From positions 1 through 49,414 of the forward strand of contig JANTGM010000038.1 in the NCBI GenBank assembly GCA_024762925.1: 49,414 nucleotides of DNA, read 5' to 3'. The position numbers and the translations under genes are program-made. This document shows positions 1 through 49,414 of the stretch, piece by piece. Position 1 is the first letter of the stretch; each line of letters starts with the position of its first letter. This DNA comes from Kofleriaceae bacterium (GTDB lineage: Bacteria; Myxococcota_A; Polyangia; Haliangiales; Haliangiaceae). Below the pieces are notes generated by a model, which searched no databases, was not told the DNA's origin, and worked only from the letters and a program-made list of their open reading frames with translations.

Positions 1-397
1 GAAAGAAGAATTTCTCTTGGTAGCCCGGGCCGTCGGGAATGTGGCTCTTGCGATACACACCTAGAACGCTACCGTCGGCATCAAGCATTGCCACACTGTT
101 GTAAAGCTCTTGACCATCGCGCTCATAGAACGACACAGGCAGTGCTACCGAGAGCTCTTTGGCAAGCTTCTGAAAGTGGAGAATCGTTGGGTGGCCAGTC
201 GCTGGCAATGCTCGAGCAAAGTCCGCTTCAAGCTGCTGTTGTGGGAAGTACCAACCTTCGAATAGCTCAGGCATCAGCACAATCTGTGCGCCCGCGGATG
301 CAGCTTCTCGAATCAGAGTCTCCATGCGCTCAACATTGTGCTCCCGTGATTTGGTGAACGCGCTTTGCAGGGCGGCAACTGTGACGTGGCTACTCAT
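1..397 (-). CDS. aguB: N-carbamoylputrescine amidase, 3' part cut by window edge
   Basis: About 132 N-terminal codons are present; the rest lies beyond position 1. The product is a nitrilase-superfamily enzyme that hydrolyses N-carbamoylputrescine to putrescine, CO2 and ammonia in the cytoplasm. It reads MSSHVTVAALQSAF at the start. The nitrilase catalytic Glu lies in the MPELFEGWYFPQQ stretch (about residues 42-54) and the catalytic Lys in YRKSHIPDGPGYQEK near the break. The catalytic Cys is off the window. The ATG at 397 overlaps the end of aguA by 8 bp, so the two are translationally coupled. The overlap and the pairing with agmatine deiminase make this assignment firm. The gene has no stop inside the window and looks intact as far as it goes. 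Confidence 0.9.
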   Translation of the reverse strand, partial: MSSHVTVAALQSAFTKSREHNVERMETLIREAASAGAQIVLMPELFEGWYFPQQQLEADFARALPATGHPTILHFQKLAKELSVALPVSFYERDGQELYNSVAMLDADGSVLGVYRKSHIPDGPGYQEKFFF

Positions 398-1379
398 GAC
401 GTGGCTCTTGTTGGGAGATGCAGTGCACGGTACCGCCTCCAGTGAGAAGTGCGTAAGCGGGATGCGGGACAATTTGCCTTTCGGGAAAGACCGCAGCCAA
501 CAGTGAGAGCGCTTTGGCATCTTGGTCGACGTCAAAGGTTGGAACGATGACGACCCGGTTTGCGATGAGAAAATTGCAGTAGGAAGCCGCCATGATGCCC
601 TGCGGCCCCTCGATTCCTCCTGGGCTTGGGAGTGACACGATTTCGAGCGCGTTCCCGTCAGCTGTGTGAGCGCTTCGGAGCGCGTCGTGGACTTCGAGTA
701 GCACATCGCGGTTGGGGTCGTTGTGCCCACATGGTTCCATGCATGCAACGGTGTGAGGACCAACGAACCTGGCAACATTGTCAACGTGACCATCGGTATG
801 ATCACCATCGAGTCCGCGCTCCACCCAAATAACGTGTCGACAGCCTAGGGTTGCGGCAAGTTCTCGCTCGACATCAAGTGCATCTGCGGAAGGATTGCGA
901 TTCTCGTTCAAGAGACACTCGCGCGTACTAAGAAATGTTCCAAGTCCATTTGAGTCGAGAGCTCCGCCTTCCGCGGCCAGGCTGCTTGAGCGGCATGGCA
1001 CGCCGAGCAAGCCAGCGACGCGACGTGCGACATCCGGATCGTGGTCAAAGAGGAATTTGCCGCCCCAACCGTTGAAGGCATACGTGACCGCTTCAAGCGC
1101 TCCACTACGATGAACGAGTATAGGGCCTGTGTCCCGCAGCCAAATATCGCCGTACGGTATCGCGTGGCAGGTGACTCGCTCGTGAAGCGGGTGGTTCGAT
1201 CCCTCTTCGGGAACTAAGAGGTTTACCTCTTGCGTCCTTGCCAACGTATTCGCGAGACGCACGACAGATGCATAGGCCTCGTCGAAGTAGCGTCCCCACT
1301 CTTCTCGGTCGTGAGGCAAGGCTAGCCACATCGATGCTTGCGCCTCCCACTCCGCAGGCATTCGAGGGCTTGGTGGCAT
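390..1379 (-). CDS. aguA: Agmatine deiminase
   Basis: 329 residues, in the usual size range for bacterial agmatine deiminases of the peptidyl-arginine deiminase (PAD_porph) family. It converts agmatine to N-carbamoylputrescine and ammonia, the step before AguB, in the cytoplasm. Family motifs are visible in order: GDIWLRDTGPI (about residues 77-87), NGWGGK, EGGALDSNG, GLDGDHTDGHVDN (the Asp/His catalytic block), and the C-terminal GGGTVHCISQQEP carrying the nucleophilic Cys. No signal peptide. It is the first gene of a two-gene unit with aguB, which it overlaps by 8 bp. The upstream gap is shared with the divergent lipoprotein gene. The product pair supports polyamine synthesis from arginine-derived agmatine. 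Confidence 0.95.
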   Translation of the reverse strand: MPPSPRMPAEWEAQASMWLALPHDREEWGRYFDEAYASVVRLANTLARTQEVNLLVPEEGSNHPLHERVTCHAIPYGDIWLRDTGPILVHRSGALEAVTYAFNGWGGKFLFDHDPDVARRVAGLLGVPCRSSSLAAEGGALDSNGLGTFLSTRECLLNENRNPSADALDVERELAATLGCRHVIWVERGLDGDHTDGHVDNVARFVGPHTVACMEPCGHNDPNRDVLLEVHDALRSAHTADGNALEIVSLPSPGGIEGPQGIMAASYCNFLIANRVVIVPTFDVDQDAKALSLLAAVFPERQIVPHPAYALLTGGGTVHCISQQEPRHE

Positions 1380-1494
1380 CTGCCTGATGTACCAAAAAAC
1401 GCGTGAATACGAAGGCGATCACTGGTGAAAAACTGAGGGCGAACTAGCCGTGCAAAGCGGCTGATAGGTGAAATCATTGGGCAATCGAACCGGC

Positions 1495-2406
1495 ATGAGC
1501 CTTGCTGTAGGGCGGGGGATGAACTTCTCCCAAGGTCTCCTCGCATCTTCGCTTTCCCTCTTGCTTGCATCTGCATGTACAGGGGGCGCTGGCGATGATG
1601 ACATTGCAGAGCCAAGCCAGGTTGCCACATCCATTTCCGAGTCGGTGACGGACATTGCGCAGGTCGCACCAACCCAGGTCACATTGGCGAACAGGCTCTT
1701 TAGCATTCCCAGTGCCAGCGCCGTCGGTGAAGTCAATGCTCAGACATGTTCTGATTTGGAGGGGCTGCTAAACCAGAGCTGCCAGTTCATTGAAGGGATC
1801 GCTGGAGACTCCTACTGCTATGCCGAATCGACGTTCTTCATGGCACACTCGCAGCCCCGCTGTGCCTCTCGTCTCCATCTTGGCGGTGAACTAGACAACA
1901 TCTATGCGTTTGATTTAACGGGACAGTCGTTGACCGGACCGGTGGATACCTGTGGTGACGGAATCGTCGACGAAGAAGAGCAGTGCGATGATGGCAATCG
2001 CGAGGACTTTGACGGCTGTTCACAGCTTTGTGAGATTGAAGAGTTCCAGGGCTGTGAAGCGGTGATCGAGCAGTACTATCAGCAGGCCGAAATCGCCTAC
2101 GTGGATAAGGAGCAGTGGGATGGGCCTCGTAGCCACGTCATGATCAATAGAACGGTGCGGGCGTTGACCGCAGTTGACCAGCGGTCGTGCGATGCCGCTT
2201 TGGCCGTGGGCGCCGATGTCTGCAATGAGCTCACAAGCCAGATGCCGTTTGTTGGGAGCTGCCAGCCTATGGGTGGTCTTCGTCAAACCGATAATGGCCC
2301 TCTGTGCGACGTGCGCTTCCAGGTGTATTTTCAGACGGTCTCACCTGCAGACGGAGTCTTCACAACAGCGATGCCTGGCATTCTCGCGTTCACAATCGGC
2401 GAATAG
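1495..2406 (+). CDS. Secreted lipoprotein with myxobacterial Cys-rich repeat
   Basis: About 303 residues. The N-terminus has a hydrophobic core ending SLLLASAC, a lipobox-like site followed by an acidic GDDD linker, so export and lipid anchoring are likely. Mid-protein (about residues 147-178) there is one copy of the Myxococcus Cys-rich repeat (DUF4215-type), beginning CGDGIVDEEEQCDDGN and ending in C..LC. Several further Cys pairs suggest a disulphide-stabilised extracytoplasmic fold. No enzyme motif is seen. The start is uncertain: a GTG at 1468, an ATG at 1495 (chosen because it leaves an Arg in the n-region) and an ATG at 1519 behind a G-rich stretch are all in frame. It is divergent from aguA and convergent with the phosphatase operon. 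Confidence 0.75.
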   Translation: MSLAVGRGMNFSQGLLASSLSLLLASACTGGAGDDDIAEPSQVATSISESVTDIAQVAPTQVTLANRLFSIPSASAVGEVNAQTCSDLEGLLNQSCQFIEGIAGDSYCYAESTFFMAHSQPRCASRLHLGGELDNIYAFDLTGQSLTGPVDTCGDGIVDEEEQCDDGNREDFDGCSQLCEIEEFQGCEAVIEQYYQQAEIAYVDKEQWDGPRSHVMINRTVRALTAVDQRSCDAALAVGADVCNELTSQMPFVGSCQPMGGLRQTDNGPLCDVRFQVYFQTVSPADGVFTTAMPGILAFTIGE

Positions 2407-2407
2407 G

Positions 2408-2436
2408 CTGGGCAGTAGGCCTTGGGGAATGCCCAG
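2408..2436. terminator. Stem-loop between convergent genes
   Basis: A perfect 7-bp inverted repeat, CTGGGCA/TGCCCAG, with a 15-nt loop lies in the 39-bp gap between convergent stop codons at 2406 and 2446. There is no clear T-run on either strand. Its position suggests a bidirectional terminator or a transcript 3' end stabiliser; this is inference. Confidence 0.45.
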
Positions 2437-2445
2437 AGCAGATTG

Positions 2446-3744
2446 CTAGTAGCTAGCGGGGCGAAGCACAACGAGTGCGGGGGTGCGGCCCTCGCCGTCG
2501 CTATGCTGATCGAGGGCGTTTGCCAGGCTATCAATGTAGCGTCCCAAATCAACAAAGCCAACCGAGCGATGACCCAGTGCTTGCTTGGCGATTAGCGGGT
2601 CACTGAAGACGGTGGTGCCAAGTTCACTACCAATGAAGAAGTGTGAGTCACCCGGCTCAAGCGGCAGGCTTTGCGGCAGGTAGTTGATGTCCTCGCTCGC
2701 TCCAAGCCCTGGTCCAGTTGCGGCAACTGAGATCAAGTCGCCATTCTCTTTCAGCTGAATCCAATCTGGTGAACCTGCTGCAGCGTAGTCGATTCGGCGA
2801 GAGTTTGTATCAAATAGCGCGACTATGCACGAGAGGTCGCTTGGTGCGTCAGGGCGCCAGACATAGCGGTTTAGCAGCCCTAAGACTTTTTCTGGGCGGA
2901 GTGTAGTGCTCTTTGCCGCCGCAACAAGAGAATTGCAGAATCCGCGAAGGGCGGATGCGAGGATGACTGCGGCCAGGCCTGGTGCGGCAATCTCTGCAAA
3001 GACGACGAGAACTTTGCCGCTCTCCTGGGCGTAGGTTGCGTAGAGCACTGGTGGCTCTCCTGGTGCCCGATGCAGAACCCCCGCCCACTCGAGGCCCTCA
3101 GCGGTGTCGATCGGCTCTTCTGGCAGAAGTACCCGTAGCACTTGCGTGGCAGATGCTGCGTCTTTTTCCAGTTCTGCCAGGTGTGCGGAGGCCAGGCGCA
3201 GGGCCCATCGCTCAACAACGCTTTCCATCGCCATCTTCCAAGCCTGGAGTGCATCCACCGCTGTTTCCGATCGGCGCTCAGGACAGTAGCTGGCCCAGAC
3301 CCACTGTGGTGCCATGGAGTCGGAGACAGGAATCAGCACGTTGACACCATGGTGATCCATGAATCGATAGGCCGCCTGCAACAACTCAGGGCTGAGAATG
3401 CTCTCGCTAAACCGTCGGTCGATCGGCTGCCCTTGCGCGGCAATCGCACTCAGGAGTGATGCCTCATCATACGAGCAAGCATGGTTTTCGTGTTTCCAGC
3501 CGCCCTGAGTTGGGATGAAAAACTGTTGGCGAACGCACTGAAATGCGCGCCCAGAAACACTCTCAGTGAGCTGGAGGAGAGCAAGGCGGGATTCCACTTC
3601 GTAGCCTTCATGCAGGTAATCTCGCAGATGCTGCAACATCGCGTCTTCTCCGCTATGGGTCTCGGCTACGCCTTTCGCGGCTTTTCGATTGAGAACGTAC
3701 CAACCAAGAAGCGCGACTTCTGGCACCACAAAGTACTCAATCAT
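2446..3744 (-). CDS. Degenerate SpoIIE/PP2C-like protein (predicted pseudophosphatase)
   Basis: 432 residues, the last gene of the five-gene operon, overlapping its upstream neighbour by ATGA (3741-3744). The C-terminal half (about residues 215-432) follows the SpoIIE/RsbU fold pattern: LEWAGVLHRAPGE, an Ala-rich helix after VVFAEIAAPG, VLGLLNRYVW (usual ..LN..L), IDYAAAGSPDW (usual AGHNPP), PLEPGDSHFFIGSELG (usual L.GD.L.L.SDG.E) and a final ALVVLRP strand. Every metal-binding motif is lost: GDxTGHG is AEIAAPG, SDG is GSE, and the final DDMT is absent. It has no signal peptide; residues 1-200 match no family I recognise. It probably binds or regulates something rather than hydrolysing phosphoserine. 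The active sibling directly upstream suggests a catalytic/pseudocatalytic pair. Confidence 0.75.
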   Translation of the reverse strand: MIEYFVVPEVALLGWYVLNRKAAKGVAETHSGEDAMLQHLRDYLHEGYEVESRLALLQLTESVSGRAFQCVRQQFFIPTQGGWKHENHACSYDEASLLSAIAAQGQPIDRRFSESILSPELLQAAYRFMDHHGVNVLIPVSDSMAPQWVWASYCPERRSETAVDALQAWKMAMESVVERWALRLASAHLAELEKDAASATQVLRVLLPEEPIDTAEGLEWAGVLHRAPGEPPVLYATYAQESGKVLVVFAEIAAPGLAAVILASALRGFCNSLVAAAKSTTLRPEKVLGLLNRYVWRPDAPSDLSCIVALFDTNSRRIDYAAAGSPDWIQLKENGDLISVAATGPGLGASEDINYLPQSLPLEPGDSHFFIGSELGTTVFSDPLIAKQALGHRSVGFVDLGRYIDSLANALDQHSDGEGRTPALVVLRPASY

Positions 3745-5285
3745 TGCTTGGTCTCCTCAAAGTGATGAGAGAAGCGCATGACAATGAAGGTCATGTCATC
3801 GCCGGCATCGGAGTCGCCCAAGTGTTGCCGTACCCGATCCATCATGTGCTGGCACGAGCTTGGAACATCGAGACTGGTGCACTCGATAAGAACCTTGCGA
3901 AACTCACGGTGCCCCAAGCGTGGCATGTGTGGCTCGCCCGCCTCGACGATGCCATCACTAAAGAGAAAGAGCATGTCGCCGTCGCGGAGCTTCTTTGACG
4001 CTTTCTTGAACTTCAGCTCATCAGCCGACCCCAACATACTTCCCTCGACCTTGAGAGGCGTGAGTCCGGTGTCATCGATCCCACGCCAGTGGAGCGGTGG
4101 ATTGTGCCCCGCGTTGGCAAATCGGATCTCGCAGGTGCGTGGGTCAAAGACCGCGGCAAACGCACTCATCATGTGATGGCTACGACCGACCTCGCGAACC
4201 AACTCATTTAGGTCGGCCAGGAGCAGGGCTGGCTCGATTGCTCGGCCCTGAACGCTGGCATGTGCAGCCAATGAGCCGCTCACCGCAGCCGCGAGGGTTG
4301 CAGGCGAAACTCCATGGCCCGTGGCATCTCCGACGAAAAAGAGTACCTGACCTTCCCCGAGATCGTGCCAGGCCCAGATGTCGCCACCGCATTGCTCTGC
4401 AGGCTCTGACCATCCTTGGAGCTGCACCGAGTCAATTTCGACAAGGTCGGGCGCGGGAAGTAGCGAGGCCTGCATTGCTTGGGCAAGAGCGAAAACCTGA
4501 GCCAGTGCCTCACGGCCACCCGCTTGGTGTCGCAAGTATTGGTTGATCAAACCAGACGTCATACTCTGACCAACAACCTCAAGAAAAGCCTCCGCATAAT
4601 CAGAGTTTTTCCAAGGAAAGTCGAACACCGCAAAGCCCAAGAGCTGACGGTCTTGACAGAAGGAGAGGATCACATCGGCTTCAAGGTCGTTGAGGAGTGA
4701 AAGAGCGTCTTGGGCTCCTGGGCCAGTGTGCCCCGCCAGCGTTTCTCTTGTTAGTAGTCCACCTTGGTGTCTGAAGAACGAGACGGCCTTCTGCCGACTT
4801 CGCACAATTTTGAGGTCTTCTACATCGCCACCAAACGACAATTGCCCCTCGGTGCCCTGTAGAATGAGAATTACGTTCTCGATGCCAAGGCCATCGCGCA
4901 GGGCAACCTGAAGATTTTTTGCGAGCTCAGCGAGGGTCCGACTGTTGATACGAGAATGAGCAAATGCCAAGGCGACTCGTTCAAGCTCGAGGCCGGGAAT
5001 ACGAAAGGCCAGTGCAGGTTGGATGTAGAGTGCCTCGATTGCGAGGTAGGCAATGCCCAGCACGCAAAGAAGAACTCCGGGGGCGGATTGCAGGCCGAGG
5101 GCTAGACCTGAGATCAGGACGACCAACCCCGGGAGGACCAGCAAAAACGTGATGGGCCAGGAGACCCGAATCTCTGTGTCGTGTGTTCCCTGTGAAGCTG
5201 TGCGTGTGGTCGCTAGTGCGGGGCTGCTGGTTTCCATGGGAGCAACACGATTCAACACCGGAACATCTTTGCTTCGGGACTGCAT
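3741..5285 (-). CDS. Membrane-anchored SpoIIE-family PP2C phosphatase
   Basis: 514 residues. After a short cytoplasmic N-terminus there are two membrane helices (about residues 42-90, from SWPITFLLVLPG to LAIEALYIQPAL). A GAF-like sensory region follows (about 100-250), then a SpoIIE/PP2C domain (about 265-510). The domain has its metal-binding motifs: CGGDIWAW, VGDATGHGVSPA, FANAGHNPPLHW, LFLFSDGIVEAG and GDDMTFIVMRF. It should be an active Mn/Mg-dependent Ser/Thr phosphatase, of the kind that acts on anti-sigma-factor antagonists in partner-switching modules. No such partner is seen in the window. The start lies 6 bp after the small upstream gene and its stop overlaps the pseudophosphatase start, so expression is coupled. 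Signal input is probably through the membrane/GAF-like part. Confidence 0.88.
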   Translation of the reverse strand: MQSRSKDVPVLNRVAPMETSSPALATTRTASQGTHDTEIRVSWPITFLLVLPGLVVLISGLALGLQSAPGVLLCVLGIAYLAIEALYIQPALAFRIPGLELERVALAFAHSRINSRTLAELAKNLQVALRDGLGIENVILILQGTEGQLSFGGDVEDLKIVRSRQKAVSFFRHQGGLLTRETLAGHTGPGAQDALSLLNDLEADVILSFCQDRQLLGFAVFDFPWKNSDYAEAFLEVVGQSMTSGLINQYLRHQAGGREALAQVFALAQAMQASLLPAPDLVEIDSVQLQGWSEPAEQCGGDIWAWHDLGEGQVLFFVGDATGHGVSPATLAAAVSGSLAAHASVQGRAIEPALLLADLNELVREVGRSHHMMSAFAAVFDPRTCEIRFANAGHNPPLHWRGIDDTGLTPLKVEGSMLGSADELKFKKASKKLRDGDMLFLFSDGIVEAGEPHMPRLGHREFRKVLIECTSLDVPSSCQHMMDRVRQHLGDSDAGDDMTFIVMRFSHHFEETKQ

Positions 5286-5291
5286 GTAGGA

Positions 5292-5606
5292 CTAGAACAA
5301 GGGAAAGACGAACAGCCAAAACGCCAAGCTAGCCAGGGCAAAGAGGCCGATGCCCATCAATACCATTTCCCCGTTCGAATCCGAGCGTCGGCGTCGCTTG
5401 GTTGGCAGCGTGATGTGTTGATCAGCCTGCTCATCATTTACGGGGTGGACATGAGCACGCCACGCTGCATGTTGAGAACTCCTCTGTGACCGCGCTCGAG
5501 GAGTGGTCGTTCGACCCGTTTGCGTACTTCGTTCCGACGGCTTGGACAATTCGGACTCTGTGGAATGCTGCGTGACGAATTTGCCTTGCCGCCTAGAAGG
5601 TTGCAT
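5292..5606 (-). CDS. Small tail-anchored membrane protein
   Basis: 104 residues, starting at an ATG inside the last codons of the porin gene (14-bp overlap) and ending 6 bp before the phosphatase start. The first about 70 residues are polar, Ser/Arg/Thr-rich and probably disordered. They end in a basic cluster, TKRRRRSDSNG, followed by one C-terminal membrane helix (VLMGIGLFALASLAFWLFVF). By the positive-inside rule the N-terminus faces the cytoplasm. I recognise no family. Because it fills the gap between porin and phosphatase genes exactly, it is probably translated and may help to localise the phosphatase at the membrane, but that is a guess. An alternative longer start inside the porin gene (5765) is much less likely. 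Confidence 0.55.
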   Translation of the reverse strand: MQPSRRQGKFVTQHSTESELSKPSERSTQTGRTTTPRARSQRSSQHAAWRAHVHPVNDEQADQHITLPTKRRRRSDSNGEMVLMGIGLFALASLAFWLFVFPLF

Positions 5607-7218
5607 TGAGCGTGGCTCCAAAGATTGTGAGTTTGCTATCGCTCTCTGGAGCGGTTCCCCCGAAGCTTCCTGGAATGGCTCCAAAGAACCCACCACTGTA
5701 GTCACTCTGGATGATGAGTGTGTGGAGGCGAGCGAAGAGCTTGTCATTGAATGGGAAAATGACATAGCCCTCGTAGGAGCTACCGCGGTTGGCGAGCTTG
5801 TTGCTCAGGTCGGTTGTTGGAGTGTTAAACGAAATCCAGTGCCGTGAGGCGAAGTTGTACTCGAATCCAATCTTTGGAGCTCGCTCCGAGTTGAGTGGAA
5901 GAGTGTAACGGCCTCCAAAGTAGCCAAAGTAGGTTGTCGTCGTGTCGCATTCTGCAGCGGGCACCAGGCCAACCATGGGGTCCTCGCTCCAACACTTCTC
6001 AGCAGATGCTAGACCCAAGAGGGGAAACTGCGTGGGATTCCCGTTCATGTCAGGTGGACCAACATTGTAGCTGATCGCAGCTCCCGGCTCGGGCTTGAGA
6101 AAGCCAACAGCCGCCGATGCGAAAAGATCAAGCCCGCTACCACCGAGGTCCTTGAAGAGCACAAGGGCACTGAGGTTTGCGTATGTTCCAAGAGTGGAAG
6201 GTTTCTGAGAGGGGAAGACCAGTGAACCGTCAAAAGGGGGAGGTGCGTTGGCCACGTTTGGCGGTGGGTTCGGATTGGAAATTGGTACCGTGAAGGGGCG
6301 GAACTTCGGTACCATGTAGAAGCCCAACTGGGTGTAGGCGCCCAGCTTTGGAGCTTTTAGGTCGATATTACCTCCGAGGATGCGCAGGTTCTTCGTGCCA
6401 TTGGTGAGGGGCAAGTTGAGCGAGTTTAGGTCGTTCTCCAATGGGAACGCCCAAGAAATGTAGAATCCGCGCATGAGCACATTCGAGGAGGGAGAGATCG
6501 TAAGATTTACCGTCTCATACTCACCGTCCACCATGTGCAGTCCCCAACTCGCGTCGCTCTCAGTGAGGTTCTCGCGAAGCTCCGCAGGTGAGCCGTTGCT
6601 GTAGGAGATACGACCCATGGACAGTGCCACCTTCTCGTGCACAAACCAATCAATCCACGCACGCTCCAAGCGGACCGAGTTGTCACGTGGAATTCGCGTC
6701 TCAGAAGAATCCTGAGCAAAGAGCGTCGCCGTGTTCGTTCCGTAGCGCTTGAACATCGTAAGACGACCAGTGAACCGTAGATCCTTGTATGGCTGCGCCT
6801 CCATGTTGAGCCGCAGGCGGTGAAGCCACTGCTCGTCATTCGTGGCATCAATGCGGACTGGAGCGCCGGTCATAGGATCGCGAGCTCCATCTGGCGATGG
6901 GCCTGAGAAGCGGTTGTGGGTCACAAGTGTTCGGTAGTCGCCACTCCATCGGATACGTTGAAGAAGACTTCGCGTCTCAACCTTGTCGAGCAAATCCTCA
7001 GTCGCTCGCAGCCGCTCCTCAAGTTCGTCAACAACTTGAGGATCCACGATTTCGATGGAGGATGGTGCTGGTGCGACTTTGGTCTCCTCTTCGGCAGGGG
7101 CACCCTCCTCCGACTGGGCGGCAGCTGTCTTCGCACCGAAGAGAAGCAGTGCACAAGCCACTGCGGAACCAACCAGGGTTGTGCGAGTGGAGCCAAAAAC
7201 CTTAGGTAATACGATCAT
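5593..7218 (-). CDS. DUF3373-type outer-membrane beta-barrel porin
   Basis: 541 residues with a cleavable signal peptide (hydrophobic core VGSAVACALLLFGAK, cleavage near TAAAQ). A short coiled-coil stretch follows (about residues 58-85, VDELEERLRATEDLLDKVE), typical of trimeric or peptidoglycan-proximal porin N-termini. The rest is a run of alternating-residue beta strands, including WLHRLRLNMEAQPYKDLRFTG and RLERAWIDWFV, ending in FGATLNATF with the terminal Phe expected of an outer-membrane protein. The pattern fits DUF3373, found mainly in delta- and epsilonproteobacteria. It overlaps the cytochrome gene upstream by ATGA and the small membrane protein downstream by 14 bp. Pairing with a c-type cytochrome recalls porin-cytochrome arrangements, though only one haem site is present here. 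The substrate is unknown. Confidence 0.75.
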   Translation of the reverse strand: MIVLPKVFGSTRTTLVGSAVACALLLFGAKTAAAQSEEGAPAEEETKVAPAPSSIEIVDPQVVDELEERLRATEDLLDKVETRSLLQRIRWSGDYRTLVTHNRFSGPSPDGARDPMTGAPVRIDATNDEQWLHRLRLNMEAQPYKDLRFTGRLTMFKRYGTNTATLFAQDSSETRIPRDNSVRLERAWIDWFVHEKVALSMGRISYSNGSPAELRENLTESDASWGLHMVDGEYETVNLTISPSSNVLMRGFYISWAFPLENDLNSLNLPLTNGTKNLRILGGNIDLKAPKLGAYTQLGFYMVPKFRPFTVPISNPNPPPNVANAPPPFDGSLVFPSQKPSTLGTYANLSALVLFKDLGGSGLDLFASAAVGFLKPEPGAAISYNVGPPDMNGNPTQFPLLGLASAEKCWSEDPMVGLVPAAECDTTTTYFGYFGGRYTLPLNSERAPKIGFEYNFASRHWISFNTPTTDLSNKLANRGSSYEGYVIFPFNDKLFARLHTLIIQSDYSGGFFGAIPGSFGGTAPESDSKLTIFGATLNATF

Positions 7219-8294
7219 CGAATGCCAGCTCCTTGATTGCGCGCTACATCCGCGGCTTTGCTTTTGAGATAGGTTTTTACGTGAGTTAGTTGTGCGGCGC
7301 TTACTGAGCCGCCGATTCGTCGATACCGATCATGGCTTCCTCGGGCGAAGAAGCGATCCCATTGAGAGATTGTGAAGCGACGCGGGCCTACCGTTGATGC
7401 CCCGTTCTTCCGATGGCAGCTATTGCACGTTGAAGCGAGAAGTCCCTGGCCTCGAGAAGCATTGCCTTCTGCGGAGGATGAGACTCGCGGAGTTCGGGGG
7501 AGTCGGTCGGCGACCACCAGCTCTGGTGTGGGGGTTGTCGTATCTGTGTTCTTCGGCTTGGCGGCAACCATCTTGACGAGCGACTCAGAAATTTTCTGAT
7601 TTTTTCCAGCTTCGATTCGGATGGTTACGACCTTGGGCGAATATCCTGAAAGGCTCAGCGCAACCGAGTGGCGCCCTGGAGCCATATCCACGCTGCTGAT
7701 TGGGCTCTTTCCGATGAACACACCATCTAGGGCAATGGTTGCACCCCTCGGTGATGTGCTAATTGAGGCCGTACCCATGGTTGGTGCTTCAACTGGTGCG
7801 GGATCGGGCTTTGGTGGAGTAACCTTCGTCTCTCGACCAATTCTTGGACGTTTCCCCGAGCTTTTCCCTGAGTTTCTCCCCGAGTTTCTCCCCGAGTTTC
7901 TCCCCGAGTTTTTCCCCGAGTTTTTCCCCGAGTTTCTATCGTTTGTCTTTGGGTCCACGGGCGCTATGGGGTCAACAGGATCGCCTGAAGCCTCCTCGAT
8001 TGTGCCTGCGTCGATCTGAACCTGCGCGACCAACTCCGGTTCGGTAGCCCCGCCATCCGCCGGCTCAGTGTCGGTCGTGGAAGGCGTATCAGGCGTTGCC
8101 ACATCGGTCCCTGCCACATCGGTCCCTGCCACATCGGTTCCTGCCGTTGCCGCTGCCATGTCAGCTGTGGACTCGTCCTTTTTGGAATCCTTTGAGTTGC
8201 GAACGACAAAGAAGATCGCGATTTGAACGGCAGCGATGGCCACCACTAGGATCGCAATGGTGCTTTTCTTAGTTTTTTTCCGGCTTGAACGCAT
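7215..8294 (-). CDS. Membrane-anchored PEGA-domain monoheme cytochrome c
   Basis: 359 residues, the first gene of the operon, with a strong ribosome site (AGGAG, about 5 nt before ATG). A basic N-terminus precedes one membrane helix (about residues 12-31). Then comes a low-complexity linker with GTDVA repeats (three) and seven NSGK/NSGR-type repeats, a PEGA domain (about 190-260, with SPRGATIALDGVFIGKSP and APGRHSVALSLSGY), and a C-terminal cytochrome domain (about 285-350) with one CNSCH haem site. No Met axial ligand is evident; the His in RGSHDRY could be the second ligand. The linker should span part of the periplasm, placing the haem and PEGA domains away from the inner membrane. A role in electron transfer or redox sensing alongside the porin and phosphatase is inferred. 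Confidence 0.82.
   Translation of the reverse strand: MRSSRKKTKKSTIAILVVAIAAVQIAIFFVVRNSKDSKKDESTADMAAATAGTDVAGTDVAGTDVATPDTPSTTDTEPADGGATEPELVAQVQIDAGTIEEASGDPVDPIAPVDPKTNDRNSGKNSGKNSGRNSGRNSGRNSGKSSGKRPRIGRETKVTPPKPDPAPVEAPTMGTASISTSPRGATIALDGVFIGKSPISSVDMAPGRHSVALSLSGYSPKVVTIRIEAGKNQKISESLVKMVAAKPKNTDTTTPTPELVVADRLPRTPRVSSSAEGNASRGQGLLASTCNSCHRKNGASTVGPRRFTISQWDRFFARGSHDRYRRIGGSVSAAQLTHVKTYLKSKAADVARNQGAGIR
7853..7937 (-). repeat. 12-bp tandem repeats coding for NSGK/NSGR
   Basis: About seven near-identical 12-bp units (plus-strand unit CCCGAGTTTCTC with C/T variants) lie within the cytochrome gene and encode the NSGK/NSGR linker. The unit is a multiple of three, so slippage would lengthen or shorten the linker without breaking the frame. 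Confidence 0.9.
8099..8143 (-). repeat. 15-bp tandem repeats coding for AGTDV
   Basis: Three copies of a 15-bp unit (plus strand CCACATCGGTCCCTG, one base different in the last) encode the periplasmic linker just after the membrane helix of the PEGA-cytochrome protein. Confidence 0.9.
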
Positions 8295-8890
8295 ACGTCT
8301 CCTGCGCTGTAGATTGGAGACAGACCGTACCCCCCACGGGTCATTGCCGCCCCCAGCAATGAGTTAGTAGTTTCCCTGCGTAGTGCAAAGCAGCGCAAGT
8401 GTTCCTCTGTGCAAATTTTACATCCCTGGGTATACCAAATTGCGGTACCGATATTCTAGTGATTTTAGGTGCTTGTGGGCCAGGAGAGGCAAAGTTTGCA
8501 GGCTCCAGCACTAGAGTGTTGCAACAAACGTCTCAGAAGACGTTGCAGAGCAAATAGTCGCTAATTCCGATGCGATTAAGAGAGGTAAGTCCTGGAGGGC
8601 AGATCAGGCATTGTCTTATTCAGCAAAACCCCTCCAGGAAGTTTGGTTGCCCCTGCAAGTGCACAAGGATTGGTTGGCGAAGCTAAGTCAATTGTCGCCG
8701 GCACTCGAACTGCGGTGGCAGGGAGCTAGTTTGCAATCCCCAGCATCAGAGTTGTTCTTATTCGTATGGGTCAAATAGTCGTTTGCAATGTGTTGCTGCG
8801 AACAATGTTGTCGAATTTTGGATGATACGCCAAGCGGATCTAGGCCCATTCATATAGCAATCCAACCATCACGCCGCGCACACTAGTGGC
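8295..8890. other. Non-coding 0.6-kb region with imperfect repeats and hairpins
   Basis: This gap between divergent genes holds no convincing reading frame. Two diverged copies of one block are seen: 8493-8560 and 8728-8781. Both begin AGTTTGCA, continue with C.CCAGCA..AGAGT and end in the identical CAAATAGTCG. The first copy carries an extra hairpin, AACGTCT-CAGA-AGACGTT (8527-8544). Between the copies is a second inverted repeat, TCCTGGAGGG (8590-8599) with CCCTCCAGGA (8630-8639). The region could be a promoter/regulatory block for the cytochrome operon and the lipoprotein gene, or encode a structured small RNA. Confidence 0.5.
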
Positions 8891-10666
8891 ATGACAAGCA
8901 AGCTAGCGCGATTCGCCATGGTCTTGGCTCTTGGGTGTGGCGGAAGCAGCGCTCGCACCACGACACCAAGCATCGCGACTGACAAGAAGGTGGCATCTGG
9001 CGCCCGTCCTGGAAGTGAGGTCGATACTCTGTGGAAAGCGGCTCCTGAAGGCACTGTAATGGGCATTGTGATTGCTCCAGGCACGACCTTGAAGCTCTAT
9101 GATATGGCAGAAGAGTTCTTACGGGTGGTAGAGGCACGTTCTGTGGGTGCAGAAATGATGGCCGAGGCGCGCAAGGAAATTTCTGAGCTTCCTTTCAATG
9201 TCTTCGACCGTCAGTCCTTTTCCTCGGCTGGCATTGATCTCTCGGGAGGTGCTGCCTTCTTCGTGGACTCGGAAAAGAGCGGTACAATGATCTTGCCGGT
9301 AACCAACAGCGAGGCGTTTCGGAAGTTCACGAAAGCGACACAGAAAACGATTGGTGAAACCACCATTGATGTCTTTGATGATGATTTCTACTGCATGGCT
9401 ACAGATGACGCGTATCTCTGTATGGAGGATGCAGAGAAACTCACTGCTCACACTGTGACCGGGCGCTCCCACTTCGCGGAACGCGTGTTTCGGCTGCCGG
9501 CGAGCTACCGAGGTGACGCCCAACTTGTTATGGACATGAACGCATTCGAAGCAATGGAAGACGAGCCCGACGAAGAGCTACATGAACTCTTTGACGAGCT
9601 TGGCTTGCTAGCAGCGGTCATTCAGCTTGAACGGGGCAGTGTGACAGCTCGTGCATGGATGCAGGCGAAACCCACGGGTGATTTGCAAGCAATCGTGGAG
9701 ACGGGGGCATCTGTTGGTGGTTTGAGCACAGGTGCGGGGGCCCTGCGGCCCTCGAGTTTTGCTCGCATGATTGTGCCATTGAAGCTCTTTTTGGACGAGG
9801 TTCCCGACCAGACGCTTCCGGGCGGAGCGAGTTTGCGCGACGACATCTTCGGCAAGCTAACTGGAGAGTTTGTGGCCTACACCCCAGCAAGTGCCACGCC
9901 CTGGGGGCGCTTTGCTATCGGCATTACAGAAGCACAGAGCTTTCGGGCGCTGCTCAACATGGGGTGCGCTTTGATACCACCCATGGACTTTCTCGAAGTT
10001 ACGAAGGGCGAGAACCGGTGTGACTTTGTTGTCGACTACGACAAAGTGCCAGGACTCGACGAGGCCGCTCGGTCAATGTTCAAAGGAAAGCTACCAGTGG
10101 CGGTTTCTGTGGAAGAGGATCAACTCGCGTTGACGATCGGAAGAGAGGCTCCAGTGGTAGAGGGCAGCAGCGTGAGCGAGATGGGCAAAGAGCTGCTCTA
10201 CAAGGAATGGAGTTACAGCCTCTGGACTCAGAACTTTTCCATCATTGCTGGTCTCGATGAACCTTGGTCTTCCGTAATCAAACTCCAACCTCAGGACATG
10301 CAAGAGGGCATGCAGTATGCCCTGTGGCTCTTGGCACATGTGAGCGAGTTCGCTGGTGCTGTCTCTGTGCAGGCCGATGGTCTACACATCCTCACCCACA
10401 TTGGCACCTACGCCTCAGATCCTGATGACGCGTACAAGGCGTTTGAAGCGGCGATTACAAAGAACATAGAACAAGGCGATAGCAGTGCGGAGTTTGCCGA
10501 GATTCGGCGCAAGTGGCCGGCGAGCCAAGCTGCACAGCAAAGCGCCGCGTCGGGGCCGTTCTCCGAAATATTCGCAAAGATGATTGCGAAGATCTCGGTT
10601 CCCGCATTTGTTGAGTACCTAGAACGAGCCTCGGCCTCGGAGGCTGGGAACAAGGCGGCAAAGTAG
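8891..10666 (+). CDS. Large lipoprotein of unknown function
   Basis: 591 residues with a short lipoprotein signal (MTSKLARFAMVLALGC, lipobox ALGC) followed by a Gly/Ser/Thr linker. The mature part is acidic and of mixed alpha/beta character, with repeated blocks of the form GIDLSGGAAFFVD, GDAQLVMDMNAFEAM and FAIGITEAQSF. This resembles the DUF3352-like/model-fit lipoproteins common in myxobacteria, in which a protein checks its own paired segments, but I cannot assign a family. No catalytic motif and no Cys-rich region is seen. The ATG at 8891 is chosen because it gives the lipoprotein signal directly; no good ribosome site precedes it. The gene stands alone, convergent with the small selenoprotein gene. 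Confidence 0.75.
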   Translation: MTSKLARFAMVLALGCGGSSARTTTPSIATDKKVASGARPGSEVDTLWKAAPEGTVMGIVIAPGTTLKLYDMAEEFLRVVEARSVGAEMMAEARKEISELPFNVFDRQSFSSAGIDLSGGAAFFVDSEKSGTMILPVTNSEAFRKFTKATQKTIGETTIDVFDDDFYCMATDDAYLCMEDAEKLTAHTVTGRSHFAERVFRLPASYRGDAQLVMDMNAFEAMEDEPDEELHELFDELGLLAAVIQLERGSVTARAWMQAKPTGDLQAIVETGASVGGLSTGAGALRPSSFARMIVPLKLFLDEVPDQTLPGGASLRDDIFGKLTGEFVAYTPASATPWGRFAIGITEAQSFRALLNMGCALIPPMDFLEVTKGENRCDFVVDYDKVPGLDEAARSMFKGKLPVAVSVEEDQLALTIGREAPVVEGSSVSEMGKELLYKEWSYSLWTQNFSIIAGLDEPWSSVIKLQPQDMQEGMQYALWLLAHVSEFAGAVSVQADGLHILTHIGTYASDPDDAYKAFEAAITKNIEQGDSSAEFAEIRRKWPASQAAQQSAASGPFSEIFAKMIAKISVPAFVEYLERASASEAGNKAAK

Positions 10667-10745
10667 AACTCGGCGCCGATCCCACATCTTGAGGAGTGCA
10701 GACGCCTTCCACGCGGCGCCCACCCTGTGAGATCTCGCGTTTCAA

Positions 10746-10765
10746 GCGCCGTTTGCGCTCGGCGC
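10746..10765. terminator. GC-rich hairpin between convergent genes
   Basis: GCGCCG and CGGCGC flank an 8-nt loop in the 184-bp gap between the convergent lipoprotein (stop 10666) and selenoprotein (stop 10851) genes. No T-run follows, so it may be a weak terminator or a 3' stabilising hairpin. Confidence 0.35.
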
Positions 10766-10850
10766 GATGTGATCACTTGCAGGGGCACAGTTGGCAAAGG
10801 CTGAGAAGACCCGAGCGATTGGACAGCGCAAATCCGATCGCAATGTCCTC

Positions 10851-11030
10851 CTACGTGGACGAGGTCGCCAGCATCAAACCGACAGCAGCTCCCAACCCAA
10901 TAGTCACGATTGGGTTACTTTGATTTGGTCAACCGGACGTGCAGCCAATGAAAACGTAGTAGGCCAATCCTGCAGCCCCTCCGAGGAGAGCGCCAACAAT
11001 CGGTACAGCTTTGCTTGGGCGGAGGCTCAC
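10851..11030 (-). CDS. Predicted small membrane selenoprotein (DUF6132-like), Sec at residue 34
   Basis: Read through one in-frame UGA (10931-10929), this gene encodes 59 residues ending at TAG. They form two hydrophobic helices, AVPIVGALLGGAAGLAYYVF and IVTIGLGAAVGLMLA, joined by IGC-TSG-U-P-NQ-SNP. The pattern matches DUF6132-type proteins (about 60 residues, two helices, YY.F.GC..G.CP..SNP...G...G). UGA sits exactly on the second conserved Cys, with one residue fewer between it and the first Cys. A perfect stem-loop with bacterial SECIS geometry follows the UGA. Start is GTG at 11030, the only standard start after an in-frame TAG; no clear ribosome site is visible. It lies 150 bp downstream of the kinase gene, same strand. 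Function is unknown; a Cys/Sec pair suggests thiol redox chemistry at the membrane surface. The alternative is a pseudogene with a nonsense mutation, but the SECIS and the second selenoprotein in this window argue against it. Confidence 0.72.
10894..10916 (-). promoter_or_regulatory. Bacterial SECIS element of the DUF6132-like gene
   Basis: In the mRNA (minus strand) the UGA is followed by 12 nt, then a perfect 8-bp stem AACCCAAU/AUUGGGUU with the 7-nt loop CGUGACU. The UGA-to-loop distance is 20 nt and the second loop base is G, both within published bacterial SECIS limits (about 16-37 nt; a G in the first two loop bases). It lies wholly inside the coding frame. On the plus strand it could be mistaken for a terminator of the convergent gene. 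Confidence 0.7.
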
Positions 11031-11067
11031 AACGCGATGCTACCAGGAGGCACTCGCTTGGGGAGAT

Positions 11068-11087
11068 AAAAAACGGACGGCTCCCGT
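11068..11087 (-). terminator. Possible intrinsic terminator after the kinase gene
   Basis: On the minus strand, ACGG-GAG-CCGT is followed by CCG and six Ts, about 95 nt after the kinase stop and about 40 nt before the small selenoprotein start. The stem is short (4 bp), so confidence is limited. If real, it separates the two transcripts. Confidence 0.4.
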
Positions 11088-11180
11088 GTTGGGCGCTCTG
11101 GATCTGCAACAACGACAAAGACTATCCGTTGTGGGATGAGTTGCGCGCTCCGCATCATGAGTGCCTGCATCTGATGGGAG

Positions 11181-14100
11181 TTACTCTGAGCAGTTTCGCA
11201 ATTGCTCTTGCAAGGCTGCGACTTCGGATTCGCGCCCCAGTCCTTCCCACTGGGAGAGCGAGAACTGGTAGGCACGCTTGGCGCGCGCAGTCTCGCCAAC
11301 GGCAGCTGCGAGGTCACCGGCCATCTTCACCGGGTTGGCCACGTCGGTGTCAAACATGCTTCCAAGTCGCTCTTCCGCGACATCGAGATGGGCATCAAAG
11401 GCCGTCCAGTCCGAGCGAGCAGCGGCACAAGGGCACAGCATGGCGTGTGCGACACCGACGCCAGCATGCACGTCTTGAGAGATCAAGGACTCAAGAGCAC
11501 TGACAAAGAGACTCTCTGCTTCAGCAAACTTGCCGCGATCGACAAGCACTAGGCCAAGGTTCATCTCTGCATAGCCAATGTGGCCATATCCTGCCGCCGA
11601 GAGCATGCGAACCGCTAGTCGGTAGAGTTCTTCGGCTTTGTCGAGGTTGCCGTGCATGCGCTCGATGTCGCCAAGGGTGCTCTGGGCGAGTGCCGCTTGA
11701 GTTCGCGACCCGCCCTCGCGCACGAGCTTAAGACATCTTCTTATGTGGCTTCGGGCAATGTCGAACTGGCCCGCTTGAATGTTGCAGACGGCGAGTGCAC
11801 TGTAACAGGCGCCAAGCTGGATTGGGGCTTCGAGCCTTTCGAAAATCGAAATCGCCCGTCGGAACTGTTCTTCGGAACGCGCTAGGTTGCCACGGCCGAT
11901 CAGAATCCAGCCCTGCTCTCGCATCACCTGGCCCAAGAGCGTTTGATCGCTGAGGGTGGCCGCTAGTCGCTCCGATTCACGAGAGCGTCGCCAGGCTCTC
12001 GCAGACTCTCCGCGAAATCGAGCAACACGCTCACAGATGAGCAGAGCCTCGGCGAGCATTGCATCACTCCCCAGCGCTTTGCCCTGAGTGATGACTCTCT
12101 GCGCCCAGTCCATTGCCTCTTCAAGCCGCCCTTCGGCTCGACAACTGTGCGCCCAGAGAAGCCAGCCTTCAAGGCGTCGATGGTCATTATCACCGACCTT
12201 GAGCTTGTCGAGCGCCTCCTCGCGCTCACCGAGAATGAAGCGAGTCTCGCGGGTGTCGCCTCGGTTCTCCGAAGCTTTGGCGGCAGTGGTTAGCAGCGCA
12301 ACTGCCTGCTCAAGTTCGCCAGCAGCAAGCAGGTATCGGCCTGTGCGCATCTCCGAGCCGTCCTGCTCGGCCACAATCCAGGCACAGATGCGGTTGTAGC
12401 GCTCGTAGGAGCCGGCGTCTCGCGACATGCGCTCAAGGCTTTCTCGCAGCATGCCGTGAACAAAGGACCAACCCTGACTTGGACCCAGAGCATGAGCGTC
12501 TGCGAGTTTTTGTTCTAGCAAGGCCTCGACAAGATCCGAACTTGGTGTCGCACCCGCACGGTGGCAGGCGAGTTGCCACTCCTTCGCGTCAACGTCCTCG
12601 CCAAGCACAGCAGCGAGCTCTAGGGCGCGTTGGTCATTGCACGAGCGGCCATCCAGAATTCTTCCGATTCGCCCCGCCCACACTTGATGCAAGTCGTCTG
12701 GAACTTCAACCGTGACACCTGGCCGCAAGCGAAAGCCTCCATCTCCGCTTTCGAGAAGCCCCCGCTGCACCCACTCGCCCACGACTTGCACAGCGAAGAG
12801 GGGATTGCCTGCGCTCACCGACTCAACTCGCCTCGCCAGACTCTCTTCGAGGCCGAGCAGTTGGCGGACCAGAGTTTGTCTGTCTTTGGGCTCTAGGGGG
12901 CCAATAGAGAGCTGGCTTACGCCTTTCCTGCGAATGAGATTTTCTAGAATCGTCTCTGCGCGGCGATTGGCTGGGAGTGCCTCTTCTCGGACGGTGAGCA
13001 CGACAAGAGTGCGTCCTGAGACCTTGCGATTGGCGAGCAGTTGCCTGGCGAAGTAGAGAGAGTCAAGGCCCCACTGCACATCATCGATCCACACGATCGC
13101 TGTGCGCACGCGCCCAATGGCGGCCAACAAGCGGGCAACCAAGTGGTGACGCTCGGCGGCACTGCCAAAGCGCACCACTGGGCCGGTGGGAGCAGCCGCG
13201 TCCTTTGCGGGGGAAAGGAGTTCGGTGAGAGCCAACCAATCATCCGGATCGGCCATGTTGATTTGACGGAGTCTTGGCCCAAGGTGGTGAACGATCTTGC
13301 TGCGGGAGAGACCCTCCGCGTGCAAGTACCGTAGGAGCATCGCGGCAATGCCATCGTGCGGGCTTTCGATCGATCCGTGAAATCCGTGTAGCACGGTGCC
13401 CACACCCTCTTCATGCGCACGTTCACAGAGCCACTGCGTGAGTCGTGTTTTTCCTGTGCCGCTCGCTCCTCGCAAGCAGACAAGTTCCGCCTGTCCACTG
13501 TTGTGCACTCGCTTGAGGGCCGACCACATGTGGTCTCGCTCGTCTTGACGGCCGACAACCGAGATCGTTCGCAGGCCGTAGAGTCCCAGGCCTGAGCCAA
13601 TCAAGTGTGAAGAGGGCGCGCTACTCTCCTTGCAACGCCAATCGTCAGGAATAGGTCGCGTGTCATCCTCTTCAATTGTGGTGGAGTCGGTGGGCGAGAG
13701 CTGCGTCGGCAGGCCACTAACCTGCGTTGTCATCGTTGGCTCATCGGAGGAGCCACCAAAGGCCGGGGAAGGTGCTGCAGCCGTGCTCGAGTCTCCGTCG
13801 GATTCGCTGCGACCAATGCCGTATTCGAGTTCCGCACTGGTGCCCACATCAACTTCGCCCAGCGCCGCTAACGCGCGTGCGGCATCAGCCGCTCGCCGAA
13901 ATCGCTGCGAAGAATCGAGCATGAGCATGCGCCGGAGCCAGCCAAGAAAGCCTTGGGGCACGTCCATAAAAGGTGCCATAGCGGACTTTGGGCGGAGCAA
14001 GTAGCGAACGACTCGGCCGAGAGAATAGAGGTCGGTCCAGGGGCCGTAGTCTCGCCAGCGTCCACTAATTTGCTCGGGTGCCATGTAACCCGGCGTGCCA

Positions 14101-14654
14101 ACAGCTCGGCGCCCTTTCCATATGCTCTGGTCTCCTTCGAGTGCATGGGCAAGGCCAAAGTCGATGATGACAACTTCAGGAGCTTTGCCAGGCGTATGCG
14201 TTTCGCGGACCAAGATGTTGGCGGGTTTGAGATCACGATGAATGACGCCACGAGCATGCGCGTGACCAAGGGCTGAGAGCATGGACTGCAGCACTTCAAC
14301 CAGTTCAGACCAGACCAGCTCGCCGCGCAACCCTACCAACGTCCCACCGTCGGTGTACTCCATTACGAGATACGGGCTGCCCGCATGCATGTTCACCGCA
14401 CTCGCAACTTCGGGGGAAATCAGGCCATGATCGTAGACGCGCACCACTGCTGGGTGTGAGAGGCAGGCCACGGCTCGCACTTCGGTTCGAAACGATTCGT
14501 GAAAGCGTGGATTGTCGGCCTTGTGTGGGCTCACAAATTTGATCGCGACAGGAAGCTGATGCTCAATATGGGTACCTGTCCAGACCTGGCCCATACCGCC
14601 ACCGGCAAACAGCTCGCCCAGCTCGAATGCTCCTAGTCTGACTCTGGACTCCAA
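11181..14654 (-). CDS. Ser/Thr protein kinase with AAA-type ATPase and TPR domains
   Basis: About 1157 residues. The N-terminal kinase (about 5-275) begins GAFELGELFAGGGMGQVW and has VAIKF (ATP-anchoring Lys), HRDLKPANIL (catalytic loop), DFGLA and GTPGYMAPEQ (APE). A Ser/Thr/Asp-rich linker leads to an AAA/STAND-type ATPase with Walker A GASGTGKTR (about 395) and Walker B IVWIDDVQWG (about 520). The C-terminal third is TPR repeats (YSALAVCNIQAGQFDIARSHI and others). This architecture is typical of myxobacterial signal-transduction ATPases. It has no membrane helix, so is cytoplasmic. The start is a judgement: a TTG at 14654 preceded by GAAGGGG begins just before the kinase fold. A long in-frame extension to 14894 would overlap the upstream gene by 161 bp. 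It probably forms a transcript with the vWA lipoprotein upstream. Confidence 0.9.
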   Translation of the reverse strand: MESRVRLGAFELGELFAGGGMGQVWTGTHIEHQLPVAIKFVSPHKADNPRFHESFRTEVRAVACLSHPAVVRVYDHGLISPEVASAVNMHAGSPYLVMEYTDGGTLVGLRGELVWSELVEVLQSMLSALGHAHARGVIHRDLKPANILVRETHTPGKAPEVVIIDFGLAHALEGDQSIWKGRRAVGTPGYMAPEQISGRWRDYGPWTDLYSLGRVVRYLLRPKSAMAPFMDVPQGFLGWLRRMLMLDSSQRFRRAADAARALAALGEVDVGTSAELEYGIGRSESDGDSSTAAAPSPAFGGSSDEPTMTTQVSGLPTQLSPTDSTTIEEDDTRPIPDDWRCKESSAPSSHLIGSGLGLYGLRTISVVGRQDERDHMWSALKRVHNSGQAELVCLRGASGTGKTRLTQWLCERAHEEGVGTVLHGFHGSIESPHDGIAAMLLRYLHAEGLSRSKIVHHLGPRLRQINMADPDDWLALTELLSPAKDAAAPTGPVVRFGSAAERHHLVARLLAAIGRVRTAIVWIDDVQWGLDSLYFARQLLANRKVSGRTLVVLTVREEALPANRRAETILENLIRRKGVSQLSIGPLEPKDRQTLVRQLLGLEESLARRVESVSAGNPLFAVQVVGEWVQRGLLESGDGGFRLRPGVTVEVPDDLHQVWAGRIGRILDGRSCNDQRALELAAVLGEDVDAKEWQLACHRAGATPSSDLVEALLEQKLADAHALGPSQGWSFVHGMLRESLERMSRDAGSYERYNRICAWIVAEQDGSEMRTGRYLLAAGELEQAVALLTTAAKASENRGDTRETRFILGEREEALDKLKVGDNDHRRLEGWLLWAHSCRAEGRLEEAMDWAQRVITQGKALGSDAMLAEALLICERVARFRGESARAWRRSRESERLAATLSDQTLLGQVMREQGWILIGRGNLARSEEQFRRAISIFERLEAPIQLGACYSALAVCNIQAGQFDIARSHIRRCLKLVREGGSRTQAALAQSTLGDIERMHGNLDKAEELYRLAVRMLSAAGYGHIGYAEMNLGLVLVDRGKFAEAESLFVSALESLISQDVHAGVGVAHAMLCPCAAARSDWTAFDAHLDVAEERLGSMFDTDVANPVKMAGDLAAAVGETARAKRAYQFSLSQWEGLGRESEVAALQEQLRNCSE

Positions 14655-14733
14655 CCCGTCCCCTTCCAAACGGGCATCGTACCAGACGTATCGGCTTATT
14701 CTGGTAGGAGCTTGTGTGCAACGCTTGCTTGCG

Positions 14734-15615
14734 TCATTCGATGATCGGGAACTCTCGGCAAGCGGCGTCAAAGGTGTCGAGAGCACTTTGCAGTGGGCTC
14801 GCCAGATCGCCTGAGCAGATCGATGAGAACACCGCGTTGTCTCCGGCTCGAGTAACAAACTCTTGGAGCTTATTCGCTTGCAGGGCGTCTCCAAAGGTAG
14901 ACGAGCAGTCCTCTTCGCCAGCGATGACGGCTGTGGCCCAGCGTCCTCGATCGCCCTTTAGACCGTCCAAGAAGGCAATCGTGGATTCCGGTGGGACATA
15001 CTCGGGGTCGAAGTGGCGACACGTTTCGGCGATGATGTCGAACTCAAGATGAGAAAAATTCCTGTCAGTTCGAGAGCAGTCGTCTTCATCCGAGATCACG
15101 ACAATGCCCAAGAGAGCATCATCTCGCAGAAAGCCCGCGTTGGTCCCATCATCCACTCGATCGCGCATGGCAAGCTGTATCGCCCACAGGGGCATCTCCA
15201 AAGGAGGACCGTCCAAGCCGACGTTTGCAGCACAAGCAAACTGCGTCTTGGCATCAGGATCATCGCGATCGATCCAGCGTTTCGTCATGCCGCACTCTTG
15301 GCGCAGCGCACCGTTATCTCCAATAAGAGTATCGCTCTGAAGAGGAGGAGAGAACAGCGCAAAGTTCATGCCCGTAGTTGTGATGCCAACACGGTAGTCG
15401 AGAGCGCCAGCATTGAAGTTGTTGAGAATATCTATGAAACCAGGGAGGTTTGCGCTTAGATTTTCTTGCTCCTCTCGCATCGACTCAGAGTCATCGATGA
15501 CAAAGAGCAAATCCATTTTGCTGCAGACCTCAACATCGCCTGGGTTGGGCTCCGCATCTCGCTGCGAACTTGCATCAGAAGAGCAGGCTGCGGACGCGAG
15601 TAGCAAGCCCGACAT
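14734..15615 (-). CDS. vWA-domain lipoprotein
   Basis: 293 residues. The ATG at 15615 is fixed by an excellent ribosome site, GGAGGTG, 7 nt upstream. A short hydrophobic segment (MSGLLLASAACSS) gives a non-canonical lipobox or type I cleavage site; a longer start upstream is possible but lacks a ribosome site. The mature protein begins a von Willebrand factor A fold at about residue 30: LLFVIDDSESM holds the MIDAS D-x-S-x-S, and GIVVISDEDDCS supplies the later acidic cluster. Many Cys residues suggest an extracytoplasmic disulphide-bonded domain. This is a common myxobacterial family, often annotated as a hypothetical or vWA lipoprotein. It lies about 80 bp upstream of the kinase gene on the same strand and may be co-transcribed. 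Confidence 0.8.
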   Translation of the reverse strand: MSGLLLASAACSSDASSQRDAEPNPGDVEVCSKMDLLFVIDDSESMREEQENLSANLPGFIDILNNFNAGALDYRVGITTTGMNFALFSPPLQSDTLIGDNGALRQECGMTKRWIDRDDPDAKTQFACAANVGLDGPPLEMPLWAIQLAMRDRVDDGTNAGFLRDDALLGIVVISDEDDCSRTDRNFSHLEFDIIAETCRHFDPEYVPPESTIAFLDGLKGDRGRWATAVIAGEEDCSSTFGDALQANKLQEFVTRAGDNAVFSSICSGDLASPLQSALDTFDAACREFPIIE

Positions 15616-16076
15616 GGTGCACCACCTCCATCGGCCGCATTGGAACGTTTGCTTGCTGGACGAGTTTCGAAACCTGCTGACGAACACGATGTGGAGGCTA
15701 ACACACTCTGGGCGAGCGCTGAACCTCGACGCCCACACGGGTCAAGGATGCGAATATCTCTTAGCGCAGTGGCAGGCTGCCACATGTGCAAATGTGATCG
15801 ATCTATCTGAGTCTGGTGAAATCTACCGTCAGATATCTCGGCTGAAATGTCGCTAAGGTCGGTGAAGTCCTCAGCGATTGCGAGAACCATCGCCGTAAGT
15901 ATCTCTCGATAGGCGGAATCTGCGGCCGTGACTTGCTGTCCTCGTTGCTGCACGTCCGCCCAATCTAGAAGTGTTGCGGATGCTTGCGAGTTGGCAATCT
16001 CGTACACTCATGGAGTGACAGCAATTCCCGCAGTTTTTGTTGGCAAGTTGCCGGTTTGGCCTGAAGCGAGGATCCT
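15616..16076. other. Divergent intergenic region, no confident gene
   Basis: This region separates the vWA lipoprotein (minus) from the Kelch gene (plus). A minus-strand frame opens with GTG at 16007 and reads plausibly for about 75 residues (VYEIANSQASATLLDWA...), but it runs on into the lipoprotein gene in another frame and has no ribosome site or recognisable family. I treat it as unproven. The region should hold both divergent promoters. Confidence 0.4.
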
Positions 16077-17246
16077 ATGGGGCTAAAGCGAAGGTCTGGT
16101 TTGGGCCTATGTGCACCAGTTGTTGTGGGCGGGACTCCTCCGCGACCCACGCTCAAGCCAAAAGTCACATACCACGCAAAAACGGGTCGCATGTACCTCT
16201 TTGGAGGCGACAAGCCAGCCGATGAGGTGCGCGCTGAGTACAAACTGTGCGATAGGCCCATCGAACAGCGCAATGCACTGTATTACCTAGCGACCAGCAT
16301 TGAGTCGGATCGGATGTCGTGGTGCGGGCCGTTTGCCTCTGACACTGCCGAACCATTTCTAAGAAATATTCCCAGCGGCGCAATTCCCCGTTCCGAACAC
16401 GTGTGGATTCCAGCGGCAAACCCCGACTTCCTCATGGCGCAGGGAGGTTCGTATATGGCGTGTGGTGTTTCGTACATGGACCAGGGCGGCATGGCCGATT
16501 GGCTCGCATTTGATACGGAAGCAAATCAATGGACTGAGCTACAGCCACCTATTGCGGATGATCACAGCGAATGGGCAGTGCCAAAGAACGTGCATCGTCT
16601 TCCCGTGTTATCTGGACACGCAGGCGCTCTCGACAGCAGAACCGGTCGTATCCTGCTGTTAATGGCCTTTGGTGAAGAGTTTGAGATACCTGCTTTCGAC
16701 CCCAAGCAAGGTCTTCCCGGCTTCGTCTTCTTTAGTGAAGGGGAGCCGGCGAAGTGGGACTTTCAGGCGTTGGAAACCACGGGGGAAGGGCCAAGCTATC
16801 GCGCATGGTACAGCATGACGATTACTGGACGTCGCCTGATTGTCTTTGGCGGCGCACACCAAGCATTCGAGCAGGGCAAGTGGCAAGTCATGTACCCAGA
16901 CGACGTGTGTACACTCGATCTTGATACGATGCACTGGTCCAAGCTAGAGACGTTGGGCGCAACTCCTGAAGGGCGAATGCATCACGGTGCAATTGCTCTT
17001 GATGAGAACCGACTGCTTATCCTAGGAGGGGAACGGGGATTTGGCGAGACGTCGAGAGGTCTCACGGATGCACACGTCTTGGACGTATCGAGCGCCACGT
17101 GGACAAGACTTACGGAGTCGCTCAGTACGCCACGCCATGCAACTTGGGTTGGCTGCGGTCCTCCAGGGGCGGTCCGGGTGTTTGCACTTGGCGGCGACTC
17201 AGAAACGTTCTCGGTGTTCGAGTTTCACGCCGAATACTCCGTGTGA
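16077..17246 (+). CDS. Kelch-repeat protein
   Basis: 389 residues. Repeated Kelch blades are visible: TGRMYLFGGDKPADE (about 40), RLIVFGGAHQAFEQ (about 255), RLLILGGERGFGE (about 315) and VRVFALGGDSETF (about 375), each with the double Gly after a beta strand. PEGRMHHGAIALD and STPRHATWVG fit the conserved strand before the GG. A beta-propeller of about five or six blades is expected, used for protein or carbohydrate binding. The N-terminus (MGLKRRSGLGLCAPVVVGG) is not a convincing signal peptide, so location is unclear. A GAGG ribosome site precedes the ATG. The gene is convergent with the vWA protein downstream. Several Cys residues hint at an exported protein, in which case the true start may differ. 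Confidence 0.75.
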   Translation: MGLKRRSGLGLCAPVVVGGTPPRPTLKPKVTYHAKTGRMYLFGGDKPADEVRAEYKLCDRPIEQRNALYYLATSIESDRMSWCGPFASDTAEPFLRNIPSGAIPRSEHVWIPAANPDFLMAQGGSYMACGVSYMDQGGMADWLAFDTEANQWTELQPPIADDHSEWAVPKNVHRLPVLSGHAGALDSRTGRILLLMAFGEEFEIPAFDPKQGLPGFVFFSEGEPAKWDFQALETTGEGPSYRAWYSMTITGRRLIVFGGAHQAFEQGKWQVMYPDDVCTLDLDTMHWSKLETLGATPEGRMHHGAIALDENRLLILGGERGFGETSRGLTDAHVLDVSSATWTRLTESLSTPRHATWVGCGPPGAVRVFALGGDSETFSVFEFHAEYSV

Positions 17247-17306
17247 TTCACGCAACTCTCTCTCATCTGTCTCTCTGTGAGCAGACGGAGCACGATCGAG
17301 CTTACG

Positions 17307-18770
17307 CTACTGGGCAAGCTCGAAGGCGTCTTGCTGATTGCGCTTGGTCTGCGCACTGGAGTCTCGAGCCGGTGCGGCCTCGTCAAACCCCGCAGCCGCT
17401 CCGCCCAAGGAGCCCGCTGACTTGCCGAATGCACTATTGAAGTCGGGTGCACGCCCCTTGGGAATGTTCTTGGCGGCCGCCTTCTTGCGTTTTGCGCCCC
17501 TGGCTCGCTGCGCCTGAAGGATTCTGCGGGCTCCACCTCGGTCACCTCGTTCAAAGGCAAGGTTTGCTTCTTCTAGGCTCTTGGCCGTCTCACTCAGAGT
17601 AAGACGGCCGGAAACCAAAGCATCCAAATCAGAGGTTTTCGTAGTGTCAGTAGTGGCGAGCGCGATCAGAGCCCCCTCACAGGTGCCCTCCTTGGCTTCT
17701 GCAAGATCATCATAGCGAAACTTGATGTTGGCGATTGGGCGTTCCCCTTCCGGGCCCTGTGGCACACGAAGTCTCACTAGGAGCGTCTTGCGGTCGTTCT
17801 GCGCGAAGGTACCCATGGGGACGATCAATCGATTGCCCTCACGCTCAAAGGCGCGATCGAAGACTTCATCGACAAAGACGCCGGGCTCAAGATCAACGGT
17901 GACTTCTGCGTTTAGTGCCAGAGTTTTTCCTAGGGCATCCATCTCTTTGTCAAAGATACTCGCAAGCTGATCGGGGCGGTCAACGAAGTGGTGGCGCCCG
18001 TTGGAGGTTCTAGCTAGAGCAGCCATGACGCGCTCGTTGTAATCAACATCTACACCAATCGTGGTGATCGCCATGTTGTTCTTGCGGCAGTCCTCGGCGA
18101 TGCGGGTGAAGCCGCGAACATCTTGAACCCCAACGGTTGCCTCACCATCGCTGAGCAAGACGATGCGTGTGACTTTGTCAGCGTTGGCGCGCGCCATGCG
18201 TCGCGCTAGATCGATGCCACATGAAATGCATGTTTCCCCTTGAGCACGAACCTTCTTGAGTGCTGCGAGTACGTTGTCTCGAGAGGTCGAGCTGATGACA
18301 GTAGGCGAGACAATCACATCGGCGGTTTGGCCGTAGGTGATGACACTGACAACATCGCCGTCACGCAGTTGGCCAAGCGCGGTGCGCGCACCTTCGATGG
18401 CATTTTTGAGGCGCTTGCCTCGCATGGAACCGGATTTGTCGATGACGATTGCAAGATTGAGTTGGGCCGGGTTGGCTGCCTCCTTGGTTGCATCCGCGTT
18501 GATGTCAACGAAGAGAAATGACTCGCTGCTTCGGTCTGATGGGATGATGGCGTGACCAAGTCGGCCCTCCATCATGAGTGTGTCACCGGTTATGAAAGAT
18601 GACTTGTCGATAGGTGCTGGCTCGTCGATGGGCGTTACAAGTTCGCTTGTGGCTGGGGCATCTACGCGAGCCTCCGAAGCACTTCCGCTGGGGCCGGTGG
18701 CCGACCACACTGCGACCGAGGTGCTTGCCATTCCTGCCATCGCCACTGCCATAAATACCGATAATTTCAT
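17307..18770 (-). CDS. Exported vWA-domain protein
   Basis: 487 residues from the ATG at 18770, which opens a signal peptide (MKLSVFMAVAMAGMASTSVAVW). The vWA domain spans about residues 95-275. LAIVIDKSGSM carries the MIDAS D-x-S-x-S, with a conserved Thr near VSVITYGQTA and RIVLLSDGEATVG as the final MIDAS Asp. A beta-sandwich-like segment follows (VTVDLEPGVFVDEVFD to IANIKFRYDDL), and then a Lys/Arg/Ala-rich tail that is probably disordered. The layout matches exported YfbK/CoxE-like vWA proteins of myxobacteria. These use metal-dependent adhesion for complex assembly, usually with no known partner. An upstream in-frame start at 18851 would add 27 residues without a signal peptide and is less likely. 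Confidence 0.85.
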   Translation of the reverse strand: MKLSVFMAVAMAGMASTSVAVWSATGPSGSASEARVDAPATSELVTPIDEPAPIDKSSFITGDTLMMEGRLGHAIIPSDRSSESFLFVDINADATKEAANPAQLNLAIVIDKSGSMRGKRLKNAIEGARTALGQLRDGDVVSVITYGQTADVIVSPTVISSTSRDNVLAALKKVRAQGETCISCGIDLARRMARANADKVTRIVLLSDGEATVGVQDVRGFTRIAEDCRKNNMAITTIGVDVDYNERVMAALARTSNGRHHFVDRPDQLASIFDKEMDALGKTLALNAEVTVDLEPGVFVDEVFDRAFEREGNRLIVPMGTFAQNDRKTLLVRLRVPQGPEGERPIANIKFRYDDLAEAKEGTCEGALIALATTDTTKTSDLDALVSGRLTLSETAKSLEEANLAFERGDRGGARRILQAQRARGAKRKKAAAKNIPKGRAPDFNSAFGKSAGSLGGAAAGFDEAAPARDSSAQTKRNQQDAFELAQ

Positions 18771-19102
18771 GCTCTTTTGTCCTAACTCGCAATCAAGGCG
18801 TCGAACCAGAATGGTCCAAGGGGCGACCATTTCGCTCGAGGTTGGTATCAACGTCTAAGGCGCCGATTCGTGTCACAGAATTTTCACCATGGGAGAAAAT
18901 ATCGCTGACTCAAAGTTGTGAGATCTGGGTGGACCTCACAAAGGCTGCCCCAAAAGGCCCAATGCCGCGGCAGCAGCGGACAACGGTGTTGTTGATCCAC
19001 GTTCTGACTATCGCTGCCTGCATTCGCCGAAGCCAAAGCAGACACTGTCGAGGCATTGTCTGCCCCAATCTTGTGGCCGACTCCGTGCCAAGTCCGCGAC
19101 TC
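18771..19102. other. Intergenic region with an inverted repeat
   Basis: No gene is seen between the TPR lipoprotein and vWA genes (both minus). At 18916-18941 the arms TTGTGAG and CTCACAA flank a 12-nt centre. Read on the minus strand this may end the TPR lipoprotein transcript or serve as an operator for the vWA gene. No long T-run follows. Confidence 0.4.
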
Positions 19103-20137
19103 TTACCGCTTGGCCTTTAGATCGTCGGCGCGCTGTTTCGCTTGGGCTGCCAAGGCGCTCTGTGGGTAGGTCTTTGCGAGTTTGCGCAGCGTCTTGATTG
19201 CAGCAGCGAATTGGCCGGATCTCTCCTGACACACACTTGCGTTGTACAGAAGCTGGTCGCCCTGAAATGTTGTCACCTTCGAATCTCGCTTGTAGAGTCT
19301 TATGAACGCTTTTCCACACTCAGTATAGTTCTTAATCTCGACGAGCTTCGTCGCCGCCTTGCGTCCCGCCTGATGACGCAGAGTAAGGAGTAGTTCGCCC
19401 AGCTCTGGGCGATTTCCGATGAGCGCCGCGTTCTTGAGCATTGCGGCGACGTGCGTGTTTATGCCTTGAATGTCGCCACGCTTATTTAGGGAGTCGAGTA
19501 GGAGTTGTGCCGCGTACTCCGCCTCTGCGCTAGCGGGGAAGCGCTCAATCACGATTTCAAAGCTGGGTATTGCCAGTTCGAAGTGCCCATAGTCGTAGTG
19601 GATGCGACCCCTTCGGTACTCGATGCGACCAAGCTCAGCGTCGTTGGCGTTCAGAATGGAGGCAAGCTGTCCAAGCACCGATACCCGCGAGACCTCGCGA
19701 TCCGGCAGAGGGTGCGTTCTTTCCGACTTGCTCGCTTTGGGGCTCGGATTCAAGGAATCGGCACGTTCCCAGCCTGCCAGAGCACCGCGCAGGAGTTTCA
19801 TTTGCTCCGTGGTGTCGTTCTCCATCTTGGCCGCAGCTGCCAGAGCACCCGCAGCGCGATTCCATGCAATTGGGTCTTGCGAGTTTTTCTCAGCTTCTTG
19901 CCAGAGTTTGTCTGCATAGGCACGCGCTTCTTCTGGGGTCTGTGGTGTCGATGGCGCTGTTACGGGTTTCCTTGGCGACGCCTCATGTGCTGCATCCTCA
20001 GCCTGCGGAGCTTGGCTTGCTGCTGTCGTGTCCTGTGCCTCCGAACCTTTGCTCGAGCTACAAGCGAGGCTGAGCGGTAATGCAAGCAGCGCGATGATGT
20101 GCGAGCGATACGTGAGAAAGTACGGCATGGTCAGCAA
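19103..20137 (-). CDS. TPR-type periplasmic lipoprotein
   Basis: 344 residues with a lipoprotein signal ending LALPLSLAC (lipobox SLAC, +2 Ser, so outer-membrane sorting is likely). A Pro/Ala/Glu-rich linker leads to helical repeats from about residue 70. GRIHYDYGHFELAIPSFEIVIERFPASAEAEYAAQLLLDSL and YNASVCQERSGQFAAAIKTLRKLAKTYPQSALAAQAKQRADDL are clear TPR pairs of the YbgF/BamD-like sort. Such lipoproteins are scaffolds at the envelope. The first ATG (20137) and a second at codon 4 are both usable. It is divergent from the zinc-ribbon gene, with 113 bp between starts. Confidence 0.8.
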   Translation of the reverse strand: MLTMPYFLTYRSHIIALLALPLSLACSSSKGSEAQDTTAASQAPQAEDAAHEASPRKPVTAPSTPQTPEEARAYADKLWQEAEKNSQDPIAWNRAAGALAAAAKMENDTTEQMKLLRGALAGWERADSLNPSPKASKSERTHPLPDREVSRVSVLGQLASILNANDAELGRIEYRRGRIHYDYGHFELAIPSFEIVIERFPASAEAEYAAQLLLDSLNKRGDIQGINTHVAAMLKNAALIGNRPELGELLLTLRHQAGRKAATKLVEIKNYTECGKAFIRLYKRDSKVTTFQGDQLLYNASVCQERSGQFAAAIKTLRKLAKTYPQSALAAQAKQRADDLKAKR

Positions 20138-20250
20138 TTATTGACTGCGCGGCTGCAGAGAGCCAAGGCTTCCTGCACGGTTCTGCGATCGTTGGCAGGA
20201 TGCAGACCATGCTTGGAGTGCGGGTCAATCGGTATAGGATGGGCGAAGAC

Positions 20251-20865
20251 ATGACCAGGAAGAAGAAGACACGCGCCACTCGCGATGGCGCCGCCAACTA
20301 CCGGGGGTTCCGAGAGCACCCACGGTATGGCCAGGCTCCGCGCATTACCGGCCTTAACCCCGTGGAAGTGCGACCAATAGCACCGGGTATGCCCATCATC
20401 AACTTCATCGAGCACTCAGGGCAGAGAATTCCAAACACCGCAATCCAAGCGGATGCAGCGAAACAAAAACTCGTTGGTCCCTTCGGTGCTGTGAGCCACT
20501 ACTTCGATCTTCATTGCGTGTGCTCCAATTGTGAGTTGGATTTCCTCTTCTTTGCGGAAGAGCAGAAGCACTGGTACGAGGACCTCGGACTATCGCTCGA
20601 CAAACAATGTGAATACTGTGTCGTGTGTCGCCACCGCTACCAAACGCTGAAGCAAAAACACCGCCGCTACGAAGAACTCTGTCGTGTGTCAACATTGTCG
20701 GAGGATGAGGCGTTTGAAATGGCTGACTGCTGTCTGAGTCTCATCGAAGCCACCATGTTTCTGAATCCACCAACAGAACGGGTTCGTATGCTACTCAATC
20801 GGCTTCCGGAACGCCGCTGCCGCAAGTTGCGAAAGCACCTGCGGGCCGCGGAAGAGCTAGCGTGA
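20251..20865 (+). CDS. Zinc-ribbon protein
   Basis: 204 residues from the ATG at 20251 (starting MTRKKKTRATRDGAANY); an ATG at 20239 and one at 20200 are in frame. The central part has two CxxC knuckles, HCVCSNCELDFLFFAEEQ and QCEYCVVCRHR, separated by about 30 residues with a KHWYEDLGL motif. This is the layout of the probable zinc-ribbon family PF13451 (zf-trcl), whose members often bind RNA or the ribosome but lack a firm role. A basic N-terminus and helical C-terminus (RVRMLLNRLPERRCRKLRKHL) support nucleic-acid or protein binding. No signal peptide, so cytoplasmic. A TATAGGAT box at about 20229 may be a -10 element, which would favour the 20251 start. Confidence 0.7.
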   Translation: MTRKKKTRATRDGAANYRGFREHPRYGQAPRITGLNPVEVRPIAPGMPIINFIEHSGQRIPNTAIQADAAKQKLVGPFGAVSHYFDLHCVCSNCELDFLFFAEEQKHWYEDLGLSLDKQCEYCVVCRHRYQTLKQKHRRYEELCRVSTLSEDEAFEMADCCLSLIEATMFLNPPTERVRMLLNRLPERRCRKLRKHLRAAEELA

Positions 20866-20887
20866 ACCGCGAGTATTGGCTTGCAGA

Positions 20888-20907
20888 GCCCCGTGATCCC
20901 ACGGGGC
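20888..20907 (+). terminator. Stem-loop after the zinc-ribbon gene
   Basis: A perfect 8-bp GC-rich stem GCCCCGTG/CACGGGGC with an ATCC loop begins 22 nt after the stop codon at 20865 and ends 57 nt before the alpha-2-macroglobulin start. T-richness downstream is modest (a TTTTT about 25 nt later). A terminator or attenuator is likely. Confidence 0.55.
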
Positions 20908-20964
20908 AGCTCTTGCCTTGAATCTCACCATTTTTCGGGAACGAAACGAACTCCTGGGTGTCCC

Positions 20965-23900
20965 ATGCGTGTGCCCAAACTTCCCCCATGCGCGCGTCCC
21001 CCCCTTGTCGCGCTCGCGACAGCTAGTGTTCTTCTTCTTCTCAGTTTCTTAGGCCCGACCCGAGCGGAAGCTCAGTTGGCAGCAAGCGGCTTTGAGCTTG
21101 CGCTGCACGGCAATGGGGAGGGCGTCGCGGGCAAGACAACCCGGTTTCGAGGCATTGCCTACCGAGTGCGCGGCGTGGCGCAGCTAGAGCCTCTTGGCCG
21201 GGCGCAAGTTCGCGCGCGCGTCGTGATCGCAGGCACGAAGAAAAAAAAGGTGTGGCGCGAGATGCGGGCAGACCAGAGAGGGTTTTTTCAGATCGATGTA
21301 CCAATGCCCAAGAACCAAGAGGTGTCCGCTCAACTCGAGATTGCGGTTGGTGATGGCTCTGATGAGCGCGTGTTTGAGTTTCCTCTTCGGCTCCAGTCGC
21401 CATGGACGCTCGACTTGGTCACCGATCGTGCCCTCTATGAGCCAGGCGAGACCATCCACGCTTGGGCGCGTTTGCGAGATAGCCAATCGCGACGTCCACT
21501 CGCAAATACTGACATTCGGATGACTTCCGCGCCTGTTGCAGTGAACAGCCAAGTGCACACAACAGGCAATAGCGGTGTGGCTTCGATGACGGTACGGATC
21601 CCCAAGGAAGCCGAAGAAGGAACCCATCAGTTTGTCGCGGAAATTGACGGCCGGGAGATTACGCGCTCATATCGAATTGGTACGCGCACCTATGAGCGGT
21701 TGTTTGCGACGATGAACATCTCGCCGGAGACGGCAGCACCTCATGAGCCCATTGAGGTTGTCGTCAAGGTCTCGACAGCGAGTGGCACTCTTGTTCGCAA
21801 TGCGGAAGTTGAGATTCGAATCGATTCGGGTGCGGCAAGACGTGCGACTACCGACAGTCGCGGGATGGCAACATTGACAATGCGAACTCCTTCTTACATG
21901 ACGCATGCCACCGGTGCAGTGTCGGTCGCGGCGCATGTCACGCATCCAGCGCATGGGGAGACCAATGCGCTCACAACTCTAGGCATTGAAGTTCCGCGTA
22001 CCCTCACCGTTGAAGCGGTGCCAAGCAATGCTGCACTCGTTCCCGAACTCCCCGGGCTGCTCTATGTTCGGTTGAGTCAAGGCGGGGGCAAGCCGGCCAA
22101 GCCTGGAACGCCAATTTCTGTGAGCGGAGCGGCAATTGTCGGAGGACGCGCGAGCGGAAAAACTGACAAGCACGGATTTGTCACAGTGCCCACTCGCCTG
22201 CCCACGGGTGCCGCCATTGGTGACCATGAACGTGCCTCGACCACGGTGCTTGTGCATGTGGAAGGAGATGCGCCCCGCACAGCCTCAATCGATATCGCGG
22301 TGGCGCGGCTTGCAGAGGTGGTTCCCAGCGTGGATAAGGCCGTTGTCTCTCCTGCTGAGACGATTTCAGTAAAACTCGCACGCAGAACAAGCGCAAAGAA
22401 GGTCCCTGTCGTTGTAGAGCTCAGGTCGGAGAAGGGCCTTGTCGAAGCCAGAGTTGTGCCACCAGGTGTCAATCGATTGCGCTTTAAGACTCCTGGCGAT
22501 CGACTTGGGGTAATGACGGTGCTCGCTCGTCCCCTTCACCAAACGTCTGTCGTCGAAGGCACAGGCAGCATTGACGCATTTCTCGTTCGCCCTGCCAACC
22601 CGTTCTTTCCAACGGTGACGACCGACAAGAAGGTCTACCCAGTTGGCGGCACGGCAAATCTCACGTTGCAAACAGGGCGCGGATCTGAGAAGCGCTGGGC
22701 ATCAGTGCTGGTTCGCGACTTGGCCGCACACTCTGGCGAGCGGCCATTTCGCATGTTCTTCTTGGCACGGGCCTTCGACAAGGCGCTTATCGATTCGTCG
22801 AGCAAGTCGTCGCAGACGTTGTTGCGCACGGCCCTCGCGGATCACATCTACATGGACTCAGAGCCCACCAAGGCGCCTGATTTGCTTGATGCGTTGGGAG
22901 AAGAGGAGTTGGAAGGCTACGGCTTGGAAGCATCGCGTGAACGTGGTGTGCTTCGCGATCCATTTCCTTTGGCCGAGGAACTCGAGCGCAGAGGTGTTGG
23001 CAAGGTGATGCGTGAGATGGAGTCGCTGCTTTCGAATGCACTCATTGAGGGGCGCCTTTCAGATGTCACCATTCGTCGTGGCAATCGTTCGGAGTTTCGG
23101 TCAAGCATCTTAGAAGAACTCGGAGAGCATCCACTATCGCTTGGCGAGAAGGAAATCAGCCTAGCGATGCTATACGCCGTGGATTCCTCGTTTCGCTACG
23201 ATAATGTTGCAAGGCGAGTGGCGCGACGTCGCTTAATCGAGCTCTTAGTCGCCCTTGCGGTGTACCTCGACCCCGGCGATGATGCGACTCCTGCGCAGCG
23301 CGGAGCTGCTCGAGAACCGAGTGATCGTTGGCTTTCTCGAATGGTTGAGCGGGGTCTCATCACCGCCGATCAATTGTCTGACCCATGGGGCAGTCGATTC
23401 TCGTTGCGCCGAACCAACAAACCCGCTGTGGCGATTGCCATTGAGGCCGCATCTCTTGAGCTTGTGTCTCCCGGACCTGATGGAAAGCTTGGCACCCGCG
23501 ACGATGTAGCCAACCCCTTTGCGCGAGCGGTGCCAGCTGGGACGGTCTATGCGGTTGCATCGGGAGAAGACCGATTGATGGCAGCGCTGGCCAGGCTCGC
23601 ACCGGGCGCCGAGGTTCTTCGTAGGCTCCTCCAGGCCTACAAGCGAGTCACAGCGGAAGTGGCAGAAGAAGCCATTGGCGATGCCGTTGGCGCTAGCGTG
23701 AGCGAGGGCTGGGGCACCATTGGCACGGGAAGCTATGGCACGATTGGGCACGGGTCGGGCACAGGAAGTGGGTACGGCAGCGGCAGTGGACGCCTAGCGC
23801 GCCGCGCATCTCGTGCTCCCAAGGTCCGCGTGGGAAGTGCGAGAGCTTCGGGTGGCGTTAGCGGGTTCGCTCGCGTTGTGCGGGAGCGGTTTCCCTCCAC

Positions 23901-25809
23901 GCTACTGTTCGCCCCAGTCATCGAAGTGAGTTCCTCTGGCAGCACCAGCATTCCCGTTGCGCTCTCAGATGCGGTCACAACCTACTTGGCGGAAGTTGTT
24001 GTGTGGAGTGCAGACGGTTGGACATGGTCTACACAAACGCAAATTCGCGTCGACAAAGAGATTGTCGTCGATGCTCCGGTTCCTGAGTTTGCAACCGTTG
24101 GCGACGTGCTGCGCTTGCCTCTCCGTGTCGGAAATCGAAGTTCTCAAGAGCGGTCATTGGACGTATCGGTGTTCACACCGGGCGATGACTCCCGCCCTCA
24201 GTTCGTAGCAGCAGGTGTTCGTGTGCCAGCAAAAGACACAGCGGTCACGTCTGTTGAACTCAAGGTCGCAAAGGCGCAAGAAGGACACGTTACTGTCGGT
24301 GTGCGGTCTGCCAAGGGCGTTTCTTTGGATGCGGTGAAAAGGCCTATCAAGGTTCAGCGGTCGGCCCGCCGCGTTCGCAAGAGCGTCAACATGCTCGCAA
24401 GCGCAAACCGCAAGGGGCAGAAGGCGGAAACCTTGCGCTATGCCATTCCGAAAAACTCTCAAGAGCGCGATGGGTCGCAGTTGCATATTCGAGTAGGGGC
24501 GGGACTCTTTGATCAGCCAACGTCCGGTCCCGAAGCTCAGTGGTCTCGGGCATGGGACGGCGAGGTGCTCACCAACGACGACACCAAGAGCTGGCTCGTG
24601 GGATCGAGTCTACTCTTACAGGCAACCGCCATTGGAGTGGTCTGGAACGGAACCGAGTATCCCGATTCCTTCCTCGCAGAAGGCCTGCGAGCTCTGAGCG
24701 TCAAGATTGCAAAGCTCGACAAGATTTCCGATCCGAAGGCGCAACTCCGCGAACGGGTTACCTGCATGCTGGCCCTGTCTCCTGTGGTGAGAAATCTGCA
24801 TGCGCGTGTACCGCTTGATGCTGATATGGAAGCCGTGCTCACGAAACTTCGCAAAGACGTGCAGGCGACTGCTACCCAGATATCCGACGATCCCAAACTC
24901 TGGGCGATGAGCGCTGCCGCTTTGGCACTAACTGCGTCGGAGAGCGCCAAGCTCGCCCGAGTGCGTGAGCTCGTTCGCCGCGTTCGCAGGCACCAGCTTG
25001 TGGTGGGCCAACACACGTGGATTGCCGCCAGGGACGGTGTACACGAGACGAGTGCATATCTCTCGCTTGCCGAATTGAAGCTCGGTGAGCGAAAGCGTGC
25101 GCTGGCTCTGCTGCGCACGATCGCCACGCTCATAACCAGTAAACACAAACTCAGCTCTCGCACGAGGGTCATGGCCAAGCTGGCAGCACAACAGGCTAGT
25201 TCGTTTTCACCCCCACGTCACATCAACCTCTATGTGGATGGCAAGAAGCGACGGGTGGCACTTCAAAACGGCGTGGCGATTGTGGCGGCACCCGAAATAG
25301 GAACACCGGGGGAACACGCGCTTTCGATCGATACTGGGAATGAAGAACCCACACTCTTCTATCTAGAAGCTGTGTCGGAGTTTGGGCTGCCCTGGGATGA
25401 CGTCCCTGAAGTTCCTGGCTCAATTGTGGCCTCGATTGATGGGGCCAAGGGACGGGTGGGTGCTCGAACGAAGCTGGAGCTTGTCGTTCGAAATCGATCG
25501 CCACGGACCATCGCGAAACCGGTGGTGCAAGTGAGCTTGCCCGCGGGAGCCGAGCTCGATAAGCAAGCTAGGCAAGCGCTGCGTCGCCATTCTAGGGGAT
25601 ATTCTGAGGCGAATCGCGGTACCCTTGTTGTCCAGCTTGCGGGGCTCCCTCCGGGCGGAGTACGAAAGATACCTATCGAGTTTCGTTGGTCCGTGGGCGG
25701 CAAGCTGCAAGGTTTGGGGCTGGCAAGTTATCCGGCAGGGCAGCCTGAGAACGTCAGCGTCACGAAACCTCGAGTCCTAGACATCGCAAGCGCCAAGGAA
25801 ACGCCATGA
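20965..25809 (+). CDS. Alpha-2-macroglobulin-like giant exported protein, first paralogue
   Basis: 1614 residues from the ATG at 20965, which opens a signal peptide (core VALATASVLLLLSFLG, cleavage near AEAQ). Macroglobulin-type beta domains follow: VTDRALYEPGETIHAWARL at about 150 (MG2-like) and TTDKKVYPVGGTANLTLQT at about 550. At about 803-855 there is an inserted module with DPWGSRF and SPGPDGKLGTRDD, like the Ca-binding end of type II pseudopilins. A Gly/Ser linker at about 917-943 is followed by RERFPSTLLFAPVIEV and the A2M strand block VDAPVPEFATVGD. The C-terminal helices resemble the thioester domain, but no C-G-E-Q motif is present. Such proteins trap proteases or brace the envelope. 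Its stop overlaps the next paralogue by ATGA. Confidence 0.82.
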   Translation: MRVPKLPPCARPPLVALATASVLLLLSFLGPTRAEAQLAASGFELALHGNGEGVAGKTTRFRGIAYRVRGVAQLEPLGRAQVRARVVIAGTKKKKVWREMRADQRGFFQIDVPMPKNQEVSAQLEIAVGDGSDERVFEFPLRLQSPWTLDLVTDRALYEPGETIHAWARLRDSQSRRPLANTDIRMTSAPVAVNSQVHTTGNSGVASMTVRIPKEAEEGTHQFVAEIDGREITRSYRIGTRTYERLFATMNISPETAAPHEPIEVVVKVSTASGTLVRNAEVEIRIDSGAARRATTDSRGMATLTMRTPSYMTHATGAVSVAAHVTHPAHGETNALTTLGIEVPRTLTVEAVPSNAALVPELPGLLYVRLSQGGGKPAKPGTPISVSGAAIVGGRASGKTDKHGFVTVPTRLPTGAAIGDHERASTTVLVHVEGDAPRTASIDIAVARLAEVVPSVDKAVVSPAETISVKLARRTSAKKVPVVVELRSEKGLVEARVVPPGVNRLRFKTPGDRLGVMTVLARPLHQTSVVEGTGSIDAFLVRPANPFFPTVTTDKKVYPVGGTANLTLQTGRGSEKRWASVLVRDLAAHSGERPFRMFFLARAFDKALIDSSSKSSQTLLRTALADHIYMDSEPTKAPDLLDALGEEELEGYGLEASRERGVLRDPFPLAEELERRGVGKVMREMESLLSNALIEGRLSDVTIRRGNRSEFRSSILEELGEHPLSLGEKEISLAMLYAVDSSFRYDNVARRVARRRLIELLVALAVYLDPGDDATPAQRGAAREPSDRWLSRMVERGLITADQLSDPWGSRFSLRRTNKPAVAIAIEAASLELVSPGPDGKLGTRDDVANPFARAVPAGTVYAVASGEDRLMAALARLAPGAEVLRRLLQAYKRVTAEVAEEAIGDAVGASVSEGWGTIGTGSYGTIGHGSGTGSGYGSGSGRLARRASRAPKVRVGSARASGGVSGFARVVRERFPSTLLFAPVIEVSSSGSTSIPVALSDAVTTYLAEVVVWSADGWTWSTQTQIRVDKEIVVDAPVPEFATVGDVLRLPLRVGNRSSQERSLDVSVFTPGDDSRPQFVAAGVRVPAKDTAVTSVELKVAKAQEGHVTVGVRSAKGVSLDAVKRPIKVQRSARRVRKSVNMLASANRKGQKAETLRYAIPKNSQERDGSQLHIRVGAGLFDQPTSGPEAQWSRAWDGEVLTNDDTKSWLVGSSLLLQATAIGVVWNGTEYPDSFLAEGLRALSVKIAKLDKISDPKAQLRERVTCMLALSPVVRNLHARVPLDADMEAVLTKLRKDVQATATQISDDPKLWAMSAAALALTASESAKLARVRELVRRVRRHQLVVGQHTWIAARDGVHETSAYLSLAELKLGERKRALALLRTIATLITSKHKLSSRTRVMAKLAAQQASSFSPPRHINLYVDGKKRRVALQNGVAIVAAPEIGTPGEHALSIDTGNEEPTLFYLEAVSEFGLPWDDVPEVPGSIVASIDGAKGRVGARTKLELVVRNRSPRTIAKPVVQVSLPAGAELDKQARQALRRHSRGYSEANRGTLVVQLAGLPPGGVRKIPIEFRWSVGGKLQGLGLASYPAGQPENVSVTKPRVLDIASAKETP

Positions 25810-28800
25810 AACATTCGATTCCATTCGCGCTTCGTGCGCTGCTCATCGTGCTGGCTTTCACCTTGACTCCACAGAAAGCCGACGCTGAGGTTACTCGTCG
25901 AAATGTGCCCAAGGGCGCTGTGACCGGTCTCGAGATGTCGATCGAGGGGAGCATGAGCGTGGCCCCAGGAGGACGGCTGCGATGGTTTGTGACGGTTCAC
26001 GAGATCCTAAACGGGCGAGACTTTCGACCTGCGAAAGGAGTGGAACTAAAAGCGCAGACATCGTTTCACCGGCAGGCTCCTGTTGCAGTCGCCCGCACAG
26101 ATGCACGTGGGCGGGCGGCTGTGGAGTTTACTGTACCTCCAACGGTAACGTCGAGTTTCCACCTCGTGGTGGAAGCGCGGTCATCGAAAGGAGTAAAGCG
26201 CGACTTCGATGTCAGCGTAGCGCTCTTGCCGCGCTATGCCACAGAGTTGTTCTTAGGACGTCAGGAAGTGCCGCCTGGGGGGGAGGTGCGTGCTTGGGGG
26301 CGAGTCGTTGAGCTTGCGACGATGAAGCCTGTTGCCGGGCATGAGGTCGCTCTTCACGCTCAGGCGAATGGGCAACTCGTTGGTTCGCGTCGCTCTCTAA
26401 CAACCAACCAACAGGGGCTCTTTCAAGCCGCGCTACAGGCGCCTCGCGATGCTGGCAGCTTTTCTGTCGTGGCACAGGCAGAAGACGCAAGCCAAGTCAC
26501 CCAGAACGCTTCCGCAAAGGCGAAGGCGATTCCGGCACTCGTTGTGCGCGCCCAGCCTGTTCCGTTGGTGGCCAAGCCCGGAAGCACCATCATGGTCGAT
26601 GTTTCTGTGCGACGTCCCGACGGTCGGCCTGTTGGTCGCGCGGCGCTAAGCGGTCTTTCGATTCCGAAGACGATCAAAACTGCGAGTGGGAAGCGGAAGA
26701 AGGCTCCTCCCGTGCTTACCGATGAGAAGGGGGTTGCCCAAGTTCCCTGGAAGGTCGGCCCTCAGAAGAAACTCTCCGAAGCGTTGGGGGTGGTTGCCGC
26801 GGTGCGCGAGGGAATCGGTACTGGCGCTGGAGACGTAACTGTGCGTGTTGCGGCCGATGATGCGCTGATTTCGTGGGCCATTGAAGGCGGAGCGTTTGTG
26901 CCGGGCTTGTCGAATCGTCTGGTTGTTCGGGCGCTAAACCCCGATGGGTCACCAAAAACGAATGTGCGGCTAAGCATTGCTGGTGGACGTCTTAGCAGCG
27001 CGAAAGCAAAGACCGATGCGGATGGCGCCGCCGTTCTCGAAACCACAATCGCTTCCTTGGACCCCAATCCTCCGCCAAGTTGTCAGGGGCCAACGCTCGC
27101 ATCGGCTGTCCTCAAGGTGGGCTCACACTCTCAATCGCTCTGCCTACCCGTTGATCCAGATGCCACCCTTAGAGTGCGTGCGCCCACTCGGGTCCGCTCG
27201 GGAACATCGTTTGATGTGGAGCTGCTCGCAAACGCAAACGTCGCACGAATGCCAATCGCAGTAACCGCCTTTGGGCGCGATAAGGACAATGGCTGGGTTG
27301 CGCTTGCACAGAGCGTTGTGAATGCTGGACTTCGCCGAACGAAGTTGTTGCTGCCTCCCGAAGCGCGTGGCGCAGTTTGGGTTCGAGCGAGGCCGCTCTT
27401 GGGAAGCGTCTTGCAACCAGTGCGCGGTGGGACGACTATGATTTGGGCTGAGGTTGGCCGCGATGCAACACTACAACTCACGCCCTCTGCAACAGGCAAG
27501 ATGCAGCTATCGAGTCGCGATCGAGGTAGCGTGTTCGCCTTTGCACTTCCCTCTGAGGAGGGCAAGCAGCTGCTCGATGTGTTGCGAAGAAGGCGCGGAA
27601 GTCGCCCCAACGCAAGCGCTGGCGAAGCGGAATGGTTGGGGTTCTTGGCCTCTCAGACGCCAATGGATCGGGCGGTCTCTTCCGTACTCCGCAACGGCAA
27701 GGCGGTGCCACTGGCCATGCCGGAAGATCCTGTTGAGCTCGGACTGCTTCGCGACCCATGGCGTACTCGCTCCCGGTTTGTTCGCGGGCGTCTAGGCCGC
27801 CTGATGCTCGCCGTCGAAACCCACGTTCACGAGAGCCTTCCTGACGCTCTCCACAACGTCGCGGTTCGCGGACCAAGGGGCTGGCGGTTCAACAGTGAAA
27901 TTCTTACCATCCTGGCAAACGAGTTGGGAATCGAGGCGGTTGCTGGCCTTGCAGGCAATCCTCTGGGAATTGCAGATTTGCAAAAGCTCGATCCGGAGTT
28001 TGTCTTTGACAACGTCGCTCGCAGACTCACGCGTGAACGAATCTTGCGGGCACTCGTTGGTTTGCGGCAGTTCGTTAAGGCAGAGCAGCTAGACTATTCG
28101 TGGGCACGTCGTGGCGATCCGAGCGCCTGGCTCAGCGCGCTACTCACTTGGGACGATCCAGATGGGGAGTTCATGATCGAAGCAGAAGAGCTCTATGACG
28201 GTTGGGGCACGCCTCTGAAGATTCGCAAGGCAAAGGGCGGTAGGGCTCGCTTCAGGTTTCTCGAGCCCATCGTAGGGTACGAGGTGGTGTCGGCAGGCCC
28301 CGATGGCCGCTTTGGAACACGCGATGACTTCTACGATCCGTTCTCCCGAGTACTCAGCCGTCAAAGTCTTTATGGAGAGGCAGTTGGAGAGCAAGCACTA
28401 CTCGCAAGGCTGCAAGGTGTAGAGCTTGGCCGGGCAACGATTGCCGCACTCAGTGAGGTCTTTGAAGTTTTTCCGCCAGAGTGGGCAACGTCGGAGATGC
28501 GCGCCAGTGGACGATCGTGGAAGCGGCCAAGAAAGCTCGAGCGAGAGGAAGGCGAACTCATGGCACAGGTAACCGGTGTGAGTCCTCAAAGCCCATCGGC
28601 ATTTGGTGCGTTTGAAGATGGCATGGCACAGCTTCAGATTGATCTGTCTTCTGAGCCGAGGCGCTACACCGTGATCGGAGGCATCTACACATCGGATGGC
28701 AGGTTCTCCTTCGAGCGAGCGACGCTTTCCGCCGGAGCTCCCATCTTGGTCGATGCCAGCATGCCAAAGAGGCTACGACCTGATGAGACGCTTGAGATTC

Positions 28801-30479
28801 CTGTGCTCGTTGTTGGGCTCGCGAAAAATCAGAAGATCTCTGTGTCCGCATCAGGTCGCGGTGCGATTTCGGCGAAGGTTGTCGGCGAGAGTCGAATCAC
28901 TCTTGCGCAGGGGCAATCAGAGACTCTACGAGTGAGGCTCGATGCCAAGGGAGTTGGCGGAGGAACCGTAACCGTGCGCATTGCGAATGCCACTGGTGCT
29001 ACTCAACGCGTTTTCCAAGCGCCGGTGTCTGTGATGTGGGATGGGTCGTTTCGAGCGCAACACCGAGGTGTGCTTGCCAAGGGGCGTGCCAAGCTTGCCT
29101 TGAACATTCCCACAGGGGTCAAGCCGGTTCGCTCCACGCTCGTTGTGACTTCGCCACGAGCCCTTCTGCGCGATCCTGGATTTAAGCGGGTCGAGCGCCG
29201 CTATCCTGAGCTATTGGCGTGGGCGCACGGGATGCAAGGAGAAGCGATTCCTGGGGCTCTCGTTGAGACACTTTCCAAAAGGCGGCAGTCTGCACGCTCG
29301 ATGATAGGGCTCCTGTCAGCATGCTCCGCTGTCGCTTGGAGCCAAATGGAAGAGACTCCAGAGAACCAGCATCGCCGAAGCAGCGCCATCACGATCTTGC
29401 GAGGACTGAGTGCACCGAGCTCTCTGCGCGAACGCAGTGCTCTGCTTGTTGCCCTTGCTTCCGTTGCATCACCGATTGGAGAGGCGACATCAAGCGATCC
29501 GGTTGCCGCACTCGTGGCACGACTCCGGGAAGATGGCTGGCATGCACCAAAAACGGAGAGGAGTCGCCCAACGGTGATGGCGCGGCTTGCTGCTGGCTTG
29601 TTGCTTGCCGATGCCAATGACATGTCCGCTCGACGGCTGTTTGACCTGGCGGTGAGCAAACTCGAGAAGGGCGATTTTGGAGGCAAGATTCTGCCAGGCG
29701 AAAACGGTAGTGACTTGGACGGTTGGATTGGAACGCTTGCGCTTGCGATTGCGGCCCGTCAACTCGGTGACGAAGCTCTCTTGGGCGAGCTGATGAAGAG
29801 TGTTGCTCCGAGGTTCTACCTAGGCCTGCAACCCGATGTCGAACCTGCGTTTTGGTTGCTCGCAGCCTCGGGTTACGGGGTCTTCGGAATGGGCGCCCCG
29901 GATTCTGTGACGGCGAGCATTGCGGGTGAGGCCCACAGCCTGCGGCTTCGCAATGGTGTTGCCCGGTTCTCGCTTCCGAAGAGCAACACCAAGATCGTAC
30001 TCAAGACACCAATGCCCGTGCTGGCACGGGTGGAAGCGCGCTACGTGCGGCCTGTTGAGCAAATGCAAACGTCGCCGCTGCGAGCAAGCATTCGCGGCGA
30101 TGTCGGATACACGAGGGAGACAGCAGCCCTTGAACTCGTGGTGCGCAATAGCAGCGATACCGAGTTGGCTCGCCCGGTTGTTGAGATCATTCTGCCAAGC
30201 GCTGCGCTTCTCGACAAGCAAGCCCGTGCAACCATGGCAAGTGCCCCAGGGGTTAAACGGGTAGATAAGCCGGATCGGGCGGGAGTTCTTAGAGTTGTTC
30301 TGAGTCCTCTCGATGGCCAAGAGAAGCTGCGGCTGGCCCTCCCGATTCAGTGGATCGGAGTGGGCACGGTCCGTGGCCTGGCAATCACAGCGTTCGACGC
30401 CAATGCCCCGTGGAACGTTTCAAGTACCAAAGGGCGCTCCATAAAACTAGAAGCGGCTCCGGAGGAGACATGGAAATGA
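25806..30479 (+). CDS. Alpha-2-macroglobulin-like giant exported protein, second paralogue
   Basis: 1557 residues, overlapping the first paralogue by 4 bp. A signal peptide (MKHSIPFALRALLIVLAFTL, cleavage near ADA) is followed by carboxypeptidase-regulatory/MG-like beta domains. It keeps the same order as its neighbour: the DNVARRLTRERIL helix, a module with DGWGTPLKI and SAGPDGRFGTRDD at about 795-847, an A2M-type strand block around LVDASMPKRLRPDETLEIPV (about 980), a helical region, and the shared C-terminal domain TAALELVVRNSSDTELARPVV with LLDKQARA. No thioester Cys-Gln pair is seen. It lacks the Gly/Ser linker of the first. Tandem duplication followed by divergence is the simplest origin, and the two products may form a heteromeric periplasmic complex. 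It overlaps the next lipoprotein gene by ATGA. Confidence 0.82.
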   Translation: MKHSIPFALRALLIVLAFTLTPQKADAEVTRRNVPKGAVTGLEMSIEGSMSVAPGGRLRWFVTVHEILNGRDFRPAKGVELKAQTSFHRQAPVAVARTDARGRAAVEFTVPPTVTSSFHLVVEARSSKGVKRDFDVSVALLPRYATELFLGRQEVPPGGEVRAWGRVVELATMKPVAGHEVALHAQANGQLVGSRRSLTTNQQGLFQAALQAPRDAGSFSVVAQAEDASQVTQNASAKAKAIPALVVRAQPVPLVAKPGSTIMVDVSVRRPDGRPVGRAALSGLSIPKTIKTASGKRKKAPPVLTDEKGVAQVPWKVGPQKKLSEALGVVAAVREGIGTGAGDVTVRVAADDALISWAIEGGAFVPGLSNRLVVRALNPDGSPKTNVRLSIAGGRLSSAKAKTDADGAAVLETTIASLDPNPPPSCQGPTLASAVLKVGSHSQSLCLPVDPDATLRVRAPTRVRSGTSFDVELLANANVARMPIAVTAFGRDKDNGWVALAQSVVNAGLRRTKLLLPPEARGAVWVRARPLLGSVLQPVRGGTTMIWAEVGRDATLQLTPSATGKMQLSSRDRGSVFAFALPSEEGKQLLDVLRRRRGSRPNASAGEAEWLGFLASQTPMDRAVSSVLRNGKAVPLAMPEDPVELGLLRDPWRTRSRFVRGRLGRLMLAVETHVHESLPDALHNVAVRGPRGWRFNSEILTILANELGIEAVAGLAGNPLGIADLQKLDPEFVFDNVARRLTRERILRALVGLRQFVKAEQLDYSWARRGDPSAWLSALLTWDDPDGEFMIEAEELYDGWGTPLKIRKAKGGRARFRFLEPIVGYEVVSAGPDGRFGTRDDFYDPFSRVLSRQSLYGEAVGEQALLARLQGVELGRATIAALSEVFEVFPPEWATSEMRASGRSWKRPRKLEREEGELMAQVTGVSPQSPSAFGAFEDGMAQLQIDLSSEPRRYTVIGGIYTSDGRFSFERATLSAGAPILVDASMPKRLRPDETLEIPVLVVGLAKNQKISVSASGRGAISAKVVGESRITLAQGQSETLRVRLDAKGVGGGTVTVRIANATGATQRVFQAPVSVMWDGSFRAQHRGVLAKGRAKLALNIPTGVKPVRSTLVVTSPRALLRDPGFKRVERRYPELLAWAHGMQGEAIPGALVETLSKRRQSARSMIGLLSACSAVAWSQMEETPENQHRRSSAITILRGLSAPSSLRERSALLVALASVASPIGEATSSDPVAALVARLREDGWHAPKTERSRPTVMARLAAGLLLADANDMSARRLFDLAVSKLEKGDFGGKILPGENGSDLDGWIGTLALAIAARQLGDEALLGELMKSVAPRFYLGLQPDVEPAFWLLAASGYGVFGMGAPDSVTASIAGEAHSLRLRNGVARFSLPKSNTKIVLKTPMPVLARVEARYVRPVEQMQTSPLRASIRGDVGYTRETAALELVVRNSSDTELARPVVEIILPSAALLDKQARATMASAPGVKRVDKPDRAGVLRVVLSPLDGQEKLRLALPIQWIGVGTVRGLAITAFDANAPWNVSSTKGRSIKLEAAPEETWK

Positions 30480-30727
30480 AACACACCACGCGCACTGTTG
30501 GAGCACTGCTCACGTCTCTTCTGCTCGGCGCTCTTCCGCTCACCTCTGTGGGCTGCAGGGCACACGCTAAACCGCGTCCTAACGATGAAGTCACGGTGCC
30601 GATGAGCGAAGAGGATGAGTCGGCACTTCGAGGAGACGCCGACGAAGCAGAAGCCGACGAGGACAAGGAAGAGGATGACGAGGCGTTAGATCCAAGTCGT
30701 ACGCCAGATTCCGAGTCATCGGAATAA
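30476..30727 (+). CDS. Small acidic lipoprotein, last gene of the macroglobulin operon
   Basis: 83 residues. The ATG at 30476 overlaps the preceding stop (ATGA) and has GGAGGAG 8 nt upstream, which decides the start over the ATG at 30470. The signal (VGALLTSLLLGALPLTSVGC) ends in a plausible but non-ideal lipobox. The mature part is almost entirely Asp/Glu-rich (EADEDKEEDDEALDPSRTP) and disordered. It may be a charged tether or partner for the two macroglobulin-like proteins, as inferred from strict translational coupling. No family is recognised. Confidence 0.7.
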   Translation: MKHTTRTVGALLTSLLLGALPLTSVGCRAHAKPRPNDEVTVPMSEEDESALRGDADEAEADEDKEEDDEALDPSRTPDSESSE

Positions 30728-30827
30728 TTCTTATTGTCGCGGCTTTGGAATTGCCCCTGCACTCGGTGTTCCGCCTAACCGATGGATGGTTGCAGGCAGG
30801 CACCCACGATCTCGTGGTATACAGGCC

Positions 30828-31550
30828 ATGATGTCAGCAGTAGGTGCACATCGCTCAAGGGTGCTTGCCGCAATTGCTGCGCTTGCGAGCACGGCGTGTG
30901 GCTCCGATGAGCGGACTGTGCTTGATCCCGGCGCCTGTGTGGCAGGCGAGGGAGTCTCGGCGCGTCCCAGCTCGATCGCAGAAACTGTGCAGCTCATCAA
31001 CTCCATGCCGCGCCCCCTCAGTATTTCGTGTTTTCTCCGTGCCCTCGAACGTCCGCTTTCTGTGCACGCTACAACCAGTCCCTTTAGTGCTCAGCCCGCA
31101 CCAGGCCCAGAGAACCCAAGGCTCTTTCTCTTTATCGATCCGCTCTATCTCTCGGTTGTTCCCGATGGCGAAAGTCGAGACCTTCTGGAACTAAGTGAAT
31201 TGACGAGCAACACCCGTTCAGTCAAGGCGGAAATTCTCTTCCCTGTGACCGAGGAATTTCCTCTTCCGCTTGCATACGAGCGTGTCCTCGATGAGAAGAA
31301 CGGCGATCGCACTAGCTGCGGACTTTGCCACGGAGATGAGCAACCAGTGGATGCTGACGGGCCCGCCTTTGAGTCGTCCGCGATCAAACCGCCGCCGCTT
31401 CTGCGGGTCGAACTAGACGTTCTCACCGACCAGAGCGAGAAGTGTGAGGTCACACAGGGCAACGATCCTTGTGACATGTTGCGTTCGCTCTTCCTCTATG
31501 GACCCGTCGAGGACCATGAGTTTCCCGAAGAAATGGCACTCTTCTTCTAG
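30828..31550 (+). CDS. Lipoprotein with a lone CxxCH haem-type site
   Basis: 240 residues from the ATG at 30828 (a neighbouring ATG at 30831 is equivalent). The signal is RVLAAIAALASTAC followed by GSDERT, lipobox-like. The mature protein is beta-rich in its first half (RLFLFIDPLYLSVVP). Near residue 165 it has TSCGLCHGDEQPVD, a single CxxCH that could bind covalent haem. It is not followed by an evident cytochrome fold, and the nearby Cys pairs (SEKCEVTQGNDPCD) might form disulphides instead. Similar lipoproteins with one CGLCH site occur in myxobacteria. It is 100 bp downstream of the macroglobulin operon and may be read through from it. Function unknown. Confidence 0.72.
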   Translation: MMSAVGAHRSRVLAAIAALASTACGSDERTVLDPGACVAGEGVSARPSSIAETVQLINSMPRPLSISCFLRALERPLSVHATTSPFSAQPAPGPENPRLFLFIDPLYLSVVPDGESRDLLELSELTSNTRSVKAEILFPVTEEFPLPLAYERVLDEKNGDRTSCGLCHGDEQPVDADGPAFESSAIKPPPLLRVELDVLTDQSEKCEVTQGNDPCDMLRSLFLYGPVEDHEFPEEMALFF

Positions 31551-31737
31551 ATCGATCTGACTGCATCGGGCCAAGTTGGGCTTAGTCGTTGCAACCGCAA
31601 GGTCAGGACCTAAGTGAGGCAAAACACGCCTTAAGGGTGGTGAGATTGGCGTCTTGGTTGTAGACGGGTTGCACGGGGAGTAGTTTGTCCTGCAAGCGGT
31701 GTTGTGGCCGATGCCAGCGAAGGAGAATGGTGTGGCT

Positions 31738-32109
31738 TTACCGCATTGCAAGCGCATCGAGGTAGCGTTGGATGATTTGCTTTTCATGCGCGGTAGGTTG
31801 GCCGTCAGCACTGGCGACCTGAATGGCTGCCCGCTCAAAGGCCTTGGCGATAACTCCCGCGGTTGAGATACTCTGCCCTCGGTACGGTGTGGAGCTCGCT
31901 GCTCGTACGGCGTTGGCGAACGACTCTGGGCTCGCGGGCATGAGGAGTGCCTCGGCTAGGTCTACCTTCATTCCTGGAAGGAGTGCATCAATGGCTTCTT
32001 GTACCGCACGACCCTCGCTTGGGCCGATTTCCTGGTTTGCGCGAATCACCGCACACAGAGCAGCTGCGAATCGTTCAGCGAGTTCTTGAGTGAGGCGCAA
32101 CTGGCTCAT
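31738..32109 (-). CDS. TerB-like small helical protein
   Basis: 123 residues, cytoplasmic, all-helical by composition. The C-terminal segment FERAAIQVASADGQPTAHEKQIIQRYLDAL has the A-D-G-x-x-x-x-x-E-x-x-x-I pattern of the TerB/TerB-like fold. The N-terminal half (RFAAALCAVIRANQEIGPSEGRAVQEAI) repeats a similar idea. TerB-like domains occur in tellurite-stress and other membrane-linked systems, but no ter genes are nearby, so no specific role can be given. The gene is isolated and borders the decayed region on its 5' side. The ATG at 32109 is the natural start. Confidence 0.6.
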   Translation of the reverse strand: MSQLRLTQELAERFAAALCAVIRANQEIGPSEGRAVQEAIDALLPGMKVDLAEALLMPASPESFANAVRAASSTPYRGQSISTAGVIAKAFERAAIQVASADGQPTAHEKQIIQRYLDALAMR

Positions 32110-32704
32110 GGACAGTGAGAATAGCGCGTTTCAACCTAGGGGATGTGCTTGTGTTTTGTGCCCAAGAAGGCAAGCCGCCCGTGTTCTCTTCGCTTCAAAA
32201 GCCAAGGCCTGGCTAGATCTGCCAAGATCGCTGAACCGGCACCGTGCCTCTATGCAGAGTGGCGCAACGGAACCGCTGGGATGTAGGTGAAATTCCTAGG
32301 GAATTTGCCAAATCGACAATGGCTTGTTGTGCTCTGCTTGTACTCGATGGCACGCGAATCTCGTCCTCGCCAATCTTGTGGACTGGGCTTGTTCACTGCC
32401 GATCGAAACTGCTGACCGCAAGATGATTGCGCGCCGCTTGGTAGTTGCCGTTCGTGGCGTCCTGCGAGGCTCGGTCGTGCTTCATACTCCCGCTTTTTGG
32501 GCACTCCCGGGCGGAGCTTTGGGGAGCTGAGGTGGGAAAGCTGTGGCCAGGCCTCGACAATCGATGTACACCAAGCTCATGCCGAACGCCATGAGTGAGT
32601 ATGCGCTACGAGCGAGCGAAGGCAACGAGCCAGACTCAAGCTCCCAGGGCGGGCCTTACCACTCGAGTTAATCAGGCGCAAACGAGTCCGAGAGTGTCGC
32701 TCCC
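32110..32704. other. Gap with a palindrome and no intact gene
   Basis: Short frames here show no family resemblance and are probably non-coding or decayed. A perfect palindrome AAATTCC-TAG-GGAATTT lies at 32290-32306, of a size and symmetry typical of a dimeric repressor site, though no regulator gene is adjacent. The right end leads into the broken ABC gene. Confidence 0.45.
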
Positions 32705-33350
32705 ATGGTCACTTGCGACAAACTCTGCCTGACCTACGATGAGCTGCGACAAAGTGTGGACCGCATTTCCTTCACCGCGAAGCTCGGCACGATCTTCGCT
32801 CTCATCGGTCCCAACGGTGCGGGCAAGACATCCACGTTGCGCATGCTGGCTGCCCTTGTCGATCCAACTTCTGGCAGTGCTGAGATCGATGGGACATGCG
32901 TCGCCGACGAACCACAGAAGGTACGCCAAATGGTTGGCTATCTGCCCGACGACTTCGCGCTCTACGATCAAGTTACGGCTGTCGAACAATTGCGGTTCTT
33001 TTCTCGTCTATATGGAATTCCCGAGGACGAGGCGAACAGCAGAATCGATGAGCTCCTAGAAGAGTTCGATCTTTTCGAACAACGAGAGACCCATCGGCGA
33101 GTTTTCCCGAGGCATGAAACAGCGACTTGGCTTGGCAAAGACACTCTTGCACAAACCCAAGTTGCTTCTGCTCGACGAACCGGCCTCCGCTCTCGACCCA
33201 GGGGCCCGCGCAAAGCTCCGCCAGTCACTCCTGCGCCGCAAGCAGGCCGGGTAGACGACAATCATTTCCTCACACATCCTTCCCGATCTCGCCGGCCTAG
33301 CCGATGCCGTGGGCATTCTTGAACAAGCAGGCAGCACGCGGCCCGTGGGG
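32705..33350 (+). pseudogene. ABC-transporter ATPase, frameshifted and interrupted
   Basis: The first about 125 codons read as a normal ABC ATPase: CDKLCLTYDELRQSVDRISF, Walker A GPNGAGKTS, and VGYLPDDFALYDQVTAVEQL. Near 33083-33090 the frame is lost. In another frame the protein continues with [19 protein letters not shown] (signature), [16 protein letters not shown] (Walker B), then a TAG at 33252-33254, then TTIISSHILPDLAGLADAVG (H-loop). So at least one frameshift and one nonsense codon have destroyed it. The interrupting stop is TAG, so selenocysteine does not explain it. The family exports unknown substrates; the matching permease may be the membrane frame that follows. Sequencing error could explain the frameshift but hardly both lesions. 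Confidence 0.85.
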
Positions 33351-33681
33351 CGTTGCCATTGCGATGGTTGTCGTGGTCACGGTGGCCATGTTCCTGCGAA
33401 CCCAGATTCAATCGTATGATTGCGCGTATTGCTACGGAGAAACTCTGATCCACTGGGGGAGCTTGAGGTGGCTTGCTGCGACCGCAATGACGTTGCCGAT
33501 CTTCGCGCACTTTGCAACGGGGCGTTTTGCACAAAGAAGCCACCGCATGGCGTTCTGGGTGGTTATTGCCGGCCACCTGCTCTTTCAGATGATCTGCATT
33601 GGATACAGTAGCGAGGCGTCGGGAGGCCCGCTGCCACTGGGAGTTCTCTTAGCGGTAGCGCTACCAAGTGTTGCGCTTTGA
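33304..33681 (+). CDS. Small membrane protein, possible permease remnant
   Basis: Up to 125 residues with three or four membrane helices (VAIAMVVVVTVAMFL, LAATAMTLPIFAHFATG, MAFWVVIAGHLLFQMICIG, LPLGVLLAVALPSVAL). The start is uncertain: 33304 overlaps the ABC remnant, and an ATG at 33363 begins inside the first helix. After the TGA at 33679 the same frame continues for 14 basic codons (RTYALRRRVLQQGE) to a TAG at 33724, so the stop may be a mutation shortening the C-terminus. No family is recognised. Given the broken ABC gene before it, this may be decayed too. Confidence 0.4.
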   Translation: MPWAFLNKQAARGPWGVAIAMVVVVTVAMFLRTQIQSYDCAYCYGETLIHWGSLRWLAATAMTLPIFAHFATGRFAQRSHRMAFWVVIAGHLLFQMICIGYSSEASGGPLPLGVLLAVALPSVAL

Positions 33682-33768
33682 CGCACCTATGCGCTTCGTC
33701 GGCGTGTGCTGCAGCAGGGTGAGTAGCACCAGCCAGAACACCACGATTCAGAATAATACTGAGATCGT

Positions 33769-33797
33769 CCGTCTTAGATAAGACCTGTCTTAGACGG
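33769..33797. terminator. Hairpin at convergent remnants
   Basis: CCGTCT and AGACGG bracket a nested GTCTTA-GA-TAAGAC palindrome. The structure lies after the membrane frame (plus) and at the end of the minus-strand remnant, a suitable place for a bidirectional terminator. Confidence 0.4.
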
Positions 33798-34035
33798 GCT
33801 TCTTGGTTGGGCAGCGTGAAATGAAGAACACTCCAATCAAGACCACAAGCACGGCACCCTCAGTTCCAATGAGCAGGCTCGCATCGAGCTTAGCGATAAC
33901 GTGTCCGCTTGGGCGGAGTCGCCTTCGGCCTAAATGCAAGGCCGTCTTTGGCTGAGGTAGCATTGTTGGCCTTGACTCTTGCCGTCACGCGATAGCCTTC
34001 CTGTCTTGCGGTGAAGCCTGCGTTCGGCTCGTCGC
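33790..34035 (-). pseudogene. Decayed membrane-protein remnant, possibly NfeD-like
   Basis: On the minus strand one frame ends with LRPSGHV, then a hydrophobic helix GTEGAVLVVLIGVFFIS and CPTKKPV before TAA at 33790-33792. A second frame just upstream reads EGYRVTARVKANNATSAKDGLAF. Joined by a frameshift these resemble the end of an NfeD-type protein, where LRPSG follows a short strand, but the similarity is weak. No start codon or intact frame is present. It belongs to the decayed stretch that includes the ABC pseudogene. Confidence 0.3.
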
Positions 34036-34100
34036 AATCGAGTTAGAGAAGCGCTGTGGGCACGGATCTCTCCGCCCCCATTGCACACGAAAGCCTTGCC

Positions 34101-35132
34101 TTACTGACCAGCCTTCTTGGCCTTGCGCTCGGCTTTCTTCTCTTTGCGCTCAGCTTTCTTTTCTTTGCGCTCGGCTTTGGCCTCAGAGTTGTCTGCCTTG
34201 CGCTCGGCTTGGTTTGCTTTGCGCTCCGCCTTACCAGCCTTGCGACCTGCTCGGTCAGCTTGTCGCTCCGCTTTGTCAGCTCTTCGCTCCGCCTTGTTTG
34301 CTCGTCGCTCGGCTTTCACTGTGCCCTTTGCATCCGCATTGGCACGCGCTCGATCTGCCTTGGCGTCGGCCCTGTCGGCTTTGTTCGCCTTTCGCTCAGC
34401 TTTGGCTGCTTTGGCTGCAGCCTTGGCTGCCTTGCGTTCTGCCTTGAGCCGATCGCGCTCGGCTTTTGCCGCTGCGATGGCCGCAGCACGCTCGGCCTTG
34501 GCTGCTTGGCGCTGTGCTTTGGCCGCAGCTCGGTCAGCTTGGCGTTGTTTTTTCGCGGCAGCCAACTCTGCATCGCGTTGTGCCTTGCGTTCCGCCTTGA
34601 GGCGATCGCGCTCAGCCTTTGCCGCGGCCATGGCCGCAGCACGCTCGGCCTTTGCCGCTTGTCGTTGTGCCTTTGCCGCGGCCAGGTCAGCTTGGCGCTT
34701 AGCCGCAGCTTCTGCGCGAAGCCTGTCGCGTTCTGCCTTGGCGGCTGCACGCTGTGCCCGAGTGGCTTCCATGGCGGCTGCTCGGGCTGCAGCACGCTCT
34801 GCTCTCGCAGCGTCTCGTTCGGCCTTGGCAGCAGCGCGGCGCTCGGCAGGTGTCGGACCAACTGCTGGCGGCGCTGGTGGTGGAGGGGCTGGCTGTGCAA
34901 CGGGTGCCGGTGCTGGTGCTGGTGCCGGTGCTGGTGCTGGTGCCGGTGCTGGTGCTGGTGCTGGAGTCGGCTGCACAACCGGCGCCGGTGCCGGTGTTGG
35001 TGCTGGCGTGGCGGCTTGGGGAGCCGGCGCCGGTGCCGGTGCTGGCTGCTGAGGAGCAGGCGTTGACTGCACAGTGCAGGCGATAGCAAATAGGCCCGAT
35101 AGTCCAAGTAGCTTTAGCTGGTGTCGATGCAT
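34101..35132 (-). CDS. Lipoprotein with Pro-Ala stalk and very long basic helix
   Basis: 343 residues. The signal MHRHQLKLLGLSGLFAIAC ends in a lipobox (AIAC, +2 Thr). Residues about 22-95 are a Pro-Ala repeat stalk. From about 95 to the end (about 250 residues) the chain consists of Ala, Lys, Arg, Glu and a few Asp and Gln (AERAAAKAERDRLKAERK and similar), predicting one continuous single alpha-helix or coiled coil about 35 nm long. The many Lys residues end in ERKEKKAERKAKKAGQ. Such a rod anchored in the outer membrane could reach across the periplasm and bind peptidoglycan or acidic polymer, like a giant Lpp/SlpA-type tether; this is inference. Long frames on the opposite strand are composition artefacts. 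It is divergent from the M28 peptidase gene. Confidence 0.82.
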   Translation of the reverse strand: MHRHQLKLLGLSGLFAIACTVQSTPAPQQPAPAPAPAPQAATPAPTPAPAPVVQPTPAPAPAPAPAPAPAPAPAPAPVAQPAPPPPAPPAVGPTPAERRAAAKAERDAARAERAAARAAAMEATRAQRAAAKAERDRLRAEAAAKRQADLAAAKAQRQAAKAERAAAMAAAKAERDRLKAERKAQRDAELAAAKKQRQADRAAAKAQRQAAKAERAAAIAAAKAERDRLKAERKAAKAAAKAAKAERKANKADRADAKADRARANADAKGTVKAERRANKAERRADKAERQADRAGRKAGKAERKANQAERKADNSEAKAERKEKKAERKEKKAERKAKKAGQ

Positions 35133-35237
35133 GGTCGAAGTGTAGACGAAACCCGTCAGAGACGGGCGGAGGCCGCCTAGGCATCCGAATTCATGGGCAT
35201 GCGGTCACAGGCAAGGTTCCATGAGTATGCTTGCACC

Positions 35238-37160
35238 ATGAGTCGACCGGGGGCTACTCGCAAACTTCGGATCCTGCTGGTTCTATCGTTACTCGGGATT
35301 TTTGCGGGCTCCTCCCTGGCAGAGGCACAGCCAAGGCAGAGGGCTGGCAAGCAAAAGAAGCGACGAAAGAAGCCGGGAAAGAAGCCGGGAAAGAAAACAG
35401 CGCCAGAGCCTCCAGCATCTGAGGATCCCGTTTCCGATGACAGGTTGAGCGGCTCCGGTGGATCCGGCGAGATCGAAGTCGAGCGCGTACTAACACATAC
35501 CGCAAAGCTCGCTGTTGCGATTGGACCGCGACCTGCCAATAGCAGCGCCGCGAAGGAGGCGTCGCAGTACATCGAGGCTGAGCTTGTGGCAATGGGGCTT
35601 GAGGTCGAGAACCAAGACGTTGGTACGCAAGTTGTGCCGGCGATCGATTTGGGCGCGCTCTACCAATCTCCTGAGCGTTCCTTCACAAGCTCGGATCGAA
35701 ATCTTGTTGTTCGTTTTACTCCAAAGGGCAGGGCGAAGGACAAGCCGATCCTCATGATGGCGCACTACGACTCCGTGCCTGGAAGCCCAGGTGTTGTTGA
35801 CAATGCGATCGCAGTCGGACTCTTGTTGGAACTCGCTCGCGTCTTGCAGCGCACCCCGCCGTCGAGACCGACGATTCTCGCTTGGCCCGCTGCAGAGGAG
35901 AATGGACTCATTGGTGCGCGGGCCCTGGCTAAGAAGTATTCTGATGAGGTGGGGTTCGCGGTATCCCTCGATCTCGTCGGCTCGGCCGGTGCCCTAACGC
36001 TGAGCGGTCTAAGCTCACTCATCCATCAACACTGGCTCCTGTGGCTTGCCGAGGTGAGCCAGCAGGCAAACGTGGATGTGGAAGCGCCGTGGACATACCG
36101 TGCCATCAGCCGCCTTCTCCCAGAACTGGAGCGCTCAGATCACGGGCCTTTTGCGGCGGTAGGTGTGCCGGCGATGCACCTGTACCATCGCAGTGACGAG
36201 GCCATCTACCTGCCGTATCACACGCGGTATGACACGATGGAACAAGCCGATCGCGCATCGATCGAGGACGCGGCAAGAGTCATCGCCATGATGTGCTACA
36301 CGCGCTTTGCCATGCCTACATCGGGGGAGAGCCCCGGGCTTTGGCTGCCCTTACCCGGTGGTGCGAAGATCGTCTCTTCCATGGCGATTCAAATCGTATT
36401 GGTGGTTTTCTTACTCGTTGCCCTCGTTAGCATGATCAATCTCTCACGTGCTTCGAAGGGAGCACCAAGGACGAAGGTGGAGGGGCGAAGACTTGGCTTG
36501 GGCAGCGCCATCCTTGCCTACATCCTAACGTGGGTTGTTACCGGCCTCACGATCAAGCTCCTACTTGGTGGTGGACATGAACTCCCTTGGGCTCACGCCC
36601 CCGGTCGCGTGATTGTGGCGAGCATTCTGATGGCCAGTGGGATTGGATACATGATTGCCACCCAAGCCAGACGATTTGGCACCTGGGTAGGTGATGCTCG
36701 TTACCTGATGCCAGCAATAGCCTACACAAGTTTTGTGGGATTCTTCATGCTCGCATTTGGTCTCTTTGAGCTGGCGTGGATTGTGCTGTTGCCAAGTGCC
36801 ACGCTTGGCGCCGTTGGAGGCTCCAAGAAACTGTTCGGAGCGTTGGTTGCGCTGGTGTTGGCGATGCTGCCTTTGCTTGGTCCTCTGAGCCCGGCATTCC
36901 TACGCGAGATGATTTTCAATCACGTTTGGGTGAACGGGCTCCCTCTCGCTGCGTATGTTGGGCTTTTTCTCATGCCCTATGTACTGGCCATGGCGTTTCT
37001 TGTAAGACGCTATTCGCTCGCCACTCCAAGTGGCCGAGTCGCAATGGGCGCGTGCGCTGCTCTCGTTGTTATCGCCGCAATCCTTGTTGGTAGCTACACA
37101 TCACCGTGCAGTGACGAGGAGTATCGGCTCAAAGGCCTCAGCTGTGAGATGGAACGCTAG
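35238..37160 (+). CDS. M28-family metallopeptidase with C-terminal membrane domain
   Basis: 640 residues from the ATG at 35238, which gives a signal peptide (LRILLVLSLLGIFAGSSLA). After a Lys/Pro-rich linker, the M28 peptidase domain spans about residues 75-365. Zinc ligands are visible in MMAHYDSVPGSPGVVDN (His and Asp), AAEENGLIGARAL (Glu pair), AVSLDLVG (Asp) and YHTRYDTMEQ (His). The C-terminal about 270 residues hold seven or eight membrane helices, as in Fxna/endoplasmic-reticulum-metallopeptidase-like M28 proteins. The enzyme should be an aminopeptidase acting in the periplasm at the inner membrane. The earlier ATG at 35193 would add 15 residues without improving the signal. The gene stands alone, divergent from the helical lipoprotein. 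Confidence 0.88.
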   Translation: MSRPGATRKLRILLVLSLLGIFAGSSLAEAQPRQRAGKQKKRRKKPGKKPGKKTAPEPPASEDPVSDDRLSGSGGSGEIEVERVLTHTAKLAVAIGPRPANSSAAKEASQYIEAELVAMGLEVENQDVGTQVVPAIDLGALYQSPERSFTSSDRNLVVRFTPKGRAKDKPILMMAHYDSVPGSPGVVDNAIAVGLLLELARVLQRTPPSRPTILAWPAAEENGLIGARALAKKYSDEVGFAVSLDLVGSAGALTLSGLSSLIHQHWLLWLAEVSQQANVDVEAPWTYRAISRLLPELERSDHGPFAAVGVPAMHLYHRSDEAIYLPYHTRYDTMEQADRASIEDAARVIAMMCYTRFAMPTSGESPGLWLPLPGGAKIVSSMAIQIVLVVFLLVALVSMINLSRASKGAPRTKVEGRRLGLGSAILAYILTWVVTGLTIKLLLGGGHELPWAHAPGRVIVASILMASGIGYMIATQARRFGTWVGDARYLMPAIAYTSFVGFFMLAFGLFELAWIVLLPSATLGAVGGSKKLFGALVALVLAMLPLLGPLSPAFLREMIFNHVWVNGLPLAAYVGLFLMPYVLAMAFLVRRYSLATPSGRVAMGACAALVVIAAILVGSYTSPCSDEEYRLKGLSCEMER

Positions 37161-37354
37161 GCTCTGTGTGGATCGGTGGCTTGCCCAAGCAAGCGTGGCT
37201 CTACGGCAAGGTTTCGCGATGCCGAGATGCGCCGCAGATCGGGACTCAGACGACCGAAGAGATTGTGAGATACGCACTAGGCAATTGAGCACGGCAGCGC
37301 GCTGGAATTGTCAATTGGTTGCCACCTATGGGCTTGGCCCACTACATTCGGTCC

Positions 37355-37756
37355 ATGAGGGCTTTCTTGTTGCTGGTGGCGTTGCAGCTCTTGGCATGCA
37401 ACCAGATTGCAGAACTCAATGATGATGTTCCGGACTGTGTTGCCAGTACGGATTGTGCACCAAAAGAGGAGTGTGTGGAGGGAACGTGCGTTGCTCCAAC
37501 TCTGCAAGCCGATGATCCAGCTCCAGAACTGGAGCGCGAAGCTGACGATTTGGGCAAGCTAGGTGTGGAGCGCGACATGCTCGAATCCAAACTCAAGACT
37601 GCGAACGAATCGCTAGCCGAGGCGGACGAGGAGGTAAGAGATGCCAAAGGCGCTGCTGCAATCGAGGCTGCAAAGAAGCGACGCGTCAAGGCCGCCTCCG
37701 AAAGAAAAAACGTGGCCAACGCGCTAAAGCAGTTCAAAGCACGACACGCGAAATAG
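37355..37756 (+). CDS. Small coiled-coil lipoprotein
   Basis: 133 residues from the ATG at 37355, chosen because it opens a lipoprotein signal (MRAFLLLVALQLLAC, lipobox LLAC). A short Cys-rich knot follows (PDCVASTDCAPKEECVEGTC, the C-x-x-D-x-D-C type common in myxobacterial lipoproteins). The second half is a Lys/Glu/Ala-rich helix with heptad spacing (LGVERDMLESKLKTANESL and later) that should form a coiled coil. Likely outer-membrane. No enzyme function is evident. It is convergent with the LamG lipoprotein. Confidence 0.72.
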   Translation: MRAFLLLVALQLLACNQIAELNDDVPDCVASTDCAPKEECVEGTCVAPTLQADDPAPELEREADDLGKLGVERDMLESKLKTANESLAEADEEVRDAKGAAAIEAAKKRRVKAASERKNVANALKQFKARHAK

Positions 37757-37759
37757 GCA

Positions 37760-37773
37760 GCCAACGCGTTGGC
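37760..37773. terminator. Perfect palindrome between convergent genes
   Basis: The 14-bp palindrome GCCAACGCGTTGGC lies in the 20-bp gap between the convergent stops at 37756 and 37777. It probably acts as a bidirectional terminator or 3' end structure; T-richness is low. Confidence 0.45.
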
Positions 37774-37776
37774 GTG

Positions 37777-39477
37777 TTAGTCGGCGCCAGCGGCAAAGTT
37801 CGCGGAGACCTCGTCGTCGGTTAGTGCACGTCCATACACCGCAACCAGGTGGTAGGTTCCAAGCCACAGGCGGCCACCGATGGCCTCGTTGGCGATGCCA
37901 AGCGGATATGCCGTCCAGTTGGCCAAAGAGCCTTCGACCACGCTGCTACTGCGCAACACACCATCAACATACATTCGTCGCTCTCCTGCTTGAGTGCGGG
38001 TGACAACAAGGTGCACAAGAGCGTCAGAGGTGACTTGGTTTGGTGGAGTTGACGCAACAGGGCGTCCATCCGTGTTTGCGGAACCCCGCAGTCGCGTGGA
38101 AAACGCCGTTCTCTCTTGGCCCAACGTGAAGTTGCGCTCGCTGGTATTGGGTGACATTGAAACAATGCGGGCTGGTCCAGCTTGGGTGGTGTTCGCTGCT
38201 GCAACCCAAGCCTCCACGGTGAGCTCATTGCTGGCTTCTACCGCGTCTTCAATCTTCAGTGCATTGCCCGGGCTGGCGATGATGACCTCAGCAGTAATCT
38301 GAAGAGTGCCTTCACCCCAGGTAACAGCGGCCTCAGTGTCGATTGCGAGATCGAGGGCAGGGGCAACGCCCGAGGTATCGCCAACAGCAATTCCAGCGCC
38401 CTCGTCAAACTCATAGAGTGCAAGCAAACCATCTACAATGCGGCCGCCTCCAACCAGACATGCGCCTGCCGCATTGCAAAGCGCGCCTTCATCACATGCT
38501 GTGCCTTCGTTCTCAAACGTACACATCGTTGTGCAGCACTGCTGCCCAGCCATGCAAGCCTCGACCTCCAAGAGCCTGTCACCACAGACACCAACCGCAA
38601 GGACCGCAGAGTCGTAGTTCATGGAGCCTTGAATATCGCTGGCTGTCTTGGCCACGCTGGATACTTTCAGCTCGTCGATGATGCCATTCCACTCTTCCAG
38701 GTCATCGCTGCGTCGTCCTACCCGATAGCGCCGAGGTGATGGCGATTGGCACGGCTCAGCCGATTGGGCATGTTCACCGCTCAAGACTCCATCGATGAAG
38801 AAGCGAATTGTGGCACCATCCCACGACATGGCCACGTGGTGAAAGGCTCCCACTTCGACTGTGCCCTCGCTGACAAACGACACGGGTGCTGTGCCGCAAC
38901 CCGAATTTGTCCGAAACTCGACCCGATCCTGAGCGTCGATGAGCAGGGCATACTCGACGTTGTCTTGCATGCCCACAGGGTCTTCGTCGCCGAAGATGAC
39001 CGCCCGCTGCTGACCAATTGCGTGGTTTACGTAGGCTTCGATAGTAAGAATATTCCCTAAGAAAAGAGAAGAATTGTCGATGAGAAGAAGCTCGTTGTTG
39101 TCTTCGACGTCGTCAAACTCTCTGGCTTGCCCGTACTTGCCATCAACGAGAAGCGCACGACTGCGATGAGCGTCAAAACCATTGCCCGAACGGTCTTGAA
39201 TGAGTGACGGGGATCCCTCATCGTCAAAGCTATAGAAGATGACATCGCCGCCCACCAAAGGCGCTGCGGTGGGGCCCGAGTCGCTTTCGGCTGGACCTGC
39301 ATCGATCGGAGCGGCGTTCGAAACACAGATGTCGTTGACACATTCGAGGCCGCTTGGGCAGGCTTGGCTTTCGGCGCAGCTGTACACTGTATTGCCATGA
39401 TTGACGTCGACAATGCACCCTCCTGTCGGAACGCACCCCAGTAGTACAGCAATGCAGAAGGGGATTCGAGGGGCCAT
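37777..39477 (-). CDS. Lipoprotein with two LamG/concanavalin-like domains
   Basis: 566 residues. The signal (MAPRIPFCIAVLLGCVPTGGC) offers lipobox sites at LLGC or TGGC. A C-x-S-x-Q-A-C-P-S-G-L-x-C knot is followed by an acidic linker. The first LamG/laminin-G3 domain runs about 78-275, with YSFDDEGSPSLIQDRSGNG, ILTIEAYVNH, HHVAMSWDGATIRFFIDG and GIIDELKVSS. A Cys-rich spacer (EACMAGQQCCTTMC and so on) follows. The second LamG domain runs about 350-565, with LALYEFDEGAGIAVGDTSG, ELTVEAWVAA, LVHLVVTRTQAGERRMYVDG and LVAVYGRALTDDEV. Such domains bind glycans or proteins at the cell surface. It resembles the LamG lipoprotein at 42138 in domain and strand, suggesting a local family. Confidence 0.85.
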   Translation of the reverse strand: MAPRIPFCIAVLLGCVPTGGCIVDVNHGNTVYSCAESQACPSGLECVNDICVSNAAPIDAGPAESDSGPTAAPLVGGDVIFYSFDDEGSPSLIQDRSGNGFDAHRSRALLVDGKYGQAREFDDVEDNNELLLIDNSSLFLGNILTIEAYVNHAIGQQRAVIFGDEDPVGMQDNVEYALLIDAQDRVEFRTNSGCGTAPVSFVSEGTVEVGAFHHVAMSWDGATIRFFIDGVLSGEHAQSAEPCQSPSPRRYRVGRRSDDLEEWNGIIDELKVSSVAKTASDIQGSMNYDSAVLAVGVCGDRLLEVEACMAGQQCCTTMCTFENEGTACDEGALCNAAGACLVGGGRIVDGLLALYEFDEGAGIAVGDTSGVAPALDLAIDTEAAVTWGEGTLQITAEVIIASPGNALKIEDAVEASNELTVEAWVAAANTTQAGPARIVSMSPNTSERNFTLGQERTAFSTRLRGSANTDGRPVASTPPNQVTSDALVHLVVTRTQAGERRMYVDGVLRSSSVVEGSLANWTAYPLGIANEAIGGRLWLGTYHLVAVYGRALTDDEVSANFAAGAD

Positions 39478-39714
39478 GTAGACACCAAATTATCACAGTG
39501 GTTGGTAGGTGAAGGTGTGTAACTGCAGATGTATACATGAAGGCAGATTCGCCCATGAAAGGAACCGAGATCTCAGGAATCAACATCTGTGTCACCGACA
39601 CTGTTGGGCTTCTCCACATCGCCAATGCGTTCTTGTTGGGATTTCCCCTAAACTCTAGTGGTATGGCCGTTGCAAAGTCACAGCTCGTAGCCTTAACCCA
39701 GGAGCAATCAATCT

Positions 39715-41106
39715 ATGCATGCTGCGCGAATCGCAATCCAATCCCTCTGTCTTTGTTCTCTACTTGTCAACATCGCCTGTGAGGGGGGCCAATCAAATGA
39801 TGCACCGCCCAGGCTGATCGAAGGTGGCGGTATTGGCGATGGAGAGATTGACGGCAAAGTAAACATCTTTGTCGTGGACGGAGACGGTGAAAGCGATGAA
39901 GCCATCGCGGGTGCGCAGATCTTTATTGGTGAGGCGGATGAAGAAGCCATCGAAGGAGTGACGGACGAGACTGGACTTCTCACAGTAAAGGACAGTGCAC
40001 TTTCCGGGCCCACAACCATAACGATCGTTGCGGATGGGTTTGTTACTTCAACGTGGTATGGCGCCAACGGCGCGAACATCACAATACCTCTGAACCGACC
40101 AAACGATACCGAGGACTTTGGCCAAGCAACACTTGAGGGAAGCATCGCAGGTTGGGCAGACCTTCCGGAACCTGGAGAGAACCACTTCGTTGTTGGTCTT
40201 TTGGGCTACTCACAGACCACCGATCTTGGCGATCCGGCAAACGAAATCGAGCAGCCGTCTGGAGTTGGGCTTCCACCCAATGCATGCATTCGAGCGGCGA
40301 CCGTGACCGAGTGCGACTGGTCGCTAGTAGCCAGAGATGGTGACGTGGCGCTGGTCGCTACGATCTTAGACATCGACACCAAAGGCACGGAGACCGACGC
40401 AGATGACACCAGCGAGGTCATTGGCTTTGCTTACAAACTGGGATTGGAAGTAGAGGATGCGGTTGATCAGTCGGGCATTGTTCTCACAATGTTGGATCGC
40501 TCGGAACACGAAGATGTGGCCTTCGACCTGCCACCAACGCCAACTGGGGTCGACACCGCTGGCGTCTTGCTGGGGATCGAACTCGGCGACGAGGGCATCT
40601 TGATGCTTGGGCTCGCAGATGCCTCGATGACAGATACGCTGCTCGCTCCAATACGCACAGGCGACTTTGCTGACGCGACCCTGCGCGCCATTGCATTCGC
40701 CAGCAACGAGGCCGACGAGGAAGAGGATGGGCGTCCAGCCTCCGCGATCTTGCTTAGGGGAATTACTGAGATCGGTGCAGCCATCGACTTTGGTGAGTGG
40801 ATGAGCCTACCGAGCAACCTCACCGTCTCCGGTGATGAGTTCTCCTTTACTGCTGCTGCAGGGGCTGCACTAAGCACGGCCGACATCCTCAACTCCGACA
40901 ATGAGAGAGTCTGGTCGATGGTCTTTCTCGACGACCGCACGACGTTTGTCTTGCCTACTCTGCGTCAAGACCCCATTGGAACTGGTGACTTCGACTTTTC
41001 GGTGAGCGGACTCGACGATGAGATTGACCTAACGGATTTTCGTATCGACGATCTAGAGGACACGCTCGATCGACTCTCGACGAACCGAGTCTCGTTTTCT
41101 CGGTAG
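39715..41106 (+). CDS. Acidic surface lipoprotein with Ig/carboxypeptidase-regulatory-like domain
   Basis: 463 residues. The signal IAIQSLCLCSLLVNIAC ends in lipobox NIAC. The first domain (about 45-140, KVNIFVVDGDGESDEAIAGAQIFIG ... GVTDETGLLTVKD ... VADGFVTSTWYG) has the pattern of a carboxypeptidase-regulatory or surface Ig-like beta sandwich. The remaining about 320 residues are beta-rich and strongly acidic, ending IDDLEDTLDRLSTNRVSFSR, without a family I can name. AGGAG lies about 10 nt upstream of the ATG. It has the composition of a Ca-dependent or salt-adapted extracellular protein. The 237-bp upstream region, shared with the divergent LamG gene, should hold both promoters. Confidence 0.78.
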   Translation: MHAARIAIQSLCLCSLLVNIACEGGQSNDAPPRLIEGGGIGDGEIDGKVNIFVVDGDGESDEAIAGAQIFIGEADEEAIEGVTDETGLLTVKDSALSGPTTITIVADGFVTSTWYGANGANITIPLNRPNDTEDFGQATLEGSIAGWADLPEPGENHFVVGLLGYSQTTDLGDPANEIEQPSGVGLPPNACIRAATVTECDWSLVARDGDVALVATILDIDTKGTETDADDTSEVIGFAYKLGLEVEDAVDQSGIVLTMLDRSEHEDVAFDLPPTPTGVDTAGVLLGIELGDEGILMLGLADASMTDTLLAPIRTGDFADATLRAIAFASNEADEEEDGRPASAILLRGITEIGAAIDFGEWMSLPSNLTVSGDEFSFTAAAGAALSTADILNSDNERVWSMVFLDDRTTFVLPTLRQDPIGTGDFDFSVSGLDDEIDLTDFRIDDLEDTLDRLSTNRVSFSR

Positions 41107-41491
41107 CTTGGCTGCAGCATTCCTATTGATTGTGGGTAGGTGCACTATGGCCCGCGCACGACACCTACCGCGGTTCGCAACTGCGGGGCTCAGCAGCGCG
41201 GCTGTGCAGCGACAATCGGCTTGCGCAACAGCGTTGGGGATGATCGCGATACCTTTGGCTGCAACACACAGAATCTCATCGACTCGAACATGGTCGTTCG
41301 ATTTGTACCGCCGCGGTAACGGGTGCAGATACCTCTTGCTTTTGGGCTGTCTTTCGGCTGCATCCGGAAATCGACTCGAGAACTGCCAACGCTGAGGCAA
41401 GAGGCCTGAGTCGTTGTTGTCATTGGCGGAGCGCATCAAGACTCCGAAAAACGCAGCTGCGCACTCGTGCGGTACTGCTACCATTTTGGGC
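41107..41491. other. Gap with no confident gene
   Basis: No ribosome site or family match is seen on either strand. A minus-strand open frame crosses the region, but it continues through the lipoprotein gene to its right and into the one to its left, so it is probably a shadow. Promoter elements for the lipoprotein at 41492 are expected near the right end. Confidence 0.4.
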
Positions 41492-41896
41492 ATGATATCT
41501 CGACTTGCACTCTTAGCACTACTCATAGCGGGCTGTGGCGATTCGAAGGTTTCCTCCAACAGCACGACACAAACGCCAACTCCCGCACCAGAGCCAAAGG
41601 CGCCTGTGATGAATTCTGAGAAAGCGGCCGTTGCGGCAGCTCTCAGCGACACTACCCGATTCGACTGCGCTGCAGATGCCGATTGCCTAAACTCCTGTGA
41701 GCATGGCGCAGTCAATGCCAATTGGTATCGAGAATCAGAAAAACTCCCAGGATTTGTTGAGTGCGAAGACGGCTGCAGCAATCAGATCTCGGCACCGCCA
41801 CGTTGTGAAGGAGGCACCTGTGTCGCGTATCAATTCGACCCCAAGGACTCAAGCACGATAACGAAGAGTGACTACTGCACCCGAAAAGGGACATAG
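41492..41896 (+). CDS. Small Cys-rich lipoprotein
   Basis: 134 residues from the ATG at 41492, which begins a standard lipoprotein signal (MISRLALLALLIAGC). A Ser/Thr/Pro linker leads to a Cys-rich domain (FDCAADADCLNSCEHGAVN, VECEDGCSN, RCEGGTCVAYQ, DYCTRKGT) with eight Cys that should pair as disulphides. A Pro-rich spacer followed by a Cys knot is common in myxobacterial surface lipoproteins of unknown role. An earlier in-frame ATG at 41414 would precede the signal and is unlikely. Confidence 0.75.
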   Translation: MISRLALLALLIAGCGDSKVSSNSTTQTPTPAPEPKAPVMNSEKAAVAAALSDTTRFDCAADADCLNSCEHGAVNANWYRESEKLPGFVECEDGCSNQISAPPRCEGGTCVAYQFDPKDSSTITKSDYCTRKGT

Positions 41897-41923
41897 TCCC
41901 GAGATGACCAAAGGCCTTGGCGT

Positions 41924-42110
41924 TCAACTTGAGTGTGCCATCGACACAATGATGCTTCCTGGCTTGCGTCCCGTGCGGACGTGGTCGTGCGCCTCGATGA
42001 TCTGATCGAGTGGGTAGAGGTTCTCAATTTATGCGAACAGCACGATGGCCCTCACAGCCTTGAGTTGTTCCCCAATGGTCTCGAATTCAGATGTAAGAAA
42101 ACGTAGGGCC
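41924..42110 (-). pseudogene. C-terminal fragment of a zinc-type alcohol dehydrogenase/quinone oxidoreductase
   Basis: On the minus strand the frame reads LRFLTSEFETIGEQLKAVRA, a TAA stop, then ENLYPLDQIIEAHDHVRTGR, KPGSIIVSM and a TGA. This matches the end of MDR-superfamily quinone oxidoreductases, where YPLDQI.EAH.H...GRKPG is strongly conserved. Only about 55-60 codons survive and an internal stop is present, so it is a dead remnant. No upstream part is found in the window. It marks a past deletion between the lipoprotein genes on either side. Confidence 0.8.
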
Positions 42111-42137
42111 TATGAGGAGATCCTAGTAGTCTTGTGG

Positions 42138-42971
42138 CTACTCGTTGCCGGCCGCAATTTGTGCTAACTCAGGGGCTGAGAGCGCTCGATCGTAGATTCG
42201 AACATCACTAAGGCATCCAATAAACTCCGCGCCAAGAAATCCACTGTTGTAGTCGGCACCAATGACAATGGTGTTGTCATCGAGCACAAGAGGGCTATCG
42301 ATTCGAGCCACTTCAACCCCGTCCACGTAAAGGATCTTTGTCGTGCCATCGTGGGTCCCGGCAAGGTGATGCCACTCTCCATTCGCAACAGCCCCCCCGC
42401 CGTGGATGGTGATGCCTCCCGTGAAGGTAGGCACCCCCGAGAGAAATTCCAGCTCCCATGAGTTGCCAGTGGCTGTGCCAACGGGCTTTGCGATGATCGC
42501 TGAGTAGCCTCGGCTCACGTCATCGATGCGAGCCCATGAGGTCACCGTGACGGCCGTGCTGGAATCGAATACTGCCGCACTGGGGATGTCAAAATGGTCG
42601 TCGACACCGTCAAAGAGGTGGCACGGGCCGGCGCCAAAGGGGCCATCACTTTCGAGTGTTGGACATGCTTCCCCAATACATGTGGCAGTGCGATCGTTGG
42701 CGAGGTCCCTCGTCCCTCCCTCGCTTGGATCGTCGGATAGCGGGTAGAGGGCGAGGATACCCGCAGGGAGCACCGTTGCGTCTGGCGAAGTGTCTACGGT
42801 CGCGTCAACCGTCCCGCTATCGGCGTCTCCCGACAAGCCAAAGCCGATCCTTCCACAGGCGCTCAGCGCTAACGGGATGCAGATCGAACTACGCACAACT
42901 GCAACTATACACGAAACCCTGAGTGGGACGCTCAAGAAGGACTGTCTCCGACGTGTGCCGCGCAAACACAC
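42138..42971 (-). CDS. LamG-domain lipoprotein
   Basis: 277 residues from the ATG at 42971; a GTG at 42896 would give a shorter signal (VRSSICIPLALSAC). The lipobox LSAC is followed by GRIGFG, a start often seen in myxobacterial LamG lipoproteins. An acidic Thr/Asp linker (DADSGTVDATVDTSPDATV) leads to one LamG/laminin-G3 domain (about 70-275): ILALYPLSDDPSEGGTRDL, CHLFDGVDDHFDIP, TVTSWARIDD, WHHLAGTHDGTTKILYVDG and GCLSDVRIYDRALS. This domain type binds sugars or protein at the surface. The gene is a shorter relative of the two-LamG lipoprotein at 37777 and may share ligands. Confidence 0.82.
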   Translation of the reverse strand: MCLRGTRRRQSFLSVPLRVSCIVAVVRSSICIPLALSACGRIGFGLSGDADSGTVDATVDTSPDATVLPAGILALYPLSDDPSEGGTRDLANDRTATCIGEACPTLESDGPFGAGPCHLFDGVDDHFDIPSAAVFDSSTAVTVTSWARIDDVSRGYSAIIAKPVGTATGNSWELEFLSGVPTFTGGITIHGGGAVANGEWHHLAGTHDGTTKILYVDGVEVARIDSPLVLDDNTIVIGADYNSGFLGAEFIGCLSDVRIYDRALSAPELAQIAAGNE

Positions 42972-43115
42972 ACCTCGGTATTGACAAGCTCATGACGTCC
43001 CACTTCGAGACTGTCGACGACGCACTCAAGAAAACAACGACGAGTGGCCGACATTGCCCAAGCAAACTCGATTCTTCGCTCGCTGGGCGTTTTGCTCATC
43101 GTTGTTCATCGGCCA

Positions 43116-43196
43116 CTTGCCCCGGCAAACTCCCTCTTCCCGTCTTGCCATCAAACGAACTCTCTTCGTTTCAGATGACCAAGTTCAATCAACTAG
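43116..43196 (+). repeat. 81-bp dispersed repeat, copy A
   Basis: Identical to copy B (49282-49362) except at about six positions. The core contains the perfect hairpin AAACGAA-CTCTC-TTCGTTT (43153-43171) and, upstream, GGCAA...TTGCC arms. It lies in an intergenic region. Confidence 0.85.
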
Positions 43197-43577
43197 ACAC
43201 TAGGTGTAGTAGCTAGGTGTAGTTCTTAGATTTCGAATCATATATCGAACACAACACTGGCCAGATTCATGCACACAGATTCCTCCACAGACTCTTGCTG
43301 GAAGACTCTTGCTTGCTTCACAAGACGTCGCGATGTGGTCGCAGACGTGCTAGAGGGCTTCTCGCCGAGTTCCTTGGGATATCTTGGAGCGACGGCTTGC
43401 GTGAGGGGTTGGTCCGTATTGGAATATCGATGTGCCAAAGCGAGTCTGGCCACGTGATTTTTGGCCGTTAACCCCGAATCTCAAGCAAAGAAATCGCATT
43501 TTGCCAAATTTGCGTACCAACAAGCGTATGCGCCTTGCATTGATTGATACCGTTGCAGCGAATCGATGATTCAGAGC

Positions 43578-43595
43578 GATTTCTTCTAAGAAATC
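43578..43595. promoter_or_regulatory. Inverted repeat upstream of the repeat lipoprotein gene
   Basis: GATTTCTT and AAGAAATC, separated by CT, form a perfect 8-bp inverted repeat 70 bp before the ATG at 43666. Position and symmetry suit a regulator binding site or an mRNA leader hairpin. Confidence 0.4.
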
Positions 43596-43665
43596 CGAAC
43601 CGAGCAACGCAGCAAAGATCGCCAAGCTGGTTGATCGCCAAGCTCCCAAACAGAGGAAACCCCCA

Positions 43666-44103
43666 ATGGAAAAATTCAAAAACCTTGTCCTGATGTCGAC
43701 AGCTTCCGCACTCTTCGTACTCACTGCTGTTGGCTGCGAGAAGAAGAAGGACGATGCACCAACGAAGCCCAAGACCGAAGAGCCCACGGCCGGTGATCCC
43801 AAGACCGAAGAGCCCACGGCCGGTGATCCCAAGACCGAAGAGCCCACGGCCGGTGATCCAAAGACTGAGGATCCAAAGGCGGCAGACCCATCAGCGGCAG
43901 ACCCATCAGCAGCAGACCCATCAGCAGCAGACCCATCAGCGGCAGACCCATCAGCGGCAGACCCAGCAGCGAAGACGGAACACCCTGGAGGGGAGCACCC
44001 AACCGAGAAGCCACAGGCCGACGCGCCAAAAGCTGATGGCGATGCAAAGGCTGACAAGAAGAAGCCCGCTAGCGAGCATCCAAAATCTGATCACCCTAAG
44101 TGA
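43666..44103 (+). CDS. Lipoprotein made of tandem repeats with His-Pro tail
   Basis: 145 residues. The signal MEKFKNLVLMSTASALFVLTAVGC ends in lipobox AVGC, followed by EKKKDD. The mature part is entirely low complexity: three exact TEEPTAGDPK decapeptides, six AADPS/AADPA pentapeptides, then a tail with EHPGGEHP, ASEHPKSDHPK and many Lys. The repeats are almost perfect at DNA level, so they are recent and prone to slippage. GAGG lies upstream of the ATG. The repeated E/D-H-P motifs might bind metal ions, a guess from the His spacing. It is followed at once by the transglutaminase-like lipoprotein on the same strand and is probably co-transcribed. Confidence 0.8.
   Translation: MEKFKNLVLMSTASALFVLTAVGCEKKKDDAPTKPKTEEPTAGDPKTEEPTAGDPKTEEPTAGDPKTEDPKAADPSAADPSAADPSAADPSAADPSAADPAAKTEHPGGEHPTEKPQADAPKADGDAKADKKKPASEHPKSDHPK
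43771..43860 (+). repeat. Three perfect 30-bp tandem repeats
   Basis: Units at 43771, 43801 and 43831 are identical over 29 or 30 bases and encode KTEEPTAGDP. The unit is a multiple of three, so copy-number change keeps the frame. Confidence 0.95.
43879..43968 (+). repeat. Six 15-bp tandem repeats
   Basis: Six units of GCGGCAGACCCATCA with one or two substitutions encode AADPS (last AADPA). They follow the 30-bp repeats within the same gene. Confidence 0.95.
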
Positions 44104-44165
44104 CCGAAGGCGATCCGCGAACCGATACGCACGCGAACCGAAGCATGTTGAAAGAAGAGGCAGGT

Positions 44166-45620
44166 ATGAAGTCGATTGTTCACCAAACATTGGCTTCGTG
44201 CCCAATGGGTGTGGTCCTCATGATCGGGCTCGCCCAAATTGTCAGTTGCAGCTCTTCCAAGGAGAGTTCTGATGAGGAGATTCAACCGAGCCTCTCACAA
44301 ACCGCTCCTGAAGCCGCAAAAACTTCGACTCCTGATGTGCCCATCAAGGCTGAACAAGCAGCCGAGTTGCCCAAGGCACGAGCGGTTACTGCGGAGATTC
44401 AGCAAGGCATCGAGAAGCACATTGCTGAGAAGGCGAGTGCACACGATGGGTATTTTTCGCTGGCGTACGAGGATCGAACACTGCGCCTAAAGCTTGTGCG
44501 AGTGCACATTGAGTATCTCGCAAGCTTGGGACCAGAGCGAAACTTTGCCTGCGTCGACTTGGTCGACACGGATGGCGAAGTCTACGACGTCGATTTCTTT
44601 ATGGACGGCCCACCAGACAACATGGTCGTGAGCGATACAACGGTGCACAAGATCAACGGAAAGCCGATCTATGCGTGGGATCAGAAAGAGGACAAGACAT
44701 GGGTTCGTGTTCCTATGGACGAGGCCTCCGCGAAACTGCAAGGCGTGATCGAAAACAAGGACGAGTTCGAATTTGTTTACGCCCTCACACTTCCCAAGAT
44801 GGAGCAAGCGGCACGCATGTGGTTGCCGGTTCCGATTTCTGACAAGTACCAGACCGTGGAAGTTCTCTCCATCAAGACGCCGGGGAAACAGACGATGCTG
44901 GACGATGCAGAGCACGGCAACAAGATCTTAATGCTGGACCTCACTCCGGAAGACAGCGGTGGATCCATTGAGATGCGCTATGCAGTCTCACGAACTGAGA
45001 AGTCTTCCTATGCCGAAGAGTTGAAGTCTCCAGAGCAATTTCTTGGGGACGACGCACTCGTACCTGTCACCAAAGAGATACGCGCCTTGGGAGCTGAGGC
45101 CATCAAAGGTAAGAAGACCGATTTGATTCGCGCACGAGCTCTGTACGATCACGTAATGGACCGCATGAGCTACAAGAAAGTCGGTGACGAATGGGGCAAA
45201 GGCGATGCCACCTATGCTTGCGATAGCAAGACGGGAAACTGCAGCGACTACCATTCGTACTTCATTGCGATCTCACGCGCCGTGGGCATTCCCGCACGGT
45301 TTGCTGTTGGTGCCGCGATTCCTTCTGCGCGAGATGATGGTGGAATCAGCGGATATCATTGCTGGGCAGAGTTTTATGCCGATGGAAAGTGGTGGCCGAT
45401 CGACGTGAGCGAAGGGGACAAGTATTCGAACCTTTCGAGCTATTACTTCGGCCATCACCCCGCCAATCGCATCGAGCTAAGCCGAGGGCGCGATCTTGTC
45501 GTCAGTCCAGGTCCAGCCACTGGGCCCATCAACTTTCTCGCCCATCCAACGCTCGAAGTTGGTGGCAAGTACGTTCGCTCGAAGGCGACGTTCTCGTTTG
45601 AGCGCAAAGCGAGCAAGTAG
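44166..45620 (+). CDS. Transglutaminase-like lipoprotein
   Basis: 484 residues from the ATG at 44166, with AAGAGGCAGG just upstream; a GTG at 44100 overlapping the previous stop is in frame but precedes the signal. The signal CPMGVVLMIGLAQIVSC ends in a lipobox-like VSC followed by SSSKESS. The mid part (about 80-290) is beta-rich. The transglutaminase core is at about 320-440: catalytic Cys in KTGNCSDYHSYF, His in GYHCWAEFY and Asp in WWPIDVSEG. Such Cys-His-Asp proteins act as amidases, proteases or cross-linkers in the periplasm. It follows the repeat lipoprotein by 62 bp. The last codons are partly duplicated just after the stop. Confidence 0.87.
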   Translation: MKSIVHQTLASCPMGVVLMIGLAQIVSCSSSKESSDEEIQPSLSQTAPEAAKTSTPDVPIKAEQAAELPKARAVTAEIQQGIEKHIAEKASAHDGYFSLAYEDRTLRLKLVRVHIEYLASLGPERNFACVDLVDTDGEVYDVDFFMDGPPDNMVVSDTTVHKINGKPIYAWDQKEDKTWVRVPMDEASAKLQGVIENKDEFEFVYALTLPKMEQAARMWLPVPISDKYQTVEVLSIKTPGKQTMLDDAEHGNKILMLDLTPEDSGGSIEMRYAVSRTEKSSYAEELKSPEQFLGDDALVPVTKEIRALGAEAIKGKKTDLIRARALYDHVMDRMSYKKVGDEWGKGDATYACDSKTGNCSDYHSYFIAISRAVGIPARFAVGAAIPSARDDGGISGYHCWAEFYADGKWWPIDVSEGDKYSNLSSYYFGHHPANRIELSRGRDLVVSPGPATGPINFLAHPTLEVGGKYVRSKATFSFERKASK

Positions 45621-45767
45621 CTATTTGAGCTGAGCGCAAAGCGAGTTACTTGCGCCCAAGTGCATCTGAGAAGTCCATCTGATCGTTGTGACTTTCAAGC
45701 CAGAGTTTGCGTCGGCGTGAATTCGTGAGTGCTGCTTCGCGTGGGGCTCACCCGTCTTGAGAAGGGC

Positions 45768-46436
45768 TTACTTGAGCATGCATTCGGGCAGGTTGGGATT
45801 TCGTGCGCACGGATTGCTGCCACGTTTTGGAAGAGGAAAGCCCAGCGACTCGCAGGTCTTTTTTACTTTGCGGAAGCCCTGCGAGTTGAGCAGAGGCTTG
45901 AGGGCGAGCACGTTGGCCAAGTCTCTCTTGTGGCAGGCCGCGATCGCCAAGAGAAGAGCGGATTCTGGATCCTTCTTTATGGCTTGTGCCCTGAGGGCCA
46001 GGCTGCTGACCTCATCAATGTCCGCTCTAACCAGTGCTTCTTGTGCACGGTGCATCAACTCCTCATGGGTTGCGTCGTCCTTTTCGACAACCGCAGTCGC
46101 GGCGTCAGGCTCGTCCCAATCGAGAGAGCCGTGATTGTCTCTGCGAATGGCAACATCGTGCAGTGCGCGAACGACGGCATCTTCGGCCACCTCCTTGATC
46201 AGCGCAATGGACTCTCCTGAGGCGCCGTTGCAGACGTAGTGGATCGACTGGACTTCGCGAAGGCTGAGGGAGCCGTTGTGGTCAGTATCTAGACCAGCTC
46301 GAATCGATACACCTCCTGCTGCGCAATTCGGGCCCACGGCCTCTGTATCCACTCGGAGGAGAGAAGCGCTGGGTGGCTCTTGGCCCGAAGGTTTGCAACT
46401 GAGGAGTAAGACAAAGAAGAGAGGCAGCAGTCGCAT
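45768..46436 (-). CDS. Lipoprotein with DUF7151-like motif
   Basis: 222 residues. The signal MRLLPLFFVLLLSC ends in lipobox LLSC. At about residues 35-70 it has GPNCAAGGVSIRAGLDTDHNGSLSLREV followed by YVCNG, matching the DUF7151-type motif (G-P-N-C-x-x-G-G...G-x-D-x-x-x-N-G-x-L...Y-V-C-N-G), which also resembles a single EF-hand/dockerin-like Ca loop. The rest is helical with Ala-rich repeats (ALRAQAIKKDPESALLLAIAACHKRDL, TPR-like), ending in a disulphide-prone tail (NPCARNPNLPEC). Probably an outer-membrane lipoprotein of unknown role. It is divergent from ompA with about 145 bp between starts. Confidence 0.7.
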   Translation of the reverse strand: MRLLPLFFVLLLSCKPSGQEPPSASLLRVDTEAVGPNCAAGGVSIRAGLDTDHNGSLSLREVQSIHYVCNGASGESIALIKEVAEDAVVRALHDVAIRRDNHGSLDWDEPDAATAVVEKDDATHEELMHRAQEALVRADIDEVSSLALRAQAIKKDPESALLLAIAACHKRDLANVLALKPLLNSQGFRKVKKTCESLGFPLPKRGSNPCARNPNLPECMLK

Positions 46437-46580
46437 CCGAGCATGATAGCAGTTGAGCCGCGAGTCGCCGCTAGCGAAAGAAAGCTTCGCAATGGAAGCT
46501 CGCTACCCCGCCGAGGAAAGTCGCTAACCCACACCATCGTCGTCCAGTAGTCGGCTATGATGCTCGGAGGATTCGAGTAT

Positions 46581-48158
46581 ATGCCTATCAATCATCAATC
46601 ATCACGTCTGCTACTTGGTGGCTCTTGCGCTCTAGTATTTGTTGTGTCGTTTTCTGGGCTCGCTCACGCAGATCGAGAGCTTGAAGCCAGTGGCTTTGTT
46701 GGGGGGCACCACTTCTCTGACTTCAATGAACTCGGTGTTGGAGACAATAGCGGAGATGAGGGCCTCGACTCGGCGTTTACCCTTGGGGCCAGAGCGGCGA
46801 TTGCCCTCTACGGCAACTTCGATCTCGAAGCAGAACTTGCGGTCGCTCCAACGAGCCCAGGAGACAGAGACGTGACTGTCACAGCGCTTGGGTATCGCAT
46901 CCATGCCCTCTTCCACTTGGGTGACGATCCTATCATTCGCCCTTTCGTCGTTCTTGGTGCGGGCGGAAGCAGTGCAATTTCTAGCAACTCTGTCGCCTTT
47001 CCCAATGACACCGATTTCGTTTTCCATGGAGGCATTGGTCTTAAGTACCCTGTGAAAGATAGCTGGGGTGCCCGCTTTGATGCGCGAGTCGTCATGCCTC
47101 CAGCATCCGATACCGCGGGGCTAACCTCGGAAGCGGAAGTGTTGATTGGGTTCTACAGGGAGTTCGACTTCAGTGAAGTAATCATCCGCGATGACGATGG
47201 CGATGGAATCCGCAATCGGGATGACGTTTGTCTGGCTGAGGCAGAAGACATGGACGGCTTTGAGGACGACGATGGATGTCCCGAGGACCAAGACAGCGAT
47301 GGCGATGGCATTCTTGACTCCGAGGATCAATGCAAGGACGAGAAGGAAGATGTCGATGAGTTTGAGGACGATGATGGTTGCCCGGAGGCCGACAACGATG
47401 GTGACGGAATTAAGGACGGTGCAGACACTTGCCCTCTTGCCGCGGAAGATGTCGACGGATTCGAGGACACCGACGGTTGTCCGGAGCTAGATAATGATGA
47501 GGATGGTATTGCCGATGCTGAGGACAACTGTCCCAATGAGCCTGAGACGCCAAATGGGTTTGAAGATGCTGACGGTTGTCCCGATGATCTCCCAGAAGTT
47601 GTTAAGAAATTTTCTGGAGAGATTAAGGGCATCAGATTCCTTCGTGGCTCCGCCAAAATTCGCAGGTCCTCAAATTCCGTTCTCGATGCAGCCGCTGCGG
47701 TGTTTCTCGAGTTTGGCGACTTGCGCTTTGAAGTCCAAGGTCACACTGACAATACGGGCACACCAGAACGCAATGCCGAGCTGAGTCAGCAACGCGCCGA
47801 TAGCGTGAGGGACTACCTGGTTTCGAAAGGAGTCTCGGCTGATCGGATTACGAGCAAAGGGTACGGCCAAGATGCTCCGGTCGCTGACAACGAGACCGCA
47901 GCGGGGCGCGAGACGAATAGGCGCGTGGAGTTCAAGCTGGTGACAACGGCGCCCGTGAAAGGCGCCGAGGAAGGCGCCGAGGAAGGCGCCGAGGAAGGCG
48001 CCGAGGAAGGCGCTGCGACAGACGCTGGGGAAGGCGCTGCGACAGGCGCCGCGACAGACGCTGGGGAAGGCGCCGCGACAGGCGCCGCGGAAGGCGCTGG
48101 GGAAGGCGCCGCGACAGACGCTGGGGAAGGCGCCGCGACAGACGCTGGCACGCCCTAG
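46581..48158 (+). CDS. OmpA-family protein with thrombospondin type 3 repeats
   Basis: 525 residues from the ATG at 46581 (GGAGG about 11 nt upstream; 46557 is an alternative). The signal peptide ends near GLAHAD. An N-terminal beta-barrel (about 25-200) has alternating strands such as [19 protein letters not shown] and ends in [11 protein letters not shown]. Four thrombospondin type 3 Ca-binding repeats follow (about 205-345; [54 protein letters not shown]). The OmpA C-terminal peptidoglycan-binding domain (about 350-455) has [20 protein letters not shown] and [15 protein letters not shown] Gly/Ala/Glu/Thr repeat tail of about 65 residues is unusual, since OmpA normally ends soon after the domain. 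The stop overlaps the convergent glutathione peroxidase gene by 4 bp. Confidence 0.93.
47961..48150 (+). repeat. In-frame repeats coding for the OmpA tail
   Basis: Four copies of the 12-bp unit GGCGCCGAGGAA (GAEE) are followed by imperfect 24-bp units coding for GAATDAGE. All are multiples of three, so the tail length could vary without frame loss. Confidence 0.88.
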
Positions 48159-48637
48159 GTAAGAAACTCGGGCAAGTCTTTTGCGATTTGCTCTGGTGTC
48201 ACTTGGGTGCCATAGCGTTTCTGCACCACGCCATCGCCATAAACTAAGAATTTTTCGAAATTCCATTTGATGTCGGATGAACCATCGTCGTGAGCCTTAG
48301 CATCTTTAAGCAATGCGTAGAGGGGAGCTGTTTGCTCGCCGTTCACATCGATCTTCGAGAACATCGGAAAGGTAACGTCATATTTGCTCGTTGCGAACTC
48401 GAGGATTTCGACGTTTGACTTTGGCTCTTGTGCGCCGAACTGGTTGCAGGGAAATCCCAGCACCAAGAACCCCCTATCCTTGTTGTTCTCAAAGAGTGTA
48501 CGCAGACCTGCGTACTGTGGCGTGGCCCCTCAGAAACTGGCGACATTGACCACAAGGCAGACTTTGTCCTTGTACTCGGAGAAGGACAAAGGTGTGCCCG
48601 CGATCGAAAGCATCTCGCAGTCGTGGAATTTGCTCAT
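48155..48637 (-). CDS. gpx: Glutathione peroxidase, selenoprotein (UGA at catalytic residue 36)
   Basis: Reading the UGA at 48532-48530 as selenocysteine gives a complete 160-residue enzyme from the ATG at 48637. The start is [20 protein letters not shown]. Catalytic motifs are [19 protein letters not shown] (Sec at 36), [14 protein letters not shown] (Gln) and [10 protein letters not shown] (Trp, Asn), in the right spacing and at the family's normal length. It reduces peroxides with thiols (glutathione or thioredoxin). Without Sec decoding only a truncated fragment from 48466 would be called. A palindromic SECIS follows the UGA. No signal peptide, so cytoplasmic. It is 33 bp after the Bor-like lipoprotein gene, same strand, and overlaps the convergent ompA stop by 4 bp. 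The UGA falls exactly on the residue that is Cys or Sec in all members. Confidence 0.95.
48498..48515 (-). promoter_or_regulatory. Bacterial SECIS element of the glutathione peroxidase gene
   Basis: The UGA is followed by 14 nt, then the 18-nt near-palindrome GTACGCAGGTCTGCGTAC. This folds as a 7-bp stem with a GGUC loop, close to the GGUC core of the loop in E. coli fdhF. The distance from UGA to loop is 21 nt, within bacterial SECIS limits. Confidence 0.85.
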
Positions 48638-48670
48638 GGCCAGAGCGTAACGGTAAGTTGGCTCAATCTC

Positions 48671-49138
48671 CTAGTGCTGGGAGACCGGAGTGCCACCGGG
48701 CACCGGAGCGAGGGTGGGAACTTGCACTCCTGGGGGATTCGCTGGATTCACGCACTGGTACTCAACAGAGCGAGAAGCGATGAGAAGAGGCAAAACGCCG
48801 CCAATCGCTCCCTGGCAGAGGCTATGAGTCGCTCTCTCTTCATCCGTGGGGTTCTCGGGCAGATCACAAGCAGCACCAGCAGCCACTGCACCGGCAACTG
48901 TGAGCCCGATAGAGATAAGAACGTCGGTGGCCTTTTGGCCACTCTCAGCCCACGAGACCCCGTTTTTGCACTCTTGCCCAGCGGCACCAGACAACTGCAC
49001 CAAACCTCCAACCGTGAACCACTGGCGATCACTGTGAATCGGAGCGAATGAGCGCTGCTGGCCCGTTTGTACTTGGGTGGTGAAGCAGGCAGTCAGAAGA
49101 CACGTTGCCATGAGTGAGACACTAAGAAAATTACGCAT
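48671..49138 (-). CDS. Bor-like lipoprotein
   Basis: 155 residues. The signal MRNFLSVSLMATCLLTAC ends in lipobox LTAC, followed by FTTQVQTG. The core HSDRQWFTVGGLVQLSGAAGQECKNGVSWAESGQKATDVLISIG fits the Bor family pattern (H...W/F.V.G...C..G.....E.....), and the Cys residues (QEC, AACDLPENP, HSLCQG, EYQCVNP) suggest disulphides; CDLP and the YQC end resemble the Bor C-terminus. Bor-like lipoproteins are outer-membrane surface proteins known best from phage lysogenic conversion, but bacterial relatives are widespread and no phage genes are nearby. It is upstream of the selenoprotein gpx by 33 bp and probably in one transcript with it. Confidence 0.65.
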   Translation of the reverse strand: MRNFLSVSLMATCLLTACFTTQVQTGQQRSFAPIHSDRQWFTVGGLVQLSGAAGQECKNGVSWAESGQKATDVLISIGLTVAGAVAAGAACDLPENPTDEERATHSLCQGAIGGVLPLLIASRSVEYQCVNPANPPGVQVPTLAPVPGGTPVSQH

Positions 49139-49414
49139 GCCGCTACGCTACCGAAGACGAGCCCTCGATGCGAGCAGTCTCAAGCACGTGTGCGCGATTC
49201 ATGAAGATAGAACGCGCTCACTCGTCTTCTCGCCCGCTGGAGAGGCTGGCTCAGCTAGTCTTCTTCGTTTTTCCTTGGTCGCTTGCCCCAGCAAACTCCC
49301 TCTTCCCGTCTTGCCAGCAAACGAACTCTCTTCGTTTCAGATGACCAATGTCAATGAACTAGTGTGCGGCTCAGAGGAATAGAAATGTGCTGGCGACGGG
49401 AGCTCGTTCTTTGA
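49139..49414. other. Right-end intergenic region
   Basis: No gene is seen. It contains copy B of the 81-bp dispersed repeat (49282-49362). The promoter for the Bor-like/gpx unit should lie near 49150-49200. Confidence 0.5.
49282..49362 (+). repeat. 81-bp dispersed repeat, copy B
   Basis: Same length and nearly the same sequence as copy A (43116-43196). It carries the identical hairpin AAACGAA-CTCTC-TTCGTTT at 49319-49337. Differences fall mainly outside the hairpin. Confidence 0.85.

Follow-up and report, generated by a model that had tools for sequence, protein, structure and literature searches.

Proteins of the DUF6132 family (PF19628) are known in a Cys form, in which two glycine-rich membrane helices are joined by a GCxSG..C.ITSNP segment. 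A 2026 catalogue lists 119 families and subfamilies of prokaryotic selenoproteins, among them the YeeE/YedE transporters (PF04143), whose selenocysteine (Sec) form has the motif GUxSG, as well as DUF1858 and rhodanese-type selenoproteins (PMC13188914). A DUF6132-like family is absent from these 119 (PMC13188914), in keeping with an earlier note on this DNA that knew of no described Sec form. Among the new families of the deep-Sep paper, none was DUF6132-like by term match; NCBIfam contained no matching model, and published, non-subscription work held nothing relevant under the name DUF6132. The gene described here apparently represents, from comparison of sequences, an uncatalogued selenoprotein family; it belongs to a sister clade, with Sec, of a family that is known but uncharacterised. 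Its clade shares the two-helix architecture of the DUF6132 Cys form but differs in having Sec for the second Cys, a C-x3-U spacing and a score below the family cut-off.

The window, that is, the whole 49,414-nucleotide stretch analysed, contains on its minus strand a predicted selenoprotein gene of 59 residues (10851..11030), delimited with the help of homologues. We infer a GTG start codon (11030-11028), with a weak Shine-Dalgarno sequence, and the frame, translated as VSLRPSKAVPIVGALLGGAAGLAYYVFIGCTSGUPNQSNPIVTIGLGAAVGLMLATSST with TGA read as U, contains a single internal TGA and ends in TAG (10853-10851). The internal TGA is codon 34 (10929..10931, minus strand) and lies in a loop motif, GCTSG-U-PNQSNP, between two predicted membrane helices. 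Its putative partner in a C-x3-U arrangement is Cys30 (10941..10943, minus strand), a column invariant in an alignment of 45 sequences. An AlphaFold2 model of moderate confidence (mean pLDDT 67, pTM 0.37) placed helix 1 at residues 8-27 (10950..11009), glycine-rich and preceded by a basic N-terminus, and helix 2 at residues 40-57 (10860..10913), both encoded on the minus strand, with C30 and U34 in the inter-helix loop. Profile searches found no relatives of solved structure. The mean charge was +1.7 for the N-terminus and about -0.1 for the loop, the C-terminus being neutral in the trimmed set. Under the positive-inside rule the charges suggest that the N-terminus is cytoplasmic and the uncharged loop periplasmic, so that the Cys/Sec pair would face the periplasm.

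To find homologues, all six frames of 379 genomes from the phylum and 35 from the order were searched at the protein level, and orientation was fixed before TGA loci were counted. TGA was found at the homologous codon in 18 further loci, inside GCxSGU....[NS]P, and hence in 19 of 19 Sec-type loci when the window is included. These 18 homologues belong to the same GTDB family and order as the window (in named records, MAGs of Kofleriaceae, Myxococcales or 'Deltaproteobacteria') and share 39-66% of their residues with the window protein; two genomes of the same genus, of only 82-86% completeness, had no match. Third codon positions were the most variable among the Sec loci, and pN was lower than pS 3' of the TGA in 154 of 171 locus pairs (median pS 0.56, pN 0.38). 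The window gene comes from a single MAG contig and its Shine-Dalgarno sequence is weak, as would fit a pseudogene or assembly error in which the TGA is a nonsense mutation of a former Cys gene. However, the same TGA occurs in 19 separately assembled loci, purifying selection continues beyond it and the full Sec machinery is present; a conserved TGA with selection past it makes a pseudogene or sequencing error very unlikely indeed.

The UGA might alternatively be a true stop or be subject to near-cognate readthrough (as Trp or Cys), so that the 33-residue first helix would be the main product, and the unexceptional fold of the hairpin in the window (see below) would be compatible with this. Against it, the genes retain the second helix, the NP motif and the natural stop, all of them under selection, and homologues have Cys at or beside the place, a paralogue (L053) exactly there. 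The natural ends of the 19 Sec genes are mixed (13 TGA, 4 TAG and 2 TAA), and the uniform internal TGA is therefore not a mere local stop habit; since UGA is the normal stop of 13 of the 19, a general reassignment to Trp is excluded. Termination or readthrough appears decidedly improbable, and comparative sequence makes Sec coding at UGA34 close to certain.

The genome of the window encodes all components for Sec decoding: selA on contig C37 (579 bits), selB on C36 (332 bits, above cut-off), selD on C125 (374 bits), which has its own in-frame TGA in an HGGUAAK motif, and tRNA-Sec (selC, anticodon tca) on C126, no tRNA being found within the window. selB exceeded the cut-off in 27 of the 35 genomes of the order. 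Four carriers of the Sec gene fell below it, of which two (G367 and G390) are incomplete, one (G370) contains selB fragments and one (G288) is without such an explanation. The earlier note had proposed a membrane selenoprotein hidden by an in-frame UGA, to be checked by looking for the same UGA in related genomes and for Sec genes in this one. Both are present, selection extends past the TGA and the proposal stands; none of the contrary findings it had named (close relatives with TGT/TGC or a frameshift and no hairpin, a genome lacking selA, selB, selC and selD, or reads exposing the TGA as a sequencing error) was encountered.

The published model of bacterial SECIS elements specifies a loop of 3-9 nt, a stem of 4-16 bp, a spacing of 16-37 nt, a G within the first two loop positions and an energy of -7.5 kcal/mol or lower (PMC13188914). 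A candidate hairpin just downstream of the UGA (10893..10917, minus strand) satisfies all of these constraints, having a 9-bp stem (arms 10917-10909 and 10901-10893), a 7-nt loop, CGUGACU, that begins 20 nt past the UGA, and an energy of -9.1 kcal/mol. It had been described as a perfect stem-loop with SECIS geometry; the geometry agrees with the model, but the stem contains one G-U among its 9 bp and the fold is unexceptional (z -0.76, with 40 of 200 shuffles folding equally well), and about 4% of synonymous codon shuffles contain a stem of at least 9 bp with this geometry. Over the 19 loci, post-UGA hairpins averaged -8.1 kcal/mol, below all 30 synonymous-codon shuffles (about -4), and a strict hairpin filter was passed by only 8 of the 19. 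Covariation was seen among the 12 closest loci for a hairpin whose loop lies at about +31, with a score of 0.200 against 0.133 for shuffled alignments; 4 of 500 shuffles scored as high, and slid versions reached at most 0.10. The window sequence keeps this helix poorly and seems to use its own hairpin at +20, a different place from that in its relatives, instead; a consensus over all 19 loci contained no common strong structure. The SECIS evidence is thus consistent with Sec insertion, not decisive, and the covarying hairpin of the relatives is better evidence than that of the window.

Scanned against Pfam and NCBIfam, the 59-residue sequence had no significant match. The HMM comparison with DUF6132 that the earlier note had recommended gave 10.5 bits (E 0.51), below the gathering cut-off of 23.2, and no second DUF6132 protein in the genome of the window scored above cut-off. 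The window protein matches Cys homologues directly (E 2e-11 to 1e-5), and PF19628 is matched by 25 of the 45 aligned homologues (best 8.3e-10), which were assumed to be the C-x4-C proteins because these also number 25, the scan giving totals only. Comparison of the Sec and Cys profiles using hhalign, with U entered as C, gave a probability of 99.5% (E 2e-22). Residues G17, G21, G29, C30, G33, C/U34, P40 and G47 are invariant in the 45-sequence alignment. The Cys form reads GCxSGxC[PA]ITSNP and the Sec form is one residue shorter before U, with C-x3-U in 19 of 19 Sec loci as against C-x4-C in the DUF6132 Cys family. As it misses the DUF6132 cut-off, the Sec form is classed, by sequence comparison, as a homologous sister clade of that family. 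The description of a two-helix, DUF6132-related membrane protein in which Sec replaces the second Cys is thereby upheld, with the correction that the UGA does not fall exactly at the DUF6132 Cys, which lies one residue further on.

Cys homologues were found in Myxococcota, Bacteroidota, Ignavibacteria, Firmicutes and Calditrichota; genome contigs were scanned with a query consisting of the closer subset of the Sec alignment, and no relatives were found in viral contigs. In a tree of 56 proteins, one branch (support 100/95) separated the 19 Sec proteins and L053 from the others. The simplest reading of these sequences would be that Cys changed to Sec once in the myxobacterial order and that a single duplicate reverted to Cys.

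Two Cys proteins have C-x3-C spacing. The paralogue L053 (G300:C207:43847-43999, minus strand; GCSSGCWYQSSP), with the motif GCSSGC and Cys at the place of U34, accompanies a Sec gene in its genome and is probably a Sec-to-Cys reversion after duplication. The other, from a Caldithrix MAG (L186, 6070; GCNNGCALTGNP), is far from the Sec clade and adjoins a DUF1858-like gene. Two genomes, G391 (L046/L054) and G370 (L008/L055), have the Sec form together with an ordinary Cys DUF6132, and the two may have separate roles.

In the window, the gene lies between a kinase/AAA/TPR gene upstream on the same strand (11181-14894) and a convergent gene without Pfam match downstream (8891-10666). It stands apart, and the sulfur link rests on relatives. 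Elsewhere in the window (7215-8294, minus strand) is a gene for a PEGA-domain protein that has a repeat stretch of N-S-G-K/R and, at its C-terminus, a CNSCH motif resembling those that bind haem.

Clustering of neighbours at 101 loci, with a query set drawn from the same neighbourhoods and matches counted only between different loci, identified thioredoxin, thioredoxin reductase, DsbD_TM (CcdA-like), rhodanese, DUF302 and DUF1858-type genes beside Cys genes, the DUF1858 identity being a match below that model's own cut-off. Within 500 bp of 82 Cys loci, 73 frames of these types were on the same strand and none on the opposite one, compared with 4 and 1, respectively, at 4.5-6 kb. Such a neighbour was present on the same strand within 1.5 kb at only 6 of 19 Sec loci. 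Two Sec genes (at L080 and L081) have, downstream on the same strand, a gene for a metallo-beta-lactamase-fold plus rhodanese protein and then two YeeE/YedE half genes. Upstream of the Sec gene at L076 and L081 lies a DUF302 gene, its end being about 90 bp away. PF04143 matches were found in all 14 Sec genomes searched. At seven loci (L147, L158, L165, L167, L184, L185 and L186) the Cys DUF6132 gene has a same-strand neighbour that encodes a small DUF1858-like protein (CxxCGEP[VI]WG).

The window clade resembles YeeE/YedE in having a GCTSG motif where a glycine-rich helix ends, and the genes of the two adjoin at L080 and L081. YeeE/YedE, in contrast, is a much larger multi-helix transporter, and its Sec replaces the first Cys whereas that of the window clade replaces the second. 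Homology to YeeE/YedE beyond GCxSG was rejected, as hhalign of single sequences gave a probability of about 1% or less, which is not significant. The likeness to DUF1858 and rhodanese-type selenoproteins is that their Cys forms adjoin Cys DUF6132 genes; these are soluble proteins with folds unrelated to that of the window protein.

Small membrane proteins with a Cys pair, for example mercuric transport proteins, have Sec forms (PMC13188914), and the Cys/Sec pair might similarly bind a metal or metalloid (Cu, Hg or As) in a membrane metal-handling accessory. This is unlikely given that the clustered neighbours are thiol-redox and sulfur genes, with no metal-resistance cluster recognised among them, and that the protein has no conserved His or third Cys. 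The closest competitor of a sulfur role is a pure electron relay, in which the protein would act as a membrane partner of DsbD/CcdA and reduce periplasmic thioredoxin-like proteins or peroxides without involving sulfane sulfur. Thioredoxin, thioredoxin reductase and DsbD_TM genes do lie beside many Cys homologues (L093, L101 and L128 among them), but the rhodanese, DUF302, metallo-hydrolase and YeeE/YedE neighbours, Sec loci included, point to sulfur substrates, and a relay of this kind seems somewhat doubtful.

The explanation that we favour, and regard on the whole as fairly probable, is a Sec-decoded sister clade of DUF6132 with a periplasm-facing redox/sulfur pair. The product would be a 59-residue inner-membrane selenoprotein forming a two-helix hairpin with Cys30 and Sec34 in the short loop, UGA34 being decoded by SelB and tRNA-Sec with the hairpin just downstream. 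By analogy with other selenoproteins, Cys30 and Sec34 are likely to form a redox pair. On the periplasmic face it would cycle between a selenenyl-sulfide and the reduced thiol/selenol, or carry sulfane sulfur, with electrons supplied by thioredoxin and the DsbD/CcdA system. Substrates would be the sulfur compounds of the adjoining rhodanese, metallo-hydrolase (persulfide-dioxygenase-like) and YeeE/YedE transporter genes; for this sulfur role, suggested by neighbouring genes, the balance of probability is roughly even. With Sec in place of Cys, this exchange would be faster or less prone to overoxidation.

Standard gene calling cuts genes of this kind in half or misses them. Because the presence of Sec indicates that a residue is probably catalytic, DUF6132 gains a testable redox/sulfur-transfer hypothesis with named reactive residues. 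We tentatively suggest, as a possibility somewhat short of an even chance, that DUF6132-type proteins are a general membrane redox/sulfur-transfer module connecting cytoplasmic thioredoxin and CcdA with periplasmic sulfane sulfur and YeeE/YedE uptake, and that this module was converted once to a Sec enzyme in this myxobacterial order. If true, the window protein would rank among the smallest selenoproteins of bacteria and would offer a first point of entry to a family that has no known function.
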